A stretch of 64,000 bases of DNA, from positions 1-64,000 of the forward strand of contig JAENWG010000001.1 in NCBI GenBank assembly GCA_016650175.1. Reading direction: 5' to 3'. Both the position numbers and the translations under genes were made by a program. This DNA comes from Peptostreptococcaceae bacterium (GTDB taxonomy: Bacteria > Bacillota > Clostridia > Peptostreptococcales > Anaerovoracaceae). Below the pieces are notes generated by a model. It saw only the letters and a list, made by a program, of their open reading frames with translations, made no database searches and was not told the DNA's origin. Of the stretch, positions 1 to 64,000 are shown piece by piece; positions within the stretch are counted from its first letter, which is position 1, and each line of letters begins with the position of its first letter.

Positions 1-88
1 ATCCTAACTCACGCATTACAGTAGAATAACTCATATCATACTGTATTAATAGTTTCACTGCTTTTAATCGTTCTTCATAAGAAAACAT
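1..88 (-). CDS. IS3-family transposase OrfA, N-terminal fragment (runs off window)
   Basis: The reading frame from the ATG at 86-88 translates as MFSYEERLKAVKLLIQYDMS and continues to the window edge. This matches the start of the helix-turn-helix OrfA proteins of IS3/IS150-type elements, in which a YEERLKAV-like segment begins the DNA-binding domain. A GGAGGAGG ribosome-binding site lies 5 bases upstream. The frame is shorter than the ORF track cut-off, so it is not listed there. The gene is partial only because the window ends. Confidence 0.75.
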   Translation of the reverse strand, partial: MFSYEERLKAVKLLIQYDMSYSTVMRELG

Positions 89-141
89 GCGGTACCTCCT
101 CCTTGTATTATATCAAGTCCAGGTTTTTGTCCGCACCCCCA
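1..141 (-). mobile_element. Left-edge fragment of an IS3-family insertion sequence
   Basis: The element's terminus appears to be at position 141. On the minus strand the sequence changes abruptly there from dual-OB coding sequence into TGGGGGTGCGGACAAAAACC, which begins with TG as IS3-family ends do. It is followed by a strong GGAGGAGG ribosome-binding site and the start of an OrfA-type transposase. Only the upstream end lies in the window; the rest continues beyond position 1. The boundary was placed by comparing the interrupted gene with its intact paralogue at 2417-3079, which agrees up to the Leu-Leu-Asp codons and then diverges. Family assignment rests on the OrfA N-terminus and is moderately secure. 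Confidence 0.75.
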
Positions 142-320
142 TCTAACAATTTAATAAATCCACCATTTGTATAAAAACAATCTTTTTTTTGAATAGAATT
201 ATGTTTATCCATATCATTATCAATGATCCTAATCCACTCTCCTGTTTCTAAATCCTTTCCAGCGATACAATAACCATAATATTTTCTAGATTTAGTTAAA
301 ATTATCAATGTTCTTTCCAT
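108..320 (-). pseudogene. Dual-OB-type protein gene truncated by the IS3-family insertion
   Basis: The first 60 or so residues (MERTLIILTKSRKYYGYCIA and onward through GEWIRIIDND and KLLD) closely match the N-terminus of the intact paralogue at 2417-3079. The remaining ten residues before the stop at 108 are read from the insertion sequence. About 160 residues of the expected 220 are lost, so the product is probably non-functional. I prefer the ATG at 320, which has TTGAGG nine bases upstream, over the track's TTG at 335. It follows the 150-residue DUF488 gene directly, slightly overlapping it if the track start is used. This suggests an original DUF488-DUF488-dual-OB operon. Confidence 0.7.
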
Positions 321-338
321 ATGCTTATACCTCAATAA

Positions 339-791
339 TTATAAATGGACAATCTCATTCACGCCTGTTATTTCAGCGTATTGAATAAGATATTCAGCTA
401 ATAATCTTCTATGACAATTGTCTGCAGTAAGTTCACTACACAATAAACAAATACTTTTGTATTTATCTTTATACTTCGTATAAAAAACAGTTTCGGCTTT
501 TCTGCTTATTAATAAAGTCCTATATGTATATACGTATTCATCCCAATCTATGATGTTTTTTTTATAATTTGAAAGAAGTTCTTTAGATGGTGCAAAATCT
601 TCTTCATGAATATAATTAGCATTGCATATTTTTTCCAAAAAATATGGCAAATCTTTCCCTTTTGTAAATCCAGCTAATTGCGATTTATTATTTAGCCTTA
701 TGTCTAATAACAAATCCACTTTATTTTCTATTAATAAATCAAAAAAAACTTCGGCACTTTTTTTACTAAAACCTATAGTATAAATTTTCAA
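339..791 (-). CDS. DUF488 family protein (short, 150 aa)
   Basis: The protein has the hallmarks of DUF488: an N-terminal YTIGFSKKS strand-loop, an Asp-x-Arg motif (D30, R32) and the C-terminal CSE...CHR motif (C118, E120, C126, H127, R128). The biochemical function of the family is not established. The conserved Cys/His/Arg set suggests a catalytic or ligand-binding site, which is inference. The start is a TTG that overlaps the stop of the upstream DUF488 gene by four bases (TTGA), indicating translational coupling. Sequence divergence from the neighbour shows the two are ancient paralogues rather than a recent duplication. Its downstream partner, a dual-OB gene, is broken by an insertion sequence. 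Confidence 0.8.
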   Translation of the reverse strand: MKIYTIGFSKKSAEVFFDLLIENKVDLLLDIRLNNKSQLAGFTKGKDLPYFLEKICNANYIHEEDFAPSKELLSNYKKNIIDWDEYVYTYRTLLISRKAETVFYTKYKDKYKSICLLCSELTADNCHRRLLAEYLIQYAEITGVNEIVHL

Positions 792-1393
792 TTTTCATTC
801 TCCTTTCTATAACCAATCTCATGATTTTGCTTTTTATATGCTTTTGCAATCAGTTCTTTATCACTTGGATTTCCAAAAATACTTAATTGGTTTCTATTAG
901 GATAATATTTATCTAACAATAATATATCAATTTTGCTCTGTTCGATAGTCAAACTATCTGATAAAATATTGTTAACTTTCCATCCTATTTGGGACAATTG
1001 ATGTCCAACTAAAATACATCTATGGCAATTTATTGGTTCCTTTTCACTACACATAATTGCTATATTAAAACCTTTTTCTAATCCTTCTTTTACTCGTTCA
1101 ACACCTTTAATAAAACTTTTATCTTTAGCGGTTTTCTCAAAATCCAAAACACTATTTGTATATAGATTTTTATCTTTACGTCTAGCTCCAAATTCTTCTC
1201 CCATATATATATACATTATTCTGTTTTTCTTAAGTTCATTTTTAATAAGCTCCCTATTGAACTGATTTGCATATTGTGAATATGGAACACTTCTTACGTC
1301 CACTATACAATTAATTTTATAATGTTTTAGCAATTTTATAAATTCTTCATTGCTGATGGTTGAATGACCTATCGTATAAACAGTATATTCCAT
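788..1393 (-). CDS. DUF488 family protein (201 aa)
   Basis: This is a full-length DUF488 protein. YTIGHSTISNEEF at the N-terminus is followed by VDVRSVPYS (D32, R34) and the signature CSEKEPINCHR (C115, E117, C123, H124, R125). A longer C-terminal part ends in a lysine/asparagine-rich tail. The ATG at 1393 has a clear AGGAGG five bases upstream. It is the first gene of the tandem DUF488 pair. Its GHS and SVPYSxY motifs are more typical of the family than those of the shorter partner. Function is unknown. Paired DUF488 genes beside dual-OB proteins occur in accessory and defence-like neighbourhoods (general recollection, not checked here). Confidence 0.85.
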   Translation of the reverse strand: MEYTVYTIGHSTISNEEFIKLLKHYKINCIVDVRSVPYSQYANQFNRELIKNELKKNRIMYIYMGEEFGARRKDKNLYTNSVLDFEKTAKDKSFIKGVERVKEGLEKGFNIAIMCSEKEPINCHRCILVGHQLSQIGWKVNNILSDSLTIEQSKIDILLLDKYYPNRNQLSIFGNPSDKELIAKAYKKQNHEIGYRKENEN

Positions 1394-1972
1394 TATTCCT
1401 CCTATACTTTTTTAAATCTATAATTAATGTCATATTTAAAAAGTAACTATACACCTTATAGGTTATTTTATACCTTAATTTACTAACGTTAATAAAAATT
1501 ATATCATATCTAATTGATTCCAACAATTATTTGCATTTATTTGATTGAAAATAATTAATATTATATTAAGATGGATTTTTATCGATATAGCACTTTTCTT
1601 AATTATAGTAAATTAAACATATAATATTTAAAATCTTCTTCACTAATAATACTAACAGAGCTTCGTAAATTTTAGTTTCTTATTCACATATTAAATCATA
1701 CTTTGGCACTTATACTTCCAATACACATGCATCTCATAATCAACACCAACATCTTACCTTCAAATCGATTTAGCAACCTCAGTATTGCGGTAATTATTCA
1801 TGTACCTTCCAAAGTTTAATTCTAGAATAACTGTCGTTGTATCCCATTTTATAATATCTCTTTGGTTTTATTCATACTTAATAATATTAGGACAGTTTTA
1901 AAAATAAGTTTGTTTAACTCCAAATCAATGAGATTAAATCTTTTTTTCGTTTAATTAGTATTCATTATTTTT
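1394..1972. other. AT-rich non-coding stretch, nothing recognised
   Basis: About 580 bases between the DUF488 pair and a degraded reading frame. All frames are closed by frequent stops. I saw no RNA gene, clear terminator, inverted repeat or insertion-sequence end. It probably holds the promoter of the DUF488 operon, but no convincing -35/-10 pair could be fixed. Confidence 0.5.
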
Positions 1973-2416
1973 TTAATCATCATCGCAATCCCAATCATCA
2001 TTATAGTAATAATCGTAAGCATCTTTAACGCATGGATAACCCTCGTCTTCAAGCACTCTAGCTTTATCCAATTCCATTGAATCATTGTCTAAATCTCGTT
2101 CATATTTTAAATTATAAACATCTTCACAATCTAAATCTAATCTTTTTTGGTATCCAGAAGTACAAATATTAACACTACTCTTATTTTCCCTATTTCTTAC
2201 TTTATCTGGTACTATAGATTTTTCGCTTCTTGTAACATGCTCAAACGCTCAACTATTATTCGGATTATTTATTCTATACTTTTGGTCAATTATTTTCTTT
2301 TCTTTTAAATGATTGAACCACAATACATCGTCATTTTTATTATTAAACAATTTACAAGGTTGTTCATAATACTTCAAACTAAAAAACTGTACCAGTAAAA
2401 GTAATTCTTGTTTAAA
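1973..2416 (-). pseudogene. Degraded or start-less reading frame downstream of the dual-OB gene
   Basis: Reading on in the same frame past the TAA of the dual-OB gene gives 55 sense codons (including YYEQPCKLFNNKNDDVLWFN). They end at a TGA at 2249-2251, and another 91 sense codons follow to a TAA at 1973-1975, ending in a very acidic WDCDDD tail. Neither segment has a good start codon with a ribosome-binding site, but the composition looks protein-like. It is most simply the remnant of a separate gene that was fused or adjacent, inactivated by stops. The neighbouring dual-OB protein looks complete without it. No family was recognised. Confidence 0.45.
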
Positions 2417-3079
2417 TTAAAAACTAACATATTCGTTTCCATCAAATATCGCTGCAATTAATTTAAAATGTCTGTTATTAAATTCCTCGGCTAAACTAAC
2501 CACAATTTTTATACAATTTAAGGTTAAACTATTTTCAGATTCAACTTTATCATAATGACGATTAACAAAGTCCTCATCTGTAATATCTATATCACTCAAC
2601 CAATTTCCATTATATTTAATATCCGCTTTTAGTCTATGTTCTTTATTTAAATTTATTTTAATTATTAATACTTCTGCTGTAACCAATTGCAAAGAATATA
2701 CTTTTGGTTTTTCTTCAATAATTTCCTTTCTGATTGTTCTATTATTATCATAAAAAATATTATCATAATTATCCTCTAACTTATCTAATACATATTCTTT
2801 ATATCTACCATTAGGTTCGAACTTATAATTATTTAACACCCAATTTTCTGGTTGAGAATGATTTTTATTAAAAGGTAATCTGACATCTACTCTCACCACA
2901 TCTAGTAAATTAATACTCTTACCCTCACTATTAAAAAACTTGCTTTTTTTAATAGAATTATGTTTATTTATATCATTGTCTATAAGCCTAATCCATTCTC
3001 CAGTTTTTAAATCCTTGCAAGCAATACAATAATCACCATCCTTCCTAGATTTTGTCAAGACTACTAATGTTTTTATCAT
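2417..3079 (-). CDS. Dual-OB-fold-type protein of DUF488-linked loci (220 aa)
   Basis: The protein begins MIKTLVVLTKSRK, has CIACKDLKTGEWIRLID in the first barrel-like part, a central VRVDVRLP segment, and ends with VSLAEEFNNRHFKLIAAIFD. This pattern matches proteins now annotated as dual-OB-containing, which travel with DUF488 genes. A nucleic-acid or modified-nucleotide recognition role is plausible for OB folds but unproven. The ORF track starts at 3121; the ATG at 3079 is preferred because GGAGG lies seven bases upstream and the family starts here. It is the intact paralogue of the gene broken at 108-320. It may have replaced it functionally, or belonged to a second locus. Confidence 0.65.
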   Translation of the reverse strand: MIKTLVVLTKSRKDGDYCIACKDLKTGEWIRLIDNDINKHNSIKKSKFFNSEGKSINLLDVVRVDVRLPFNKNHSQPENWVLNNYKFEPNGRYKEYVLDKLEDNYDNIFYDNNRTIRKEIIEEKPKVYSLQLVTAEVLIIKINLNKEHRLKADIKYNGNWLSDIDITDEDFVNRHYDKVESENSLTLNCIKIVVSLAEEFNNRHFKLIAAIFDGNEYVSF

Positions 3080-3369
3080 ATAAACCTCCAACTTTATAAT
3101 ACAATAATTATAACCACGCAAATTCTTGATATTTGAAGTTCTCTCGTTTCAAATATTTATAAATATATATCTATTTTTGCTAAATAATCTATGAAATCAT
3201 TTAAAACTTTATCGTATAATTAACTATCTCTACTTTTCATTTTTATTATAATGATAACCAAACATTATAATATGTGCAACAAAAATAAGGCTTTAAATAA
3301 TTAGAACACTTAGCTTTTAAACAGTGTTATCAATTGCTTTCAATTTATTAAATTATCATAATGATAGTC

Positions 3370-6159
3370 TTAAATTTGATATTTATGTTTTCGTAAATCA
3401 AAAGCCTTCTCCCCACCTTCTAAAATGTCGCAAATATGCTGTTGTATACCTTGTTGGTATAATATGCCTGCTTTTATCTTTCCCTGTTTATCATATATTG
3501 GTAAGTCTTCTTCTATCGCGCCAGCTCGATACTCAAATCTAAATTCGTTATTATTAGAGTTATTACCATTTTGATTTGCTATAATTATTTCTTCTGCGTC
3601 ACCACCTAACACAACATTAGCATTATGCGTAACAATAATAATTTGTCTTTGAATTTTTTTTAATTTAATAAAAGGAATTAAATCTTCATATATTGAACGA
3701 TTATCTAAATCATCTTCAGGTTGGTCAATTAATATTGGGCATTTGCTATCAGCCATATCAATTAACAATTTAAGCAAAACCAAAGCTTTTTTCCCTGGAG
3801 ACATTTCTTCAATTGTATCATTATCCATTTTTACATTATACGTTGTATTATACCAATCATTAATAATACTCCTCAGTACATATTCAAGCGTTTGATTTTT
3901 TACAATAGGCAATTCTCCATTTATACTTGCCAAAATCAATTCACGCAAATTTTCTTTACTAAAGTATTGGATATCAAAATCTTCTATATCTAATATCTCT
4001 TTTTTAGCTTTTAAAGTGCGTTTATCAAATAATGTTTGCATCATATTAAGGAAGGCTTCACTTCTGAAAGGTGTTCTAACAGTAAACTCTAACCCTTCAC
4101 TTTCCAATTTTAAATTGTCATTTATATCATTTGCATATTTATTATGAATACTATCAAATTCATCAAAAACAGAGGCAACATAATTTATTACAGCTGTTTT
4201 TTCCTTCTCTTTTTGTTTTTTTTCTATCTCAACTTTTTTATACTTTATTAATTTTCCTTTTTCCTTTTCAATAGCTTTAGTCAAATTTACAATAGATTCA
4301 TTTCCAGAAATTAGTTTACCTATACGATCCCTAATACTTTTATACTCTTCTAAAGTTTTTGTTTTCTCACGTTTCTCTTCTTTAAGTAAATTCAGTATTT
4401 TACTTCGACTTGAGGTCCAAGAAGCATTTGCAATAAGTATTGCATTTTTTATGGCTTCATTTATCTTTTCTTCAGTTTTATTAGAATAACAATCCGTAAT
4501 ATCAATAGGACTAACTAGTGTTATTGTTTTTTCTAATTCTATAATATCATTTTCAATTAAATTCAATCCATTTTCGATTTTTGAAATATTATCAAGAGCT
4601 ACATCGTATTTATCAATTTCATCAGATGATAATGAGAATTTCTTTGAAAGATTAATTTTTTGTATTTGTAGCTTTTTTATTTCTTTTTCTATACCATCAA
4701 ACGACCCTAATTCTTTTTCTTCATTTATCTTTTCTTCAATAAATTTATTCACTTGTATTAAATCGTAAATTTTTTTATCAATTTTCGGCTTAAAAATACT
4801 AAGCTTTTCTTCCATTTCCTTATATGATTTTCTTGCCTTATCGGAGGATAAAACTATATCTTTTATGATTTTATCTATCTCAGTAGTTTCTTCATTAGAT
4901 TCACTTAAACGATTCAAATAACTTTGAGGAATATAGACAATTTTGTGAATTTTGTCAGTAGTTTCTACACCGCATTCTCCATCAGCCCAATACACCTTAA
5001 TATCCGAAACTCTTTTTGATCCCAATTTTGTTATATTAATTTTTTCTACAACTTGCTTTTCGTCTATTGCAGAAGCCAAATTCTGTAATAATAATGATTT
5101 GCCAGTTGATTTCCCTCCAATAATACATGTCAATTTATCGTTAAAAACTATAGGTTCTTCAGAAAATTCATCATTTTTAAATTTAACTGCTTTAATTACA
5201 TGATAATCCGGTTTACTTTCTGGAATAATGGATGATATACACACACGGTCTTTTGGCTCATAAAGAACTTGCTTTAATCCATTAAATGTTGGATTTGCTT
5301 TTATCCAACAATACTTATTTTCGTCAGGCTCAAATACTTTCTTTAGTTCATGTGCATCTGAACCATGTATGCAAGGCATTAAAGATCCGCATTTATTTTT
5401 GACCTTATTTTCATCATCAACCCCTAAACCTAGAAAATAGCTTATATCACTAGGTTGACTTGAAAATACAAAATCTGCAAATTTATACACGTTTTTTCTT
5501 ACCGTATCTAGCTGTGATGATTGATCTTTTCCTAAATATGACTTATTGGCTACTACTCCACTCACCCCATCCGCAGTATTATTTGATATTGCTATTATTG
5601 TTTTTGCACGTAAATCTTTATCTTCATCGAAAATCGTTTGCAAGCAATCCAAATTGGGGACAAATTGGTTCACCCCCTCTTTATATGCTTTGACATCATC
5701 ATAATTAATATTAATTGTTTTACCAAGCCTAATTAAATCTTTTTTTACAGCTGAATAATTTGTATTATCAGTACGTATATTCAATCTAGCAAAAAAACGT
5801 GCTTCTAGCTCTTCTTCAATATTCGGATCAAACAAAAAATGAATGTTAACAGCTGACTTAGAAGATATAGGAGTAATTCTCATCTCAACATTAGGTATTA
5901 CCAATTTAATGCAATTTGGTAATTTATTATCCTTAATTACTTTTTTATAATTGGCTATCGATAAATAATCAGTTATACCCATTACTGATATAGCTTTTAA
6001 TGGGTCCTTCCCATCACCAACATAATTATCAATAGCAGTATAATAATTTAACCATTTTTCATGTTCGTTTTTCCCATTAAAATTATCATTCTTATTTGTC
6101 CCTGGTGTATGTATATGTAAGTCCCATCTACGCCATTCGGATCCTCTTTCATAGTTCAT
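3370..6159 (-). CDS. PHP-domain / SMC-like ATPase, TrlF-type (929 aa)
   Basis: The N-terminal third is a PHP phosphoesterase domain with metal-ligand motifs WDLHIHTPGT (H15, H17), GITDY (61-65), a glutamate at 92 and HGSDAH (265-270). The remainder is an SMC/RecN-like ATPase. Walker A GGKSTGKS (348-355) is followed by a long coiled-coil stretch of lysine/glutamate heptads, an ABC-signature-like MSPGKKALVLL and Walker B CPILIDQPEDDLD. Public annotation names similar proteins TrlF family AAA-like ATPases. Such PHP-ATPase fusions occur in mobile, defence-associated regions; nuclease or nucleotide phosphatase activity gated by ATP is inference. It sits next to the DUF488/dual-OB genes with no obvious partner toxin. 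The ATG at 6159 has only a weak upstream AAAGTGAG. Confidence 0.8.
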   Translation of the reverse strand: MNYERGSEWRRWDLHIHTPGTNKNDNFNGKNEHEKWLNYYTAIDNYVGDGKDPLKAISVMGITDYLSIANYKKVIKDNKLPNCIKLVIPNVEMRITPISSKSAVNIHFLFDPNIEEELEARFFARLNIRTDNTNYSAVKKDLIRLGKTININYDDVKAYKEGVNQFVPNLDCLQTIFDEDKDLRAKTIIAISNNTADGVSGVVANKSYLGKDQSSQLDTVRKNVYKFADFVFSSQPSDISYFLGLGVDDENKVKNKCGSLMPCIHGSDAHELKKVFEPDENKYCWIKANPTFNGLKQVLYEPKDRVCISSIIPESKPDYHVIKAVKFKNDEFSEEPIVFNDKLTCIIGGKSTGKSLLLQNLASAIDEKQVVEKINITKLGSKRVSDIKVYWADGECGVETTDKIHKIVYIPQSYLNRLSESNEETTEIDKIIKDIVLSSDKARKSYKEMEEKLSIFKPKIDKKIYDLIQVNKFIEEKINEEKELGSFDGIEKEIKKLQIQKINLSKKFSLSSDEIDKYDVALDNISKIENGLNLIENDIIELEKTITLVSPIDITDCYSNKTEEKINEAIKNAILIANASWTSSRSKILNLLKEEKREKTKTLEEYKSIRDRIGKLISGNESIVNLTKAIEKEKGKLIKYKKVEIEKKQKEKEKTAVINYVASVFDEFDSIHNKYANDINDNLKLESEGLEFTVRTPFRSEAFLNMMQTLFDKRTLKAKKEILDIEDFDIQYFSKENLRELILASINGELPIVKNQTLEYVLRSIINDWYNTTYNVKMDNDTIEEMSPGKKALVLLKLLIDMADSKCPILIDQPEDDLDNRSIYEDLIPFIKLKKIQRQIIIVTHNANVVLGGDAEEIIIANQNGNNSNNNEFRFEYRAGAIEEDLPIYDKQGKIKAGILYQQGIQQHICDILEGGEKAFDLRKHKYQI

Positions 6160-6393
6160 TTTCTATAACACTCACTTTCTAAATTAATTAAAATAAAATT
6201 CAAACTATAGCATTACATAAATTATATATTATTTTTCGGAAAATATTCACATATTTATAATTAGAATCCAAAGATTTTTCTATATCCTTTAGATTTCATT
6301 TTTAATTAATTTATGCTTTATTTATTAGTTCTATGTTGCACATAGTTCTCCGATTGCACTCATATAAAATTAATTCTTTTGTTAGTTATGTAA

Positions 6394-6687
6394 TCACTTT
6401 TTTGCTTCTTCTTTCAATTCAATTATATCTATATTACTAGTACTATTAATTCCATTGTTAATAGAATTAAGTAATTCTATGATTTTACCAAATCCGTAAA
6501 TGAAAATACTTACAATAAAAAATGCCAGAAATATCACGCAAAAACCTACTATGCCATAACTACCATAAGTACCATAAGAATAAACACTTCCAAACACCGA
6601 TACTACTAAACCTACAATAACTCCTACTACTCCGTTTAAAATAGCTATTGTTTTTATCACCGAAGCTGTCATACTCTTTTTACCCAT
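6394..6687 (-). CDS. Small two-helix membrane protein (97 aa), unknown function
   Basis: The protein has two hydrophobic segments, roughly residues 10-35 and 45-70. A Gly/Ser/Tyr-rich loop (SYGTYGSYG) separates them, and the polar C-terminus contains ELKEEAKK. The ATG is preceded by AGAGG at a five- to six-base distance, so it is a real gene. It stands alone between the PHP-ATPase and the guaA terminator. I recognise no family beyond generic small membrane proteins. Confidence 0.7.
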   Translation of the reverse strand: MGKKSMTASVIKTIAILNGVVGVIVGLVVSVFGSVYSYGTYGSYGIVGFCVIFLAFFIVSIFIYGFGKIIELLNSINNGINSTSNIDIIELKEEAKK

Positions 6688-6804
6688 ATCTACCTCTTCA
6701 ATTAAATATCATCTAGTTATAACTAGCTCTTTTATTATATCATCTCTGTTTCCTTACAATAATCTATTTGTTCCAAAAATACGTCTAAATATTACATGAA
6801 CATA

Positions 6805-6842
6805 CTAAAAAACCCCTTAGAGCGTTTGACTCTAAAGGGTTC
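6805..6842 (-). terminator. Rho-independent terminator of guaA
   Basis: On the minus strand AACCCTTTAGAG, a seven-base loop and CTCTAAGGGGTT form a 12-bp stem followed by TTTTAG, directly downstream of the guaA stop. Confidence 0.9.
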
Positions 6843-6854
6843 GTACTTATTGCC

Positions 6855-8390
6855 TTATTCGAATTCTATAGTTCCTGGTGGCTTACCTGTCAAGTCATAA
6901 AAGACTCTGTTAACATGTTCAACTTCATTTACAATTCTAGTAGTGACCTTCTCTAGTAGGTCCCAAGGTAGATTAGCAGATTCAGCAGTCATAAAGTCAG
7001 TAGTTGTTACTGCTCTTAGAACTATTGCATAATCATATGTTCTGAAGTCTCCCATAACGCCAACTGAACGCATGTTAGTAAGTGCTGCGAAATATTGGTT
7101 AGCAACTACTCCTGACTTGTCGAGCTCTTCTCTATATATTGCATCAGCTTCTTGTACTATTATTACCTTTTCCTCAGTTACTTCGCCTATTATTCTAATT
7201 CCAAGTCCAGGACCTGGGAACGGTTGCCTATTAACTAAATAATCAGGTAATCCAAGTTCTCTACCGAGCGATCTTACTTCGTCCTTAAAAAGCATTCTAA
7301 GGGGCTCTATTATCTCTTTGAAGTCTACGTAGTCAGGAAGGCCCCCAACGTTGTGGTGTGACTTAATAACGGCTGATTTGCCTAGTCCTGATTCTATAAC
7401 ATCAGGATAAATTGTGCCTTGAACAAGATAATCAACAGTTCCTATCTTTTTAGCTTCTTCTTCGAAGACTCTAATGAACTCTTCTCCAATTATCTTTCTC
7501 TTCTCTTCAGGCTCAGTTATACCTTTAAGTTTATCATAATATCTTTTTTGAGCATCAACTTTAATAAAGTTAAGATCATAGTCTCCACCAGCTCCAAAAA
7601 TTCTTTCTACTTCTAAAGCTTCATCTTTCCTCAGTAGCCCGTGGTCAACGAAAACACAGGTCAATTGACTTCCTATAGCTTTAGACAGTAAAACAGCTGC
7701 TACGCTAGAATCAACGCCACCTGACAGTGCGCAAAGAACCTTGCCGCCCTTTACTTTATCTCTTATCAGTTTAATCTGCTCCTCAGCATAAGAATCCATC
7801 TTCCATTCACCTTTGCAACCACAAATATTAGTTACAAAGTTTTTAAGAATCTTAGGGCCTTCGTCTGTATGATTAACTTCAGGATGAAACTGAATCGCAT
7901 AAAGATCATCTTCTCTGTTTTCCATAACAGCTACTGGGCAATCACTAGTATGAGCAACTATTTCAAATCCATTAGGTATATCAGATATGTAGTCAACGTG
8001 GCTCATCCAACATGTCGTATTATCTAATACATCACTAAGAATCCCATCTCTACCATCTATTATCAATCCAGCTTTACCAAATTCACTAACAGGTGCAGTA
8101 CTTACTTTACCGCCAAACTGATGAGTCATCATTTGAGCTCCATAGCAAAGACCAAGAATAGGAACTCCTAGCTTATATATCTCCATAGATAACTTAGGAG
8201 AGTTTTCCTCATACACGCTATTTGGTCCGCCTGTCAATACTATACCCTTTGGGTTTTTAGCCTTAATCTCATCAATAGATATATCATAATTGTGCACTTC
8301 GCAGTATACGTTAAACTCTCTGACACGTCTAGCAATAAGCTGGTTGTATTGTCCTCCAAAATCAAGAACTAATATCATCTCTTTAATCAA
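6855..8390 (-). CDS. guaA: GMP synthase (glutamine-hydrolysing)
   Basis: Converts XMP to GMP using ATP and glutamine-derived ammonia, the last step of guanine nucleotide synthesis in the cytosol. The class I glutamine amidotransferase domain shows the nucleophile in LGLCYGAQ (C82) and the partners in FHPEV (H169, E171). The ATP-pyrophosphatase domain carries the SGGVDS P-loop (223-228), and the C-terminal dimerisation domain has [17 protein letters not shown] and the usual PGTIEFE end. The 511-residue length is normal. The start is a TTG at 8390 supported by GGGAGG seven bases upstream; an in-frame ATG four codons later has no comparable site. It follows guaB closely, with a small hairpin between them. 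Confidence 0.98.
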
Positions 8391-8408
8391 AATATTTCCT
8401 CCCTATTA

Positions 8409-8438
8409 AAAAACCTTTAAACAAAGTTCAAAGGTTTT
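8409..8438 (-). terminator. Hairpin between guaB and guaA (weak terminator or attenuator)
   Basis: On the minus strand AAACCTTT, an 11-base loop and AAAGGTTT form an 8-bp stem followed by a run of T. It lies only a few bases before the guaA ribosome-binding site. It could reduce read-through from guaB into guaA. Confidence 0.6.
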
Positions 8439-8449
8439 AATATATATTT

Positions 8450-9958
8450 TTATCTTACAATGCTCGAAGAAGTTTCCTTAAGAATAACATCATGAGCTCC
8501 GCCCTCTACAATAGAAGTCGCAGAAACAATCGTAAGCTTAGAGTGTTTTTGGAGTTCCTTAATATTAAGAGAACCACAGTTACACATAGTAGACTTAACC
8601 TTACCAAGCGAAATATTAACATTGTCATGAAGTTCACCAGCGTATGGCACATAAGAATCAACGCCCTCTTCAAACTTCATTTTAGGATCGCCACCAAGGT
8701 CATATCTTTGCCAGTTTCTAGCACGATTCGATCCTTCGCCCCAATATTCCTTAACGTAGTTACCATTAATGTTTAATTTATTAGTAGGTGATTCATCAAA
8801 TCTAGCAAAATATCTACCAAGCATTATAAAGTCAGCTCCCATAGCAAGTGCTAAAGTCAAATGATAATCATATACAATTCCGCCGTCAGAACAGATAGGT
8901 ACATAAAAACCTGTCTTTTCCATATATTCGTCTCTAGCCTTAGCCACATCTAATACAGCAGTAGCTTGACCTCTTCCTATTCCCTTTTGCTCTCTTGTGA
9001 TACAAATAGAACCGCCACCAATACCGATTTTTACAAAATCCGCTCCGGCTTCTGCTAAGTAATTAAAACCTTCAGCATCAATTACATTGCCAGCTCCTAT
9101 TTTAACAGTATCTCCGTATTTTTCTCTTACCCATTTTATAGTTTGAGCTTGCCACTCAGAAAAGCCTTCAGATGAATCTATAACTAAAACATCAGCTCCA
9201 GCTTCTACTAAAGCAGGAATTCTCTCTTCATAATCTCTAGTGTTAACTCCTGCACCAACCATATATCTCTTATGGTCATCAAGAAGTTCATTAGGATTAT
9301 CTTTATGACTATCGTAATCCTTACGGAATACGAAATGAGTAAGTCTCATATTTTCATCAATAATCGGTAACTGATTTAATTTGTGATCCCAAAGTAAATT
9401 ATTCGCTTCCGATAAAGTAATTCCGTCTTTACCATATATTAGCTTATCTAACGGAGTCATAAATTCCGAAATCTTCGTATCCTCATTCATTCTGCTTACT
9501 CTATAGTCTCTGCTAGCAACAATTCCAACAATCTTACCTTTTGAAGTGCCATCTTCAGTAACAGCTACTGTTGAGTGACCTGTTTTCGCTTTAAGTGCTA
9601 ATACATCTTTAAGCGTATTATCTGGTCTAAGATTAGAATCACTTCTAACAAAACCTGCTTTATGAGATTTTACTTTCTTAACCATATCAACTTCGCTTTC
9701 AATTGGTTGAGAACCGAATATAAATGAAATTCCGCCTTCTCTAGCAAGTGCTACTGCCATTGTATCATCGGATACAGCCTGCATAACTGCAGATACCAAA
9801 GGAATTTTCATAGTAATTTCTGATTTCTCTCCAACCTTGTGCTTAACTACCGGTGTTTTTAAACTAACGTTTTCAACCTTACATTCCTTACTGGAATATC
9901 CGGGCACCAATAAATACTCGTTAAATGTTCTTGATGGTTCCTTAAAAATAGACGCCAT
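8450..9958 (-). CDS. guaB: IMP dehydrogenase
   Basis: Catalyses the NAD-dependent oxidation of IMP to XMP, the committed step to GTP. The TIM barrel starts at [10 protein letters not shown], is interrupted by a pair of CBS domains (about residues 112-225), and resumes with the phosphate-binding region. The catalytic loop [11 protein letters not shown] has its cysteine at 319. The protein is 502 residues long, and its spacing resembles the bacterial IMPDH subgroup with an extra insertion near [12 protein letters not shown]. The ATG is preceded by GGAGG at five bases. Order guaB-guaA on the same strand makes a GTP biosynthesis unit. A terminator for the preceding lyase gene lies upstream, so guaB should have its own promoter. 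Confidence 0.97.
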
Positions 9959-10023
9959 TGTTACCTCCTAACTTCTATATATTAAATGTAACTAATTCAA
10001 ATTATTAAAAGGCAGTATACCAC

Positions 10024-10063
10024 AAAAAAGGGAAATTAGAAAGGAAAAAATAGTTCATTTCCC
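10024..10063 (-). terminator. Terminator of the MalY/PatB-type gene
   Basis: On the minus strand GGGAAAT, a 20-base loop and ATTTCCC form a stem followed by TTTTTT, about 60 bases downstream of the stop at 10125. Confidence 0.75.
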
Positions 10064-10124
10064 AATTTGTTAATTGCCTAAATTTAGCTAGTGCGTTTCT
10101 GTGATTTTTACCAAATATATCTCT

Positions 10125-11303
10125 TTATTGCTTGAAAATATCAGCAATTCTTGTAAGCGCTTCTTCTAAAACATGTTTAGGGCAAGCAGCATTCAATCTA
10201 ACAAAACCTTCAATAGAATTACCAAACATCGCTCCGCCTTCTAAGATTACATGAGCTTCATCCGCAATCTTACAAAGTAACTCTGCTTCTGAGAGACCAT
10301 AATCCCTAAAATCAATCAAAGCTAAATACGTACCTTCCGGTTTGTTAAATCTAGCCTTAGGAAGATTTTCTTTAATAAACTCTTCCATAAAATCAAAATT
10401 ATCATCTAATACTTCATTTAATTCCTTAACCCATTCTTCGCCTTCGTTATATCCTGCAATAGTAGCTTCTACAGCAAAAGGATTTACGAAAATATCTCCT
10501 GTGTATTTTACAATCTTCTTTCTAATCTCCATATTGTTAATAACAAAATTAGTAATCTGAAGACCTGCTAGATTAAAAGTCTTATTAGCAGCAGTAGCAA
10601 GTATCATCTTGTCACCATTATATAGGTTATATGCAGAAACAAACTTGGCATCTTTTCTAATTAAGTCGCAATGAATTTCATCAGCTATAACAATAATATC
10701 GTAAGTTTCACATATTTCCATCATCCTCTTAACGTCGCTTTCGCTCCATATTTGTCCTACAGGATTATGAGGATTACAAAGCATAAATATTTTATTATGA
10801 CGATCTCTTGCCTTCTTTTCAAAGTCAATAAAATCTATACTGTAATTATTTTCAAAATCACATAAAAGTTTATTACTTACAATTTTTCTGTTAGTACCTT
10901 TTATTTGAGTAGCAAACGGATAATATACAGGCTCTTGAATTATGATTCCATCACCTTCATCAGTAAGTGCCCTTATAATATTTCTAATTCCAGCTACAGT
11001 ACCATTACTATATATTAAATCATTAGCATCAATATCAATATCATGTCTTCTCTTATACCAATTAATAATGCTCTCGTTATATTCATCAGATTTATACGTA
11101 TATCCAAAAATTTCATTATCTACTCTATCATGAAGGACTTTTAAAATCTCAGGTGCACACGCAAAGTCCATATCGGCTACCCAAAGATAAATGGTATCAT
11201 CATATGAATTAAGTTTTAGAATATCCTTAACCTTCTTGCTGTCCGTTTTAAATGAACTAGTGCCTATTCTGTCTACCTCTTTATTCCAATCGTATTTACT
11301 CAT
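10125..11303 (-). CDS. MalY/PatB-type PLP-dependent C-S lyase / aminotransferase
   Basis: A fold-type I PLP enzyme of the MalY/PatB group, usually annotated as cystathionine beta-lyase. WVADMDFACAPEI near the N-terminus, the CNPHNPVGQIW segment and the DEIHCDLI motif are characteristic. The PLP-binding lysine is in ATAANKTFNLAGLQ. It would cleave cystathionine or cysteine-like beta-C-S bonds to pyruvate, ammonia and a thiol; the exact substrate cannot be read from sequence. The track starts at 11315 with a TTG that overlaps the ribosome-binding site. The ATG at 11303 with GGAGG five bases upstream is the better start, giving 392 residues. It is monocistronic, with terminators on both sides. 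Confidence 0.9.
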   Translation of the reverse strand: MSKYDWNKEVDRIGTSSFKTDSKKVKDILKLNSYDDTIYLWVADMDFACAPEILKVLHDRVDNEIFGYTYKSDEYNESIINWYKRRHDIDIDANDLIYSNGTVAGIRNIIRALTDEGDGIIIQEPVYYPFATQIKGTNRKIVSNKLLCDFENNYSIDFIDFEKKARDRHNKIFMLCNPHNPVGQIWSESDVKRMMEICETYDIIVIADEIHCDLIRKDAKFVSAYNLYNGDKMILATAANKTFNLAGLQITNFVINNMEIRKKIVKYTGDIFVNPFAVEATIAGYNEGEEWVKELNEVLDDNFDFMEEFIKENLPKARFNKPEGTYLALIDFRDYGLSEAELLCKIADEAHVILEGGAMFGNSIEGFVRLNAACPKHVLEEALTRIADIFKQ

Positions 11304-11355
11304 ATATGCCTCCAAATTTTATTCCTAGTTATTATATCACAAATGCATGCGTATA

Positions 11356-11388
11356 AGAAAAAATCCAGCAGCTTTTAGCTACTGGATT
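11356..11388 (-). terminator. Terminator of groES-groEL
   Basis: On the minus strand AATCCAGTAGC, a TAAAA loop and GCTGCTGGATT form an 11-bp stem with one G-T or mismatch position, followed by TTTTCTT. It sits just downstream of the groEL stop. Confidence 0.88.
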
Positions 11389-11402
11389 CATAAATTGTTC
11401 AG

Positions 11403-13049
<1,647 letters not shown>

Positions 13050-13331
13050 CTATTTTTCAACCTTAGCCAAAATATCGCTTTGGTTCATTATTGTATATTC
13101 TTTGCCACTGTATTTAACTTCAGTACCCGCATACTTGGAAAAAACGATTTTGTCTCCTGCTTCAAGTTCCATTGGTTCATCTTTAGTTCCAGGTCCTACA
13201 GCGACAACTTCCGCCACCTGTGGTTTTTCCTTAGCACTACTAGTCAATATAAGTCCACCCTGAGTCTTTTCCTCAGCTTCTAATTTCTTAATTATAACTC
13301 TGCTACCTAATGGTTTTAATCCTACGCTCAT
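13050..13331 (-). CDS. groES: 10-kDa co-chaperonin GroES
   Basis: The heptameric lid of the GroEL chamber. The 93-residue protein shows [25 protein letters not shown], with the mobile loop around EKTQGGLIL, and [24 protein letters not shown] at the C-terminus. The ATG is preceded by GGAGGTAAGAAA. It is the first gene of the groESL operon, with CIRCE in the 5' leader. Confidence 0.98.
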
Positions 13332-13358
13332 TTTCTTACCTCCGTTAATTATTATTTA

Positions 13359-13385
13359 TTAGCACTCCTATTCTATGAGTGCTAA
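13359..13385 (-). promoter_or_regulatory. CIRCE operator (HrcA binding site)
   Basis: TTAGCACTC, nine bases, GAGTGCTAA: a perfect match to the CIRCE inverted repeat, located between the promoter and groES. HrcA should repress groESL here until heat or folding stress. No hrcA gene is in the window. Confidence 0.97.
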
Positions 13386-13397
13386 CCTACAGTGATT

Positions 13398-13426
13398 ATT
13401 TTAATTCTAAAATGGCTATTTGTCAA
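13398..13426 (-). promoter_or_regulatory. Sigma-A promoter of groES-groEL
   Basis: On the minus strand TTGACA (13421-13426) and TAAAAT (13398-13403) are separated by 17 bases and lie immediately upstream of CIRCE. This is the expected arrangement for HrcA control. Confidence 0.85.
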
Positions 13427-13470
13427 CAATTTATTCATATAAAATATGTGAATAATTCTTCACATAAAAT

Positions 13471-14277
13471 CTATTTCTCTCTGAAGTAATAAAATAGATA
13501 TTGTTGTGCAAATCCTCCGTACTCTCCGAACTTCATTTTAGCAAATTCGTTAATGCTTTTATCGCCTTCTAATCCAAACATTTCCTTCATAATACGCTTA
13601 ACCCAAACATCTATTGGAAAAGCATTATAATATCCCATTCCAAATAAAAGTATACAGTTAGCTACCTTTGGTCCTATCCCATTAAAAGAAAGAAGCCAAT
13701 TCGTAGCTTGATCTATATCACTCTCTTTTCTATCATTTTGAAACTGCTTAGCAGCATCAATTATATATTTAGCTCTATAACCAAGTTTGATATCTTCTAA
13801 ATCGGTAACATCCAGTTTCGCTAAAATATTTGCATCTGGAAACGAATAGTACTTTTTATCTTCATATTCATAAACTTCATTGCCATATTTTTTTGATAAC
13901 TTCTCAACGCAACCTTTTATTCTAGGAATATTATTATTCTGCGAGATAATGAAAGAAACTAATACTTCCCATAAGTCCTGGTTTAGGATTCTCATACCAT
14001 ATCCGTATTTTAAAGATTCTCGCATAGAACTTTCCGACTTACTTAATGTTGCTTTGATTTCGCCATAATCTCTATTTAAATCAAAGTACTCATTCCAATT
14101 AAGCTCTCCGGTCGCTTCTATATTAAGTATATTATCTTTTAAAGTAACCTTAGCAAATACTCCTTGTACAACTCCAATATATGTATCATCAATTTTGCTC
14201 CATCTGAAACATTGCCCACACTGAAAAACGTGGTCTAAATTAATATCTTTAACATCAGTCATCAACGTGTTCAACAT
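13471..14277 (-). CDS. 8-oxoguanine DNA glycosylase / AP lyase, OGG1 type
   Basis: Removes oxidised guanine from DNA. The N-terminal beta-rich domain contains FQCGQCFRW, as in OGG1/AlkA proteins. The helix-hairpin-helix-GPD part reads LLSFNGIGPKVANCILLFGM...FPIDVWVKR, with the catalytic lysine at about K204 and the conserved aspartate at about D223. The lysine argues for a bifunctional OGG1-like enzyme rather than the monofunctional AlkA type. Its start lies inside the end of the P-loop/Asp23 gene (23-base overlap), so the two are probably translated together. No strong ribosome-binding site is seen before either candidate ATG (14277 or 14262). The length of 268 residues is normal. Confidence 0.88.
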   Translation of the reverse strand: MLNTLMTDVKDINLDHVFQCGQCFRWSKIDDTYIGVVQGVFAKVTLKDNILNIEATGELNWNEYFDLNRDYGEIKATLSKSESSMRESLKYGYGMRILNQDLWEVLVSFIISQNNNIPRIKGCVEKLSKKYGNEVYEYEDKKYYSFPDANILAKLDVTDLEDIKLGYRAKYIIDAAKQFQNDRKESDIDQATNWLLSFNGIGPKVANCILLFGMGYYNAFPIDVWVKRIMKEMFGLEGDKSINEFAKMKFGEYGGFAQQYLFYYFREK

Positions 14278-15088
14278 AAAATCTTATATCCTTTATCTCA
14301 ACATTAAGCGTTGTCATTTGAAACGCTGTCATATCCTCTATCATATTTTTAACTTTCTCTTGAAAATCTTTGATAACATCCATCATTTCATCGCAATATC
14401 TAGCAGTTATATCTATATCTATTTCTAGGTAGCTTGTTTTAGCATTATCATAATATGTACCTACAAGCAAATACTTACTATACTCAGCTGCAGCACATTT
14501 TATTATATCCCCTAAAACTCTCTCGCTAATTACATATTGTCCCGCATAACTAAACGTAGGCCTTACTACTGTTCTTTCCTGAGTCGAAGAACTCTCAGTT
14601 TTCGAAAACGATTTAAATAATTTGAGTGGATTCATAAAATATCCCGCAAAGTCACGTTTAAGCTGAAATGTCGGTGCAGGGATTACATGCTCACCTTGCT
14701 GTTTTCTCTGTTTTCTAGCAGTATTTCTCTCGCTTTCAGAAGTAATATCATCTATATATATTCGTTCATCTGGCGCATGAAGCTCTAATCTTTCAATTAT
14801 TATATCTACCATGCGATCCGACGTACCTATTACAACTATGCTTTTAGGCTTTGTTTCAATAATTTTGTCTCTAACGTTTTCTCTCCATTCTGGGTATACA
14901 AAAAGAGCCGTTTTAACTGCACCAATTACAGTACTTGCCTTTTTAGCAGAAGTTCCGGCAATAACATTGTTCTTATAGATGAAAAGACCATCATCTATAA
15001 TTCCTTCTATATTAAATTGTTTGCAGAGATTCATGGCCTGGTAACTCTTACCAGTTCCACTTCCTCCCGAAAAAGAATAAACTTTCAT
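14255..15088 (-). CDS. P-loop NTPase with C-terminal Asp23/Gls24-like domain
   Basis: The protein starts MKVYSFSGGSGTGKSYQ, a Walker A motif right at the N-terminus. A Rossmann-like NTPase region follows (IVVIGTSDRMVDIII), then a basic linker. The C-terminal part (SYAGQYVISERVLGDIIKCAAAEYS to the end) resembles the Asp23/Gls24 envelope-stress fold. The track start at 15175 adds 29 residues read across the divergent ferredoxin promoter and ribosome-binding site. The ATG at 15088 is preferred because the fold begins there, though its upstream GAGG is 14 bases away. Function is unknown. The overlap with an OGG1-type gene is probably operonic economy rather than proof of a DNA-repair role. Confidence 0.7.
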   Translation of the reverse strand: MKVYSFSGGSGTGKSYQAMNLCKQFNIEGIIDDGLFIYKNNVIAGTSAKKASTVIGAVKTALFVYPEWRENVRDKIIETKPKSIVVIGTSDRMVDIIIERLELHAPDERIYIDDITSESERNTARKQRKQQGEHVIPAPTFQLKRDFAGYFMNPLKLFKSFSKTESSSTQERTVVRPTFSYAGQYVISERVLGDIIKCAAAEYSKYLLVGTYYDNAKTSYLEIDIDITARYCDEMMDVIKDFQEKVKNMIEDMTAFQMTTLNVEIKDIRFYVEHVDD

Positions 15089-15089
15089 C

Positions 15090-15118
15090 TTTACAAAACC
15101 ATCCTCTTCTGTTATACT
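15090..15118 (+). promoter_or_regulatory. Promoter of the ferredoxin gene
   Basis: TTTACA (15090-15095) and TATACT (15113-15118), 17 bases apart, lie upstream of the ferredoxin ribosome-binding site. The promoter overlaps the immediate upstream region of the divergent P-loop gene, so the two units may interfere with each other. Confidence 0.7.
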
Positions 15119-15173
15119 AATTTTCGGAACGTACGCATAAGAACGTTTAACACTAATTTTAGGAGGTAACAAC

Positions 15174-15341
15174 ATGGCTTATAAAATCACTGACGAGTGT
15201 ATCGGTTGTGGAGCTTGCTTAGACTCATGTCCAACAGGTGCAATCACAGAAGGTACTCCTTACGAAATAGACGAAGCTACTTGCATTGACTGCGGAGCTT
15301 GTGTAGGCGAATGTCCTACTGGCGCTATTATCGAAGGATAA
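15174..15341 (+). CDS. 2[4Fe-4S] ferredoxin (55 aa)
   Basis: Too short for the ORF track. The frame from ATG at 15174 begins MAYKITDECIGCGACLDSCP and has two complete CxxCxxCxxxCP clusters. The second reads CIDCGACVGECP, and the protein ends in AIIEG. This is a clostridial-type low-potential ferredoxin carrying electrons for pyruvate and other oxidoreductases and hydrogenases in the cytosol. AGGAGG lies seven bases before the ATG, a good promoter is upstream and a strong terminator downstream, so it is a monocistronic, probably highly expressed gene. It is the only plus-strand gene in the first 42 kb. Confidence 0.97.
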   Translation: MAYKITDECIGCGACLDSCPTGAITEGTPYEIDEATCIDCGACVGECPTGAIIEG

Positions 15342-15353
15342 TAATTACAAATT

Positions 15354-15380
15354 AAACCGTAGCAACGCTACGGTTTTTTT
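15354..15380 (+). terminator. Terminator of the ferredoxin gene
   Basis: AAACCGTAGC, a short loop and GCTACGGTTT followed by TTTT. The stem lies between convergent ferredoxin and rex and could act in both directions, with the better T-tract on the plus strand. Confidence 0.92.
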
Positions 15381-15386
15381 ATTGCC

Positions 15387-16082
15387 TTATTTCGCTTTTT
15401 TAGCTTCCTCAGCAACCTCAGTTTTCTGCTTAAACATTGTTGCCTCTTTACTCGACATGTTATTCATCTGGAAAGCTAGCGTATGCAAGTTCTCACTCAA
15501 ATGTACATTCTCAAGCGCAATTCTATCCGGCACCTCAATATCAATCGGTGTGAAATTCCATATACCCTTAATGCCTGCAAAGATTAGCTTATCAGCTACC
15601 TCTTGAGCATTATCTCTTGTTACACAGATAACTCCAATATCAATATTGTTCTCTTCTACAAATTCTACAATGTTTTCAAAGTCATATACTTCAATGTCAT
15701 TGATTTTAAGACCGATTATTTTAGGGTTAATATCAAAGAGACCCAAAACCTTGAAACCTGATCTATAGTAATAAGTATAGTTTGTGATAGCTTGTCCTAA
15801 ATTACCAGAACCCACCATTACCATCTTATATTCCTTATCAAGCCCAAGTATAGCACTTATCTCATTATATAAACCTTCTACATTATAGCCATATCCCTGT
15901 TGTCCAAATCCCCCAAATGTATTTAAGTCCTGTCTAATTTGAGAAGCCGTGTATCCAATCAATGCACTAAGTTCATTAGAAGATATTTTAGTAACTCCCT
16001 TTTTCCTTAATTCATTTAAGTAACGTCTGTATCTAGGGAGTCTTTTAATGACCGCACTAGAAATTCTCGTATTTTTAGCCAT
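15387..16082 (-). CDS. rex: Redox-sensing transcriptional repressor Rex
   Basis: Binds DNA when the NADH/NAD+ ratio is low and releases fermentation genes when NADH rises. The N-terminal winged helix (ISSAVIKRLPRYRRYLNEL to TASQIRQDLNTFGGFGQQGYGYNV) is the family signature. The NAD-binding Rossmann motif is VMVGSGNLGQAI, and the C-terminal domain-swap helix carries LHTLAFQMN. The track starts at a TTG (16100); the ATG at 16082 has AAGGA seven bases upstream and gives 231 residues. It follows acpP by about 26 bases. Confidence 0.96.
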   Translation of the reverse strand: MAKNTRISSAVIKRLPRYRRYLNELRKKGVTKISSNELSALIGYTASQIRQDLNTFGGFGQQGYGYNVEGLYNEISAILGLDKEYKMVMVGSGNLGQAITNYTYYYRSGFKVLGLFDINPKIIGLKINDIEVYDFENIVEFVEENNIDIGVICVTRDNAQEVADKLIFAGIKGIWNFTPIDIEVPDRIALENVHLSENLHTLAFQMNNMSSKEATMFKQKTEVAEEAKKAK

Positions 16083-16108
16083 TTTATTTCCTTCTCTCAA
16101 TAAACAAA

Positions 16109-16336
16109 TTACTTATTATCTTCTACGTATTTTACTAAATTTTCTACAGTTACTAAATTTTCAGCTTCGTCATCAGGAATTTCAATTTCGTATTCCTCTT
16201 CAATGCTAAGAATAATTTCTACTGCGTCTAAAGAATCAGCTTCTAAATCTTTCATTAAGTTTGTTTTAAGCTCAACTAAAGATTCATCAACTCCTAATTG
16301 TTCAATTATAATTTCTCTTATCTTTTCAAAAACCAT
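16109..16336 (-). CDS. acpP: Acyl carrier protein
   Basis: Carries growing acyl chains on a phosphopantetheine arm during fatty acid synthesis. The 75-residue acidic protein has the modification site EADSLDAVEIILSIEEEYEIEI with Ser in the DSL motif. AGGAGG precedes the ATG. It lies just upstream of rex on the same strand and apart from any other fatty acid synthesis gene in this window. That makes it a stand-alone acpP, or possibly a second copy. Confidence 0.95.
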   Translation of the reverse strand: MVFEKIREIIIEQLGVDESLVELKTNLMKDLEADSLDAVEIILSIEEEYEIEIPDDEAENLVTVENLVKYVEDNK

Positions 16337-16414
16337 TTTAAGTCCTCCTGTTTCCTTTTATTATCAAACCATATTATAGCAAATATTAAGAATTTTGCAA
16401 GTTTATTTTTGTTC

Positions 16415-18334
16415 TTACTGCAATTTCATCCATTTGCTATACTTTTCGTCCAATTCCTTTTTACATTTTATCGTATCTTTTTCGTACTTTGTAAGAAGTA
16501 CATGATCCGTAAAATTATCTTCATTACACATTTCACTGTGATAAAAATCTATTTTTTCTTCAAGCTCAGCAATATCTTCCTCAAGCTTTTCGATGTCTCT
16601 TTCTCGCCTTCTGTACTTAGCTTCCTCTTCTTTTTTCTGCTTCCTACCTACCTCAGCAGATACCATAGGCTCTGCCATATTATTGTCACCAGCTAGTACA
16701 TGCAAATGCTCTTTGCCAGATTTAATCTCATTACTCTTTTCAATATAGTAATCATAGTTACCAAGGTATTCTACAAATCCATTAGAAGTAAGCTCTAGTA
16801 TCTTCGTTGGAATCTTATTTAATAAATATCTATCATGAGAAACTATAATCATAGTACCCTCATATTGCTTAAGTGCATCCTCAAAAACTTCTTTAGCATC
16901 AATATCTAAGTGATTAGTAGGTTCATCAAGTATTAATGTATTAGAACCTGCCATCATCATTTTTAAAAGAGATAATCTAGCCTTTTCTCCTCCGCTTAGT
17001 GATCCTACCTTTTTAAATACAGTATCATTTTTAAAAAGAAATCTTCCTAAAACTGATCTTATTTCACCATCCGAATAAAGAACATACGCATCATGAAGTT
17101 CTTCCATTACCGTCTTTTCATCATCCATTAGAAGTTGACCTTGGTCATAATATCCAAAATCTACATTGTGTCCAACCTTTAGGTATCCTTCATCACAAGG
17201 AATTTGACCCATTATCATTTTAAGAAGCGTAGTCTTCCCTATACCGTTGTCTCCAACTATACAGATTTTATCTCCTCTTTTAATGTCAAAAGCAACATTC
17301 TTAAAAAGATCCTTCTTTTCAAATGATTTTTCTAGATTTTCGCCTATAAGTACATCTTTACCACTAGGGAAATTTTCCCTAAAAGTAATTTTTAATTTAC
17401 CAGTAGAATATAGCGGTTTATCTTTGCGTTCAACAGCATCAAGTCTCTTTTCTCTTGATCTCGCTCTTTTGGCAAGCTTTTCAGTGCCACGCTCTTTAAA
17501 CTTTCTAACTATATCTTCTTGTCTAGCTAGCTCTTTTCTCTGTTTTTCATATGCGCTAAATTCAGCATCTCTCTTTTCACTTCTCTTAACAGAATACTCT
17601 GAGTAATTACCAGTATACACACTGAGCTTGTTATTATCAACTTCAAAAACTTTGTTTACAAGCTTATCTAAGAAGTATCTATCATGAGAAACTAACACCA
17701 CGGTACCGTTATATGACCTTAAATACTGCTCTAGCCACTTTAAAGTACCTATGTCCAAGTGATTGGTAGGTTCATCCAAAAAGAGTATATCAGGCTTTCT
17801 TAACAGTAAGCACGCAAGTGAAAGCCTTGTTCTCTCTCCACCAGATAGTGTATTTATAGGTTTGTCAAAATAGTCTTCTCCAAAAGCCATGCTTTTAAGA
17901 ATTCCTTTAATCTCGCTTTTATATGTATATCCGCCCAAGTACTTATACTTTTCTTGAAGCTGTGTAAATCTATCTATGTTTTTATTTAAATTCTTGTCAT
18001 TTTCGTCACCTAGTTTTTCAGATAAATCGTACATATCTTTTTCAAGCTTGTATAAACCCGAAAAAATCTGATTAACTTCCTGTATTACGGTATTATCTGA
18101 ATTAAAACTATCATTTTGTTCAAGATAGCCAATTTTATTATCAGACGATATATAAAAACTACCTGACGTAGCTTCCAGCTCACCAGTTAATATCTTTAAC
18201 AAAGTAGTTTTACCAGCACCGTTGATTCCAACGATACCCACCTTGTCACCTTTATTGATATGAAAAGATACATCTGTAATGATTTCATCTATTCCATAAG
18301 ATTTACTTAAGTTATTAGCTGATATTACAATCAT
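16415..18334 (-). CDS. ABC-F family ATPase (ribosome-associated type)
   Basis: Two fused ABC domains without membrane segments: first Walker A GINGAGKTT with signature LSGGERTRLSLA, second GDNGIGKTT with LSGGEKARLSLL. They are joined by a charged linker (KQRKELARQEDIVRKFKERG...KLAKRARSREKR). A C-terminal coiled coil follows (RRRERDIEKLEEDIAELEEKI). ABC-F proteins act at the ribosomal E/P site to relieve stalling, or give antibiotic protection. Which role applies cannot be told here; the architecture resembles the housekeeping YdiF/YfmM group. The ATG overlaps the tsaD stop (ATGA), so it is co-translated with the t6A genes. Confidence 0.9.
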   Translation of the reverse strand: MIVISANNLSKSYGIDEIITDVSFHINKGDKVGIVGINGAGKTTLLKILTGELEATSGSFYISSDNKIGYLEQNDSFNSDNTVIQEVNQIFSGLYKLEKDMYDLSEKLGDENDKNLNKNIDRFTQLQEKYKYLGGYTYKSEIKGILKSMAFGEDYFDKPINTLSGGERTRLSLACLLLRKPDILFLDEPTNHLDIGTLKWLEQYLRSYNGTVVLVSHDRYFLDKLVNKVFEVDNNKLSVYTGNYSEYSVKRSEKRDAEFSAYEKQRKELARQEDIVRKFKERGTEKLAKRARSREKRLDAVERKDKPLYSTGKLKITFRENFPSGKDVLIGENLEKSFEKKDLFKNVAFDIKRGDKICIVGDNGIGKTTLLKMIMGQIPCDEGYLKVGHNVDFGYYDQGQLLMDDEKTVMEELHDAYVLYSDGEIRSVLGRFLFKNDTVFKKVGSLSGGEKARLSLLKMMMAGSNTLILDEPTNHLDIDAKEVFEDALKQYEGTMIIVSHDRYLLNKIPTKILELTSNGFVEYLGNYDYYIEKSNEIKSGKEHLHVLAGDNNMAEPMVSAEVGRKQKKEEEAKYRRRERDIEKLEEDIAELEEKIDFYHSEMCNEDNFTDHVLLTKYEKDTIKCKKELDEKYSKWMKLQ

Positions 18335-19347
18335 ATTTCAAGCCCCGGATATGCATCTAGTGACAAATCAGATATCTCTCCCTTTTTCATTTTATAATAA
18401 GCTGCGCAACCAATCATAGCTCCGTTATCAGTGCATAAAATAGGACTAGGTTTATATAACTTAATACCTTCCTCTTTGCACCTTTCACTTAACATATCAT
18501 TAAGTCTAGAATTTGCTGCTACTCCACCTGCCACAACCAAAGCATCCTGATTAAGCATCTTAGCAGCGCTAATTGCTTTATTAACTATTACTTCTAATAC
18601 CGCTTCTTGAAAGCTAGCTGCTATATCTGCGGTATTTATATCATCACCCTTTTGTTTAGCTCTGTTAACATGGTTTAATACACCTGTTTTGGTTCCACTA
18701 AAACTAAAATCTAAGCATCCTTTTTCAAGATAAACTCTTTTAAAGTTTATAGCCGTTTTGTTTCCTTTTTTAGCCAATTCATCAATTTTAGGTCCGCCTG
18801 GATAGCCAAGACCAATTACCCTTGCCACCTTGTCATAGGCTTCACCAATTGCATCATCTCTAGTGCTGCCTAATACTTCACAGCTGTCATAATCATTTAC
18901 CATAACAATATTAGTATGGCCACCTGATACGATAAGGCCTAAAAATGGAGGCTCTAAATCTTTAAATTCAATATAGTTTGCAGCTATATGCCCATGCATG
19001 TGATTAACACCAACTAGTGGTATATCCTTAGCAAAACTAATAGCTTTTGCAGTTGCAACTCCAATTAAAAGTGATCCTACAAGACCAGGTCCATAAGCAA
19101 CACCTATTAAATCGATATCATCAATCGTGACTTTTGCTTCCGCTAATGCTTCATCTAAAACACCGTTGATATTTTCAAGATGATGCCTAGATGCTATCTC
19201 TGGAACAACTCCTCCAAAGTTTTTATGTATATCAATTTGAGATGAAATAACATTTGATAACACTTCTCTGCCATCAGCTAGAATTGCTATCGCCGTTTCA
19301 TCACAACTAGTTTCTATTCCCATTGTAAGATGTCTACCGTCTAACAT
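18331..19347 (-). CDS. tsaD: tRNA N6-adenosine threonylcarbamoyltransferase TsaD
   Basis: Transfers the threonylcarbamoyl group from TC-AMP to A37 of ANN-decoding tRNAs. The ASKHA fold starts with GIETSCDETAIAI and the metal-binding histidines are in HMHGHIAANY. GGVVPEIASRHH and FSGTKTGV are further family motifs. The length of 338 residues is standard. It overlaps rimI by seven bases upstream and the ABC-F gene by four bases downstream. This places it in the compact tsaE-tsaB-rimI-tsaD unit. Confidence 0.98.
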   Translation of the reverse strand: MLDGRHLTMGIETSCDETAIAILADGREVLSNVISSQIDIHKNFGGVVPEIASRHHLENINGVLDEALAEAKVTIDDIDLIGVAYGPGLVGSLLIGVATAKAISFAKDIPLVGVNHMHGHIAANYIEFKDLEPPFLGLIVSGGHTNIVMVNDYDSCEVLGSTRDDAIGEAYDKVARVIGLGYPGGPKIDELAKKGNKTAINFKRVYLEKGCLDFSFSGTKTGVLNHVNRAKQKGDDINTADIAASFQEAVLEVIVNKAISAAKMLNQDALVVAGGVAANSRLNDMLSERCKEEGIKLYKPSPILCTDNGAMIGCAAYYKMKKGEISDLSLDAYPGLEI

Positions 19348-19784
19348 ATATCAACCTTCCACATTATAATTGCGTTTTCACCATTATCTTCATAATAGTT
19401 TTTTCTAATTCCTAAATTCTTAAATCCAAACTTTTCGTATAACTTAATCCCAGCTACATTACTTTCTCTTACTTCTAACGAAAGAGCATTTGTTCCCTTT
19501 GTTTTAGCTATTTCTATAACCTGTTCTAAAAGCTTAGTAGCTATTGATCGCCTTCTGTATTCAGGAAGTACCGATACATTCGTAATATCGCCCTCATCTA
19601 ATACGAACCATATTCCAAGGTATCCGACTACCATGCCATCAACATCCGCGACTATTAAAGTAGCCAATTCATTTATTTCTATTTCGCGCTTTATCGAATT
19701 CTTTGACCAAGGAGTGGTAAAACATTTATTTTCTACATTTACAATATCATCTATATCTTCACTGACAGCAAGTCTAATATTCAT
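19341..19784 (-). CDS. rimI: GNAT acetyltransferase RimI (ribosomal protein bS18 N-acetyltransferase)
   Basis: A 147-residue GNAT fold protein with the acetyl-CoA-binding motif VLPEYRRRSIATKLLEQVI. The C-terminal LEVRESNVAGIKLYEKFGFKNLGIRKNYY is typical of RimI, which acetylates the N-terminal alanine of ribosomal protein S18. Its position between tsaB and tsaD is the classic bacterial arrangement. It overlaps tsaD by seven bases. Confidence 0.93.
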   Translation of the reverse strand: MNIRLAVSEDIDDIVNVENKCFTTPWSKNSIKREIEINELATLIVADVDGMVVGYLGIWFVLDEGDITNVSVLPEYRRRSIATKLLEQVIEIAKTKGTNALSLEVRESNVAGIKLYEKFGFKNLGIRKNYYEDNGENAIIMWKVDIC

Positions 19785-20479
19785 TACAGCTTACCTTCGT
19801 CTAGCTTTTGTTGCGCTTCAGGCTTACGCATATAATCTGGATGTACATCATAAACTCGAATTAAATCACCATTAACATATTTTTTTAATGCTGCTTTTGC
19901 TACAAGTTCAGCGGACTGGTGTCTTACTTCTTCTTCAGTAAATTTAAATTTTAGCCCTACTTCATTCATATTTTCACTGATTATTTCTTCATACGCATCT
20001 ATACCATCACCATAAAATATGACATTCTCCGGTTTTTTTTCTTTTAATATATCTAAGATTTCTGTAAGCATATATGGTCCTGCCTTTAAAACCTCTTCTT
20101 CGCCTTTATATATAGCTCCATACACCTGTCCTCTTCTAGCATTTATTATCGGACAAATCATTTCATTAATTTCTAATTCTTTAAAACTTTCTAGTGTGCC
20201 AATCTCTATGCAAGGTAGTTTAAGCACTTGCGCTATTGCTCTTGCCGTAGTTACACCTATTCTAATACCCGTAAACGAACCAGGACCAACGGATACTGCT
20301 ATCGCAGATAAATCTTCCTTTTTGATGCCCATATCTTTAATACAGGTATCTGCTAAAAGGGTTAGATCTTTTAAATGATTAAAATTATCATATGATTTAT
20401 GGACACAAAAATTACCACCATCATCAATTAATGCTGTTGACCCATATTTACCTGTTGTCTCAAACGCTAATATGTACAT
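19784..20479 (-). CDS. tsaB: t6A biosynthesis scaffold protein TsaB
   Basis: An ASKHA-fold partner of TsaD needed for t6A formation, itself without the TsaD metal site. The N-terminus MYILAFETTGKYGSTALID and the block VGPGSFTGIRIGVTTARAIA are diagnostic. The 231-residue length is normal. It overlaps tsaE by 13 bases and abuts rimI, forming one translationally coupled cluster. Confidence 0.96.
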   Translation of the reverse strand: MYILAFETTGKYGSTALIDDGGNFCVHKSYDNFNHLKDLTLLADTCIKDMGIKKEDLSAIAVSVGPGSFTGIRIGVTTARAIAQVLKLPCIEIGTLESFKELEINEMICPIINARRGQVYGAIYKGEEEVLKAGPYMLTEILDILKEKKPENVIFYGDGIDAYEEIISENMNEVGLKFKFTEEEVRHQSAELVAKAALKKYVNGDLIRVYDVHPDYMRKPEAQQKLDEGKL

Positions 20480-20886
20480 CTATAAATCCTTTCGTCATCG
20501 TTAATGCCTTGTTCAATTTCAATAGTCACTCGGTTTTCCGGAAGAGAATCTATTACTTTATCTGCCCATTCTACTACACATACTCCGTTACCATAGAAAT
20601 ATTCATCTGCTCCTATTTCAAAAAGCTCCTCTTCATTTTCTATTCTATATACATCAAAGTGGAAGAGAGGTATTCTTCCACTTTGGTATTCTTTTACTAT
20701 TGTAAAAGTTGGGCTATTAACGTTTTCCTTAATACCTAGACCTTCTGCAATGTATTTGGTTAAGGTAGTTTTACCTGTACCCAAGTCACCTATTAGGGCA
20801 ACTACATCACCTGGCTTAAGCATTTTCGCTAATTTAAGTCCATATTCTCTTGTTTCTTTTTCGTTACTAATATTTATTATTTCCAA
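20467..20886 (-). CDS. tsaE: tRNA threonylcarbamoyladenosine biosynthesis ATPase TsaE
   Basis: An ATPase that drives the TsaBD cycle. The Walker A motif reads GDLGTGKTTLTKYIA, followed by NSPTFTIVKEY, FHFDVYRI and VVEWADKV, all family motifs. The start at 20886 is a TTG with AAGGA eight bases upstream; no in-frame ATG lies nearby. It begins only 11 bases after the ribU stop, so it may be transcribed from the riboswitch-controlled ribU promoter. Confidence 0.95.
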   Translation of the reverse strand: MEIINISNEKETREYGLKLAKMLKPGDVVALIGDLGTGKTTLTKYIAEGLGIKENVNSPTFTIVKEYQSGRIPLFHFDVYRIENEEELFEIGADEYFYGNGVCVVEWADKVIDSLPENRVTIEIEQGINDDERIYRCTY

Positions 20887-20897
20887 ATCAGCATTCC

Positions 20898-21446
20898 TTA
20901 TTCATTATGTAAAAATTTTGAAATCCTCTTATAAACTAAGAACGTGATTGTTCCGTTTATTCCGCCTTTTAATAAATTAAATGGCACTATAATTGGTAAA
21001 AGCATATCTTTAACAGCCTCTACCGGCACGCCCATAAATATAGGTGTAACTACTAAGTTCATTATACACATTATTACCGTCATTACAAACACACCAATTA
21101 CTATTGCTACTATTGCAGTTTTTCTGGTTTTGCTTCTCTGGTAAAGAACTCCCACTATAACAGCAAATGCTCCTGTTGCAATGAAATGCATAATGAATCC
21201 ATAGATACCATCTCCTCCAAGCACAAAGGCTTGAATAAACGACACTACTAAAGTGACCAAGATTCCAGCTATAGGTCCAAACGCAAACGCCGTAATATAA
21301 ATCGGAATATCTGCAGGATCATAAACTAAAAATGGTGCAAGTGGGAATGGAATCCTTATTAATAGGACCAACACACAGGATATGGCAACCATCATTGCCA
21401 GCTTTACCATCTTCTTGGTATTCATTGAATTACTACTTGTTCTCAT
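20898..21446 (-). CDS. ribU: Riboflavin ECF transporter substrate-binding protein RibU
   Basis: The S component of an energy-coupling-factor importer that captures riboflavin in the membrane. Six hydrophobic segments are evident. Conserved features are LLIRIPFPLAPFLVYDPADIP near the first loop and GPIAGILVTLVVSF. An FMN riboswitch and an intrinsic terminator lie directly upstream, which confirms the riboflavin specificity. The ATG has AGGAGG eight to nine bases upstream. The ATPase and EcfT subunits are not in the window and are presumably shared from elsewhere. The t6A genes follow after 11 bases. Confidence 0.95.
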   Translation of the reverse strand: MRTSSNSMNTKKMVKLAMMVAISCVLVLLIRIPFPLAPFLVYDPADIPIYITAFAFGPIAGILVTLVVSFIQAFVLGGDGIYGFIMHFIATGAFAVIVGVLYQRSKTRKTAIVAIVIGVFVMTVIMCIMNLVVTPIFMGVPVEAVKDMLLPIIVPFNLLKGGINGTITFLVYKRISKFLHNE

Positions 21447-21485
21447 AACATCTTCCTCCTAAATAATTTGGAATCTGTCAGGCAA

Positions 21486-21514
21486 TTAAAAAGCCTTGAA
21501 AATAAATTCAAGGC
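21486..21514 (-). terminator. Riboswitch expression platform: intrinsic terminator before ribU
   Basis: On the minus strand GCCTTGAA, a six-base loop and TTCAAGGC are followed by TTTTTAATT. It lies between the FMN aptamer and the ribU start, so FMN binding should cause premature termination. Confidence 0.88.
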
Positions 21515-21540
21515 AAACAAAACAACAAATTAAAATTCGC

Positions 21541-21666
21541 GTTTCTTTCATCCGGACTATACCGTCGGTATGGGATTTACACCCATTCAGCTTTCGCTCG
21601 TGGACTTATGGTTTTACCAATTACCACCGGTGAGGATTTGCGCCTCGCCCTGAAACAGATCTTTCT
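21541..21666 (-). promoter_or_regulatory. FMN riboswitch (RFN element)
   Basis: Read on the minus strand the RFN conserved blocks appear in order: TTTCAGGGCGAGGCGCAAATC, CCTCACCGGTGGTAA, CCACGAGCGAAAGC, TGTAAATCCCATACCGACGG and TATAGTCCGGATGAAAG. The aptamer is complete and sits in the ribU leader. It senses flavin mononucleotide and reduces riboflavin uptake when FMN is plentiful. Confidence 0.97.
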
Positions 21667-21686
21667 TTTAGTATATTACATCAAAA

Positions 21687-23117
21687 TTAAATACATGTCA
21701 ACTTGTATATAGCCTCTGCATAAATTTTTGTCATCAATACGAATTTATCTAAATTAATTCTTTCGTTCTTTTGATGCATCCTATCCTCATCATCTGGGAA
21801 AGCTCCACCAAAAGCAACGATGTTTTTAGTCGCTCTTGCATATGTACCACCGCCTATAACAAGCGGTTTACTATCTATATCACCTGTATGGTTTTGATAA
21901 ACGTCCATCAGTGTTTTAATCATTGGATCATCAGGTTCCTTATATATAGGCTTTTGTAATTTTTCCTTAATTAATCCGATTTTTTCTTTTTTCAAAAGAA
22001 TGTTCAGACCACTATATATATCTTCTTCAGTAAAAGAAACCGGGTATCTGGCATTTACAACCAGCTGTACTGCTTTATTAGTCATTTCCATCATTCCTAC
22101 GTTTACAGTAAGAGGTCCGGAAGCTTCATCATAAAGATTAATACCTAAACTTTTTCCGTCTACTTCAAAGCCAATATTTTTGTTATAGAAACAAACAAAG
22201 TCATTCGTTTCTTCAAAAGCAAAATTCAGTTTGCCTAAGAATTTCATCATAATCGAAATCGCATTTAATCCTGATTCAGGACTAGCTCCATGAGCTGATA
22301 CTCCATGAGTAGTTATTTCAAGTGATTTCCCAATTCCTTTAAAGTTTATTTTGTAATTGCTTTCTTTTCTGTATAACGATCCTAATTCCTTAATATTATC
22401 GTAAGCATCTCTGTCTTCACATTTTATTACTGCTCTTGCAAAATCAGGAACCATATTAGGAGCATTTCCTGCTTTTATACTAGTTAGCTCAAGACCTTTA
22501 CTATTTTTGTTTTCAGAAAACTTCCTGGCAAAACTAAAATAGATTATTCCCTTTTCTCCGTTTATAGCTGGAAATTCTCCATCAGGTGTTATTCCGAAAT
22601 CCGGTGCCTTAGTTTTAGAAAGATAATAATCCATACCTTTCCATCCCGTTTCCTCGTCTAATCCTAATATTAATCGTATATTCTTCTTAGGTACTATGTT
22701 AGCTTGTTTAAGCGCCTTCATAGCATAAAGACACGCTATAACCGGGCCCTTATCATCAGTAGTCCCTCTTCCATACATCCAATTATCTACTATTTCTGCA
22801 CCGTATGGAGCATGTTCCCAATCACTACCTTCAGGAACAACATCAAGATGACCTATTATTGCAAAAGTTTCTTTAGCATCTTCTCCTTTAAATTCAATGT
22901 GACCACCGTAATTATCGATGTTTGTAGTTTCAAACCCAAATTCTTCACCAATATCTAGAGTCCTTTTATATACATTCTGAACATCCTCACCAAAAGGATA
23001 TACTTCCCCCTCAGGCAAATAAACAGGATCATTTAAAACACTTTTCATCCTTATAACTTCTGCTAGGGTTTCGATCATCTCTTCTTTATTAGCTTCTACG
23101 TGATCAAGATATGTCAT
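21687..23117 (-). CDS. Sapep/PepV-type metallo-dipeptidase (M20)
   Basis: Hydrolyses dipeptides in the cytosol using two metal ions. The M20 motifs are GHLDVVPEGSDWEHAPY, GRGTTDDKGPV and LGLDEETGWKGMDYYL. The C-terminal histidine region reads VIGGGTYARATKNIVAFG, and the length of 476 residues suits PepV. GGAG lies seven bases before the ATG. A second, clearly diverged PepV-type gene occurs at 49939-51330 inside the mosaic island. It is followed directly by the FMN riboswitch of the next unit (20 bases), so its own terminator is not evident. Confidence 0.93.
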   Translation of the reverse strand: MTYLDHVEANKEEMIETLAEVIRMKSVLNDPVYLPEGEVYPFGEDVQNVYKRTLDIGEEFGFETTNIDNYGGHIEFKGEDAKETFAIIGHLDVVPEGSDWEHAPYGAEIVDNWMYGRGTTDDKGPVIACLYAMKALKQANIVPKKNIRLILGLDEETGWKGMDYYLSKTKAPDFGITPDGEFPAINGEKGIIYFSFARKFSENKNSKGLELTSIKAGNAPNMVPDFARAVIKCEDRDAYDNIKELGSLYRKESNYKINFKGIGKSLEITTHGVSAHGASPESGLNAISIMMKFLGKLNFAFEETNDFVCFYNKNIGFEVDGKSLGINLYDEASGPLTVNVGMMEMTNKAVQLVVNARYPVSFTEEDIYSGLNILLKKEKIGLIKEKLQKPIYKEPDDPMIKTLMDVYQNHTGDIDSKPLVIGGGTYARATKNIVAFGGAFPDDEDRMHQKNERINLDKFVLMTKIYAEAIYKLTCI

Positions 23118-23119
23118 TA

Positions 23120-23344
23120 TTAAACTCCTTGGACTCCTTGGATTTCAGGATAGCTTTGTTTTAAAATTTTAAAAACAACACCTTGTAATGTTTGCTGAGA
23201 ACTAGGACATCCTGCGCAGTGACCTTTTAGTCTAACTTTTACAATTTTATCCTCTGTATATTCAACAAATTCAATATCTCCGCCATCTCTTTGTAGTGCT
23301 GGTCTAATAACCTCTATCGCTGCTTTAATTTTATCTTCCATCAT
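23120..23344 (-). CDS. NifU C-terminal-domain protein (Fe-S cluster carrier)
   Basis: A 74-residue Nfu domain: IEVIRPALQRDGGDIEFVEY at the N-terminus, then the cluster-binding CAGCPSSQQTLQ (CxxC motif), ending in EIQGVQGV. Such small proteins hold a [4Fe-4S] cluster between subunits and deliver it to target enzymes. AGGAG precedes two adjacent ATGs (23344 and 23341); either may be used. It lies just ahead of PepV and may be co-transcribed. Confidence 0.93.
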   Translation of the reverse strand: MMEDKIKAAIEVIRPALQRDGGDIEFVEYTEDKIVKVRLKGHCAGCPSSQQTLQGVVFKILKQSYPEIQGVQGV

Positions 23345-23358
23345 AATTTCTCCTTTTT

Positions 23359-24672
23359 TTATTCTTTATCAGTTTCTTCTTCAACTACGGGTTCTACTTC
23401 AACTGCCTTAAGATCTTCTGGACTTTCTATAGTTTGTATAACCTGTTCTTTATTTATTGTTATACTATCATCATTTGCCCTATAATCAAGTACAGATTTA
23501 CCATTTACTATTGTCGCAATGTTTATTGTTCTTACAGGGTTTCCATCATTAGAAAACCTAAACGTTCCTGTAACACATTTCAAATTATATGTATCTGCTA
23601 GTGCATCTCTAATCTCATCTCTATCCGTAGTCCCTGCGGTATTAATAGCATTCATTATTAATAAATATGCATCATATCCTAGCGCTACGTTATCAGAAGG
23701 AACAGCATCCTCACCGTATTTAAGTTGGTATTCTAAAAGAAACTTGCTAGCTTCCGATGAAGTATTGGCATCTATTTCATTATCTTCATTAACTACTGCA
23801 TCTGACGGGAAAGCCACCTTAATTTCAGGATGCTTTATCATCATGTCAAAAAACTCTTGATTATTCCAATCACTTGTTCCTATAAACGTAATATCCGTCA
23901 TTTCATTTTCTTCAAATTGAGTAAAAATCAAATCAGCCTTATTAACAGCTACTGGCATAAAAATGGCCTTTGCCTTAGACTCTTTAACTTTATCCAAAAG
24001 GTCTGTGAAATCAATTTCATCTATTGATATAGATGTATTTAACACAAGTGCATGGCTATCGCTATCATAAGAATCAACTTTATCCTTAAAGTTTCTAATA
24101 ACAGAAACATGAGAATCATCGTTATGAATCTTAATAATTCCAACATTTTTAACCTTCAAACGTTCAACTGCATATTCTGCTAAAGATTCTCCCATCATAG
24201 ACTCTAAAACACTTACTCTAAAATAGTAGTCGTTGTCCACTGTTATTAAAGGATTAATGCAAGACGGAGTTATTGTAGGTATTTCAGCTTTTAATATTTT
24301 CTTACTCGCAGTCAGTGAGCAAACTTCTCCTGCACTGCCTATTATTGCAACAGGGTCAAGCTTAATCAAACCTTCTATAGCACTTTCTGATGTATAAATA
24401 TTGGATTGATTATCTAATACAATCAATTCTACATCTTTACCTAATACATTACCATAGATACTGTTTGCAAGTTCTATTCCTTTGATTTCATCATTCCCCT
24501 GCACAGAATATTCTCCGGTTTGAGCTTCAAATACTCCTATAATAATCTTAGTTTCAGAGTCATTTGACAGATAAGTCTGTTCAAAAATATTGTAAGTTGA
24601 ACAACTTGCTAATGCTCCTATAAGTACCGTTATACTTACTAGCGTAGCTAGCCATTTTTTTAAATTCATCAT
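23359..24672 (-). CDS. Branched-chain-amino-acid-type substrate-binding lipoprotein
   Basis: The N-terminus has a lipoprotein signal peptide with lipobox LASC (Cys at about 24). The mature part is a type I periplasmic-binding fold: IIIGVFEAQTGEYSVQGNDEIKGIELA and PVAIIGSAGEVCSLTASKKI, as in LivJ/LivK-like proteins. A glutamate-rich C-terminal tail ends in EEETDKE. No permease or ATPase genes are adjacent, so it is an orphan component that either works with a distant transporter or senses ligands. Neighbours are nifU-like downstream and dusB upstream with short gaps, so expression may be linked to housekeeping genes. Confidence 0.85.
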   Translation of the reverse strand: MMNLKKWLATLVSITVLIGALASCSTYNIFEQTYLSNDSETKIIIGVFEAQTGEYSVQGNDEIKGIELANSIYGNVLGKDVELIVLDNQSNIYTSESAIEGLIKLDPVAIIGSAGEVCSLTASKKILKAEIPTITPSCINPLITVDNDYYFRVSVLESMMGESLAEYAVERLKVKNVGIIKIHNDDSHVSVIRNFKDKVDSYDSDSHALVLNTSISIDEIDFTDLLDKVKESKAKAIFMPVAVNKADLIFTQFEENEMTDITFIGTSDWNNQEFFDMMIKHPEIKVAFPSDAVVNEDNEIDANTSSEASKFLLEYQLKYGEDAVPSDNVALGYDAYLLIMNAINTAGTTDRDEIRDALADTYNLKCVTGTFRFSNDGNPVRTINIATIVNGKSVLDYRANDDSITINKEQVIQTIESPEDLKAVEVEPVVEEETDKE

Positions 24673-24687
24673 AATACCTTCCTATAG

Positions 24688-25653
24688 TTAAATACCTTTT
24701 ATCGCTTCTCTTAGAAGCTGAGCCGAATCAATATTATTCACTATGTTTCTAAATGAAGAAGAGTTAGGAACACCTTTAGTATACCAACCTAAGTGTTTCC
24801 TCATTTCTCTTACCGCTACTCGTTCTCCTTTATTAATAGCTATTAAATCGAAGTGCCTAAGCATTACATCTTTCTTTTCTTCAATTGTCGGTCTAGGTAT
24901 GTCAAAGTCACCTTCATAAGCGGCTATAAGCTCTCTAAATATCCAAGGATTACCTAGCGCTCCTCTTGCAACCATAACAAAATCACAACCAGTTTCATTA
25001 ATCATGTCAATGCCATCTTTCGCCGAATGAACATCTCCATTTCCTATTACCGGTATATTTACCTCTTCCTTAACTTTCTTAATTATTTCCCAATTCGCTT
25101 TGCCGCTATAAAATTGTTCTCTTGTTCTTCCATGAACAGCAACAGCCGAGGCTCCGCCCGCTTCTATTGCTTTAGCTACTAAAACAGCATTTATATCCTC
25201 TTCGCCAAAACCCATTCTGATTTTAGCAGTAATTGGCTTTTTAGTAACTTTTACTAGTTTCTCAATTATGTCATATATCAAATCTACTTGTTTAAGTAAT
25301 GCTGATCCTTCTCCATTTTTTACTATTTTAGGTACCGGACAACCCATATTAACATCAATTAAAGCTGCATCAAATGGTTCTAAAATCTTTACCGCTTCAG
25401 CCATGATATCGGGTTCTGCACCGAATATCTGTATACCTACTGGCTTTTCTCCTTCAGAAATGTTAATCATATCTTTTGATTTTCTGTCTCCATAAAAAAG
25501 ACCCTTTGCACTGATCATTTCGGTATATAGCATAGCAGCACCGTAATCTTTACAGATAATTCTCATTGCTTCATCTGTAACTCCTGCAAGGGGTGCAAGG
25601 AAAAACGGATTGTCAAAAGTAATATTCCCAATCTTTGTATTAAACTTAGTCAT
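24688..25653 (-). CDS. dusB: tRNA-dihydrouridine synthase DusB
   Basis: A flavoprotein that reduces uridines in the tRNA D-loop. The TIM barrel opens with FFLAPLAGVTDEAMR. The active site is in DVNMGCPVPKIVKNGEGSAL with its catalytic cysteine, followed by TAKIRMGF, VHGRTREQFYSGKANW and VMVARGALGNPW. At 321 residues it is of usual length. It starts one base after the coaX stop, in line with the widespread coaX-dusB arrangement. Confidence 0.95.
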   Translation of the reverse strand: MTKFNTKIGNITFDNPFFLAPLAGVTDEAMRIICKDYGAAMLYTEMISAKGLFYGDRKSKDMINISEGEKPVGIQIFGAEPDIMAEAVKILEPFDAALIDVNMGCPVPKIVKNGEGSALLKQVDLIYDIIEKLVKVTKKPITAKIRMGFGEEDINAVLVAKAIEAGGASAVAVHGRTREQFYSGKANWEIIKKVKEEVNIPVIGNGDVHSAKDGIDMINETGCDFVMVARGALGNPWIFRELIAAYEGDFDIPRPTIEEKKDVMLRHFDLIAINKGERVAVREMRKHLGWYTKGVPNSSSFRNIVNNIDSAQLLREAIKGI

Positions 25654-25654
25654 A

Positions 25655-26527
25655 TTAATCTAATATAAACTCCATTTTTTCTTCATCATTCATAACATAG
25701 GTTTTATGTTTATCACCATTGTTATCATGTCTGAGTTTTTTGTTATTCTTGTTTTTATCATATATTACTTGAAGTCCTTCTAATGTAAGAAGTTTATCTA
25801 TATAATCTATACACTCAAGTCCACTTTCTACCATAGTAGCAAGTCCACCTGTTGCTATTACTTTTACTTCTTCTTCAGTTCCGCAAATTTCTATCAGTTC
25901 CTTTTTCATAGTTCGAACTATATAGTCAACTACGCCCATGTGTCCATATATTAAACCTGATTGCATACTTTCTATAGTATTCTTACATATGGTTTGTCCT
26001 GGCATTTCCAGTTCAACTTTAGGTAGCTTTGAAGTCTTTTCAAAGAGCGCTTCAGATGAAATCTTTAGTCCGGGAGCAATTGTACCTCCGAGGTACTCAC
26101 CTTTGCCTGTTACAGCGCAAAATGTAGTAGCAGTACCAAAATCAATTATAATTAACGGTCCACCGTATTTTGCATGCGCTGATACCGCATTAACTATTCT
26201 ATCCGCACCAACCTGTTTAGGATTATCATATTTTACTATAAGTCCCGTTTTTACTCCTGAGGCTATTACTATAGCTTTTTTCTTGAAGTATTTTTGTGAC
26301 ATATGTTGTAACGTAAATAAAACAGAAGGTACTACAGTAGATATTATCATATCGTCAATTTCTGAGGGGGCAATCCCTTCATAATAAAAAAGTTGATATA
26401 TAAGCATACCGTATTCGTCAGCACTTTTTCGAATATCTGTTTCCAGTCTCCAATTAGTTACCAGTTTTCCTTCATCGAAAACACCAAGTACAATATTACT
26501 GTTGCCTACGTCAAAAGCTAATAGCAT
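25655..26527 (-). CDS. coaX: Type III pantothenate kinase CoaX
   Basis: Phosphorylates pantothenate in the first step of coenzyme A synthesis. The ASKHA motifs are FDVGNSNIVLGVF, GADRIVNAVSAHAKYGGPLIIIDFGTATTF and GGTIAPGL. The family usually ends near the LTLEGL strand at about 255-260 residues. Here some 30 extra, mostly polar residues follow (KNNKKLRHDNNGDKHKTY and beyond). The extension has no recognisable fold. AGGAGG lies seven bases before the ATG. It is located between pucR and dusB in the conserved tilS-ftsH-coaX-dusB neighbourhood. Confidence 0.95.
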   Translation of the reverse strand: MLLAFDVGNSNIVLGVFDEGKLVTNWRLETDIRKSADEYGMLIYQLFYYEGIAPSEIDDMIISTVVPSVLFTLQHMSQKYFKKKAIVIASGVKTGLIVKYDNPKQVGADRIVNAVSAHAKYGGPLIIIDFGTATTFCAVTGKGEYLGGTIAPGLKISSEALFEKTSKLPKVELEMPGQTICKNTIESMQSGLIYGHMGVVDYIVRTMKKELIEICGTEEEVKVIATGGLATMVESGLECIDYIDKLLTLEGLQVIYDKNKNNKKLRHDNNGDKHKTYVMNDEEKMEFILD

Positions 26528-26539
26528 TATTCTGCCTCC

Positions 26540-28114
26540 TTAAACTACCTGTTCCAGTCTTTGTAGAGCTAATGCCATAGTTAGACCTGGTATTACTCTA
26601 TTTCCGGTAATTTCTGCTCCTAGAATTTCGTTGATTCTCTTTAGTCTATATTGAACAGTATTGGTGTGAATATTCATAAAAGACGCAGTTTTGTTACTGT
26701 TCATTCCCGCATCCAATACAAATGTTTCCAATGTTTCTAATAGTTGTTTTGCCTTGTTAGGTGCTAATTCTCTATTAAAGGATTCTAATAGATCCAAGTA
26801 AGTCTTTTTAAGATGTCCATTTTGAATATGTATGTTTATGCAATTGCTAACAAGTGCCAATTCATATTTAGTAAATACTCTCTTGTATGGGAATACACTT
26901 TCTACAAAAGTCCATGTCTCATTTATGAGCTTGAATCCATCTGCAGCTCCTTCTATTCCGTCTATACCTGTAACATGGAAAACCCTAACTTCTTTACGTT
27001 TTTCTTTAAGTTTATCAAAAAGAGCCAGACAAACAACTTTGTCAGACACTTCATCCTCTTCCGAAGAGTTTTTTAATATTACACCATAGGTTTCTTCGTC
27101 TTCAACAACTTTAATTAATTTAAAATCATTACTTTCGTTAAACTCATTCATGGCTTTTATTCCATCTTCATTTTCTATGCCTGATGCATAAAACACACCG
27201 ATAATTTTATCATTTCCAAGATCTGCTTCATCTTTAATGCTGTATCCTAGGCTTTTATTACCTCTAAATAGAGCTTTTACAAATTCTGTAGTTGCATCAC
27301 TTTCCGGTGTATATTTCCACATACCTATAGCAAGTTCAATGATTTCTGCTAATTTAGTAATTTCTCCAGCAGAGTAATTATCTTCATTGTCTACTATAAA
27401 TAGAAAATATTTTTCTTTTGCTATAACCACAGGTCCCCAATAAGTAAGAACACCGTTTACATCAACTAAAGTATATACTCCAGTTTTTTCAAATGTCTTT
27501 TTCTTACCAAGCTTGACTGCCTCTTCTATAGAAGTTCTATGTCTTGTTTCTACACTAAGTACTGGATTAAACTCCTCGCTAAGGAGCACTACTTGAAAGT
27601 CATTTTTCAGTGCAGATTCTCTTAAAGCCGCCTGAAAACTAGAGTGCTTTTCAAAATTAAGCAGATGATAAATAGTATTATTTATCAAACTATTCTTAAA
27701 GTTATCACCATATAGAATTTTATCCTGGATTTGTTCTAATACATTTGAATATGTAATCTCGCTGTTAGTAAATAGCGAAACCAAAGGAAAGTTTAACATT
27801 TCAGCTAATTCTACAACTTTGTTATTTACACTTTTAACTCCATCATTAGTACAAAATATTACAAGTGCTGATACTGAAGATTTTGCTAAACCTCTTACAA
27901 AGTCGCATTGCAAATCTATATCATCTACACATTGCCAAAAATGTGTAAGAACAAGTTGTTCTTTCACGCCATTGTTTTTTATACCAATCTCAAGATTCGT
28001 CTCATCTAGTACCGATATGGTTCTAACTCTATTTTCAAGTTTTTTATTACCGGCCATAACAATACTATTTTTGAACACTTCTAATTGTAAACAGTCTCTA
28101 ATTGTAATCTTCAT
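26540..28114 (-). CDS. PucR-type transcriptional regulator
   Basis: A 524-residue regulator. The N-terminal PucR ligand-sensing domain starts MKITIRDCLQLEVFKNSIVMAG. A middle GGDEF-like/CdaR region follows, and the C-terminal PucR helix-turn-helix reads TASFMNIHTNTVQYRLKRINEILG. Members control purine, amino acid or sugar-diacid use. The ligand cannot be predicted here. The gene lies between ftsH and coaX with AGGAG just before the ATG inside the ftsH end. Its regulation of neighbouring housekeeping genes is unproven. Confidence 0.88.
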   Translation of the reverse strand: MKITIRDCLQLEVFKNSIVMAGNKKLENRVRTISVLDETNLEIGIKNNGVKEQLVLTHFWQCVDDIDLQCDFVRGLAKSSVSALVIFCTNDGVKSVNNKVVELAEMLNFPLVSLFTNSEITYSNVLEQIQDKILYGDNFKNSLINNTIYHLLNFEKHSSFQAALRESALKNDFQVVLLSEEFNPVLSVETRHRTSIEEAVKLGKKKTFEKTGVYTLVDVNGVLTYWGPVVIAKEKYFLFIVDNEDNYSAGEITKLAEIIELAIGMWKYTPESDATTEFVKALFRGNKSLGYSIKDEADLGNDKIIGVFYASGIENEDGIKAMNEFNESNDFKLIKVVEDEETYGVILKNSSEEDEVSDKVVCLALFDKLKEKRKEVRVFHVTGIDGIEGAADGFKLINETWTFVESVFPYKRVFTKYELALVSNCINIHIQNGHLKKTYLDLLESFNRELAPNKAKQLLETLETFVLDAGMNSNKTASFMNIHTNTVQYRLKRINEILGAEITGNRVIPGLTMALALQRLEQVV

Positions 28115-28123
28115 CTCAATCTC

Positions 28124-30199
28124 CTACTTGTCATTCTCAGTTTCTGTCTCCTCTTTTTTAGGTTCAATTTCTGCTTCAGGCTCAGTTTCTTCTGCTTCTT
28201 CTTCTTCAGCTTCAGCATTTTTTTCATCAGTATCTTCACTTAGATAATCGGAATCAAATTTTGCAAGTTCATCTTCCAATTTCTTTTTTTCTTCTTCCTG
28301 TAAGCGTACTCTTTCTTCAGATTCCTCTTGATTGGCTTTCTGAGTTATTTCGTCTTTGACTCTAACAGCTTCCACCATTTGCTCTGGTGTCATCTTACCA
28401 AGATATAGTGCTTCGAATTGCTCAGCGTTTATAGTTTCTACTTCTAGAAGTGCTTCCGCAACATTAGTAATTCTATCTATGTTTTCCGAAACAAGCTTCT
28501 TAGTTTGTTCATATGCTTTTTCTAACATTTGTTTGATTTCAATATCTATTTCAGATGCAACTTGTTCAGAATAATTCTGTCTGCTTGAAAAATCTTTTCC
28601 TAAGAAAACTTCATCATTAGTTGCGTAACTAACAGGACCCATATTCTCACTAAACCCATATTTAGTAACCATTTCTCTTGCTATCGCAGTAGCTCTTTGT
28701 AAATCGTTACTTGCTCCTGTACTTATATCATCTAGCATTAGTTCTTCTGCAACTCTACCTGCAAGTAAATGCTTGATAGTAGATAACATTCTACCTTTTG
28801 TTTCATAATATTTATCATCTTCAGGTAGATACATAGTAAATCCACCTGCAGAACCTCTAGGTACAATCGTAACTTGATGCACAGGATCAGAACCTGGAAT
28901 TGCTCTCATTACTACTGCATGCCCGGCTTCATGATAAGCTGTAAGCTTTCTTTCCACTGGAGTTATTACCCTTGATTTCTTTTCAGGTCCAGCCATAACT
29001 TTAGTAGTAGCTGCCTCTATTTCTTCCATCCTAATTTTTGTACCGTTTCTTCTGGCAGTTATCAGTGCTGCTTCATTGATTAAGTTCTCAATATCTGCAG
29101 GTGAAAATCCAGGTGTACGTCTTGCTAATATCTTAGGTGACACACCTTCTGCTAATGGTTTATTCTTAGAATGAACTTTGAATATAGCTTCTCTTGCTGC
29201 AACATCTGGCATACCCATTACGATTTGTCTATCAAATCTACCAGGTCTTAGTAATGCTGGATCTAATATGTCAGGTCTATTAGTAGCTGCTAATATAATG
29301 ATACCTGCATTGTCTGCAAATCCATCCATTTCAACCAACAGTTGGTTAAGTGTCTGTTCTCTTTCGTCGTTTCCGCCTCCAAGTCCAGCTCCTCTTTTAC
29401 GACCAACCGCATCAATTTCATCTATAAATATTATACACGGTGCAGTCTTTTTCGCTTGCTCAAATAAATCTCTAACACGAGATGCTCCTACTCCAACAAA
29501 CATTTCAACAAAATCAGAACCACTTATTGTATAAAATGGAACTCCTGCTTCGCCTGCTGTCGCTTTTGATACATAAGTCTTACCTGTACCAGGTCTACCT
29601 ACTAGCAATATACCTTTTGGAATACGTGCCCCAAGCTGTTTATATTTGGTGGAATCTTTTAAGAAATCCACTATTTCTTCTAATTCTTCTTTTTCTTCAT
29701 CAAGGCCGGCTACATCTTCAAATTTAAGAGACTTCCCCGTGTCCTTATACATCTTGGCTTTATTTTTACCAAATGAGAACGCCTTGTTGTTCCCCCCTTG
29801 GTTCATCATAAAGTAGAACAGGAACCCAAGTGCCGCTATCATAACCAGTGTCGGTAGAAGTGATAGGAAAGAAAATCCACTTTCTGGTGCATCACTTTCT
29901 ATATTGATACGTCCTTCTTCCATCATAGGATATACATATGTAGTATTCATATAATCTATATCCAAAAGCGATGACGCATAGGTATATAATATGTCACCTG
30001 ATGCCAAAGTACCTGTAATCTTTCTATCAGATACATTAACTTCTTTAATTTTACCGGATTCTATTTGACTTACGAACGTCGAAAACTGAACCTCTTTTAT
30101 ATTCACAGGATCTTCAATCCCCTTGTACATAAAGGCTGCAGTTAATACTACAGCAAATATTATTAAATATATGCTTATATTTTTCCCAAATTTTTTCAA
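28124..30199 (-). CDS. ftsH: ATP-dependent membrane zinc metalloprotease FtsH
   Basis: Degrades misassembled membrane proteins and short-lived regulators. A first transmembrane segment ([19 protein letters not shown]) and an extracytoplasmic loop are followed by a second one ([19 protein letters not shown]). The AAA module has Walker A GRPGTGKT and Walker [16 protein letters not shown], and the zinc site is HEAGH. The C-terminus is an unusually long acidic tail with runs of Glu. The track's GTG at 30271 has no ribosome-binding site. The TTG at 30199 gives the usual [11 protein letters not shown] start with AAGGG upstream, and an extended -10 lies between, so I take 30199. Confidence 0.95.
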
Positions 30200-30239
30200 T
30201 GTTGTTCCCTTTCTTCTGTTAAGTATCACAAATTTGTTT

Positions 30240-30248
30240 ATTATAACA
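30240..30248 (-). promoter_or_regulatory. Extended -10 promoter element upstream of ftsH
   Basis: On the minus strand TGTTATAAT (TGn plus TATAAT) precedes the ftsH TTG start by about 40 bases. No good -35 was found. It suggests ftsH can be transcribed independently of tilS. Confidence 0.5.
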
Positions 30249-30273
30249 AAACTGCTTTGATATTTTACCACAG

Positions 30274-31701
30274 TTAACCAATAATTTCAAGGAGTAACGC
30301 TAATCTTGTTCTGTTGTCCATATGATATTTCTGTGAATATTTACCCTTTTTTCTAGCCACGTCATTACCAAAGTTGTCATTAGGCACCATCCATAGGATT
30401 TCCCTACCAATAGCAAAGAAATATACATCGTCTCTTTCTTCTTTAGGAATTTTCTCATCTATTAAATAGTCATGCAATTTTTTACTGCCTTTATTAAAAG
30501 GAATATAGTCCCCTTCACTTCTAGCTCTAAATTTAATATTTGTTTCTGTCTTACCGTGTTCTGCCATATATTTGACATAATCAAATATCGCATAGCAACC
30601 AGGTTTATCGATATCGAAGTTTTCTTTTTCTATAATACTAACTTTGAATTTTACTTGGTTTTTCTGTTTTGCCTCTTCGCTTTTTTCAAATATAACAAGG
30701 TTATATTTTCTTCTGACTACATAATTTTTAGATATGTCATAGCTCGCAGACGGATTATCCCCAACTATCAAATTATATATATCAAGAATACCGTTTCTAC
30801 TGACATTATCCTTTAGGTTCATATCCATTATTATTCTGTCTATTATTCTAAGGACAATAGCTTTGTGATTTTCGCCAAGTTTATTTGTATCTATAGTTGC
30901 AGACCTTAACACATCTTTATTACTATTATATTCAACTATGCATTTTCTTAAAACTTCTTGAGCTGCTTTATTCATATATTCATTTTCTATTGAAGCTGCT
31001 TCACCTAATCTTCTGATAGCTTCTTGGCATCCTGAATTTATGTTTTCTTCAACATAAGGGAAAAGCTCAAGTCTTATTCTGTTTCTGTTATATACAGGTT
31101 CAAAATTGCTCGCATCAATATTAGGTTCTAATCCTAATTCTTCAATATATTCATCAATTTCTTTTCTTGTAACATTTAATAACGGTCTAACTATTCTATT
31201 CTCATATTCATCATATCTTTCGCTTTTAATACCACTAAGCCCTGATATTGAAGTACCTCTTAATATTCTAAACATTATAGTTTCACTTTGATCATTTGCA
31301 TTTTGAGCAACCGTTATTACTATTTTATCTTTATCTATACCATGTTTTTTAAGACTGTCTGCCACTTCAGCAAAAGCCTTATATCTTTCATTTCTACCGG
31401 CTTCTTCAGAGCCAATTTTATTTTCTTTAGCTATTTTCAAACAGTCAACTTCATAACTTCTACAAGGCCAACCTTTTTCTATACATAGTTTTTCTACTTT
31501 TTCTTGTTCTTCATCAGAAACTACAGGCCTAAACTTGTGGTTAAGATGAACAGGATATATTTTAAGATTCATCTCTTCTGCTAAAGAATCTAAAGCATAA
31601 AAAAGACACATTGAATCAGGGCCTCCTGACAAGCCTATAACTATATGTTGGTCTGCTACTATCAAACCACTATCTAAAATCTTTTGAATTATCTTCTCCA
31701 T
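30274..31701 (-). CDS. tilS: tRNA(Ile)-lysidine synthetase TilS
   Basis: Attaches lysine to C34 of the CAU-anticodon isoleucine tRNA so that it reads AUA. The PP-loop SGGPDSMCLFYAL, the HLNHKFRP motif and the ITVAQNANDQSETIMFRILRGTSISGLSGI block are family marks. A C-terminal TilS substrate-binding domain follows. The ATG at 31701 with AGGGG five bases upstream is preferred over the track's GTG at 31707. It starts just past the tatD stop and precedes ftsH, the common bacterial order. The NDQSE segment replaces the more usual HxxDDxxET; this is a visible variation worth noting. Confidence 0.95.
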   Translation of the reverse strand: MEKIIQKILDSGLIVADQHIVIGLSGGPDSMCLFYALDSLAEEMNLKIYPVHLNHKFRPVVSDEEQEKVEKLCIEKGWPCRSYEVDCLKIAKENKIGSEEAGRNERYKAFAEVADSLKKHGIDKDKIVITVAQNANDQSETIMFRILRGTSISGLSGIKSERYDEYENRIVRPLLNVTRKEIDEYIEELGLEPNIDASNFEPVYNRNRIRLELFPYVEENINSGCQEAIRRLGEAASIENEYMNKAAQEVLRKCIVEYNSNKDVLRSATIDTNKLGENHKAIVLRIIDRIIMDMNLKDNVSRNGILDIYNLIVGDNPSASYDISKNYVVRRKYNLVIFEKSEEAKQKNQVKFKVSIIEKENFDIDKPGCYAIFDYVKYMAEHGKTETNIKFRARSEGDYIPFNKGSKKLHDYLIDEKIPKEERDDVYFFAIGREILWMVPNDNFGNDVARKKGKYSQKYHMDNRTRLALLLEIIG

Positions 31702-31709
31702 ATGCACCC

Positions 31710-32537
31710 CTATATATTAAAAAATTTCTTCGCATTGTTAAATGTAATTAATGAAACTTCATCAAACGTCATTTGCTTTAATACAGCAATGCGCCTTACT
31801 ACATGCTCTACGTAAGGTGATTTATTTGACTTTCCTCTGTGTGGTACTGGCGTTAAATATGGTGCATCAGTTTCCGCAAGTAAAAATTCTATCGGAACTT
31901 CTTGTACCACTTCAACTGTTTTTCTATTGTTCTTAAAAGTAATCGGTCCTGCTATAGAAATCATAGCACCTAGCTTCACATATTGCATAGCTGTTTCTTT
32001 AGACCCTGAGTAACAATGAATTTGAACTCTTGCATCAGAATGCATTTCACCGCCCATTCCTTCTTTCATAGAAAACCATGATTTTCTTTCATCTGAAAAA
32101 GCGCCTTCTTCTTTTAGTATATCCATTGTTTCTTTATCCGCGCTTCTAGAATGAATCATGATAGGCATCTTAAGCTTATTAGCTAATTGAATCTGTCTTC
32201 TAAACCAATACCGCTGCTCATCTCTATCGGATTTGTCATAATAAAAGTCAAGACCGATTTCTCCTATGGCTTTTACTTTATCCTTTTTAGCAAGATTTTC
32301 TATAAGAAGTAGAGTTTCCTCGTCCATATCTTTAGCATTGTGTGGGTGAATTCCTACTGCTCCATAGCACCATGAATACTCACTGCAATCTTTTACTGTC
32401 TGAAGACAAGATTCTAAACTGTCTCCGGCATCCATAATATACTCTACCTCCGAAGCTTCAATCTCCTTGGCTAAGTCTTCTCTTTGCTTATCAGTATATT
32501 CTAAAAAGTTTAAATGAGTATGTGCATCAAATAGCAT
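31710..32537 (-). CDS. TatD family metal-dependent hydrolase (DNase)
   Basis: A TIM-barrel hydrolase. The metal ligands are in FDAHTHLNF, AIGEIGLDFYYD, IMIHSRSA and QIHCYSG, and the C-terminal aspartate is in LAETDAPYLTP. Homologues cut DNA 3' ends or act in quality control. Its location directly after metG is the typical one. A 30-residue insertion around SDERKSWFSMKEGMGGEM sits before the conserved histidine, longer than in most TatD proteins. GGGAG lies five to six bases before the ATG. Confidence 0.93.
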   Translation of the reverse strand: MLFDAHTHLNFLEYTDKQREDLAKEIEASEVEYIMDAGDSLESCLQTVKDCSEYSWCYGAVGIHPHNAKDMDEETLLLIENLAKKDKVKAIGEIGLDFYYDKSDRDEQRYWFRRQIQLANKLKMPIMIHSRSADKETMDILKEEGAFSDERKSWFSMKEGMGGEMHSDARVQIHCYSGSKETAMQYVKLGAMISIAGPITFKNNRKTVEVVQEVPIEFLLAETDAPYLTPVPHRGKSNKSPYVEHVVRRIAVLKQMTFDEVSLITFNNAKKFFNI

Positions 32538-32553
32538 ATCTCTCCCTTATATA

Positions 32554-32599
32554 TAAAAAACAAATCAGCCTCGATAACTAAAGAATAGCTCTCGAGACT
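32554..32599 (-). terminator. Possible terminator of metG
   Basis: On the minus strand AGTCTCGA, a loop of about 17 bases and TCGAGGCT form an 8-bp stem containing one G-T pair. GATTTGTTTTTT follows, between metG and tatD. Confidence 0.55.
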
Positions 32600-32614
32600 T
32601 TCTAACCAATATTA

Positions 32615-34534
32615 TTAATCTACCACGCAACCATCGTCAGCAATAGTTGTTACTATTTCACAGCGTTTACCGTTTTCGGCAAACATTAGCATTCCTTTAG
32701 ATTCCATGCCTCGTAGTTTTCTAGGTTTTAAGTTTGCAACTATTATAACCTTTTTACCTGTCATTTCTTCAGGTGTAAAATCCTCAGCTACGCCGGAAAT
32801 TATTTGTCTTGTCTCTGTTCCCATCTTAACCTGAAAAACTAACAGTCTATCTGCTTTTGGATGTTTCTCAGCTGTGATAATGGTTCCTACTCTAAAATCT
32901 ATTTTATCAAAATCATCATATTCGATTTCAGGTTTTAACTCTAACGGTATATTTTGTTCTTCAGCCGGACCTTGCATTTTTTCAAGCTCCTCTAATTCCT
33001 TTTCAATATCAAGTCTTGGGAAAAGCTGTTTACCTTTAGCAACCTGCTCGCCTGACATCGTATCGAAAACTAATGCATCTTTCCATTCTACTTCTGTGTA
33101 CCATATACCGAGTTGTTTTCTCATTTTTCCGGAAGTTGTATGCATGAAAGGATAAATAAGTACAGATACTATTCTAAGAGATTCAGCTAAATTATGTAAT
33201 ACTGTATCTAATCTTTCCTTATCCGCTTCTTCTCTATCAAGTACCCAAGGTGTAGTTTCATCTATATACTTATTAGCTCTTCTTACTAGAACCCAAATCT
33301 CTTCTAGGGCTACGCTAAATTCGAATTTATTCATGTGTTCTTCAACTTTAGGTGCAGCACTAATAGCTATAGTTTTCAAATCTAAATCGATTTCATTTTC
33401 TTCATGAGAATCAGGAACAAACCCACCGTTATATTTTTGTATCATAGCTACTGTTCTTGATAGAAGATTTCCTAAATCATTGGCTAAATCAAAGTTCATT
33501 CTTCTTAGCATAACTTCATTAGTATATACGCCGTCTTGTCCAAAAGTATATTCTCTTAATAGAAAATACTTAAGTGCATCTACTCCATATCTATCAATAA
33601 GAACTACAGGATCTACTACATTTCCTTTAGATTTAGACATTTTACCGCCTTCTAAAAGAAGCCATCCATGACCTAACACTTGCTTAGGCAGTGGTAAATC
33701 CATAGACATAAGCATAGCAGGCCAAATAACTGTGTGGAATCTTACTATTTCCTTACCTACAAGATGTATATCTGCCGGCCAGTATTTGTCATATAACTCT
33801 GGATCATCAGGATAGCCTAAAGCTGTGATATAGTTTGTAAGTGCATCAAGCCACACGTAAATAACGTGTTTTTCATCGATAGGCACTTTTATTCCCCAGT
33901 CAAACGTAGATCTTGATATACATAAATCATCAAGTCCTTGTTTAACAAACTTAATCATTTCATTTCGTCTAGTTTCAGGTTGTAAGAAATCAGGATTGTT
34001 TTCAAACAAATCCAAAAGTCTATCTTGATATTTAGAAAGCTTAAAGAAATATGCTTCTTCCTTTGCTTTTTTTACAGGTCTTCCACAATCAGGGCACTTT
34101 CCATCTTCTACTTGAGTCTCAGTCCAAAAGGATTCACACGGAGTACAATACCATCCTTCATATTCGCCTTTATAGATATCGCCTTTTTCATATATTTTTT
34201 TAAATATTTCCTGAACCCGTTCTACGTGCCTTGGTTCAGTAGTTCTTATGAAATCATCATAACTGATTTCCATCGTAGCCCATAAATCTTTAATACCATC
34301 TACAATTTCATCTACATATTCTTGTGGCGTAACATTCTTTTCTTTAGCAATATCTTGGATCTTTTGACCATGTTCATCAGTACCAGTTAGGAATCTAACA
34401 TCGTATCCTGTTAATCTTTTAAATCTGGCCATCGCATCCGCCATTACTGTGCAATAAGTATGCCCAATATGTAATTTAGAACTAGGATAATAAATAGGCG
34501 TGGTTATATAGTAAGTTTCCTTTTTTTCTGTCAT
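32615..34534 (-). CDS. metG: Methionyl-tRNA synthetase
   Basis: Charges tRNA(Met) with methionine. The Rossmann domain starts YITTPIYYPSSKLHIGHTY (HIGH motif). A zinc knuckle contains CTPCESFWTETQVEDGKCPDCGRP with four cysteines, and the KMSKS motif is GGKMSKSKGN. The C-terminal EMAP/Arc1-like tRNA-binding domain (FDKIDFRVGTIITAEKHPKADRLLVFQV) makes the enzyme dimer-type. The 639-residue length is complete. AGGAAG precedes the ATG. I looked for a T-box leader in the short upstream gap and saw none. Confidence 0.98.
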   Translation of the reverse strand: MTEKKETYYITTPIYYPSSKLHIGHTYCTVMADAMARFKRLTGYDVRFLTGTDEHGQKIQDIAKEKNVTPQEYVDEIVDGIKDLWATMEISYDDFIRTTEPRHVERVQEIFKKIYEKGDIYKGEYEGWYCTPCESFWTETQVEDGKCPDCGRPVKKAKEEAYFFKLSKYQDRLLDLFENNPDFLQPETRRNEMIKFVKQGLDDLCISRSTFDWGIKVPIDEKHVIYVWLDALTNYITALGYPDDPELYDKYWPADIHLVGKEIVRFHTVIWPAMLMSMDLPLPKQVLGHGWLLLEGGKMSKSKGNVVDPVVLIDRYGVDALKYFLLREYTFGQDGVYTNEVMLRRMNFDLANDLGNLLSRTVAMIQKYNGGFVPDSHEENEIDLDLKTIAISAAPKVEEHMNKFEFSVALEEIWVLVRRANKYIDETTPWVLDREEADKERLDTVLHNLAESLRIVSVLIYPFMHTTSGKMRKQLGIWYTEVEWKDALVFDTMSGEQVAKGKQLFPRLDIEKELEELEKMQGPAEEQNIPLELKPEIEYDDFDKIDFRVGTIITAEKHPKADRLLVFQVKMGTETRQIISGVAEDFTPEEMTGKKVIIVANLKPRKLRGMESKGMLMFAENGKRCEIVTTIADDGCVVD

Positions 34535-34574
34535 CTTGAGTTTCTTCCTTTCGTCCTCATCAAATGAGATGAGC

Positions 34575-34805
34575 CTAGTTTATTTTTCCTTCAAGTTCAT
34601 CTTCTGTTGACCAGTCTTCATCTGACCAATCATCTTCTACAAAAATTTGATCAAAAACCTTCTTAGTAATAATAACTAACCCTAAACCTGCTGCGAAACC
34701 TACTCCCATAATGGTAAGCCCTGTCTTTACAACTTTTTTCTTTTCCATACTGTTACCTCCATCATTTAAACCTTGATAGAATCCATTTTTTTCGTTCTTT
34801 TTCAT
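34575..34805 (-). CDS. Small single-pass membrane protein (76 or 57 aa)
   Basis: One hydrophobic segment (GLTIMGVGFAAGLGLVIITKKVF) is followed by an acidic C-terminus rich in Trp, Asp and Glu (EDDWSDEDWSTEDELEG). Two in-frame starts are both preceded by GGAGG: ATG at 34805 and ATG at 34748 (MEKKKVVKTG). The longer form adds a polar 19-residue N-terminus. Which is used, or both, cannot be decided from sequence. It lies between the aspartate kinase and metG genes, 14 bases from the kinase stop. No family was recognised. Confidence 0.7.
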   Translation of the reverse strand: MKKNEKNGFYQGLNDGGNSMEKKKVVKTGLTIMGVGFAAGLGLVIITKKVFDQIFVEDDWSDEDWSTEDELEGKIN

Positions 34806-34819
34806 AAAGCCCTCCTTGT

Positions 34820-36133
34820 CTATTCCATGAAAGCTTGATATATTGCTCTTATAGCAGATTCAAACTGTTTATTCTCAACTCCTACTATAATATTCATTTC
34901 GCTAGAACCTTGGTCTATCATTCTAATATTTACATCGTTTTCAGCAAGTGCTGTAAATAGTTTTGCTGAAACTCCTGTTCTTTGTGACATTCCGCAGCCT
35001 ACAGTTGCAATTAGTGCCATCTGGTCGAAAACCTCAATAGAATCTGGCTCTAATTGATTCTTAATATCTTTAATTATTCTATCTATCTTTCCATCTAACT
35101 GCTCATTAGAAATTACAATTGATACAGTGTCTATACCACTAGGTATGTGTTCACAGCTAACATCGTAATCCTCTAGAATGTTCAATATCTTTCTGATATA
35201 TCCTTTTTCAGTTGCTAAAAGATTTTTATATAGTGCTATTACTGTAAAGTCTTTGTTTCCAGCTATTCCCGTAATTATCTTTGTGTTATTCTTGTCTGGT
35301 TCAGCTGTAATATATGTACCTTCTTCATAAGGCTCATTTGTGTTTCTAATATTAATTGGAATGTTGGCTATTTTAGCTGGATATATTGCATCTTCATGTA
35401 GTACACTAGCACCCATGTATGATAATTCTCTAAGTTCTTTGTATGATATTTGTGATATTTGTTCGGGATTATCTACAATTCTAGGGTCAGCCATCATAAA
35501 TCCTGATACATCTGTCCAGTTTTCATAAACATCAGCATTAACCGCTCTTGCTATTAGTGAACCTGTTACATCAGAGCCTCCTCTTGAGAATGTGACAATT
35601 TCACCTTTATCATTGCTTCCGTAAAATCCTGGCATTACAGCTCTTTCATGTTTGCTAAGTTCTTCCTTTAATGCTTTGTCTGTTTCTTCAAACATTAAAG
35701 CGCCTGACTTATCAAATCTAATTAAGCCCACTGTATCTACAAGGTCATAACCTAGGTATGCAGCAATTATCACTGCGCTTAGATATTCGCCTCTACTTGC
35801 TATATATGCTTCGCCTATTCCGTCATGTAAGTTTTTCTTTATGATATCAAATTCGCTTTGAAGATCCACCTCAATTCCAAGGTTAATCTTAAAGGACATA
35901 TATCTATCTATAACTACTTGAAAAAGTTGTTCATACGGTAAATTATGTTCGATATGTGCTTTACACAAGTACAGTACATCAGTTATCTTTGTATCACCTT
36001 CAAATCTCTTCCCCGGAGCTGATACAACAACGTATCTTCTGTCCTTATCAGACAGCACTATTTCTTTTGTTTTCTTAAACTGAATTGCATCTGCTACAGA
36101 TGATCCACCAAATTTTGCTACTTTAACTCCCAT
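34820..36133 (-). CDS. Aspartate kinase
   Basis: Phosphorylates aspartate for the lysine, threonine and methionine pathways. The kinase domain starts VKVAKFGGSSVADA and has FSRGGSDVTGSLIA and YENWTDVSGFMMADPRIV. Two C-terminal ACT domains (for example ALIATVGCGMSQRTGVSAKLFTAL) provide feedback regulation by amino acids. The track's start at 36154 adds seven residues; the ATG at 36133 has AAGGGG six bases upstream and starts at the fold. It is monofunctional, with no homoserine dehydrogenase fusion. It stands alone from other lysine or threonine genes. Confidence 0.95.
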   Translation of the reverse strand: MGVKVAKFGGSSVADAIQFKKTKEIVLSDKDRRYVVVSAPGKRFEGDTKITDVLYLCKAHIEHNLPYEQLFQVVIDRYMSFKINLGIEVDLQSEFDIIKKNLHDGIGEAYIASRGEYLSAVIIAAYLGYDLVDTVGLIRFDKSGALMFEETDKALKEELSKHERAVMPGFYGSNDKGEIVTFSRGGSDVTGSLIARAVNADVYENWTDVSGFMMADPRIVDNPEQISQISYKELRELSYMGASVLHEDAIYPAKIANIPINIRNTNEPYEEGTYITAEPDKNNTKIITGIAGNKDFTVIALYKNLLATEKGYIRKILNILEDYDVSCEHIPSGIDTVSIVISNEQLDGKIDRIIKDIKNQLEPDSIEVFDQMALIATVGCGMSQRTGVSAKLFTALAENDVNIRMIDQGSSEMNIIVGVENKQFESAIRAIYQAFME

Positions 36134-36211
36134 CATTTTCCCCTTCATACACATTATTAGTTAATTATATAAAAACGCAGGGTATTATTCAAGTCAGAAA
36201 CCAAAAAAACA

Positions 36212-36246
36212 TATAAAAATCAAACGGCACCCACTTTGAGGATGCC
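36212..36246 (-). terminator. Terminator of the AGPS-like/FGGY operon
   Basis: On the minus strand GGCATCC, a seven-base loop and GGGTGCC form a 7-bp stem followed by GTTTGATTTTTAT, just after the stop of the flavoprotein gene. Confidence 0.75.
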
Positions 36247-36258
36247 ATTTTACTCTAT

Positions 36259-38010
36259 TTACCAAGTTTTCTCATAAATTCTTTTATCTTTTTTCACTAT
36301 CTCATCCTTTTTTAAATCAAATCCAAGTGTTCCACCCGGATTCATTATATTATTTGGATCAAAATGTTCCTTTAAAGTTCTTAAAACCTTATATTCATTT
36401 TCGCCTAAGAAGCCTTCTAACCAAGGGGCAAACATCTTGCCAATTCCATGGTGATGGCTCATCGATGCACCGCTCTTTTGAATAGCATCTAAAATTCCTG
36501 CGTGATACGCTTTAAATTCTTCAGGGCTACTAACTTTGGTTATAAATATCCAGTAGAGATTGGCCCCTTGAGGATATACGTGTGACATGTGAGTCATACA
36601 TACTGTATTTGGTCTTGATTTACAATATGCTCTTACCTCTTCGTGTACTTTTGTCATGTTGCTCCAATTAACGGAAGCCTCCATTGTATCTATTACTACT
36701 CCAAAATCCTGAAGAGTATCTCTTAGGTACGGATCATTGAATCTTCCGCCTTCCCAAGATTTAGTTACATAACCTGTTAGCGTCATTCCTCCATACTTCC
36801 TTGCCACTTTTTTAGCATGCTTAGCACAGTTTTTTGAAAAGCCTTTTTCTCCATTAGTAAAACCTAAGAAGAGGCACATTTCGCCTTCCTTAAACCCTCT
36901 CATTTGGAACAAATGCTTAAGCGGTGAATCCATTACTCCGTACATATATAGCATTATGCTTGTTTCCTCAGAATCTGATAATCTAAATACTGAAGGATAA
37001 CCTGCTTCAGATTGCATAATTTCTCTTGCAGCCTTTTGCGCAGTTTCCCAATCAGGGAACATGTATGAAAATCTTTTTACTGTTTCCTGCATATTTCTAA
37101 AAATCTTCAAAGTTACTTCAGTCAATACGCCAAAAGTACCTTCATTACCCATCATAATCTGATCTATATCAGGTCCGCATGATTTTCTCGGATAAGTATC
37201 AGTTCTAATAACACCAACTGGTGTTGAGTATTCTTGAGCCATTACAATATCTTCAATGCAGCCATAGTACGTTGAGTTTTGCCCAGCGCCTCTAGTTACT
37301 ACCCATCCTCCTACAGATGAGAATTCGAAACTTTGCGGAAAATGTCCACATGTATACGAGCGTTTCGCACCAAATTTTGTTTGTGCTTCGTTTAATGCTT
37401 TTTCTAAATTAGGTCCACTTAATCCTGGCTGAACTGTAATTGTTTGATCCACTTCATTAAAGTCAATTATCTTATCAAATCTAAGCCTCATATCCAGACT
37501 TATGCCACCTTCCATGCACTCGACTCCTCTTGTTACAGAAGAACCTCCTCCATATACATATACAGGTATCTTGTTTTTTGCGCAATATTCCACGCATTCG
37601 TTTACCTGCTCTTTCGTATCAGGATAACAAACTATATCAGGTACATTTTCTACTATCTTTTGTCGAAGCCTTAAGATGTCATACATAGTCTTTCCATACG
37701 CTACTGACAATCTAGCATATTCATCTGTTCTTACAAATTCATCGCCAAATATTTTCTTAAACGTCTTTATATGTTTTTTATCAAGCTTTATTGGAATATC
37801 GTATTCCACTTTATCCAATCCAAGATCCTCAGTGTATTCAGAAAACTCACTATCATCTATATCAAACTTATCCTTGAGAAGCTTATACATTGATTCTCTA
37901 GGAGGTTTAATCTGTCTTTTTTCTCCCCATTTGAATATTGATCTATATGAATCGTTGGAAAAATCTTCATCAAACCATTTAGGTTCATATCCTTTGTATT
38001 TACGTGTCAT
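36259..38010 (-). CDS. FAD-binding oxidase, alkyl-DHAP synthase (AGPS)-like
   Basis: A 583-residue vanillyl-alcohol-oxidase-fold flavoprotein. The FAD-binding region reads IPVYVYGGGSSVTRGVE, FEFSSVGGWVVTRGAGQNSTYYG and GPDIDQIMMGNEGTFGVLTEVTLKI. Near the C-terminus the SHHHGIGKMFAPWL block carries the triple histidine known from alkyldihydroxyacetonephosphate synthases, followed by FDPNNIMNPGG. In animals AGPS swaps the acyl chain of acyl-DHAP for a fatty alcohol to make ether lipids. Here the gene ends a kinase/dehydrogenase operon under TetR control. A role in alkyl-DHAP formation or cleavage is inference; a generic glycolate-oxidase-like dehydrogenase is the alternative. GGAGG lies eight bases before the ATG. 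Confidence 0.8.
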   Translation of the reverse strand: MTRKYKGYEPKWFDEDFSNDSYRSIFKWGEKRQIKPPRESMYKLLKDKFDIDDSEFSEYTEDLGLDKVEYDIPIKLDKKHIKTFKKIFGDEFVRTDEYARLSVAYGKTMYDILRLRQKIVENVPDIVCYPDTKEQVNECVEYCAKNKIPVYVYGGGSSVTRGVECMEGGISLDMRLRFDKIIDFNEVDQTITVQPGLSGPNLEKALNEAQTKFGAKRSYTCGHFPQSFEFSSVGGWVVTRGAGQNSTYYGCIEDIVMAQEYSTPVGVIRTDTYPRKSCGPDIDQIMMGNEGTFGVLTEVTLKIFRNMQETVKRFSYMFPDWETAQKAAREIMQSEAGYPSVFRLSDSEETSIMLYMYGVMDSPLKHLFQMRGFKEGEMCLFLGFTNGEKGFSKNCAKHAKKVARKYGGMTLTGYVTKSWEGGRFNDPYLRDTLQDFGVVIDTMEASVNWSNMTKVHEEVRAYCKSRPNTVCMTHMSHVYPQGANLYWIFITKVSSPEEFKAYHAGILDAIQKSGASMSHHHGIGKMFAPWLEGFLGENEYKVLRTLKEHFDPNNIMNPGGTLGFDLKKDEIVKKDKRIYEKTW

Positions 38011-39564
38011 TTACTTATCCTCCATTTCACTTTCTATATCATATAATGGTTTTAACTTATCAAATATTTTTGAAAACACATCGCTATATATCTTTTTATA
38101 TATCTTATGTTCTTCCATATCAGGCTTAAACTCAGATGTTATATGCACCATTTTATCAATTGCCGAAAATATATCTTTATATTCTCCTATCCCTACGTAC
38201 GCAAGTGCGGCGCTTCCAATTACTGCTGCTTCACAGGTTTGAGTCCTGTATACTGGAAGTCCAAACATATTAGCTGTTATTTGAGCTATCTCGCCACTTT
38301 GAGAACCTCCTCCTGCTATATATATTGATTCAGTATTAACCCCCATTTGCTTCTCTAATGTTTTCATACCGTCTATTAGTGCAAAATTGATTCCTTCTAT
38401 AATTGCTCTATATATATGAATTCTGGTATGAATATCCGAAAACCCTATCGCTGCTCCTCTTGCGTTTGGCATAGCCACTCCAGGAGTGAAATATGGCTGA
38501 AATATTAGCCCATCACAGCCTGGCTTTATTTCTTTTAATCTTTTGTTTAAAAGTTCTTCAGCTGATACTCCAAGTTTACTAGCTTCCTTTTCTTCTTTTT
38601 CGGCAAATTCTTTTTTAAACCAAGATATTAACCAGTAACCTCTATATATTTCTATTTCAGGACTATAGTGTCCATTTACACCGGCAGGATATGACGGAAA
38701 GAACTTTTGAGGTTCTACATACCTGTCTATAGTATACTGAATTGTCGCTGTAGTACCAAAACTTATTGCTCCTTTTTCAGGTGTTACACATGATAGCCCT
38801 ATAGTTTCGCAGCCTTTATCAGAAGCCGTAGCAACAAAAGGTATTCCTTCTTTTATTCCTGTCTCTTCTGATGCTTTTTTTGTAATCCTACCTATTACCG
38901 TGCCAGGATCAACGAGCTCAGATAGCTTTTCTTTTGGCACAGGCATAACAGGAAATGTTAGACCTTTTTCATCCATCCATTCTTGTTTTTTATGATTAAA
39001 AGGTACATGTCCAATAATACTTGCTTTACTGTCTACCATTTCACCTGTAAACTTAAAGTTCATATACCCACTAAGCATTAGATATTTATCTGTCTTTTCC
39101 CAAATGTCCTTTTCGTTTTCCATAATCCAGTTACAAGGCGATGCTTGTTTTATCATATTAACAGTCTCAGTCATACCTGCAACCTTAAATATCGCTTTTC
39201 TTTTAATGTCTAAAACTGTTTTACCCTCCGCTTTTCTTTTGTCAAGCCAAAGAATAGCAGGTCTTAAAGGTTTACCTTCTTTATCTACGCATACATTTGT
39301 GTCCCTAATTGTAGTTATGCTTACAACTACAATATCTTCCCATAAGCTTTCTGCTTTTAGTTTAAGAGCAACTGAAATATTGCATATGTTTTCCCAATAA
39401 AAATCACTCTCTTGCTCAGCCCAGCCTGGGTTCTTGCTAAAATATGGCTTTTTAAAAGCCACTTTTTCTTTAGCTACTATATTTCCATCAGGGTCTATAA
39501 GCACACCTCTTGCACTTTGCGTACCTATATCAAAAGTAAGGGCCAGTTTTTTTACTTCATCCAT
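38011..39564 (-). CDS. FGGY-family carbohydrate kinase
   Basis: A two-domain ASKHA kinase. ALTFDIGTQSARGVLID is the N-terminal phosphate-binding motif, the catalytic aspartate is in ATASDKGCETIG (D249), and IYIAGGGSQSGEIAQITANMFGLPV is the adenosine-binding block. It lacks the features I would expect of a true glycerol kinase, so the substrate is open: glycerol, alkylglycerol or another polyol. It is directly followed by the AGPS-like gene with no gap and overlaps DUF1667 by eight bases. The kinase therefore most likely makes the phosphate substrate for the dehydrogenases of the same operon. GAGGAG precedes the ATG. Confidence 0.88.
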   Translation of the reverse strand: MDEVKKLALTFDIGTQSARGVLIDPDGNIVAKEKVAFKKPYFSKNPGWAEQESDFYWENICNISVALKLKAESLWEDIVVVSITTIRDTNVCVDKEGKPLRPAILWLDKRKAEGKTVLDIKRKAIFKVAGMTETVNMIKQASPCNWIMENEKDIWEKTDKYLMLSGYMNFKFTGEMVDSKASIIGHVPFNHKKQEWMDEKGLTFPVMPVPKEKLSELVDPGTVIGRITKKASEETGIKEGIPFVATASDKGCETIGLSCVTPEKGAISFGTTATIQYTIDRYVEPQKFFPSYPAGVNGHYSPEIEIYRGYWLISWFKKEFAEKEEKEASKLGVSAEELLNKRLKEIKPGCDGLIFQPYFTPGVAMPNARGAAIGFSDIHTRIHIYRAIIEGINFALIDGMKTLEKQMGVNTESIYIAGGGSQSGEIAQITANMFGLPVYRTQTCEAAVIGSAALAYVGIGEYKDIFSAIDKMVHITSEFKPDMEEHKIYKKIYSDVFSKIFDKLKPLYDIESEMEDK

Positions 39565-39931
39565 AACGTTTCTCCTCAGTGTTCATTGTAGCTATAACAT
39601 TTATTCCTGTATCCAATACGTTTTCTATAACTATATCTCCTACCTTTAGCTGTCTTTTAATAACAGTTGTTCTAAGAACGTTCATAACCTGAAACACCTT
39701 TTCTTTTGGTATTTCACTTTCCGTTCTAACGGGAAGATACGGCATACTGTTAAAGGTTGTCTTAACTGTAGTGGTTAGCATTCTTTTGGGGTTGAATATT
39801 TCATTATTAGCAAAATCTATTCCCTTTATGCATTTATTCCCGGTGACAACAAGTTTGTTATCTTCAAGGACTGTAGCATTTAATTTACATCCATTAGGAC
39901 ATACTATGCAGGTAAACGTCTTATCAATCAC
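39557..39931 (-). CDS. DUF1667 protein (Fe-S-type partner of GlpA/B-like enzymes)
   Basis: A 124-residue protein with four cysteines near the N-terminus: TCIVCPNGC and NKCIKGIDFA. This spacing is the DUF1667 signature and suggests an iron-sulfur or zinc site. These proteins are found downstream of GlpA-like and pyridine-nucleotide-disulphide-type oxidoreductases and presumably pass electrons. The GTG start at 39931 has GGAGG seven bases upstream. It overlaps its upstream neighbour by four bases and the FGGY kinase by eight, so the whole set is translationally coupled. Confidence 0.88.
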   Translation of the reverse strand: MIDKTFTCIVCPNGCKLNATVLEDNKLVVTGNKCIKGIDFANNEIFNPKRMLTTTVKTTFNSMPYLPVRTESEIPKEKVFQVMNVLRTTVIKRQLKVGDIVIENVLDTGINVIATMNTEEKRYG

Positions 39932-41157
39932 TTGCTCACCTCCATAACAAATCTAATCTCAGAAACATCTTCTATGTTCACTTTTATTTTTTCCATTTCT
40001 GGAGGTTTAAGATTTAAATATTTCTTTCTAAATATTTCTTCATCTTTATTATATACTTTTACTACGGCATTTTCTCTAATTCGTGAAGTCCTAAAATAGA
40101 AAGTAGCCGTTTCGCTATCTTTTACTATTTTTTGAGGTACTACATATCCAAAATCTGAAGTAAAATTGACATCTATCGTTTCGGCATCACTTTTATCTCT
40201 AATTGCAGCAAACTTTCCTGCCTCTTCTCCGCTTTCACTTACATAATCAACTAGATCGTTTACATGAAGAGCATTTCCACATGCATATATTCCATTAACC
40301 AAGGTTTCGTAATACTGGTTTACTATAGCACCTTTAGTGTATTTTGACATAGGAACATCAAGTGTTTTTGGTAGTTCGTTTTCAGGTATTAAGCCAACTG
40401 ATACTATCAAAGTATCACAGCTAACATATTCTTCTGTACCATTTATTGGTTCCATCTTTTCATCTACTTTACTTATTGTAACTCCTTCAAGTCTATTTCT
40501 GCCATGAAGTCTAGTTACTGTATGCGAAAGATAAAGGGGAATATCAAAATCCTCTAGGCACTGGTATATATTTCTAGTGAGTCCGCTTGGAGAATCTTTT
40601 GCTTCATATACTCCTAAAACACTAGCGCCTTCAAGTGTTAATCTTCTAGCCATGATTAATCCAATGTCGCCAGAACCAAGAATTACGCATTTTCTTCCTG
40701 GCATTTGCCCATTAACATTTAAGTAATATTGAGCCAATCCTGCTGTAAACACGCCAGCTGGCCTGCTTCCATGAATGGCAACTTGCTTTGGCGTTCTTTC
40801 TCTGCATCCTGTTGCAAATATTATCTTTTTCGTTTCAATATTTTCTAGTTTTCCGCTGCTACTTAGTAAAAGATTAAATCCGTCTTTCTTTTTTGTAACT
40901 TTAGACACAAATGTTCTTAGCTTAAGGGAAACATCTCTCTTCATTAATTCATCTATAGATCTATTAGCATATTCACAACCAGAGAGTTTTTCTCCATATT
41001 TAATTAATCCAAACCCGTCATGAATACACTGTTTTAAAACTCCTCCGAGTTTATCTTCTCTTTCTATTAAAAGCACTTTGGCTCCGTTTTTATCTGCGGA
41101 TATAGCTGCCGCTAATCCGGCTGGGCCTGCTCCTATTACTGTTACATCATATTTCAT
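39928..41157 (-). CDS. NAD(P)/FAD-dependent oxidoreductase (GlpB-position partner)
   Basis: Two dinucleotide-binding motifs are visible: VTVIGAGPAGLAAAISADKNG at the N-terminus and KCVILGSGDIGLIMARRL in the middle. CRERTPKQ sits between them and ACGNALHVNDLVDYVSESG near the C-terminus. The architecture is that of the pyridine nucleotide-disulphide oxidoreductase superfamily, lacking the CxxxxC redox pair of lipoamide dehydrogenase. It likely transfers electrons from the GlpA-like dehydrogenase to NAD+ or the reverse, with DUF1667. The track start at 41232 is too far upstream; ATG 41157, with GGGTGA upstream and an 11-base overlap with the previous gene, is preferred. Confidence 0.88.
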   Translation of the reverse strand: MKYDVTVIGAGPAGLAAAISADKNGAKVLLIEREDKLGGVLKQCIHDGFGLIKYGEKLSGCEYANRSIDELMKRDVSLKLRTFVSKVTKKKDGFNLLLSSSGKLENIETKKIIFATGCRERTPKQVAIHGSRPAGVFTAGLAQYYLNVNGQMPGRKCVILGSGDIGLIMARRLTLEGASVLGVYEAKDSPSGLTRNIYQCLEDFDIPLYLSHTVTRLHGRNRLEGVTISKVDEKMEPINGTEEYVSCDTLIVSVGLIPENELPKTLDVPMSKYTKGAIVNQYYETLVNGIYACGNALHVNDLVDYVSESGEEAGKFAAIRDKSDAETIDVNFTSDFGYVVPQKIVKDSETATFYFRTSRIRENAVVKVYNKDEEIFRKKYLNLKPPEMEKIKVNIEDVSEIRFVMEVSK

Positions 41158-42844
41158 TTTTTTCACCCAGAAGAATATAGCTGTCTTCATAGCCCTTTCT
41201 GACTTTATTAAGAGGAATGCCTTTTTCTTCACTAATCATTTTAGCAACCTGAGGTCCACAAAATCCGCCTTGGCATCTTCCCATACCAGGTCTCGCTCTT
41301 CTCTTTATTCCATCAACCGTATCGCACCTTAGAGGACTTCTCATAGCATCTACTATTTCGCCTTTACTGATTTCTTCACACCTGCATACTATTTCACCAT
41401 AATCAGGATTTTCTTCTATATATTCTCTTCTATTATCTTCATCCATTTCACTTATTCTAGGAAAGCTATTCCTATACTTATTAAAATTCGTTTTTTCAAT
41501 AATATCTGGCATTTCATTTTTAAGGATTGTGGCTATTTCTACCGCAATAGCAGGAGATGCTGTAAGCCCTGGAGACTGAATTCCTGCAGAGTGGATAATG
41601 TTCTTAGTATTTCTTCCTTTTTCAACTATGAAATCTTCCTCATAAGTAGCGGCTCTAACTCCTGTAAAATATGTGATTATATCACTACCTGAAAGCCAGG
41701 TTCCTGCTTTTTTTTGTTTCTTAAATATATTATCAATGCTTGATTTTTCAGTATCAAAGTTTTCTTTTTCACTTGTCTCTATGGCATTAGGTCCTACTAA
41801 GACATTACCATCAACCGTAGAAACTATGCCTCCACCCTTTGTATGATTACTTTTTTTGTCACCGTTAAAAGAATTAACTGAAGTATATATGGTATTAATG
41901 TTTTTTTTGGCTTCCTTATCAAGGATTGCATTTGTTCCTTTTCTTGGATGTATTGAGAAAAATCTGTCGCCCGCCATTTTAGCTATTTCTTCACAAAATA
42001 CTCCAGCCGCATTGATTGTCATTTTAGGATAAATTTCACCTCTGTTTGTTTGTACAGATGTAATTTTCTTATCCTCTACCTTAATACTAATTACAGCAGT
42101 GTCTAATGAGATAGCTACACCATTTTCTATAGCATTTTCAGCGAGTGCTATTGTTAATCCATATGGGCATACAGTTCCTGCTCCATCAAAATATAGTCCA
42201 TATTTAATATCCTTCGAAATTCCAGGTTCTTTATTAAATAGTTTCTTTCTTCCAACAAAATGAGCTCTTCCAGCTGCAGTTAAGTTGAAATATGGCAACG
42301 TAAGAATCACAGGTATTAACAAATTATTTTTTGTAAAACAAAGATATTGACCACATCTGTTAAACTTTACATTAAGATCATTGCACATATCATCATACAT
42401 CTCATTACCAATATTATTAAGTTTCTTTTTAAGTAGTCCTGGTTTAATGTCTATACCGGGATGAACCATTCCGTCATTTCTTGATGATGCATGTAATGCT
42501 ACGTCATATTCCTTTTCTACTAGCAATATATCCAAATCATATTTTGATAGCTCTCTTGCTATGGCGCAGCCTACAACTCCGCCTCCAATTATTAGTACAT
42601 CAGGCTTTTTACCTTCTAGCTTTTTGTCATTAATAGACGAGACTATAGTCTTCGCTTCTACTAAATTTTTTACAACTATATCGTTTACAACATGAACTCT
42701 GCTTCCTTGTTTAGCTACAAGCAAACCCGCTGAAACTTTTTCATCCCAAGAAGAAACTTCTCCAGATAATATAACCTTATCATCTATGAGTTTTGCCTTA
42801 ACATTATTCCCAAATTCATTTTTCAGTTTTCTATTCATATTCAT
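41147..42844 (-). CDS. GlpA-like FAD dehydrogenase with BON-like N-terminus and BFD-type Fe-S tail
   Basis: Residues 1-60 (KLIDDKVILSGEVSSWDEKVSAGLLVAK...VHVVNDIVVK) resemble a BON domain. The catalytic flavin domain follows, with VLIIGGGVVGCAIARELSKYDLDILLVEKE and SRNDGMVHPGIDIKPG, as in glycerol-3-phosphate dehydrogenase GlpA. The C-terminal IVCRCEEISKGEIVDAMRSP and RCQGGFC form a [2Fe-2S] BFD-like domain. It should oxidise a glycerol-phosphate-type substrate to the DHAP-type ketone. The BON-like extension is not usual for GlpA and could bind membrane or lipid. It is first in the operon, with GGAG six bases before the ATG and a promoter/operator directly upstream. Confidence 0.87.
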   Translation of the reverse strand: MNMNRKLKNEFGNNVKAKLIDDKVILSGEVSSWDEKVSAGLLVAKQGSRVHVVNDIVVKNLVEAKTIVSSINDKKLEGKKPDVLIIGGGVVGCAIARELSKYDLDILLVEKEYDVALHASSRNDGMVHPGIDIKPGLLKKKLNNIGNEMYDDMCNDLNVKFNRCGQYLCFTKNNLLIPVILTLPYFNLTAAGRAHFVGRKKLFNKEPGISKDIKYGLYFDGAGTVCPYGLTIALAENAIENGVAISLDTAVISIKVEDKKITSVQTNRGEIYPKMTINAAGVFCEEIAKMAGDRFFSIHPRKGTNAILDKEAKKNINTIYTSVNSFNGDKKSNHTKGGGIVSTVDGNVLVGPNAIETSEKENFDTEKSSIDNIFKKQKKAGTWLSGSDIITYFTGVRAATYEEDFIVEKGRNTKNIIHSAGIQSPGLTASPAIAVEIATILKNEMPDIIEKTNFNKYRNSFPRISEMDEDNRREYIEENPDYGEIVCRCEEISKGEIVDAMRSPLRCDTVDGIKRRARPGMGRCQGGFCGPQVAKMISEEKGIPLNKVRKGYEDSYILLGEKNEI

Positions 42845-42867
42845 AAATTACTCCAAATACTTTTTGA

Positions 42868-42885
42868 GTTGACCGACCGACTAAC
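42868..42885. promoter_or_regulatory. Predicted TetR-family operator
   Basis: GTTGACCGACCGACTAAC is an imperfect palindrome (GTT...CG..CG...AAC) built on a GACC repeat. It covers the -35 of the tetR gene and the start region of the divergent operon. A repressor bound here would block both units. Confidence 0.55.
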
Positions 42886-42897
42886 TAGTGTTATTAT
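42869..42897 (+). promoter_or_regulatory. Promoter of the tetR-type gene
   Basis: TTGACC (42869-42874) and TATTAT (42892-42897) have a 17-base spacer. It overlaps the divergent promoter so closely that the two -10 boxes share bases. Confidence 0.75.
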
Positions 42898-42921
42898 ACT
42901 ACTATAGAAGAAAAAGTTCAA
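42893..42921 (-). promoter_or_regulatory. Promoter of the GlpA-like operon
   Basis: On the minus strand TTGAAC (42916-42921) and TATAAT (42893-42898) have a 17-base spacer. Transcription would start near 42886, at the edge of the predicted operator. Confidence 0.8.
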
Positions 42922-42939
42922 TACTTTTAGGAGGAAATC

Positions 42940-43512
42940 ATGGCAGCGCCAAAAAATGATAACATACGCAATAGGATTTTAGATGTTGCTTCATGTATGC
43001 TACAGGAAAAATCTTTTAACAGTATTTCCCTATCTCAAATTGCAAAGAAAGCAGAGATATCTAAAGGAAGTATATATTACTATTACAATTCAAAGGATGA
43101 TTTACTTTATGATATTGCTGATATCTATTTAAGCCAACTTTACAGTGATTTATTAATTTGGGTTGATAACAAAGAAAAAGACACTTCCTTGCCTAGACTT
43201 TTATACTTTTCATTACATGGAGGTATCGAAGAACCTGAGAAGAATTTAAGACTTCATCTGGTAATGGATGCTATCGCTGGTAATGTTGAGATTACTGAAA
43301 AACTTAATAAAAAATATAAAGAATTTAAAGATATTTTTTCTGCTAAGATCATGGAAAGAATGGCAACCCCCGATTCCAAAAAAGCATCATATTACGGATG
43401 GTTACTTCTAACTATAATCGACGGAGTAGTAATTCAGAACCTACTTGGAAACAAAGAGCTGATAAACGAAGACTTTATAAATATGACAGTAGATTTAATC
43501 GAAAAAAATTAA
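42940..43512 (+). CDS. TetR/AcrR family regulator
   Basis: A 190-residue regulator. The N-terminal helix-turn-helix reads RILDVASCMLQEKSFNSISLSQIAKKAEISKGSIYYYYNSKDDLLYDI, and an all-helical ligand domain follows. The ATG at 42940 has AGGAGG six bases upstream. It is divergent from the GlpA-like/AGPS-like operon and shares an overlapping promoter region with it, so it is the likely local repressor. TetR proteins of this kind frequently sense hydrophobic or acyl ligands, which would suit a lipid-derived substrate; the actual ligand is unknown. A weak hairpin terminator follows the stop. Confidence 0.92.
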   Translation: MAAPKNDNIRNRILDVASCMLQEKSFNSISLSQIAKKAEISKGSIYYYYNSKDDLLYDIADIYLSQLYSDLLIWVDNKEKDTSLPRLLYFSLHGGIEEPEKNLRLHLVMDAIAGNVEITEKLNKKYKEFKDIFSAKIMERMATPDSKKASYYGWLLLTIIDGVVIQNLLGNKELINEDFINMTVDLIEKN

Positions 43513-43530
43513 GCTCATAAAGGGCTTTTA
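43511..43530 (+). terminator. Weak terminator after the tetR-type gene
   Basis: AAGCTC, a short ATAAA loop and GGGCTT followed by TTATAGG, right at the stop codon. The stem has six pairs including one G-T. Confidence 0.45.
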
Positions 43531-43532
43531 TA

Positions 43533-43854
43533 GGTTCTATAATAAATGTTGGGGTAACTGGTTAAATAGTTATTTCAACATTTTTAAGTTTTTGCAAAAA
43601 AAGATAAAAAGCATATTATGATTAGTTCTAAGCATATGGTGACAGCTTATTTATGTTTAAGGGCTTAAAGTGGTAGTCTATAAGTAAGATTTAAGCACAA
43701 ATTATGTGTTTTTTGTGAATATCTATTGACATATTAATAATAGGACTATATTATATAAGGTTATTAAAATTAAGATATATTATAAACTTAATACCCATTT
43801 TTAATAAAATGTGCTTTACACATAGAATAGGAGATTTGTATGAATACAAATCAA
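43533..43854 (+). repeat. Long direct repeat copy A1: ISL3-type end plus aspD promoter and start
   Basis: This 322-base stretch, from GGTTCTATAATAAATGTTGG to the first codons of aspD, is repeated with few differences at 51971-52289. Its first 70 or so bases match the left end of the ISL3-family remnant at 52866. The rest carries a promoter and ribosome-binding site. No other gene lies in the gap between the tetR-type gene and aspD. Confidence 0.85.
43726..43754 (+). promoter_or_regulatory. Promoter of aspD-aspT
   Basis: TTGACA (43726-43731) and TATTAT (43749-43754) have a 17-base spacer. The leader of about 80 bases ends in AGGAGA seven bases before the aspD ATG. Confidence 0.8.
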
Positions 43855-45438
43855 TACGAAAAAAACTTAGAACAACTAGGTGCATTTGAAATTGCATCAA
43901 AAATGCTCAAGTTAGCGAAAAACAACGAAAATAACAATAGTTATCTGAATGCGGGACGTGGTAATCCAAATTGGATTAATACCCAGGCAAGACTTGCATT
44001 TCCAAGATTTATGGAATTTGGTGTTAAGGAGTCTGAAAGTACAATGCATGAAGACAATCTAGCCGGATACACTACACTGGAGGGAATTGCTGGCAGATTT
44101 GATGCTACTTTGGATTTAAGCAAGACAGAAGACGTTTTTATAAAGGAATCTCTAGATTATGCTGTTAATACCTTGGGTATTGACAGAGATGCCTTAGTGA
44201 AAGAGTTCACGGATGCAATAATCGGAAACAACTATCCGGTACCTTCCCGTTGCTTAGTTAACACAGAAAAGATAATCAATGCATATCTTCAAGATACCCT
44301 TTATAACGGTGTTCCTTTGGCAGATTCCACGCAGGTATTTCCTACAGAAGGCGGAACGGCGGCCATTTGTTATATTTTTAATTCTCTTAAAAAGAATAAT
44401 TTAATTAAAGAGGGGGATAAGATTGCCATTAACACGCCTATTTTCACCCCATATATACAAATCCCTAAGTTGACTACTTATGAAATGGTTGAAGTAAATT
44501 TGGTAGCGAGTGAAGAAAACAATTGGGAGGTTCCAGTGGATGCACTGGATGTTTTGGAAGACGAGAGTATTAAAGCATTCTTTTTAGTGAACCCATCTAA
44601 TCCAGGATCTCGAGCACTAGATAGTAGACTTCTAAAAAGAATTAAAAAAATCTGTGAAAAACGTAAGGATTTGATTATTATTACGGATGATGTTTATGGG
44701 ACATTTTCAGAGGATTTTCAAACTGTTTATTCCGTTGCCCCATATAATACCTTGCTTGTGTATTCATACTCTAAACTTTATGGATGTACGGGATGGCGCC
44801 TTGGATGCATAGCTATGAACAAAAAGAATGTTTTTGATGATTTGATTGCTCATTTGCCTGAAGAAAAATTAAAACTTCTTGATGAAGACTATGGCATCGT
44901 GACTTTAGAACCACGTACGCTTCCTTTTATTGACCGTTTAACTGCAGATAGTCGTTCAATAGGGCTTTATCATACTTCAGGGTTGTCTACACCGCAGCAG
45001 GCAATGATTGCTTTGTTTTCTTTGACACATTTGGTTTGTAATGACGGTGATAAATATATTGAATCCACTAAGAAAATTGTGGCTAAGCGTTATCATTTGC
45101 TCTTTGAAGAATTAGGAATCAAAGAGGATAACACTCGTGAAAATGCTAAGTACTATTCGCTCATTGATATTTATACTATAGCGGCACGTTTGTATGGTAA
45201 GGATTTGGAAATATATATGCGGAAAAATTTTGAAGAGATTGACTTCTTGTTGAATCTTGCCAAAGAAGAAGGCGTTGTCATTATGGAAGGTGTTGGATTT
45301 GCGGCACCAGCAGGAGTATTGAGAGTTTCTCATGCAAACCTAACAGATGATGCTTATATTAAGATTGCTAAACGCATAAAAGTATTATTAAAAGAATATA
45401 ATGATAAAATGAAGTCATCATTAGAATTGAGGGATTGA
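43840..45438 (+). CDS. aspD: Aspartate 4-decarboxylase / aspartate aminotransferase (AspD)
   Basis: A large (532 aa) fold-type I PLP enzyme. YLNAGRGNPNWINTQARLAF near the N-terminus, NPSNPGSRALDSRLL in the aspartate-binding region and the PLP lysine in YSYSKLYGCTGWRLGC distinguish AspD from ordinary aminotransferases. It decarboxylates L-aspartate to L-alanine and CO2, consuming a cytosolic proton. With the aspT antiporter in the same operon, as described for lactic acid bacteria such as Tetragenococcus, it forms a proton-motive metabolic cycle. AGGAGA precedes the ATG. It lies between ISL3-type remnants, suggesting acquisition by transfer. Confidence 0.95.
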   Translation: MNTNQYEKNLEQLGAFEIASKMLKLAKNNENNNSYLNAGRGNPNWINTQARLAFPRFMEFGVKESESTMHEDNLAGYTTLEGIAGRFDATLDLSKTEDVFIKESLDYAVNTLGIDRDALVKEFTDAIIGNNYPVPSRCLVNTEKIINAYLQDTLYNGVPLADSTQVFPTEGGTAAICYIFNSLKKNNLIKEGDKIAINTPIFTPYIQIPKLTTYEMVEVNLVASEENNWEVPVDALDVLEDESIKAFFLVNPSNPGSRALDSRLLKRIKKICEKRKDLIIITDDVYGTFSEDFQTVYSVAPYNTLLVYSYSKLYGCTGWRLGCIAMNKKNVFDDLIAHLPEEKLKLLDEDYGIVTLEPRTLPFIDRLTADSRSIGLYHTSGLSTPQQAMIALFSLTHLVCNDGDKYIESTKKIVAKRYHLLFEELGIKEDNTRENAKYYSLIDIYTIAARLYGKDLEIYMRKNFEEIDFLLNLAKEEGVVIMEGVGFAAPAGVLRVSHANLTDDAYIKIAKRIKVLLKEYNDKMKSSLELRD

Positions 45439-45440
45439 TT

Positions 45441-47105
45441 ATGTTAAATACATTTGGTAATTTCTTGATTGATAATGTAACAATTTCAATTTTTATTTGT
45501 TTGGCCCTTGGCTATGCCATTGGAAAACTTAGGATAAAATCTTTTAGCTTGGGTGCAACTGTGGGAACTCTGATTATTGGTTTAGTTGTTGGACAGGCTG
45601 GTGTATTTGATATCTCACCAGTTATAAAAACTATTTTCTTCAGTCTTTTCATTTTTGTTATTGGCTACGAGGTTGGTCCAGCCTTTGTTGACAGCTTGAA
45701 GAAATCGGGGATCAAGCTAGTTATTCATTCTGTCTTTTTCGCAGGATGCTCTCTAGCAGTTGCTCTGATATTGTTTAAGTCATTTGGCGTGAGCCCAGGC
45801 GAATCGGCTGGTATTGTAGCAGGAGCACTTACTCAATCCGCTGTTATTGGCACTGCTGCTTCTTCAATTATGAAACTTACAGGTTTGAGCCAAGCTGCTA
45901 AAATTGCCATGCAAACGCAGGTTGCTGTGGCGTATGCCTTAACCTATATTTTTGGAACAATAGGCCTTGTTATATTTCTTAAGAATATTGCGCCGAAGCT
46001 TCTAGGTATAGATTTAAAAGAAGCAACAAAGAAAAAAATTGAAAGTATCAATTTTAAAGATGATTCTTCAAAGAAGACGGTTATTAGTACAATAAAAATG
46101 AGGGCCTTTCTTATTAAAGAGAACTCGGTTTATATTGATAAGTCTGTTTCGAGTATTGAGGAGAAGTATAACAATAAATTAACCTTCGAAAGAATATTTC
46201 GAGGAGATAAAGAAATAGAGGTATCTCAGGATTTTCAATTTAAAGAAGATGATGTTGTTACCCTTATTGGTGATTTGACGAATATTGTTGCTTTTGAGCA
46301 AGGCCATCTTCAGGAAATGGCAGAAAATAAGTATAGAAATATTATTTTACAACAAAAGGATATTATCTTAACAAAGGTCTTTGAGCAATCTCATATTGAT
46401 GATTGTAGTATCAATAATATTATAATTGCATCTGCCTTGAGGAATGGAAAGCCTTTGGGCGATATCCACGATATGAAGAAGGGCGATACAATACGTCTTG
46501 TTGGACCAATGAATGCTTTAAGCAAGGTCGCTAAGGAATTTGGTTATGCAAGAAACACTGGTATTGATACTGATGTAAGTTTTATGTCAGTGGGCATCAT
46601 TCTTGGTTTACTATTGGGAATGCTAACGCTGACTGTTTTAAGTATTCCTATCACCCTTGGCGCAGGAGGAGGAGCATTATTTCTAGGGTTATTCTTTGGA
46701 TGGTATCAGTCAAAACATCCAAATATTGGTCATATTTCTCCATCAACTCGTTGGTTCTTAAAAAGTGTAGGTTTGAATACGTTTATTGCAATCGTTGGAA
46801 TCACTGCAGGAGCCAGCTTTGTTGGAGCGGTTCAATCCATGGGATACATGGTACTGATTATGGGAGCAGTCCTCTCAATCGTGCCACATGTTGTTTCCCT
46901 TTATTTTGGGAAATACGTTCTTAAATTAGATGCAATTGATATTATTGGAGGACAATGTGGAGCTGGTACAATCACTGCCGCCTTAAATGCGGTCACTGAT
47001 GAGACAGGTAGTAGTATTTTCGCATTAAGTTACACGCCGGGATATGCAGTCGGCAACGTTTTACTGACTGTCATGGGACCATTGGTAATAGCCTTAATGA
47101 TTTGA
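45441..47105 (+). CDS. aspT: Aspartate-alanine antiporter AspT
   Basis: A membrane exchanger of the AAEx family. About five N-terminal helices (from FLIDNVTISIFICLALGYAIGKL) and five or more C-terminal helices flank a hydrophilic centre with two TrkA-C-like domains (residues about 215-360). ALTQSAVIGTAASSIMKL and QCGAGTITAALNAVTDETGSSIF are the paired transport motifs. It swaps external aspartate for internal alanine, generating a membrane potential when coupled to AspD. The track's TTG start at 45435 is replaced by ATG 45441 with GAGGG eight bases upstream, two bases past the aspD stop. Confidence 0.95.
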   Translation: MLNTFGNFLIDNVTISIFICLALGYAIGKLRIKSFSLGATVGTLIIGLVVGQAGVFDISPVIKTIFFSLFIFVIGYEVGPAFVDSLKKSGIKLVIHSVFFAGCSLAVALILFKSFGVSPGESAGIVAGALTQSAVIGTAASSIMKLTGLSQAAKIAMQTQVAVAYALTYIFGTIGLVIFLKNIAPKLLGIDLKEATKKKIESINFKDDSSKKTVISTIKMRAFLIKENSVYIDKSVSSIEEKYNNKLTFERIFRGDKEIEVSQDFQFKEDDVVTLIGDLTNIVAFEQGHLQEMAENKYRNIILQQKDIILTKVFEQSHIDDCSINNIIIASALRNGKPLGDIHDMKKGDTIRLVGPMNALSKVAKEFGYARNTGIDTDVSFMSVGIILGLLLGMLTLTVLSIPITLGAGGGALFLGLFFGWYQSKHPNIGHISPSTRWFLKSVGLNTFIAIVGITAGASFVGAVQSMGYMVLIMGAVLSIVPHVVSLYFGKYVLKLDAIDIIGGQCGAGTITAALNAVTDETGSSIFALSYTPGYAVGNVLLTVMGPLVIALMI

Positions 47106-47174
47106 TAATAATTTAAATAAATTTATTAAGCCTCTTAAGTTACTTAAAATGTGCACTTAAGGGGTGGGGTGTTT

Positions 47175-47520
47175 GGTTTCTATAATACATGTTGAGGTAA
47201 CTGGTTAAAAAGAACATAACATATACTCTACTACTGCAATGAAATATATCAATTTAATATCATTTTCAAAGCCTAAGTTGCCAACGCAACTATCAATAGA
47301 TTGATATCGAGGAAATGCAGGAGCCAAAGGTTTCAATGTGTAATAACTGACCCTAAGAAGAAAAGGATATTAGATCTGCTACCAACTAGAAACTTAGATA
47401 AACTTAAAGAATGCTTTATGACATGCGACGACAGAAACAACGTTGAAATTGTAGTAATGAATATGAGTTCCCTGTTTAAATGAGTAGTAAATATCTATTT
47501 CTCAAAAGCAGATATCGTAG
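47175..47520 (+). mobile_element. Decayed ISL3-family element (end and transposase fragment)
   Basis: It begins with GGTTTCTATAATACATGTTG, a variant of the ISL3-type terminus seen at 43533 and 51971. It then jumps, through an internal deletion, into transposase sequence. Residues such as CRSQRFQCVITDPKKKRILDLL in the short ORF 47301-47483 match the remnant at 52895, and a TGA interrupts the frame before them. No right end was found. It accounts for most of the gap between aspT and the OPT gene. A CTTAAG-containing inverted repeat at about 47132-47165 may be the aspT terminator but lacks a T-run. Confidence 0.75.
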
Positions 47521-47588
47521 CAGCTAAGTATCATGTGATGATACAAGATAGTAGTATAATTAATTGGAAATATAAAAGGAGATATATT

Positions 47589-49508
47589 ATGGATAAAAAA
47601 TTATCTAAAAATGCATATGGTGGCGTACCCGGTAAAGACTACGTTCCATACATTTCCGGTGGTTCTGATTCTGGTGGGAATTGGTTCGTATTAATACTTG
47701 GTATTCTTTTGGCTACACTATTCGCGGCATCCACTGCCTATTCAGGTATGAAATCAGGCCTTACGGTTGCGGCAGGTATACCTGGTGCCATAATAGGTTC
47801 AGCATTTATAGCAGCGTTTGCTAAACAAAAAGGAATTCTAGGAAAAAACCTAGTTCAAGGTATGTCAAGCGGTGGAGAAGCTGTTGCTAGTGGCATGATA
47901 TTCGTTTTGCCAGCAGTTTTGTTAATAGGTGCAGAAGTTTCTTTCATACAAAGTTTTGCTGTAGGTGTAGCTGGAGTTCTATTTGGCATAGGAATAGCTG
48001 CTATCGTTCACAATTACTTAATTGTTCAAGAGCACGGTGAATTAATGTATCCTGAATCAATGGCTATATCTGAAACCCTTGTTGCTTCAGAAGGTGCTAG
48101 AGAGTCAGTAATTAACATGGGAATAGGATTTGGAATAGGTGGTGTTCTAACTGTCTTGACTAGTCCGTTTTTAAATGTAGCTAACAATGTTATAAGTTAT
48201 GTAAATGAAACTTTTTTTAAGTTCAAATTTCAAGTTGAGGGCAGTCCTCTATTGTTAGGTATAGGGTTCATAGTTGGGATGAAGGTTTCTTTAACTATGT
48301 TTGTTGGGTCTATATTAGCTAACTTTGCTATTTTACCTTTGATAGGTTATTTCTCTGATCTTGGTGAAGGCGAGGCAACTGTATGGGATGATCCTAGTGT
48401 TGCAATAAACCTTATGCAAGTTTCAGATATATCTGGTAGTTATGTAAAGTATATTGGTGCTGGTATGATGCTTTCTGGTGGTCTAATCGGTGCTATTAAG
48501 CTTATGCCTACTATAGTTGTATCCATAAGAAAAACCTTCAATGCTAAATCTTCAAACAGTGATGAGAGTTCATCTTTTGGAAACTTAATATTAATAGGTG
48601 GCATAATAATATGTTTTGTGGCAGGTTTCTTAATATCTGGTGGGAATATACTAATGGCAATAATTGCTTCTATTTTATCATTAATCTTAGCATTTTTATT
48701 TGTCATAGTTTCTGGTCGTTTGACTGGCGTTATTGGCTGTTCAAACCTACCCGTTTCTGGTATGACAATAGCTTCCTTAGTTCTTGTAACATTATTATTT
48801 GTTATAATGGGATGGAAAAGTCCTGAAAATAACAAATCTTTACTTTTATTTGGTACATTTATTGTTACTGCAATATCTATTGGTGGTGGTTACAGTCAGT
48901 CGCAAAAAGTTGGTTTCATAATAGGGGGAAACAAAAATGAAATGCAAAAGTACTTTGGTATATCGGCCATAGTTGGTGTTGCCGTAGTTGTTGGTACTAT
49001 AATGGTGCTTTCTAGCAAACTTGCAATGACTGGCGATAATGTTCCATTTGCACTGCCTCAAGCTAATTTAATGTCGACGTTAACTTCTGGCATACTTTCA
49101 GGTGCGTTACCTTGGGTTATGATAATTACTGGTGCTGTAATGGGAGTTGTTATATTCTTATTAAAGCTTCCTGTAATGACAGTGGCTATAGGATTTTACC
49201 TACCAATATCTACAACTTCTATAATATTAATAGGCGCTTTAATTCGTTTATTTGTAGAAAAAACTTCTAAGTCTCCAGCAGAAAAAGATCTTAAAGTTTC
49301 AAATGGTATAAGTTTATCTGCGGGACTTGTTGCTGGTGGCTCTATACTAGGACTTATAGGAATAATACTTCATGTATCTGGTGTTTTAAAAGAAAACGCA
49401 CTAAGTGGATTTGCAGCTTCTAACGGAATGGCATACATTATGTTAGCAGTTCTTGTAGTCGCTACTATAATCCCTATTTTGAGGAGTAAAGTAAAAGATG
49501 CTAAATAA
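47589..49508 (+). CDS. OPT-family oligopeptide transporter
   Basis: A polytopic membrane protein of about 640 residues with some 14-16 hydrophobic segments. Typical OPT blocks are LAASTAYSGMKSG-like TLFAASTAYSGMKSGLTVAAGIPGAIIGSA and HGELMYPESMAISETLVASEGA, together with GVIGCSNLPVSGMTIASL and IGGGYSQSQKVGFIIGGNKNEMQ. It should import small peptides, driven by protons. The track start at 47535 is in the decayed element; ATG 47589 with AAGGAGATATATT upstream is preferred. It overlaps the next gene by 11 bases and precedes a dipeptidase, forming a peptide-use module. Confidence 0.93.
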   Translation: MDKKLSKNAYGGVPGKDYVPYISGGSDSGGNWFVLILGILLATLFAASTAYSGMKSGLTVAAGIPGAIIGSAFIAAFAKQKGILGKNLVQGMSSGGEAVASGMIFVLPAVLLIGAEVSFIQSFAVGVAGVLFGIGIAAIVHNYLIVQEHGELMYPESMAISETLVASEGARESVINMGIGFGIGGVLTVLTSPFLNVANNVISYVNETFFKFKFQVEGSPLLLGIGFIVGMKVSLTMFVGSILANFAILPLIGYFSDLGEGEATVWDDPSVAINLMQVSDISGSYVKYIGAGMMLSGGLIGAIKLMPTIVVSIRKTFNAKSSNSDESSSFGNLILIGGIIICFVAGFLISGGNILMAIIASILSLILAFLFVIVSGRLTGVIGCSNLPVSGMTIASLVLVTLLFVIMGWKSPENNKSLLLFGTFIVTAISIGGGYSQSQKVGFIIGGNKNEMQKYFGISAIVGVAVVVGTIMVLSSKLAMTGDNVPFALPQANLMSTLTSGILSGALPWVMIITGAVMGVVIFLLKLPVMTVAIGFYLPISTTSIILIGALIRLFVEKTSKSPAEKDLKVSNGISLSAGLVAGGSILGLIGIILHVSGVLKENALSGFAASNGMAYIMLAVLVVATIIPILRSKVKDAK

Positions 49509-49845
49509 CAACGAAGATGTTTTAAGTATAATATTTAGAGTATCTGACAATTTGGAGTATGAAGTAGATAAAAACAACATTGTGACTATACTTGAAAAAC
49601 AAGATCATAAGGTCCAAGAGTTTTTTAGAAAACTAAAATTCAAAATTCCAGAGTATAAAAAAACTTCTTTAGATGAATATGGAAGCTGTGTATTTTTACA
49701 AATAGATGGCAAGAAAACCATAAAAGATATTGGAGAAAGTCTAGAAGAAAAGTATGGTGATAAAGTTCATCCACTTTATGAAAGGATATTGTTGTTCTTA
49801 AACCATATCGATGTTAATTGTCACTATATTGAAAAAACAAATTAG
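49498..49845 (+). CDS. PqqD-like (RRE-fold) small protein
   Basis: A 115-residue protein. Residues SIIFRVSDNLEYEVDKNNIVTILEKQDHKVQEFFRKLKFKIPEYKKTSLDEYGSCVFLQIDGKKTIKDIGESLEEKYGD match the PqqD/RiPP recognition element pattern: a beta-hairpin wing, then the D-x-x-G-x-x-V-x-x-x-I-D-G-like strand and helices. In RiPP systems PqqD domains bind leader peptides. Here no radical SAM or precursor gene is seen, and the gene overlaps the OPT transporter by 11 bases. A peptide-binding partner of the transporter is a plausible inference. GAGGAG lies 11 bases before the ATG. Confidence 0.75.
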   Translation: MLNNNEDVLSIIFRVSDNLEYEVDKNNIVTILEKQDHKVQEFFRKLKFKIPEYKKTSLDEYGSCVFLQIDGKKTIKDIGESLEEKYGDKVHPLYERILLFLNHIDVNCHYIEKTN

Positions 49846-49938
49846 CAATAAGAAAATTTTACAAGAAATATATATTAAATATTTAAACAGTAGTGATTAG
49901 ATTACCTTTTAATGAGGCGATCAAAAGGAGAAAAAGTT

Positions 49939-51330
49939 ATGGAAATTAACGAAAAAATTGATAGCATGAAAGATGAATTAATAAGTGCTACTCAAAAAGT
50001 ATTAAAAATAAAAAGTGTACAAGATGATCCAAAACCAGGTATGCCGTTTGGAGAGGGAGTTTCTAATACACTAGATGCTGCTCTTGAAATTTCAAAGAAT
50101 CTTGGATTTAAAACTGTAAATGTTGATGGTTATGTTGGTTATGCAGAATATGGACAAGGAGAGGATTATGTTGGAATTCTTGGACATTTAGATGTTGTTC
50201 CTGAAGGGACTGGATGGAAGTATCCACCTTATGCTGCAGAAATTCATGATGGAAAATTATATGCAAGAGGATCTCTAGATGATAAAGGACCTATAATGGC
50301 ATCATTGTTTGGACTTAAAGCTATAATGGACTTAAAACTACCATTAACAAAAAAGGTTAGAGTTATTTTTGGAACAAATGAAGAAACTGGTTCTGCTGAA
50401 ATAGCACATTACTTAAAGAAAGAAAAATCACCTGTATCAGGATTTACACCTGATGCTGAATATCCAATAATCTATGCTGAAAAGGGACTTACTATTTTTG
50501 ATATAGTAAAAGAACTAAAGGTTAAACCTAATGGGCCAATAAGTATTAAATACATTAAAGGTGGGCTGAGACCTAACATGGTACCAGATTACACAGAAGC
50601 AGGAATCTTGACTGATGATAAGCCAGCGCTTATCAAGTCAGTGAAGGAATATGCTAAGAAAACAGGGTTTGATTTAAACGCTACAGATAACGGCAAAATG
50701 GTCATACTCAAATCAGTAGGTGTAGGTGCACATGGAAGTCTTCCTCAATTAGGCAAGAATGCTATTATGCAATTGTTTGATTTTTTAGGGAGCTTCAAAT
50801 TAGGAAAATGTGATATAGCTGAATTCATAGAATTTCTTAACAAAAACGTAGGATTCGATGTATATGGAGCTAAATTTGGAGTTGGACTTGAAGATAAGGA
50901 CTCTGGAAAACTTTCATTTAATGTTGGAGTAATCGACATGAACCAAGATAAGGTTACTATGACATTAAATTTAAGATATCCAGTAACATTTAAACTAGAT
51001 GACATGATGAAGCCTTTTAAGGAAAGAATTAAAGGTACAGGAATAACAATCGAAAATCTAGAACATCAAGCTCCTTTATTCTTTCCAAAAGATAATCCAT
51101 TAATAAAGACTTTGCAAAAGGTATATAAAGAGCAAACAGGCAAGGAACCTACATTACTTGCAATTGGTGGTGGTACTTATGCCAAAGAGATGGATAATAT
51201 AGTAGCATTTGGGCCAATATTCCCAGGGGAAGTAGACCTTGATCATCAAGTAAATGAGTATATTGAAGTTGAGAGCTTAGTAAAGAATGCAAAAATATAT
51301 GCTCATGCAATATATGAACTTGCAAAATAA
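49939..51330 (+). CDS. Sapep/PepV-type metallo-dipeptidase (second copy)
   Basis: An M20 dipeptidase of 463 residues. GHLDVVPEGTGWKYPPY, RGSLDDKGPIMAS, IFGTNEETGSAEIAHYL and AIGGGTYAKEMDNIVAFG supply metal and catalytic residues. It differs widely from the copy at 21687-23117, including a shorter N-terminus without the long insertion VYLPEGEVYPFGED, so it is not a recent duplicate. The ATG at 49939 with AAGGAG eight bases upstream is preferred over the track's 49912. With the OPT transporter it would cleave imported dipeptides to amino acids. Confidence 0.92.
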   Translation: MEINEKIDSMKDELISATQKVLKIKSVQDDPKPGMPFGEGVSNTLDAALEISKNLGFKTVNVDGYVGYAEYGQGEDYVGILGHLDVVPEGTGWKYPPYAAEIHDGKLYARGSLDDKGPIMASLFGLKAIMDLKLPLTKKVRVIFGTNEETGSAEIAHYLKKEKSPVSGFTPDAEYPIIYAEKGLTIFDIVKELKVKPNGPISIKYIKGGLRPNMVPDYTEAGILTDDKPALIKSVKEYAKKTGFDLNATDNGKMVILKSVGVGAHGSLPQLGKNAIMQLFDFLGSFKLGKCDIAEFIEFLNKNVGFDVYGAKFGVGLEDKDSGKLSFNVGVIDMNQDKVTMTLNLRYPVTFKLDDMMKPFKERIKGTGITIENLEHQAPLFFPKDNPLIKTLQKVYKEQTGKEPTLLAIGGGTYAKEMDNIVAFGPIFPGEVDLDHQVNEYIEVESLVKNAKIYAHAIYELAK

Positions 51331-51365
51331 ATGGCACTAAGTGCTACAATTGTGTGTTGTCATAG

Positions 51366-51611
51366 CATAGAGAAACAGTTTTTCTGGAACTAGGCCATCT
51401 GGCAGTATGGGACCTACTAATTGTGAAAACTTCAGCTGGTACATTTACCTATGAAGTAAGAGGTACTCATATCTTCGATAAGGATGACAAGACGGTGATA
51501 GTACCAACAGAACATGCAGTCTTAACGGTTACCACCTGCTATTCATTCAATTATGTTGGTCTGGCTCCAAAAAAGTATATTGTATCTGCAGATCTAGTAG
51601 TGGATAAATGA
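51366..51611 (+). pseudogene. Sortase C-terminal fragment
   Basis: The frame reads HRETVFLELGHLAVWDLLIV and continues GTFTYEVRGTHIFDKDDKTVIVPTEHAVLTVTTCYSFNYVGLAPKKYIVSADLV. This is the second half of a class C/D-type sortase, with the catalytic Cys in the TVTTC motif and the conserved His at the start (HRET). The usual arginine position reads KKYIV here. A TAG lies immediately upstream and the N-terminal half is absent, so the gene is broken. The ORF track shows only 51423-51611. A shorter second copy of the tail is at 52289-52394. Confidence 0.8.
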
Positions 51612-51735
51612 AAATATAATGGGCAGTGTTTCTGCCTATTACCGATCTTTGAAATTAGTTGTGATATCTTTATAGTTATAAGATTCCGTACTATTCTGCA
51701 TTAATTGAATATCATCATTAAGAAAGGAGGTTACC

Positions 51736-51810
51736 ATGCGTGGAGGTTTGGGTATAGTAGGAGTAATAGTAGTTGTTCTTATAGTCCTTTTTGTTCTGAA
51801 AATAATTTAG
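51736..51810 (+). CDS. 24-residue hydrophobic peptide, copy 1
   Basis: MRGGLGIVGVIVVVLIVLFV and a four-residue KII-type end make up a single membrane-spanning peptide. A strong AAAGGAGG site lies five bases before the ATG. The identical peptide is encoded at 52519-52593. Conservation of the frame and ribosome-binding site in both copies supports a real gene. Its function is unknown; it was presumably part of the cell-surface sortase locus. Confidence 0.5.
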   Translation: MRGGLGIVGVIVVVLIVLFVLKII

Positions 51811-51844
51811 CAAAAAAATGATATGATGATATTACTGATGCAAC

Positions 51845-51967
51845 AAAGTAGAAAGAAAAGAACAGCCAAGTATGGTAGGCGCAACGTTTATTAAATATGC
51901 AGCCTATATTATAATCCTGGTAGTAGTATTATATTTTTTAGTAAAGTATATTATTCCTATGATATAA
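51845..51967 (+). pseudogene. Headless remnant of the 57-residue membrane peptide gene
   Basis: Codons from KVERKEQPSMVGATFIKYAAY to the TAA match the C-terminal two thirds of the intact gene at 52677-52850. A TGA lies just upstream in frame, and the ribosome-binding site and start have been deleted. Confidence 0.7.
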
Positions 51968-51970
51968 TTC

Positions 51971-52289
51971 GGTTCTATAATAAATGTTGGGGTAACTGGT
52001 TAAATAGTTATTTCAACATTTTTAAGTTTTTGCAAAAAAAGATAAAAAGCATATTATGAATACTAGGCATAGGGTGGCGGATTTTTATGTTTAAGGGCTT
52101 AAAGTAGTAGTCTATAAGTAAGATTTCAGTACAAATTATGTGTTTTTTGTGAATATCTATTGACAAATCAATAACAGGAGTATAATATAAATGGTTATCT
52201 TAAAATTTAAGATATACTATAAGTTAATATCCATTTTAATAGACTGTGCTTTGCATATAGAATAGGAGATTTGTATGAATACAAAGCAA
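51971..52289 (+). repeat. Long direct repeat copy A2: ISL3-type end plus aspD promoter copy
   Basis: Near-identical to 43533-43854, starting at the same GGTTCTATAATAAATG terminus and ending after the first five codons of aspD (ATG AAT ACA AAG CAA). The promoter region is retained with TTGACA and a nearby TATAAT, but the spacing differs slightly from A1. Downstream of the start the sequence switches to the sortase tail. Confidence 0.85.
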
Positions 52290-52394
52290 ACAGAACATGC
52301 AGTCTTAACGGTTACCATCTGCTATTCATTCAATTATGTTTGTCTGGCTTCAGTAAGGTATATTGTATCTGCAGATCTAGTAGTAGATAAATGA
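52275..52394 (+). CDS. Chimeric mini-ORF: aspD start fused to sortase tail (39 aa)
   Basis: The frame from ATG at 52275 reads MNTKQ (aspD start) directly into TEHAVLTVTICYSFNYV and the sortase C-terminus, ending at the sortase stop. It keeps the AGGAGA ribosome-binding site and a promoter-like region from repeat A2, so it could be expressed. The catalytic motif reads TIC instead of TTC, and most of the fold is missing, so no sortase activity is expected. It is likely a recombination by-product rather than a functional gene. Confidence 0.4.
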   Translation: MNTKQTEHAVLTVTICYSFNYVCLASVRYIVSADLVVDK

Positions 52395-52518
52395 AAATAT
52401 AATGGGCAGTGTTTCTGCCTATTACCGATCTTTGAAATTAGTTGTGATATATTTATAGTTATAAGATACCGTACTATTCTGGATTAATTGAATATTATCA
52501 TTAAGAAAGGAGTTTGCC

Positions 52519-52593
52519 ATGCGTGGAGGTTTGGGTATAGTAGGAGTAATAGTAGTTGTTCTTATAGTCCTTTTTGTTCTGAAAATAATTTAG
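52519..52593 (+). CDS. 24-residue hydrophobic peptide, copy 2
   Basis: Encodes the same peptide as 51736-51810 (MRGGLGIVGV and a Val/Leu/Ile helix). The upstream site is AAAGGAG six bases before the ATG. The next gene starts 83 bases downstream. Function unknown. Confidence 0.5.
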   Translation: MRGGLGIVGVIVVVLIVLFVLKII

Positions 52594-52676
52594 CAAAAAA
52601 AGGATATGTTGATATTGCTGATGCAACCTAGAATATATCTAGGCGCAGCATATAAAATGATAAGGAGGAAACCTTT

Positions 52677-52850
52677 ATGGATTCAAATAATAACGAAAGA
52701 GATAACAATGTAGACATTGATAGTAAAAAAGTAGACAGAAAAGAACAGCCAAGTATGGTAGGCGCAACGTTTATTAAATATGCAGCCTATATTATAATCC
52801 TGGTAGTAGTATTATATTTTTTAGTAAAGTATATTATTCCTATGATATAA
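52677..52850 (+). CDS. 57-residue single-pass membrane protein
   Basis: Too short for the track. MDSNNNERDNNVDIDSKKVD forms a polar, acidic N-terminus, followed by VGATFIKYAAY and one hydrophobic helix (IIILVVVLYFLVKYIIP). AAGGAGG lies eight bases before the ATG, a convincing site. The C-terminal part is preserved in the B1 remnant. It was probably a companion of the lost sortase or of the 24-residue peptide. I do not recognise a family. Confidence 0.6.
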   Translation: MDSNNNERDNNVDIDSKKVDRKEQPSMVGATFIKYAAYIIILVVVLYFLVKYIIPMI

Positions 52851-52865
52851 TTCTAAAAACTTAGA

Positions 52866-53488
52866 CTGTTAATTAATGTTGGGGTAACCAGTAAATGGTT
52901 ATTCCAGCATTTTTAAGTTTTTGCAAAAAAAGAATGTGCATGTGCCCTACCTTTGATATAATCGAATCTGTAATTTTTCGATTCAATGGATCAAGAAATA
53001 TTAAAGCTATTGCTAAGGAACATAACATTTCATCTACTACTGCAATGAAATATGTCAATTTATTATCATTTCCAAAACCCAAGCTACCAAAGCAACTATC
53101 AATAGATGAATATCAAGGAAATGCAGGAGGCCAAAGATTTCAATGTATAATAACTAATCCTAGGAAGAAAAGGATGTTAGATCTGCTACTAGCTAGAAAC
53201 TCGGATAAACTTAAAGAATATTTTATGTCATGCGAAGACAGTAACACGTTGAAGTTGTAGTAATAAATATGAGTTCTCTATTTAAAGTAGTAGTAAATAC
53301 ATGTTTTCCAAAAGCAGATATCGTAGCAGATAATGAGACAAGGTATATGGGCTTTTGAAAATGTCTGGAAAAGCGACCAGAATAAATTTTCAATAAAGGT
53401 ACGCATAAAAAGAGCTTGGGCTCTTTTTATCAGCTCAAGCTCAATTATCAATTTTTTGATTGGTTACCCCACTATTTGACACAAAACC
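52866..53488 (+). mobile_element. ISL3-family element with internal deletion (both ends present)
   Basis: The left terminus (TAATGTTGGGGTAACC) and the right terminus (GGTTACCCCACTATTTGACAC at 53462-53488) are imperfect inverted repeats sharing GTGGGGTAAC-type sequence, as in ISL3 elements. Between them lies only about 620 bases, against roughly 1.3-1.5 kb expected, so a large part of the transposase is missing. This element defines the ends recognised as fragments at 43533, 47175 and 51971. Confidence 0.8.
52895..53260 (+). pseudogene. ISL3-family transposase, truncated
   Basis: The 121-residue frame has a helix-turn-helix (FNGSRNIKAIAKEHNISSTTAMKYVN) and the catalytic-core opening LSIDEYQGNAGGQRFQCIITNPRKKRMLDLL, whose SIDE motif carries the first acidic residue of the DDE domain. 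The frame breaks at 53258. Later pieces such as VVVINMSSLFKVVVNTCFPKADIVAD and WAFENVWKSDQNKFS are visible in other frames with a deletion between them. The enzyme cannot be active. Confidence 0.8.
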
Positions 53489-53491
53489 TTA

Positions 53492-53827
53492 TTATATTGT
53501 AATCATATAGTCATCGCTTTTGATGTACGAAGTTAGTGGTTTGCCCATGTATTTCACATCTACTCCTAATCCTATCATGATATCAGAAGCATTGTATTTG
53601 TCTGCACATGCTTTGCAAGCTTCTATAGTTATACCGCTTTCTATCATTTTTTTAACAAGTTTTTGCATCTCAGTATCTTCTGCAACAAGTTTAGCAGAAC
53701 CACCCCATATCACAATATTTACTTCATCAAACCAGCCGTTTTTCAATGCATTTACTGTATACATTGACAGCATATTAATTACTGTTGCTTTATCAGCCGT
53801 AGTCCATAAAACATTTAATTTTTCCAT
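53492..53827 (-). CDS. DsrE/DsrF-like family protein
   Basis: A 111-residue protein. KLNVLWTTADKATVINMLSMYTVNALKNGWFDEVNIVIWGGSAKLV is the DsrE-fold N-terminus, ITIEACKACADKYN carries the two cysteines, and IGLGVDVKYMGKPLTSYIK completes the fold. Relatives relay sulfur or act in redox chemistry; the specific role is unknown. GAGGAAG precedes the ATG. Its stop lies four bases from the right end of the ISL3 remnant, so the element may have removed a downstream terminator. Confidence 0.85.
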   Translation of the reverse strand: MEKLNVLWTTADKATVINMLSMYTVNALKNGWFDEVNIVIWGGSAKLVAEDTEMQKLVKKMIESGITIEACKACADKYNASDIMIGLGVDVKYMGKPLTSYIKSDDYMITI

Positions 53828-53894
53828 AACTACTTCCTCTCTTTATTAATTTATATTTTGAACAGTAATATCTTTTTACTTGTTTACACATATT

Positions 53895-53928
53895 ACTAAA
53901 GAGTGCAATTATATAATTGCACTCTTTG
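53895..53928. terminator. Bidirectional terminator-like hairpin
   Basis: AAAGAGTGCAATT, a loop of four bases and AATTGCACTCTTT form a long perfect stem. A TTTTTT run lies on the plus-strand side and a short T-run on the minus side. It overlaps the end of the NAD(P)H oxidoreductase gene. Confidence 0.65.
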
Positions 53929-54460
53929 TTTTTTCTAATATTTCTTTTACGTCTCTTCCGATAATATCTAAACCTTCAGCTTGGTACTGCTCAAACTCTT
54001 TTATTCCGAAAAATTCAGATACACCTTTGATGTAATCACCTGAATAATTGTTTTCACCGATAAACCCTCCTGACGTAGTAATAAAAACAAGTTCTTCAGC
54101 TTTGCATAGACCCACCTGTTTATTACCCTCATATATAAAGGTTATACCACGCACAAAAGTTCTCTCCAAAAAAGCTTTAAGTACAGCAGGATATGACAAA
54201 TCCCAATAAGGCGCTGCAATAATTATTTCATCTGCTTTTGCCATTTTTTTTGCATAATCGAATATATGATCAGAGAAATCTCCGGTTTCTTCAAGTATAT
54301 TTCTCTTATCTAACTCATCAACATCAAGTCCACTTAACTTGCCATCTGAAATATCAATTGTTTCGTAATCTCCACTTGTGTGCATAAGATAATATTCTGC
54401 CAGTTCTTTAGTCCTTGAACCTTCTCCTACGTGTACACATGCGTTTATATACAGTCTCAT
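53909..54460 (-). CDS. Flavodoxin-fold NAD(P)H-dependent oxidoreductase
   Basis: A 183-residue protein of the NADPH:quinone/azoreductase group. MRLYINACVHVGEGSRTKELAEYYL binds the FMN phosphate, AAPYWDLSYPAVLKAFLERTFVRGITF is the dimer/active-site block, and VFITTSGGFIGENNYSGDYIKG closes the flavin site. It likely reduces quinones or azo/nitro compounds with two electrons. The ATG at 54460 overlaps the ridA stop (ATGA); the track's start at 54523 would lie deep within ridA and is rejected. Confidence 0.88.
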   Translation of the reverse strand: MRLYINACVHVGEGSRTKELAEYYLMHTSGDYETIDISDGKLSGLDVDELDKRNILEETGDFSDHIFDYAKKMAKADEIIIAAPYWDLSYPAVLKAFLERTFVRGITFIYEGNKQVGLCKAEELVFITTSGGFIGENNYSGDYIKGVSEFFGIKEFEQYQAEGLDIIGRDVKEILEKTKSAII

Positions 54461-54828
54461 TTTACCGCTATAGCTTCTATCTCGCACAAAGCACCCTTTG
54501 GTACATTTCCTACTTCTACGCAAGAGCGTGCAGGATATGGCTCTTCAAAGAATGATGCATATACTTCATTAACTGCTCCAAAATCATTGATATCTTGTAA
54601 GAAAATTACTGTTTTAACTACTTTGCTCATGTCACTTCCTGCGGCTTCTACTATTGCTTTGACATTTTTAAGCGATTGCTCTGCTTGCTCAGCTGCACTT
54701 TCAGGCATTTCTCCAGTTGCTGGATCAATCGGTAGTTGACCTGATGTAAATATCATGTTACCTAAATCTAACCCCTGTGAATATGCTCCTATAGCTTGTG
54801 GAGCTTTTTCTGTTACTACTGCTTTCAT
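54457..54828 (-). CDS. ridA: RidA family enamine/imine deaminase
   Basis: Hydrolyses reactive enamines released by PLP enzymes such as threonine dehydratase. The 123-residue sequence has APQAIGAYSQGLDLGNMIFTSGQLPIDPATGEMP and the catalytic arginine in YPARSCVEVGNVPKGALCEIEAIA. GGAGG precedes the ATG. It is overlapped by the oxidoreductase gene downstream and would help an amino-acid-degrading organism. Confidence 0.95.
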   Translation of the reverse strand: MKAVVTEKAPQAIGAYSQGLDLGNMIFTSGQLPIDPATGEMPESAAEQAEQSLKNVKAIVEAAGSDMSKVVKTVIFLQDINDFGAVNEVYASFFEEPYPARSCVEVGNVPKGALCEIEAIAVK

Positions 54829-54849
54829 GTTCGTACCCTCCTTATATTA

Positions 54850-55398
54850 TCACTTTAATTTATTATTTTTCATCGGAATCTTCCAAACAAGATTACCAAT
54901 AATCCATCCGCTTAATATTCCTACTGCTACGTCTGTAGGATAATGTACTCCTAAATACAGCCTAGAAAACGCTATAAGTATTGCTAGTATTAATACACCA
55001 TAATAAAGTACGGTATATGCGCCTTTAAACTCAAATTTTTTAATTCCCTTCATAACAGCTATTGCTGCTGAAAAAGATGCAGCGGCATGTCCTGACGGAA
55101 AAGAATAATCTGAAGGTGCCGCTATTAATCGTTCTACGCCTTCTACTACTTCATAGGGCCTAGTTCTCATTACTATATTTTTAAGAGCTATGTTATTAAC
55201 TATTAAAGAAGCAATTAGTGCAAGTGTAACCATAATACCAATTGTTCTTGTCTTTTTAAATACCATAAGTATTATTGCTAACACTATCCAAATCCATCCT
55301 GTGTTTCCAAGAAATGTTATAAACTTAAAAATAGGCGTAAGAAAATCATTTACACAAACATTTTGTATCCATACTAGTAGTTCTCCATCAAAACTCAT
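54850..55398 (-). CDS. PAP2 family membrane phosphatase
   Basis: A 182-residue membrane protein with about five hydrophobic helices. The acid phosphatase motifs are KNIVMRTRPY, PSGHAAASFSAA and SRLYLGVHYPTDVAVG. Such enzymes dephosphorylate lipid phosphates, including undecaprenyl pyrophosphate or phosphatidylglycerol phosphate, outside the membrane; the exact substrate is unknown. It overlaps the flavodoxin gene by four bases. Confidence 0.9.
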   Translation of the reverse strand: MSFDGELLVWIQNVCVNDFLTPIFKFITFLGNTGWIWIVLAIILMVFKKTRTIGIMVTLALIASLIVNNIALKNIVMRTRPYEVVEGVERLIAAPSDYSFPSGHAAASFSAAIAVMKGIKKFEFKGAYTVLYYGVLILAILIAFSRLYLGVHYPTDVAVGILSGWIIGNLVWKIPMKNNKLK

Positions 55399-55880
55399 TT
55401 TTGTACCTTCCTGATTTTAACTAGACCTATCCACTCTGAAACCGCATTAGTCGGATCGTTTTTACTTACATCTAGAAAGTCTTTTTCTCCTAGAATTTTA
55501 GAATCTTTTAATATATCTCTAAAATGCTTAAATGTCTTTCCCATCCCACCTTTATGAGTACAGAAAAAGAGAAGTTCTTTACCTTCAAAATCAACATTTC
55601 TGATAACGGTATTAATAGGTGGAACATATGTACTGCACCACACAGGTGTTCCTATATATATTCTATCATAATTAGTAAGATCAATATCATTAGTTATTCT
55701 AGGTTTAGATTGTCTAAAAACTTGAAATACGCCTTTTATTGCGGCTGAAAATCGGGTATATGGTTTTTCCATTTCAATTTCTATTAAATCTGCATCTGCT
55801 TCTTTAGCTATAAGCTCAGCAACTAACTTAGTGTTCCCAGTTAATGAATAATATATTACAGCTTGTTTTTTATTTTCCAT
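55395..55880 (-). CDS. Flavodoxin family protein
   Basis: A 161-residue flavodoxin-like protein. AVIYYSLTGNTKLVAELIAKEADADLIEI binds FMN phosphate. IYIGTPVWCSTYVPPINTVI and ELLFFCTHKGGMGKTFKHFRDIL form the flavin ring loops. The ATG at 55880 has GGAG eight or more bases upstream and is preferred over the track's start at 55898. A low-potential electron carrier or a small flavin reductase is likely. It is translationally coupled to the PAP2 gene by chance or operon economy. Confidence 0.88.
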   Translation of the reverse strand: MENKKQAVIYYSLTGNTKLVAELIAKEADADLIEIEMEKPYTRFSAAIKGVFQVFRQSKPRITNDIDLTNYDRIYIGTPVWCSTYVPPINTVIRNVDFEGKELLFFCTHKGGMGKTFKHFRDILKDSKILGEKDFLDVSKNDPTNAVSEWIGLVKIRKVQK

Positions 55881-55939
55881 AGCATTTCTCCATTTCAATT
55901 ATATAACTAGATAATATACGATGGTGCTTTTTATTTCAA

Positions 55940-55974
55940 GTTAAAAGAGAATATATTATTAAAATATATTCTCT
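55940..55974 (-). terminator. Terminator of the M20 peptidase operon
   Basis: On the minus strand AGAGAATATAT, a seven-base loop and ATATATTCTCT followed by TTTTAAC, just after the stop at 55983. Confidence 0.75.
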
Positions 55975-55982
55975 AAGGTATC

Positions 55983-57146
55983 TTAACAATATTTAATTAT
56001 TGCTTCTCTGTATATAGTTGCTGCTCTCATAATATGCTCAGTTGGCATGTATTCACTGTCTGAATGACAGCATTCAATCAACCCTGGACCAATTACTACA
56101 GTTGGAATATTTCCATAGCTGTATAGCAGCCCTCCATCTGTCCATGCAGGGAAAAACGTAAGTTTAGAATCAGGACTAATTTCTTTTAGTCTTTTAACTA
56201 ATTCATGATCTTTGTCTATTTCCATCGGCATATGTACATAACCAGGTTTCATTACGCTTACATCTAAAACTTTCATTTCACAATGAAAATCTTCATCTTC
56301 TTTACTAAGTTTATTAATTAAGTCTTTGAATTCATTCTCAACATCCTCATAACTTTCATAAGGTAAAAATCTTCTATCTACTAGCAATATACATTCACCT
56401 GCTACCGTTGATAATTGTGTTCCACCTTGGATTACTCCATAATTAAGTGTAGCTTTATCTAGCAGTTCATGCTTCTTTGCATTAACAAAAGGAATTAAAT
56501 CATCTTCAAGATGATTTATGAATTTCACTGCCTTTTGTATAGCATTAATTCCTTTATCCTGGCTTCCTCCATGAACTGTCTTCCCTATGAATTTAAATTC
56601 ATACCATTCAAGCCCTCTGTGGCCTAAACATATATCTAGATCCGTTGGTTCTCCAATTATTGCTGCATCTACTTTTATATCACTTTTAAGAAGTTCAATT
56701 GCTCCAATGCTATTCATTTCTTCGTCACAAACTCCTGCAAACATTACTTTTCCTTTAAATTGGGTTCCACTCCTTTTTAAATCTATCATAGCTGCCATCA
56801 TGCAAGCTACAGGACCTTTCATATCAGATGTACCTCTTCCATATAGTTTATCACCTACGACTACTGGTTTTAGCGCATCTTTCATGTTATATGGTTCAAC
56901 TGTGTCCATATGTCCACATAGAAGTAATGTTTTACCTTTTGTTTCGCTTTCAAGTTCAGCATAAACATTGCATCTACCATCTTCTACTTCAACGAGCTCA
57001 CATTTAATACCTTCTTTGTCAAAAATACTCTTTATATAAATAGCTACGCCTGTTTCTTGTTTTTCGATACCTGGATATGAAGGAATACTTACCATATCCA
57101 TTATCCATGCTAAAATTTCTTCGTATTTTATGTTATTCATCTTCAT
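55983..57146 (-). CDS. M20 family metallopeptidase (ArgE/DapE type)
   Basis: A di-metal hydrolase of about 387 residues. LLLCGHMDTVEPYN, YGRGTSDMKGPVACMMA and FAGVCDEEMNSIGAIELL carry the metal ligands and catalytic glutamate. A lid/dimer domain has HGGSQDKGINAIQKA, and the C-terminal histidine is in ECCHSDSEYMPTEH. Substrates of this group include N-acyl amino acids, succinyl-diaminopimelate and small peptides. The specific one is not clear. AGAGG upstream fits ATG 57146 or 57140. It overlaps the small membrane protein gene. Confidence 0.88.
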   Translation of the reverse strand: MKMNNIKYEEILAWIMDMVSIPSYPGIEKQETGVAIYIKSIFDKEGIKCELVEVEDGRCNVYAELESETKGKTLLLCGHMDTVEPYNMKDALKPVVVGDKLYGRGTSDMKGPVACMMAAMIDLKRSGTQFKGKVMFAGVCDEEMNSIGAIELLKSDIKVDAAIIGEPTDLDICLGHRGLEWYEFKFIGKTVHGGSQDKGINAIQKAVKFINHLEDDLIPFVNAKKHELLDKATLNYGVIQGGTQLSTVAGECILLVDRRFLPYESYEDVENEFKDLINKLSKEDEDFHCEMKVLDVSVMKPGYVHMPMEIDKDHELVKRLKEISPDSKLTFFPAWTDGGLLYSYGNIPTVVIGPGLIECCHSDSEYMPTEHIMRAATIYREAIIKYC

Positions 57147-57405
57147 TTTCCTCTCGTGTTTCTTCATGCTTTTTTGGAAAAACTTTAATAAAAATTATAC
57201 TCATAACTAAATAGATTGAAGAAAAGCCTAAAGTCAGTAATAGGACAAATCCAAACATGGTTAATTTTTCCATGATAAATCCTGCTATCACTAGCGTTAT
57301 TGCAAAAGCAATAACTGCGGGTCTTTTATCTTTTTCCTTAGAATACAAGTAAATACTAATGATAAAGCCTGCTATTATAGGTGCAAATATTATTAAATAG
57401 TACAT
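57133..57405 (-). CDS. Small three-helix membrane protein (90 aa)
   Basis: Three hydrophobic segments: YLIIFAPIIAGFIISIYLY, AVIAFAITLVIAGFIMEKL and FGFVLLLTLGFSSIYLVMSIIFI. The charged tail ends EETREENEDE. It overlaps the AbgB-type gene by 13 bases and the M20 peptidase gene, placing it firmly in the operon. It might be an accessory of the YfcC-type carrier or simply a co-transcribed membrane protein. No family was recognised. Confidence 0.75.
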   Translation of the reverse strand: MYYLIIFAPIIAGFIISIYLYSKEKDKRPAVIAFAITLVIAGFIMEKLTMFGFVLLLTLGFSSIYLVMSIIFIKVFPKKHEETREENEDE

Positions 57406-58580
57406 TTAGTTATTCCCTCAAATTCTTTTCTAATTTGTTTTAACTTTTCTAAATCGCTAAAAATCTTTATAACCTGTAAAGCTATAATTGACGCTCCCTT
57501 TTCAACAGCCTTATGACCTTCTTCAGCGGATACTATGGCAGCCATTTCTCTCGTATGCACTGCAATAGGTGGATTTGCTATCTTTAGGAGTGGCTGAAAT
57601 GATGGACATTTAAAACTTACGTTTCCCACATCTGAAGATCCCCATACCTGGTTAGGATCACCTGTGACCTCAATGTTTAATTCGTCAAATACTTCATATA
57701 GGGAATCTATCCCAGTTTTCACTCTAAGCATATTGTCAAAGGGACTAGCTGTAATTTCTTTGCTATATGTTGTTTGGGTAGCTATGGCTGCACCTTTTGC
57801 ACAATCATCAACCATTACTTTTACCTTGTCTAAATATCTTCTATCTAACGCTCTTATATATATTTCGGCTGAACATTCTTCAGGCACTATGTTTGGTGCA
57901 TCTCCCGGATTAACAATTATACCGTGCATTCTAACATCAGGCTTTACATGTTGTCTTAACATGTCTATACCATGAAACATAAGCTGTACACCGTTAAATG
58001 CATTCTTGCCTTCCCATGGAGCTGCTGCTGCATGCGCAGGTTTTCCTTTAAATGTATATATGTACGAATCCATTGCTAACATATTAACTACAGGCACACT
58101 TTGGTTATCTATATGAACCATCATAGCCATTTCGTAATCATCAAATATACCCCTATCAGCCATTTCACACTTTGTGCCCACAGTTTCTTCAGCAGGTGTG
58201 CCTATCACATGTATATCTGCGTCCAACTCATCTTGACACTGAACCAAGCTTATTGCTGCTAGCATACTCATTGCTCCGCTGATACTGTGTCCACAAGCAT
58301 GTCCAATTCCAGGCAATGCATCATACTCAGCCAACAGCGCCACTTTATTCTTATGATTTTGGTTTCCATGTATTGCTTTAAAAGCCGTATCCATTCCAGC
58401 AAATGGATATTCAACCGTAAATCCATGCTTTTCTAATAGCGTAACTGCCTTTTTAGATGACTCATATTCCTTACCCGAAATTTCAGGATGCATACACAGA
58501 TAATCACTATACCCTGTAAGCTCTGTTAAGTTTGCAGTTATTAATGCTTTAGTTTTTTCTTTTAATTCTGAATAGCTCAT
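57393..58580 (-). CDS. M20D amidohydrolase (AbgB/HipO-like)
   Basis: A 395-residue hydrolase. LLAEYDALPGIGHACGHSISGAMSMLAAI, GTPAEETVGTKCEMADRGIF and HAAAAPWEGKNAFNGVQLMFHGIDMLR match AbgB/aminobenzoyl-glutamate-type amidohydrolases, with metal ligands Cys, His, Glu in the expected places. Likely substrates are N-acyl or aryl-acyl amino acids or small peptides. It follows the YfcC-type carrier gene by 66 bases, with a terminator hairpin in the gap, and precedes a membrane protein and a further M20 peptidase. The carrier-amidohydrolase pair recalls AbgT-AbgB arrangements. Confidence 0.9.
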   Translation of the reverse strand: MSYSELKEKTKALITANLTELTGYSDYLCMHPEISGKEYESSKKAVTLLEKHGFTVEYPFAGMDTAFKAIHGNQNHKNKVALLAEYDALPGIGHACGHSISGAMSMLAAISLVQCQDELDADIHVIGTPAEETVGTKCEMADRGIFDDYEMAMMVHIDNQSVPVVNMLAMDSYIYTFKGKPAHAAAAPWEGKNAFNGVQLMFHGIDMLRQHVKPDVRMHGIIVNPGDAPNIVPEECSAEIYIRALDRRYLDKVKVMVDDCAKGAAIATQTTYSKEITASPFDNMLRVKTGIDSLYEVFDELNIEVTGDPNQVWGSSDVGNVSFKCPSFQPLLKIANPPIAVHTREMAAIVSAEEGHKAVEKGASIIALQVIKIFSDLEKLKQIRKEFEGITKCTI

Positions 58581-58596
58581 AATTCACCTCATCATA

Positions 58597-58628
58597 TTAA
58601 AAATGGCCAAACAAAATGCTTGGCCATT
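58597..58628 (-). terminator. Terminator between the YfcC-type carrier and AbgB-type genes
   Basis: On the minus strand AATGGCCAA, an eight- to nine-base loop and TTGGCCATT are followed by TTTAATATG. Partial read-through could link both genes. Confidence 0.85.
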
Positions 58629-58646
58629 AGATGTTTTAATCTTGAC

Positions 58647-60059
58647 TTAAAATGGTCCTAACTGTACTGATTGTGCTACTGCTACAAATATTGCACCAAC
58701 AACATACCATGCACCAATTAAAGGTAATATCCATTTAGCCCATTTATCCCAAGGAATCCTAGCCAAACCAAGACCAGCCATGAAATATCCAGATGTAGGT
58801 GTGAATATATTAGATATTCCATCACCTAACTGATAAGCAATACAAGTAGTTTGTCTAGTTACACCTACCAAGTCTCCAAGTGGAGCTAAGATAGGAATTG
58901 AAACTGCTGCTTGTCCGCTTCCAGAAGGAACTATAAAGTTTAAGAAGCATTGGAATATGTACATACCAACTGCCGATATCATAGAAGGCAAGTTGTTTAG
59001 TACATTTGCCGCTGAATGTAGTATAGTAAATAAAATATTACCATCTGTTAATACTACTAATATTGCTCTTGCAAAACCTACTACCAAAGCTCCTGTTGCG
59101 ATAGCTGCCATTCCTTCTCCAAGGCTTATAGCATATTGATTAAGTCCTAATCCGCCAACAAGTGCACACAATATTGCCATTCCAAAGAATAATCCTGCGA
59201 TTTCATTAATGTACCATCCCCATTTGATTACTCCGATTACTAATAATACCATTGATGCTACAAATATTCCTAAGATAGCTTTTTCTTTAACACCAAATAC
59301 ATGAAGATTATCTAAATCCATATTATCTGTACGATTTAAATCTATATCTCTCATTGGTGATAATTCAGGATTCTTTCTTACTTTAGTAGCATATCTCATT
59401 ACAAACAGAATTCCTAATGTTACCATTACAATATAAATTACTATTCTATATTGTATTCCTGAAAACAAAGGTAATCCTGCTATACCTTGAGCAACGCCGA
59501 TTGTAAACGGATTTAAAAATGCTCCTGCAAAACCAGAACCTGCACCAATAAATACTATCGCTGTACCTGTTAGTGAATCATATCCCATTGCAATACAAAG
59601 CGATACAAATATCGGAATGAACGGTAATGTTTCTTCTGCCATTCCATTAATAGCTCCTAATAGTGAGAACACTATCATTGCTACAGGAATAACCATAATT
59701 TCTTTACCTTTTAATGCTTTTACCATCTTCCCGAGCCCAGCTTCTATGGCACCCGTTTCATTTAGCACTGCAAAAGATCCACCTACGATAAATATAAAGA
59801 ATATGATAAGTGCTGTTTCTTGCATACCTCTTGGAACTGCAGTCAAGAATTGCATTAGATTTACTGGTGTCGAATCCATTGTATGGAAAGTCGCCGCATC
59901 TACCACTTCTCTTCCGCTGTCTAAGGTTACCATGTCATATGTTCCTGCTGGTACTATGTAAGTTAATATACTACAAAATAGTACTACTGCCAGTAAGATG
60001 ATATAAACGTGAGGTACTCTAGATTTTTTCTTTACTACTTCTTGCTCTGTATTACCCAT
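58647..60059 (-). CDS. YfcC family membrane carrier
   Basis: A 470-residue polytopic protein with about 12 hydrophobic segments. A basic N-terminus (VKKKSRVPHVYIILLAVVLFCSILTYIVPAG) is followed by GAINGMAEETLPFIPIFVSLCIAMGYDSLTGTAIV and NFIVPSGSGQAAVSIPILAPLGDLVGVTRQTTCIAYQLGDGISNIFTPTSGYF. These are typical of YfcC proteins, relatives of C4-dicarboxylate and AbgT carriers. Neighbouring amidohydrolases suggest it takes up an N-acyl amino acid or peptide. The ATG has AGGAG about nine bases upstream. It is the first gene of its unit. Confidence 0.9.
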   Translation of the reverse strand: MGNTEQEVVKKKSRVPHVYIILLAVVLFCSILTYIVPAGTYDMVTLDSGREVVDAATFHTMDSTPVNLMQFLTAVPRGMQETALIIFFIFIVGGSFAVLNETGAIEAGLGKMVKALKGKEIMVIPVAMIVFSLLGAINGMAEETLPFIPIFVSLCIAMGYDSLTGTAIVFIGAGSGFAGAFLNPFTIGVAQGIAGLPLFSGIQYRIVIYIVMVTLGILFVMRYATKVRKNPELSPMRDIDLNRTDNMDLDNLHVFGVKEKAILGIFVASMVLLVIGVIKWGWYINEIAGLFFGMAILCALVGGLGLNQYAISLGEGMAAIATGALVVGFARAILVVLTDGNILFTILHSAANVLNNLPSMISAVGMYIFQCFLNFIVPSGSGQAAVSIPILAPLGDLVGVTRQTTCIAYQLGDGISNIFTPTSGYFMAGLGLARIPWDKWAKWILPLIGAWYVVGAIFVAVAQSVQLGPF

Positions 60060-60232
60060 ATAATTCCTCCAATCATTTAAAAAAATAACAGATATAAGTT
60101 TTATGAGTATTTTAACAACTCATAGAATAATTATACACTGTTTCAAATTAAGTGCAAGCTTTTGTTTATTTAAATAACACAAAATCAACACCTTATTTTT
60201 GGAGAAATTACATATATGTTTTATACTTTATA

Positions 60233-61605
60233 TTAAATAGTTTTTATCACTTTGTTAAAGTCTATAAATGATCCAGCATTGCCATTTACTATTTCATTAC
60301 TTATGTAACTTAGCTTCCCGTTAACAATTACGTAATCTACTCCTGTATTTTGAATATCAATATTTTCAAATGTCGGTCCATCGATTATTGTATCCGGATT
60401 AAAGATTGTAATATCAGCATCTGCGCCCACTTTAATTCGACCTTTATCTTCTAAATTTAATCTCTGTGCAGGTTCTAATGTCATCTTTCTAAGCGCATCT
60501 ATTAGTGGCAATGCTTTGTCCTCACGCACATATTTACCCAGAACTCTCGGGAATGTTCCGGCTGCTCTAGGATGACCTTTGCCTTCATGAATGATTGCAT
60601 CACTTGCTATCATTCCGTACTTATTAGTTATGGCTCTTGAAATCTCTTCTTCATTCATGACAAATGCTACCGCTAGCATGTCAGGATAATTTTCTCTAGC
60701 CTCTTTAAAAATCTTTTCAGTACAATATACATTTTTATACGGTTCCTGTGTAAGCAGAATATCCGAATATTCCTTTTTCCAGTTATCAAGACAACCATCA
60801 TCAAAAACTGCGCTACCTAGCAAAGTGCTAAATGCGTGTACGGATAAGTGTCATAATTAAGCTTAGGATTTTTCTCTATTGCCATGTTAATCTCTTCCAA
60901 AGATTCCTTCATCCATCCCATCGCGGAACAACTGCTCAAATGAGATATTTGGAATTTAGGAGTAATTTCTCCAGACAGTTTAATCATTTCCCTAACCGAC
61001 TCAATATCGTTTATACAATCATTTCTATAGTGAGCCGCACCAAGCATTCTTTCATCTTCAAGCACCTCAAGGACATCTCTCATGTCTTCGTAACTGATTC
61101 CGGGATCATATTCAATGCCAAACGATACTCCAAAAGCGCCTTCTGCCAACTCCCTTTTCACAAGCTCACGCAAAACTTTTCTTTGTTCTTTGGTCGCTTC
61201 ATCATACCTTTTAATCCCCAGCTGATACCTAAACTCATTGTATCCAGCTAGCATTATATAGTTAACAGGCGATCCACCTTTTCTTTTTATTACATCTTTA
61301 AACTCTTTTAAATCTTGATATTGTAGTCCACAGTTACCACCTACTGCAGTGGTAACTCCCATTTTAAGCATGAATTCAGAAATACGATAGTTTTCACCTT
61401 CTTTTTTAAACTTCTCCTCATGCATATGTATGTCTATAAATCCTGGAGATATAATTTTTCCTGCTGCATCAATTACTTTGATTGCTTCAAGTTCTTCATC
61501 ACCTAGGCTAACAATTGTCCCTTGCTCTATACCTACATTACCTGATACAAATTCCCCAGTGTTAAAGTCTGTATACTTGCCACCTTTGATTAATAAATCC
61601 AACAT
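60233..61605 (-). pseudogene. N-acyl-D-amino-acid deacylase-like amidohydrolase, frameshifted
   Basis: Two adjoining frames make one protein. The first (start ATG 61605, GGAGGG seven bases upstream) begins MLDLLIKGGKYTDFNTGEFV and has metal ligands GFIDIHMHEEKF. It runs to YDTYPYTHLALC and stops. The second, from 60823, continues with LGSAVFDDGCLDNWKK, ASDAIIHEGKGHPRAAGTFPRVLGKYV and GADADITIF. Inserting one base near 60834 restores YTAFSTLLGSAVF, as in related deacylases. So a single base has been lost, by mutation or sequencing error. The enzyme would release D-amino acids from N-acyl forms. It belongs to the hydrolase cluster. Confidence 0.85.
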
Positions 61606-61675
61606 CTTCTGTCCCTCCATTATCTTGATTATATTAATATGTTTGTTGCGTACTTCTCTAAACCTTTTTATTTCT

Positions 61676-62881
61676 TTACCATCCAACTTCTTTTAAATAT
61701 TCTTTCATAAATTTCAATCCTATTTCTATATCTTCAGTTTTAGTAAATTCCTCTGGCGAATGACTAATACCTTTTACACTCGGTACAAATATCATGTTTG
61801 TATCACAGTACTCCGCAATAATCTGAGCATCGTGCCCAGCACCGCTTGACATAACCAAATATTCGTATCCACCTGATTTAGCAATGTGTTCCATGGTTTC
61901 AATACCTTTTGAACTCATATATATAGGTCGGTCAAAACAGGCAACCTCTACTTCAACTTTAACTATGCCAGATAATTGATTTGCGAGTGCTAATAAGTAT
62001 TCTTCAGCTTCAACTAGCAGCTCATTATTGCTCGATCTAATATCAAATGTCATTGTAACTCTATCTGCAATAATGTTATACTGACCAGGCTCTACTTTAA
62101 TATTTCCTACTGTACATGTCAGCTTATCACAATATTGTTCAGCCCATTCATTTAATTTGGTAATGAATTTTGCGGTAACTGGCATAGGATCTTTTCTTAA
62201 GCTCATAGGCGTTGTACCCGCATGATTCTGTTCTCCAACAAAAGTTACCGTTCCAATAATCAATCCTACTATTGATGTTACAATGCCAATTTTCATGTTG
62301 CTATTTTCTAAGACAGCACCCTGTTCAATATGCAATTCCAAAAATTGATTGATGTTTTTCTTACCTTCTGGCAATTTACCTCTATAATAATCACTTTCTG
62401 TTATAGCCGTTTTAAGCATAATTCCATTTTCATCTTTTTCTTTAAGATTTTCTTCTGTCAACGTACCTGTAATTGCCCTACTTCCAACATAACCTGCTAG
62501 GAACCGACTGGCCTCCTCTTCACACATTGCAACTACTTCCATTGTTTTTTCAGGCTTGCCATATTCTTTTTTTAATGTTGATAATACCTCAATGCCTGAT
62601 AGCACACCTAACGTGCCATCATATTTACCCCCGTTTTTAACAGTGTCCCTATGAGATCCGGTTAACACAATTTCATCAGAGTTACCTTTAATCCTGCCAA
62701 ATAAATTTCCCACTTCATCGTAATATGTTTCAAATCCTTTTTTCTTCATCCACATTTCCAGAAGGATAAGACTTTCTTTATCTTCTTTTGTATATGTAGC
62801 TCTCCAATATTCACCATCTTTAACCGCCGTAAAAGCTAGTTCTTCTAGAGCGTCTAATACCCATTTGCTTTCATTTGTCAT
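61676..62881 (-). CDS. Zn-dependent M20 hydrolase, allantoate/N-carbamoyl amino acid amidohydrolase type
   Basis: A 401-residue AllC/HyuC-like enzyme. LTGSHRDTVKNGGKYDGTLGVLSGIEVL, CEEEASRFLAGYVGSRAITG and LELHIEQGAVLENSNMKIGIVTSIVG are hallmarks, together with FVGEQNHAGTTPMSLRKDP and AGHDAQIIAEYCDTNMIFVPSVKGISHSPEE. It removes carbamoyl or ureido groups from amino acid derivatives. The first metal motif reads SHRD in place of the usual SHLD, leaving the ligands intact. It is followed by the deacylase-like pseudogene. Confidence 0.92.
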   Translation of the reverse strand: MTNESKWVLDALEELAFTAVKDGEYWRATYTKEDKESLILLEMWMKKKGFETYYDEVGNLFGRIKGNSDEIVLTGSHRDTVKNGGKYDGTLGVLSGIEVLSTLKKEYGKPEKTMEVVAMCEEEASRFLAGYVGSRAITGTLTEENLKEKDENGIMLKTAITESDYYRGKLPEGKKNINQFLELHIEQGAVLENSNMKIGIVTSIVGLIIGTVTFVGEQNHAGTTPMSLRKDPMPVTAKFITKLNEWAEQYCDKLTCTVGNIKVEPGQYNIIADRVTMTFDIRSSNNELLVEAEEYLLALANQLSGIVKVEVEVACFDRPIYMSSKGIETMEHIAKSGGYEYLVMSSGAGHDAQIIAEYCDTNMIFVPSVKGISHSPEEFTKTEDIEIGLKFMKEYLKEVGW

Positions 62882-62917
62882 GCGATAATCCTTTCTTCAA
62901 TTGCTTATCTTTGTTTA

Positions 62918-63811
62918 TTACGTAATACTCTCAACTTTATTTACAAAGTCATCAATTACTTTCATATACTTTTGAGGATTACTGTTATATGACTGTGCAT
63001 GTTTTGCTTCTTCAAATATATGAAGTTCCTTATATCCTGGATTTTCTTTACACATCATTTCAGCATTTATTTTATCTATAAATTTATCACTATCACCATG
63101 AATAAAACAAATCGGCACATAGTTTTTTCTTATAGTATCTATAGGTTTAACTTCGTTTAAATCGAATTTGTATACTAATTTACATATTACATTTGCTAAA
63201 TCAGCTACAACTCCTATTATGCGATATTTGCTTTTGGCTAACATTCTAGCCATCATCATAAAGTTAGAATATCCACAATCCGATACTACAAACTTAACCT
63301 CAGGGTTGTATTCAAGTACCATATCACTTATGGCTGCTCCCATAGATTCACCATGCAATCCTATGTAAATACTATTACCATATTTAGCTCTTGTATCTTT
63401 TATTACTTCTAATAGGTCTTTACTTTCCCTTAGCCCTAATGTTACATAGCCACTTTCATTTTCTCCATGACTTCTGACATCATATATAACTGCGCTATAA
63501 CCCAATTTTCTATATATCATTAAATACTTAACACTTGACCATCTAGTACTTTGATGACCGTGAGTTATTATGACAAATTTATTGCTGTCATTTGGTATAT
63601 ATGTAGAATGGAGTTCATAATTATCATAGGATTTAATGATATAGTCTTCTTTTTCCAACTCTTTATATCCATCTAAATTACCCTTTATACTTTCATACTT
63701 CATTGATTCTAAAGTAGTAAAGTATTTCGGATTAACCGCTACTTGTAAAAGGCTCCAGGTTACTAAAGACACAATTATAACTAGTAATAATATTAATATT
63801 ATCCAACTCAT
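62918..63811 (-). CDS. Membrane-anchored alpha/beta hydrolase
   Basis: The N-terminal helix WIILILLLVIIVSLVTWSLLQVAV anchors the protein. The catalytic part has VIITHGHQSTRWS (oxyanion region), the nucleophile elbow GLHGESMGAAI, the acid near CFIHGDSDKFID and the histidine in EEAKHAQSYNSNP. It resembles uncharacterised BAAT/DUF-type esterases of Firmicutes; the substrate is unknown. GGAGG lies eight bases before ATG 63811; the track's TTG at 63826 overlaps that site. Confidence 0.9.
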   Translation of the reverse strand: MSWIILILLLVIIVSLVTWSLLQVAVNPKYFTTLESMKYESIKGNLDGYKELEKEDYIIKSYDNYELHSTYIPNDSNKFVIITHGHQSTRWSSVKYLMIYRKLGYSAVIYDVRSHGENESGYVTLGLRESKDLLEVIKDTRAKYGNSIYIGLHGESMGAAISDMVLEYNPEVKFVVSDCGYSNFMMMARMLAKSKYRIIGVVADLANVICKLVYKFDLNEVKPIDTIRKNYVPICFIHGDSDKFIDKINAEMMCKENPGYKELHIFEEAKHAQSYNSNPQKYMKVIDDFVNKVESIT

Positions 63812-63875
63812 TTTCGTAACCTCCAATCGTCATTATATCATTAAACATCTAAAAACTATATCTATTTTAGGCTAT

Positions 63876-64000
63876 TTACATAAGCTTATCTAATATCCAT
63901 TTTTTCTTTTTTGTATAAGGTAAATATCTTATGGGAACATCAATATATGTACTTTTATCTACTATACTTTTGTAATGTGTAAAGGTATCAAAACTACTCT
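63876..64000 (-). CDS. C-terminal end of an unknown gene (runs off window)
   Basis: On the minus strand an open frame enters at the window edge and ends at TAA 63876-63878: SSFDTFTHYKSIVDKSTYID, then VPIRYLPYTKKKKWILDKLM. The Lys-rich end looks like a protein terminus. It is too short to assign a family. Confidence 0.5.
   Translation of the reverse strand, partial: SSFDTFTHYKSIVDKSTYIDVPIRYLPYTKKKKWILDKLM

Follow-up and report, generated by a model that had tools for sequence, protein, structure and literature searches.

Bacterial members of the OPT family (TIGR00733) are oligopeptide transporters, and PF03169, the Pfam family to which they belong, also covers YSL-type metal-chelate transporters. 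Transporters paired with an M20 dipeptidase (PepV or PepD) link import to the subsequent cytosolic hydrolysis of dipeptides. In P. gingivalis, an opt mutant was shown to have reduced uptake of several dipeptides (PMC8048996). The PqqD/RRE fold has so far been known for holding peptides in RiPP synthesis, where they bind in the cleft of helix 3 and strand 3. Proteins with this fold have been surveyed by RRE-Finder, which reported thousands of discrete RRE matches without co-occurring lasso genes (PMC7470986). Within the open-access literature (a scope that leaves most subscription papers outside), we found no published account of an OPT-PqqD module, no paper that brings PqqD together with an OPT family oligopeptide transporter, and no description of an accessory subunit for such a transporter in bacteria; the word "oligopeptide" is absent from the RRE-Finder papers. 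An earlier note on the locus described below had called it a new context for a PqqD domain, and the literature in this scope fits that view.

The locus lies in a 64,000-nucleotide stretch of a Peptostreptococcaceae genome (contig JAENWG010000001.1; hereafter, the window) and consists of three intact genes co-oriented on the + strand. The first (47589..49508) is preceded by a Shine-Dalgarno sequence, AAAGGAG, ahead of its ATG at 47589 and encodes an OPT-family oligopeptide transporter of the long (~640 aa) subfamily, 639 aa in length (PF03169, 259 bits; TIGR00733, 202.6 bits against a cut-off of 182.5 bits). The second (49498..49845), which shares its first 11 bases with the end of the OPT gene, encodes a PqqD/RRE-like protein of 115 aa. 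The third (49939..51330) encodes a PepV-type M20 dipeptidase of 463 aa (NF005591, 607 bits against a cut-off of 435 bits; TIGR01887, 537 bits), homologous to the solved PepV 1lfw and to S. aureus SACOL1801 (3khx). Its likely start is the ATG at 49939, behind AAAAGGAG; the ORF listing begins at 49912, an in-frame ATG further upstream. No terminator-like sites were found between the three genes. ORF coordinates and profile scores confirmed the gene positions and the 11-base overlap given in the earlier note.

The PqqD-like protein scored 25.0 bits against PF05402 (cut-off 23.4 bits), and three relatives scored 26.7–40.6 bits; its score against the profile of the true PQQ-pathway PqqD, TIGR03859, was 19.7 bits, below the equivalog cut-off of 46 bits. 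An AlphaFold (AF2) model built from 88 family sequences reached a pLDDT of 88 and a pTM of 0.78 and supersedes a single-sequence model of the protein (pLDDT 50). It shows strands at residues 20–23, 29–34 and 53–57, followed by helices at 60–67, 75–90 and 93–106, which is the three-strands-then-three-helices order of the PqqD/RRE fold. A Foldseek search against the PDB returned as its top match TbiB1 with leader peptide, a lasso RRE (probability 1.00, TM 0.78 by target length, best E 7e-3), with the other RRE proteins TruD, TigE, ThcOx and PqqD 3g2b lower in the list. Because RREs head the PDB matches of the model, the predicted fold of the protein is that of an RRE. The earlier note had made this assignment from the sequence and had named a different fold as the result that would speak against it; structure prediction returned the RRE fold.

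The order of strands and helices is common to the window family and to described PqqD/RRE proteins (PF05402; TbiB1, PqqD 3g2b). Unlike these, the family carries an additional helix at residues 37–45, which separates the last strand of the RRE sheet from the one before it (window 49606..49632, + strand), seen in the secondary structure of the model and corresponding to the conserved segment NKGFYNKIAQKFF of relatives. Also unlike them, it conserves an N-terminal NYLDxIP motif and an FGxxAEPLYxR motif; GFYNKIAQKFF is a further family motif, and the strongest family positions are G71, R96, P51, G62, G87, D70 and P92. The RRE-Finder authors proposed that RREs derive from DNA-binding regulators and found helix-turn-helix proteins among their false positives (PMC7470986). 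Given this shared ancestry with DNA-binding winged helices, the protein might regulate transcription of the uptake operon as a small winged-helix factor. We consider this quite improbable, as the top fold matches are peptide-binding RREs, the net charge of the family averages only +1.6 (−4 for the window protein), and the sharing of a reading frame with an enzyme, described below, would be unusual for a regulator.

The genomic surroundings also differ from those of described RREs, in that the family is tied to a transporter and was seen without a RiPP enzyme or precursor. Profile scans of the window neighbours found neither a radical SAM enzyme nor any other RiPP enzyme, and the radical SAM matches listed for the window genome are all on other contigs. 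Across ten genomes, none of the radical SAM matches listed lies within 15 kb of the PqqD-like gene, the closest of those listed, in G071 and G357, being at a distance of ~16 kb. The annotated neighbours (ORFs of at least 60 aa) include no RiPP-modifying enzyme or precursor; those that recur are the OPT and dipeptidase genes and a gene for a ~122-aa protein that seems to have a single membrane helix. The absence of a nearby RiPP enzyme, noted earlier for the window, was thus borne out, and the radical SAM or precursor tie that would have argued otherwise was not seen among the window neighbours or in the ten genomes. A RiPP leader-binding protein whose modifying enzyme is encoded elsewhere, with the OPT importing or the dipeptidase trimming the RiPP, would accord with the PF05402 match, the RRE fold and the radical SAM genes present elsewhere in the same genomes. 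The 15-kb result for the matches listed in ten genomes and the identity of the recurrent neighbours make it very improbable. We rejected a RiPP origin on the ground that no enzyme was found among the neighbours scanned or, in the ten genomes, among the radical SAM matches listed within 15 kb.

We scanned one genome per species for relatives of the PqqD-like protein, confirmed 501 and analysed the neighbourhoods of the best 80. An OPT gene lies directly upstream on the same strand in 79 of these 80 relatives, which come from across Clostridia; in the remaining one, the gene begins 415 bases into its contig and the upstream side is cut by the contig end. The survey of OPT neighbours in Clostridia that the earlier note had proposed thus found the OPT-PqqD link conserved, and recurrence at this level excludes a chance adjacency. 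The gap between the two genes has a median of 2 nt; they touch or overlap in 34 of 78 loci, and in 11 of these 34 the overlap is exactly 11 nt. Phylum-wide, most strong PqqD-like matches are again found directly behind an OPT gene.

The pairing follows the OPT subfamily. An intact PqqD-like gene occurs in 28 of the 298 genomes of the window's taxonomic family, and all 28 encode a long (~640 aa) OPT. A long OPT is present in 34 of the 298; the PqqD-like gene was detected in 28/34 of these vs. 0/264 of the others (Fisher p 8e-34, with relatedness ignored). Among the 298 genomes, those with only a short (~550 aa) OPT contain no intact PqqD-like gene; one PqqD-like trace, broken by a stop, was found in G145. 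The window OPT, above the TIGR00733 cut-off like other bacterial OPTs, differs from them in having a dedicated small partner gene directly downstream. Within its taxonomic family, OPTs of ~550 aa are encoded without one. It is ~70% identical to the OPTs of G071, G165 and G193 and 92% identical to that of G560, and all of these have the same partner gene downstream. Presence of the partner changes 4 times on the OPT tree, compared with a mean of 30.6 after shuffling, and OPT and PqqD distances are correlated across 99 pairs (Mantel r 0.84, and 0.79 within the main clade). Taken as a two-gene unit, the OPT and PqqD-like genes very probably form a real functional pair.

Exceptions to the pairing were found in both directions. 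The PqqD-like gene lies away from an OPT in five genomes: in G382, G418, G662 and G470 it has other neighbours, and in G342 (L169 4108–8500) it follows genes for an OppA-like solute-binding protein and Opp-type ATPases. Judging by the G342 locus, the family may work with an ABC peptide importer as well. In G163 and G053, two of the 28 family genomes, the gene is convergent to the OPT gene and ~1.4 kb away from it, behind an enolase-family gene. G309 encodes a distant member of the PqqD family that is extended by a basic N-terminus (L177 4230–4661); it, too, is not encoded beside an OPT, and by eye its gene adjoins FtsX-like and ABC ATPase genes.

Conversely, the OPTs of G656, G422, G345, G384 and G417 have no adjacent PqqD-like partner. 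In G656, a 33-codon PqqD remnant directly follows the OPT gene, so the PqqD-like gene has been lost, at least in this genome. An adjacent partner is also absent from the OPT clade beside beta-lactamase-like and epimerase-like genes. In this sister long-OPT clade (L136, L138, L114, L122, L124, L132–L134), the transporter gene sits between a beta-lactamase-like serine hydrolase gene and an enolase-family gene that, by eye, resembles L-Ala-D/L-Glu epimerase; these neighbours suggest murein-peptide or dipeptide use. With several clades devoid of the PqqD-like gene, we rejected the notion that all long OPTs need the partner.

The window and G560, which is filed in another family, share 94.7% DNA identity over 47567–49853. 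This common block covers exactly the OPT and PqqD-like genes, and the dipeptidase genes beside it differ. Horizontal transfer between the two lineages is plausible; the G560 assembly is fragmented, 76% complete and 4% contaminated, and its OPT-PqqD contig, 10 kb in length, may be misbinned. Whether by transfer or through misbinning of G560, the OPT and PqqD-like genes behave as one unit.

The third member of the module is less constant. Proximity of an M20 dipeptidase was scored by a uniform tblastn test, in which some of the wider loci are short contigs. A PepD or PepV gene was found near 18 of the 20 OPT-PqqD loci of the window's family, near 9/9 loci when the window clade and the fusion genus are taken together, and near 31 of the 80 wider loci; the other 49 have no M20 gene in the stretch searched. 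The same test found no M20 dipeptidase near the short-OPT loci (0/20). The type of dipeptidase (PepD or PepV) and its side (upstream or downstream) vary, while the OPT-PqqD arrangement is fixed.

In two related genomes, G638 and G678, the PqqD domain and PepV are contained in one ORF of ~590 aa (PF05402 and PF01546) directly behind the OPT gene; the 11 other genomes searched from their family gave no match. Both ORFs retain a strong Shine-Dalgarno sequence and an ATG where PepV begins, from which the dipeptidase may additionally be produced on its own. With this internal start in both copies, we downgraded a clean PqqD-PepV gene fusion to a one-frame fusion. The OPT-PqqD-dipeptidase module proposed in the earlier note is matched by a recurrent link to a cytosolic dipeptidase that extends to shared reading frames. 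The reading given in that note is partly supported, in the fold, the lack of RiPP genes nearby and the links to OPT and dipeptidase; the roles in gating, delivery or sensing of peptides that it raised are conjectural. The module would share import and cytosolic hydrolysis of dipeptides with plain transporter-M20 pairs, to which it adds an RRE-like protein that can occupy the same frame as the dipeptidase.

We propose a conserved peptide-uptake module in which the long-type OPT would import short peptides and the PqqD-like protein, probably translationally coupled to it, would act as its dedicated cytosolic partner. Through its RRE fold, this partner could then dock the importer and the cytosolic M20 dipeptidase to each other: it would either bind the peptide as it enters or keep the dipeptidase at the transporter's inner face, and imported peptides would pass directly into hydrolysis. 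What is known of the OPT family favours peptides as the cargo, and so does the lowered dipeptide uptake of the opt mutant in P. gingivalis (PMC8048996). From the comparative evidence, we infer that the window-type OPT imports peptides, that the RRE-like protein lies on its cytosolic side, and that the parts touch each other and channel the peptide. This adaptor model is favoured by the nearly invariable OPT pairing, by the M20 dipeptidase often found nearby and by the one-frame PqqD-PepV fusions, and also by the confinement of the block common to the window and G560 to the OPT and PqqD-like genes and the PqqD remnant of G656. It is weakened by the 49/80 wider loci without an M20 gene, the possible production of free PepV from the fusions, the OPTs without a partner and the five genomes with the gene off the OPT. 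Overall, we give the adaptor model an even chance.

Its main rival is a pure gating subunit: the PqqD-like protein would belong to the OPT alone, adding a strand to a cytosolic loop or tail to gate or stabilise the transporter, and the dipeptidase would merely be co-regulated. A near-universal OPT pairing next to a dipeptidase found near only 31/80 wider loci is what such a subunit would produce, and the OPT-PqqD pair by itself is the block common to the window and G560. The one-frame fusion of PqqD with PepV sits poorly with it, and no tail peculiar to PqqD-bearing transporters was found among the termini compared. A special OPT tail as the docking site found no candidate in the N- and C-termini of 104 long OPTs, in which the short OPT start (FKPYxPADK or YEPYI) is of the same kind with and without the partner. 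We regard a purely regulatory subunit as unlikely. The breadth of PF03169 would also permit an OPT that carries metal-chelate complexes in the manner of YSL transporters, with the RRE-like protein handling the chelate or its peptide part. This is improbable: the recurrent neighbours are M20 dipeptidases, not metal genes, and the L-Ala-D/L-Glu-epimerase-like gene (by eye) adjoining the sister OPT clade also belongs to dipeptide metabolism.

The adaptor model has a bolder form, in which a protein of the RRE fold has taken on a task away from RiPP synthesis, as the dedicated accessory subunit of a secondary-active peptide importer: it would bind the transporter or the peptides entering through it and hand peptides to a docked dipeptidase. 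Such a transport metabolon, and with it a non-biosynthetic RRE function, is possible, with the balance tilted somewhat against it. The OPT-PqqD pairing, part of a module that is common among Clostridia of gut and rumen, suggests that bacterial peptide uptake has an accessory component not described so far. Should the PqqD-like protein act in uptake, nutrition would join the roles of the RRE fold, and a PF05402 match would not by itself identify a RiPP cluster; the OPT-linked family may be among the discrete non-lasso matches of RRE-Finder. The one-frame fusions and the remnants make the uptake idea directly testable.

The ~122-aa protein encoded between PqqD and PepD (L030 6362–6727 and equivalents) belongs to no Pfam family. 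Read by eye, it seems to carry a membrane helix at its N-terminus and may end in a winged helix; it occurs in 15/20 family loci and 21/80 wider loci and is absent from short-OPT loci.

In the window, genes for an aspartate 4-decarboxylase (43840–45438) and an aspartate:alanine antiporter (45435–47105) lie directly upstream of the module and represent an amino-acid energy pathway; in G560, a fragment of a related decarboxylase is found upstream. The three-gene module is flanked by two ISL3 transposase fragments in the same orientation (+ strand): a left one at 47209..47527 (PF01610), which is an 86% direct repeat of the right one at 53015..53333 (NF033550, in ORF 52895–53260). They resemble the remains of a composite transposon. 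Directly 3' of PepV, a sortase domain fragment was detected at 51423–51611 (PF04203, 36 bits), and the region downstream of PepV contains a duplication of several hundred bases at 96–98% identity, with the copies ~0.8–0.9 kb apart (51506–51805 and 52289–52588; 51842–51970 and 52725–52853).
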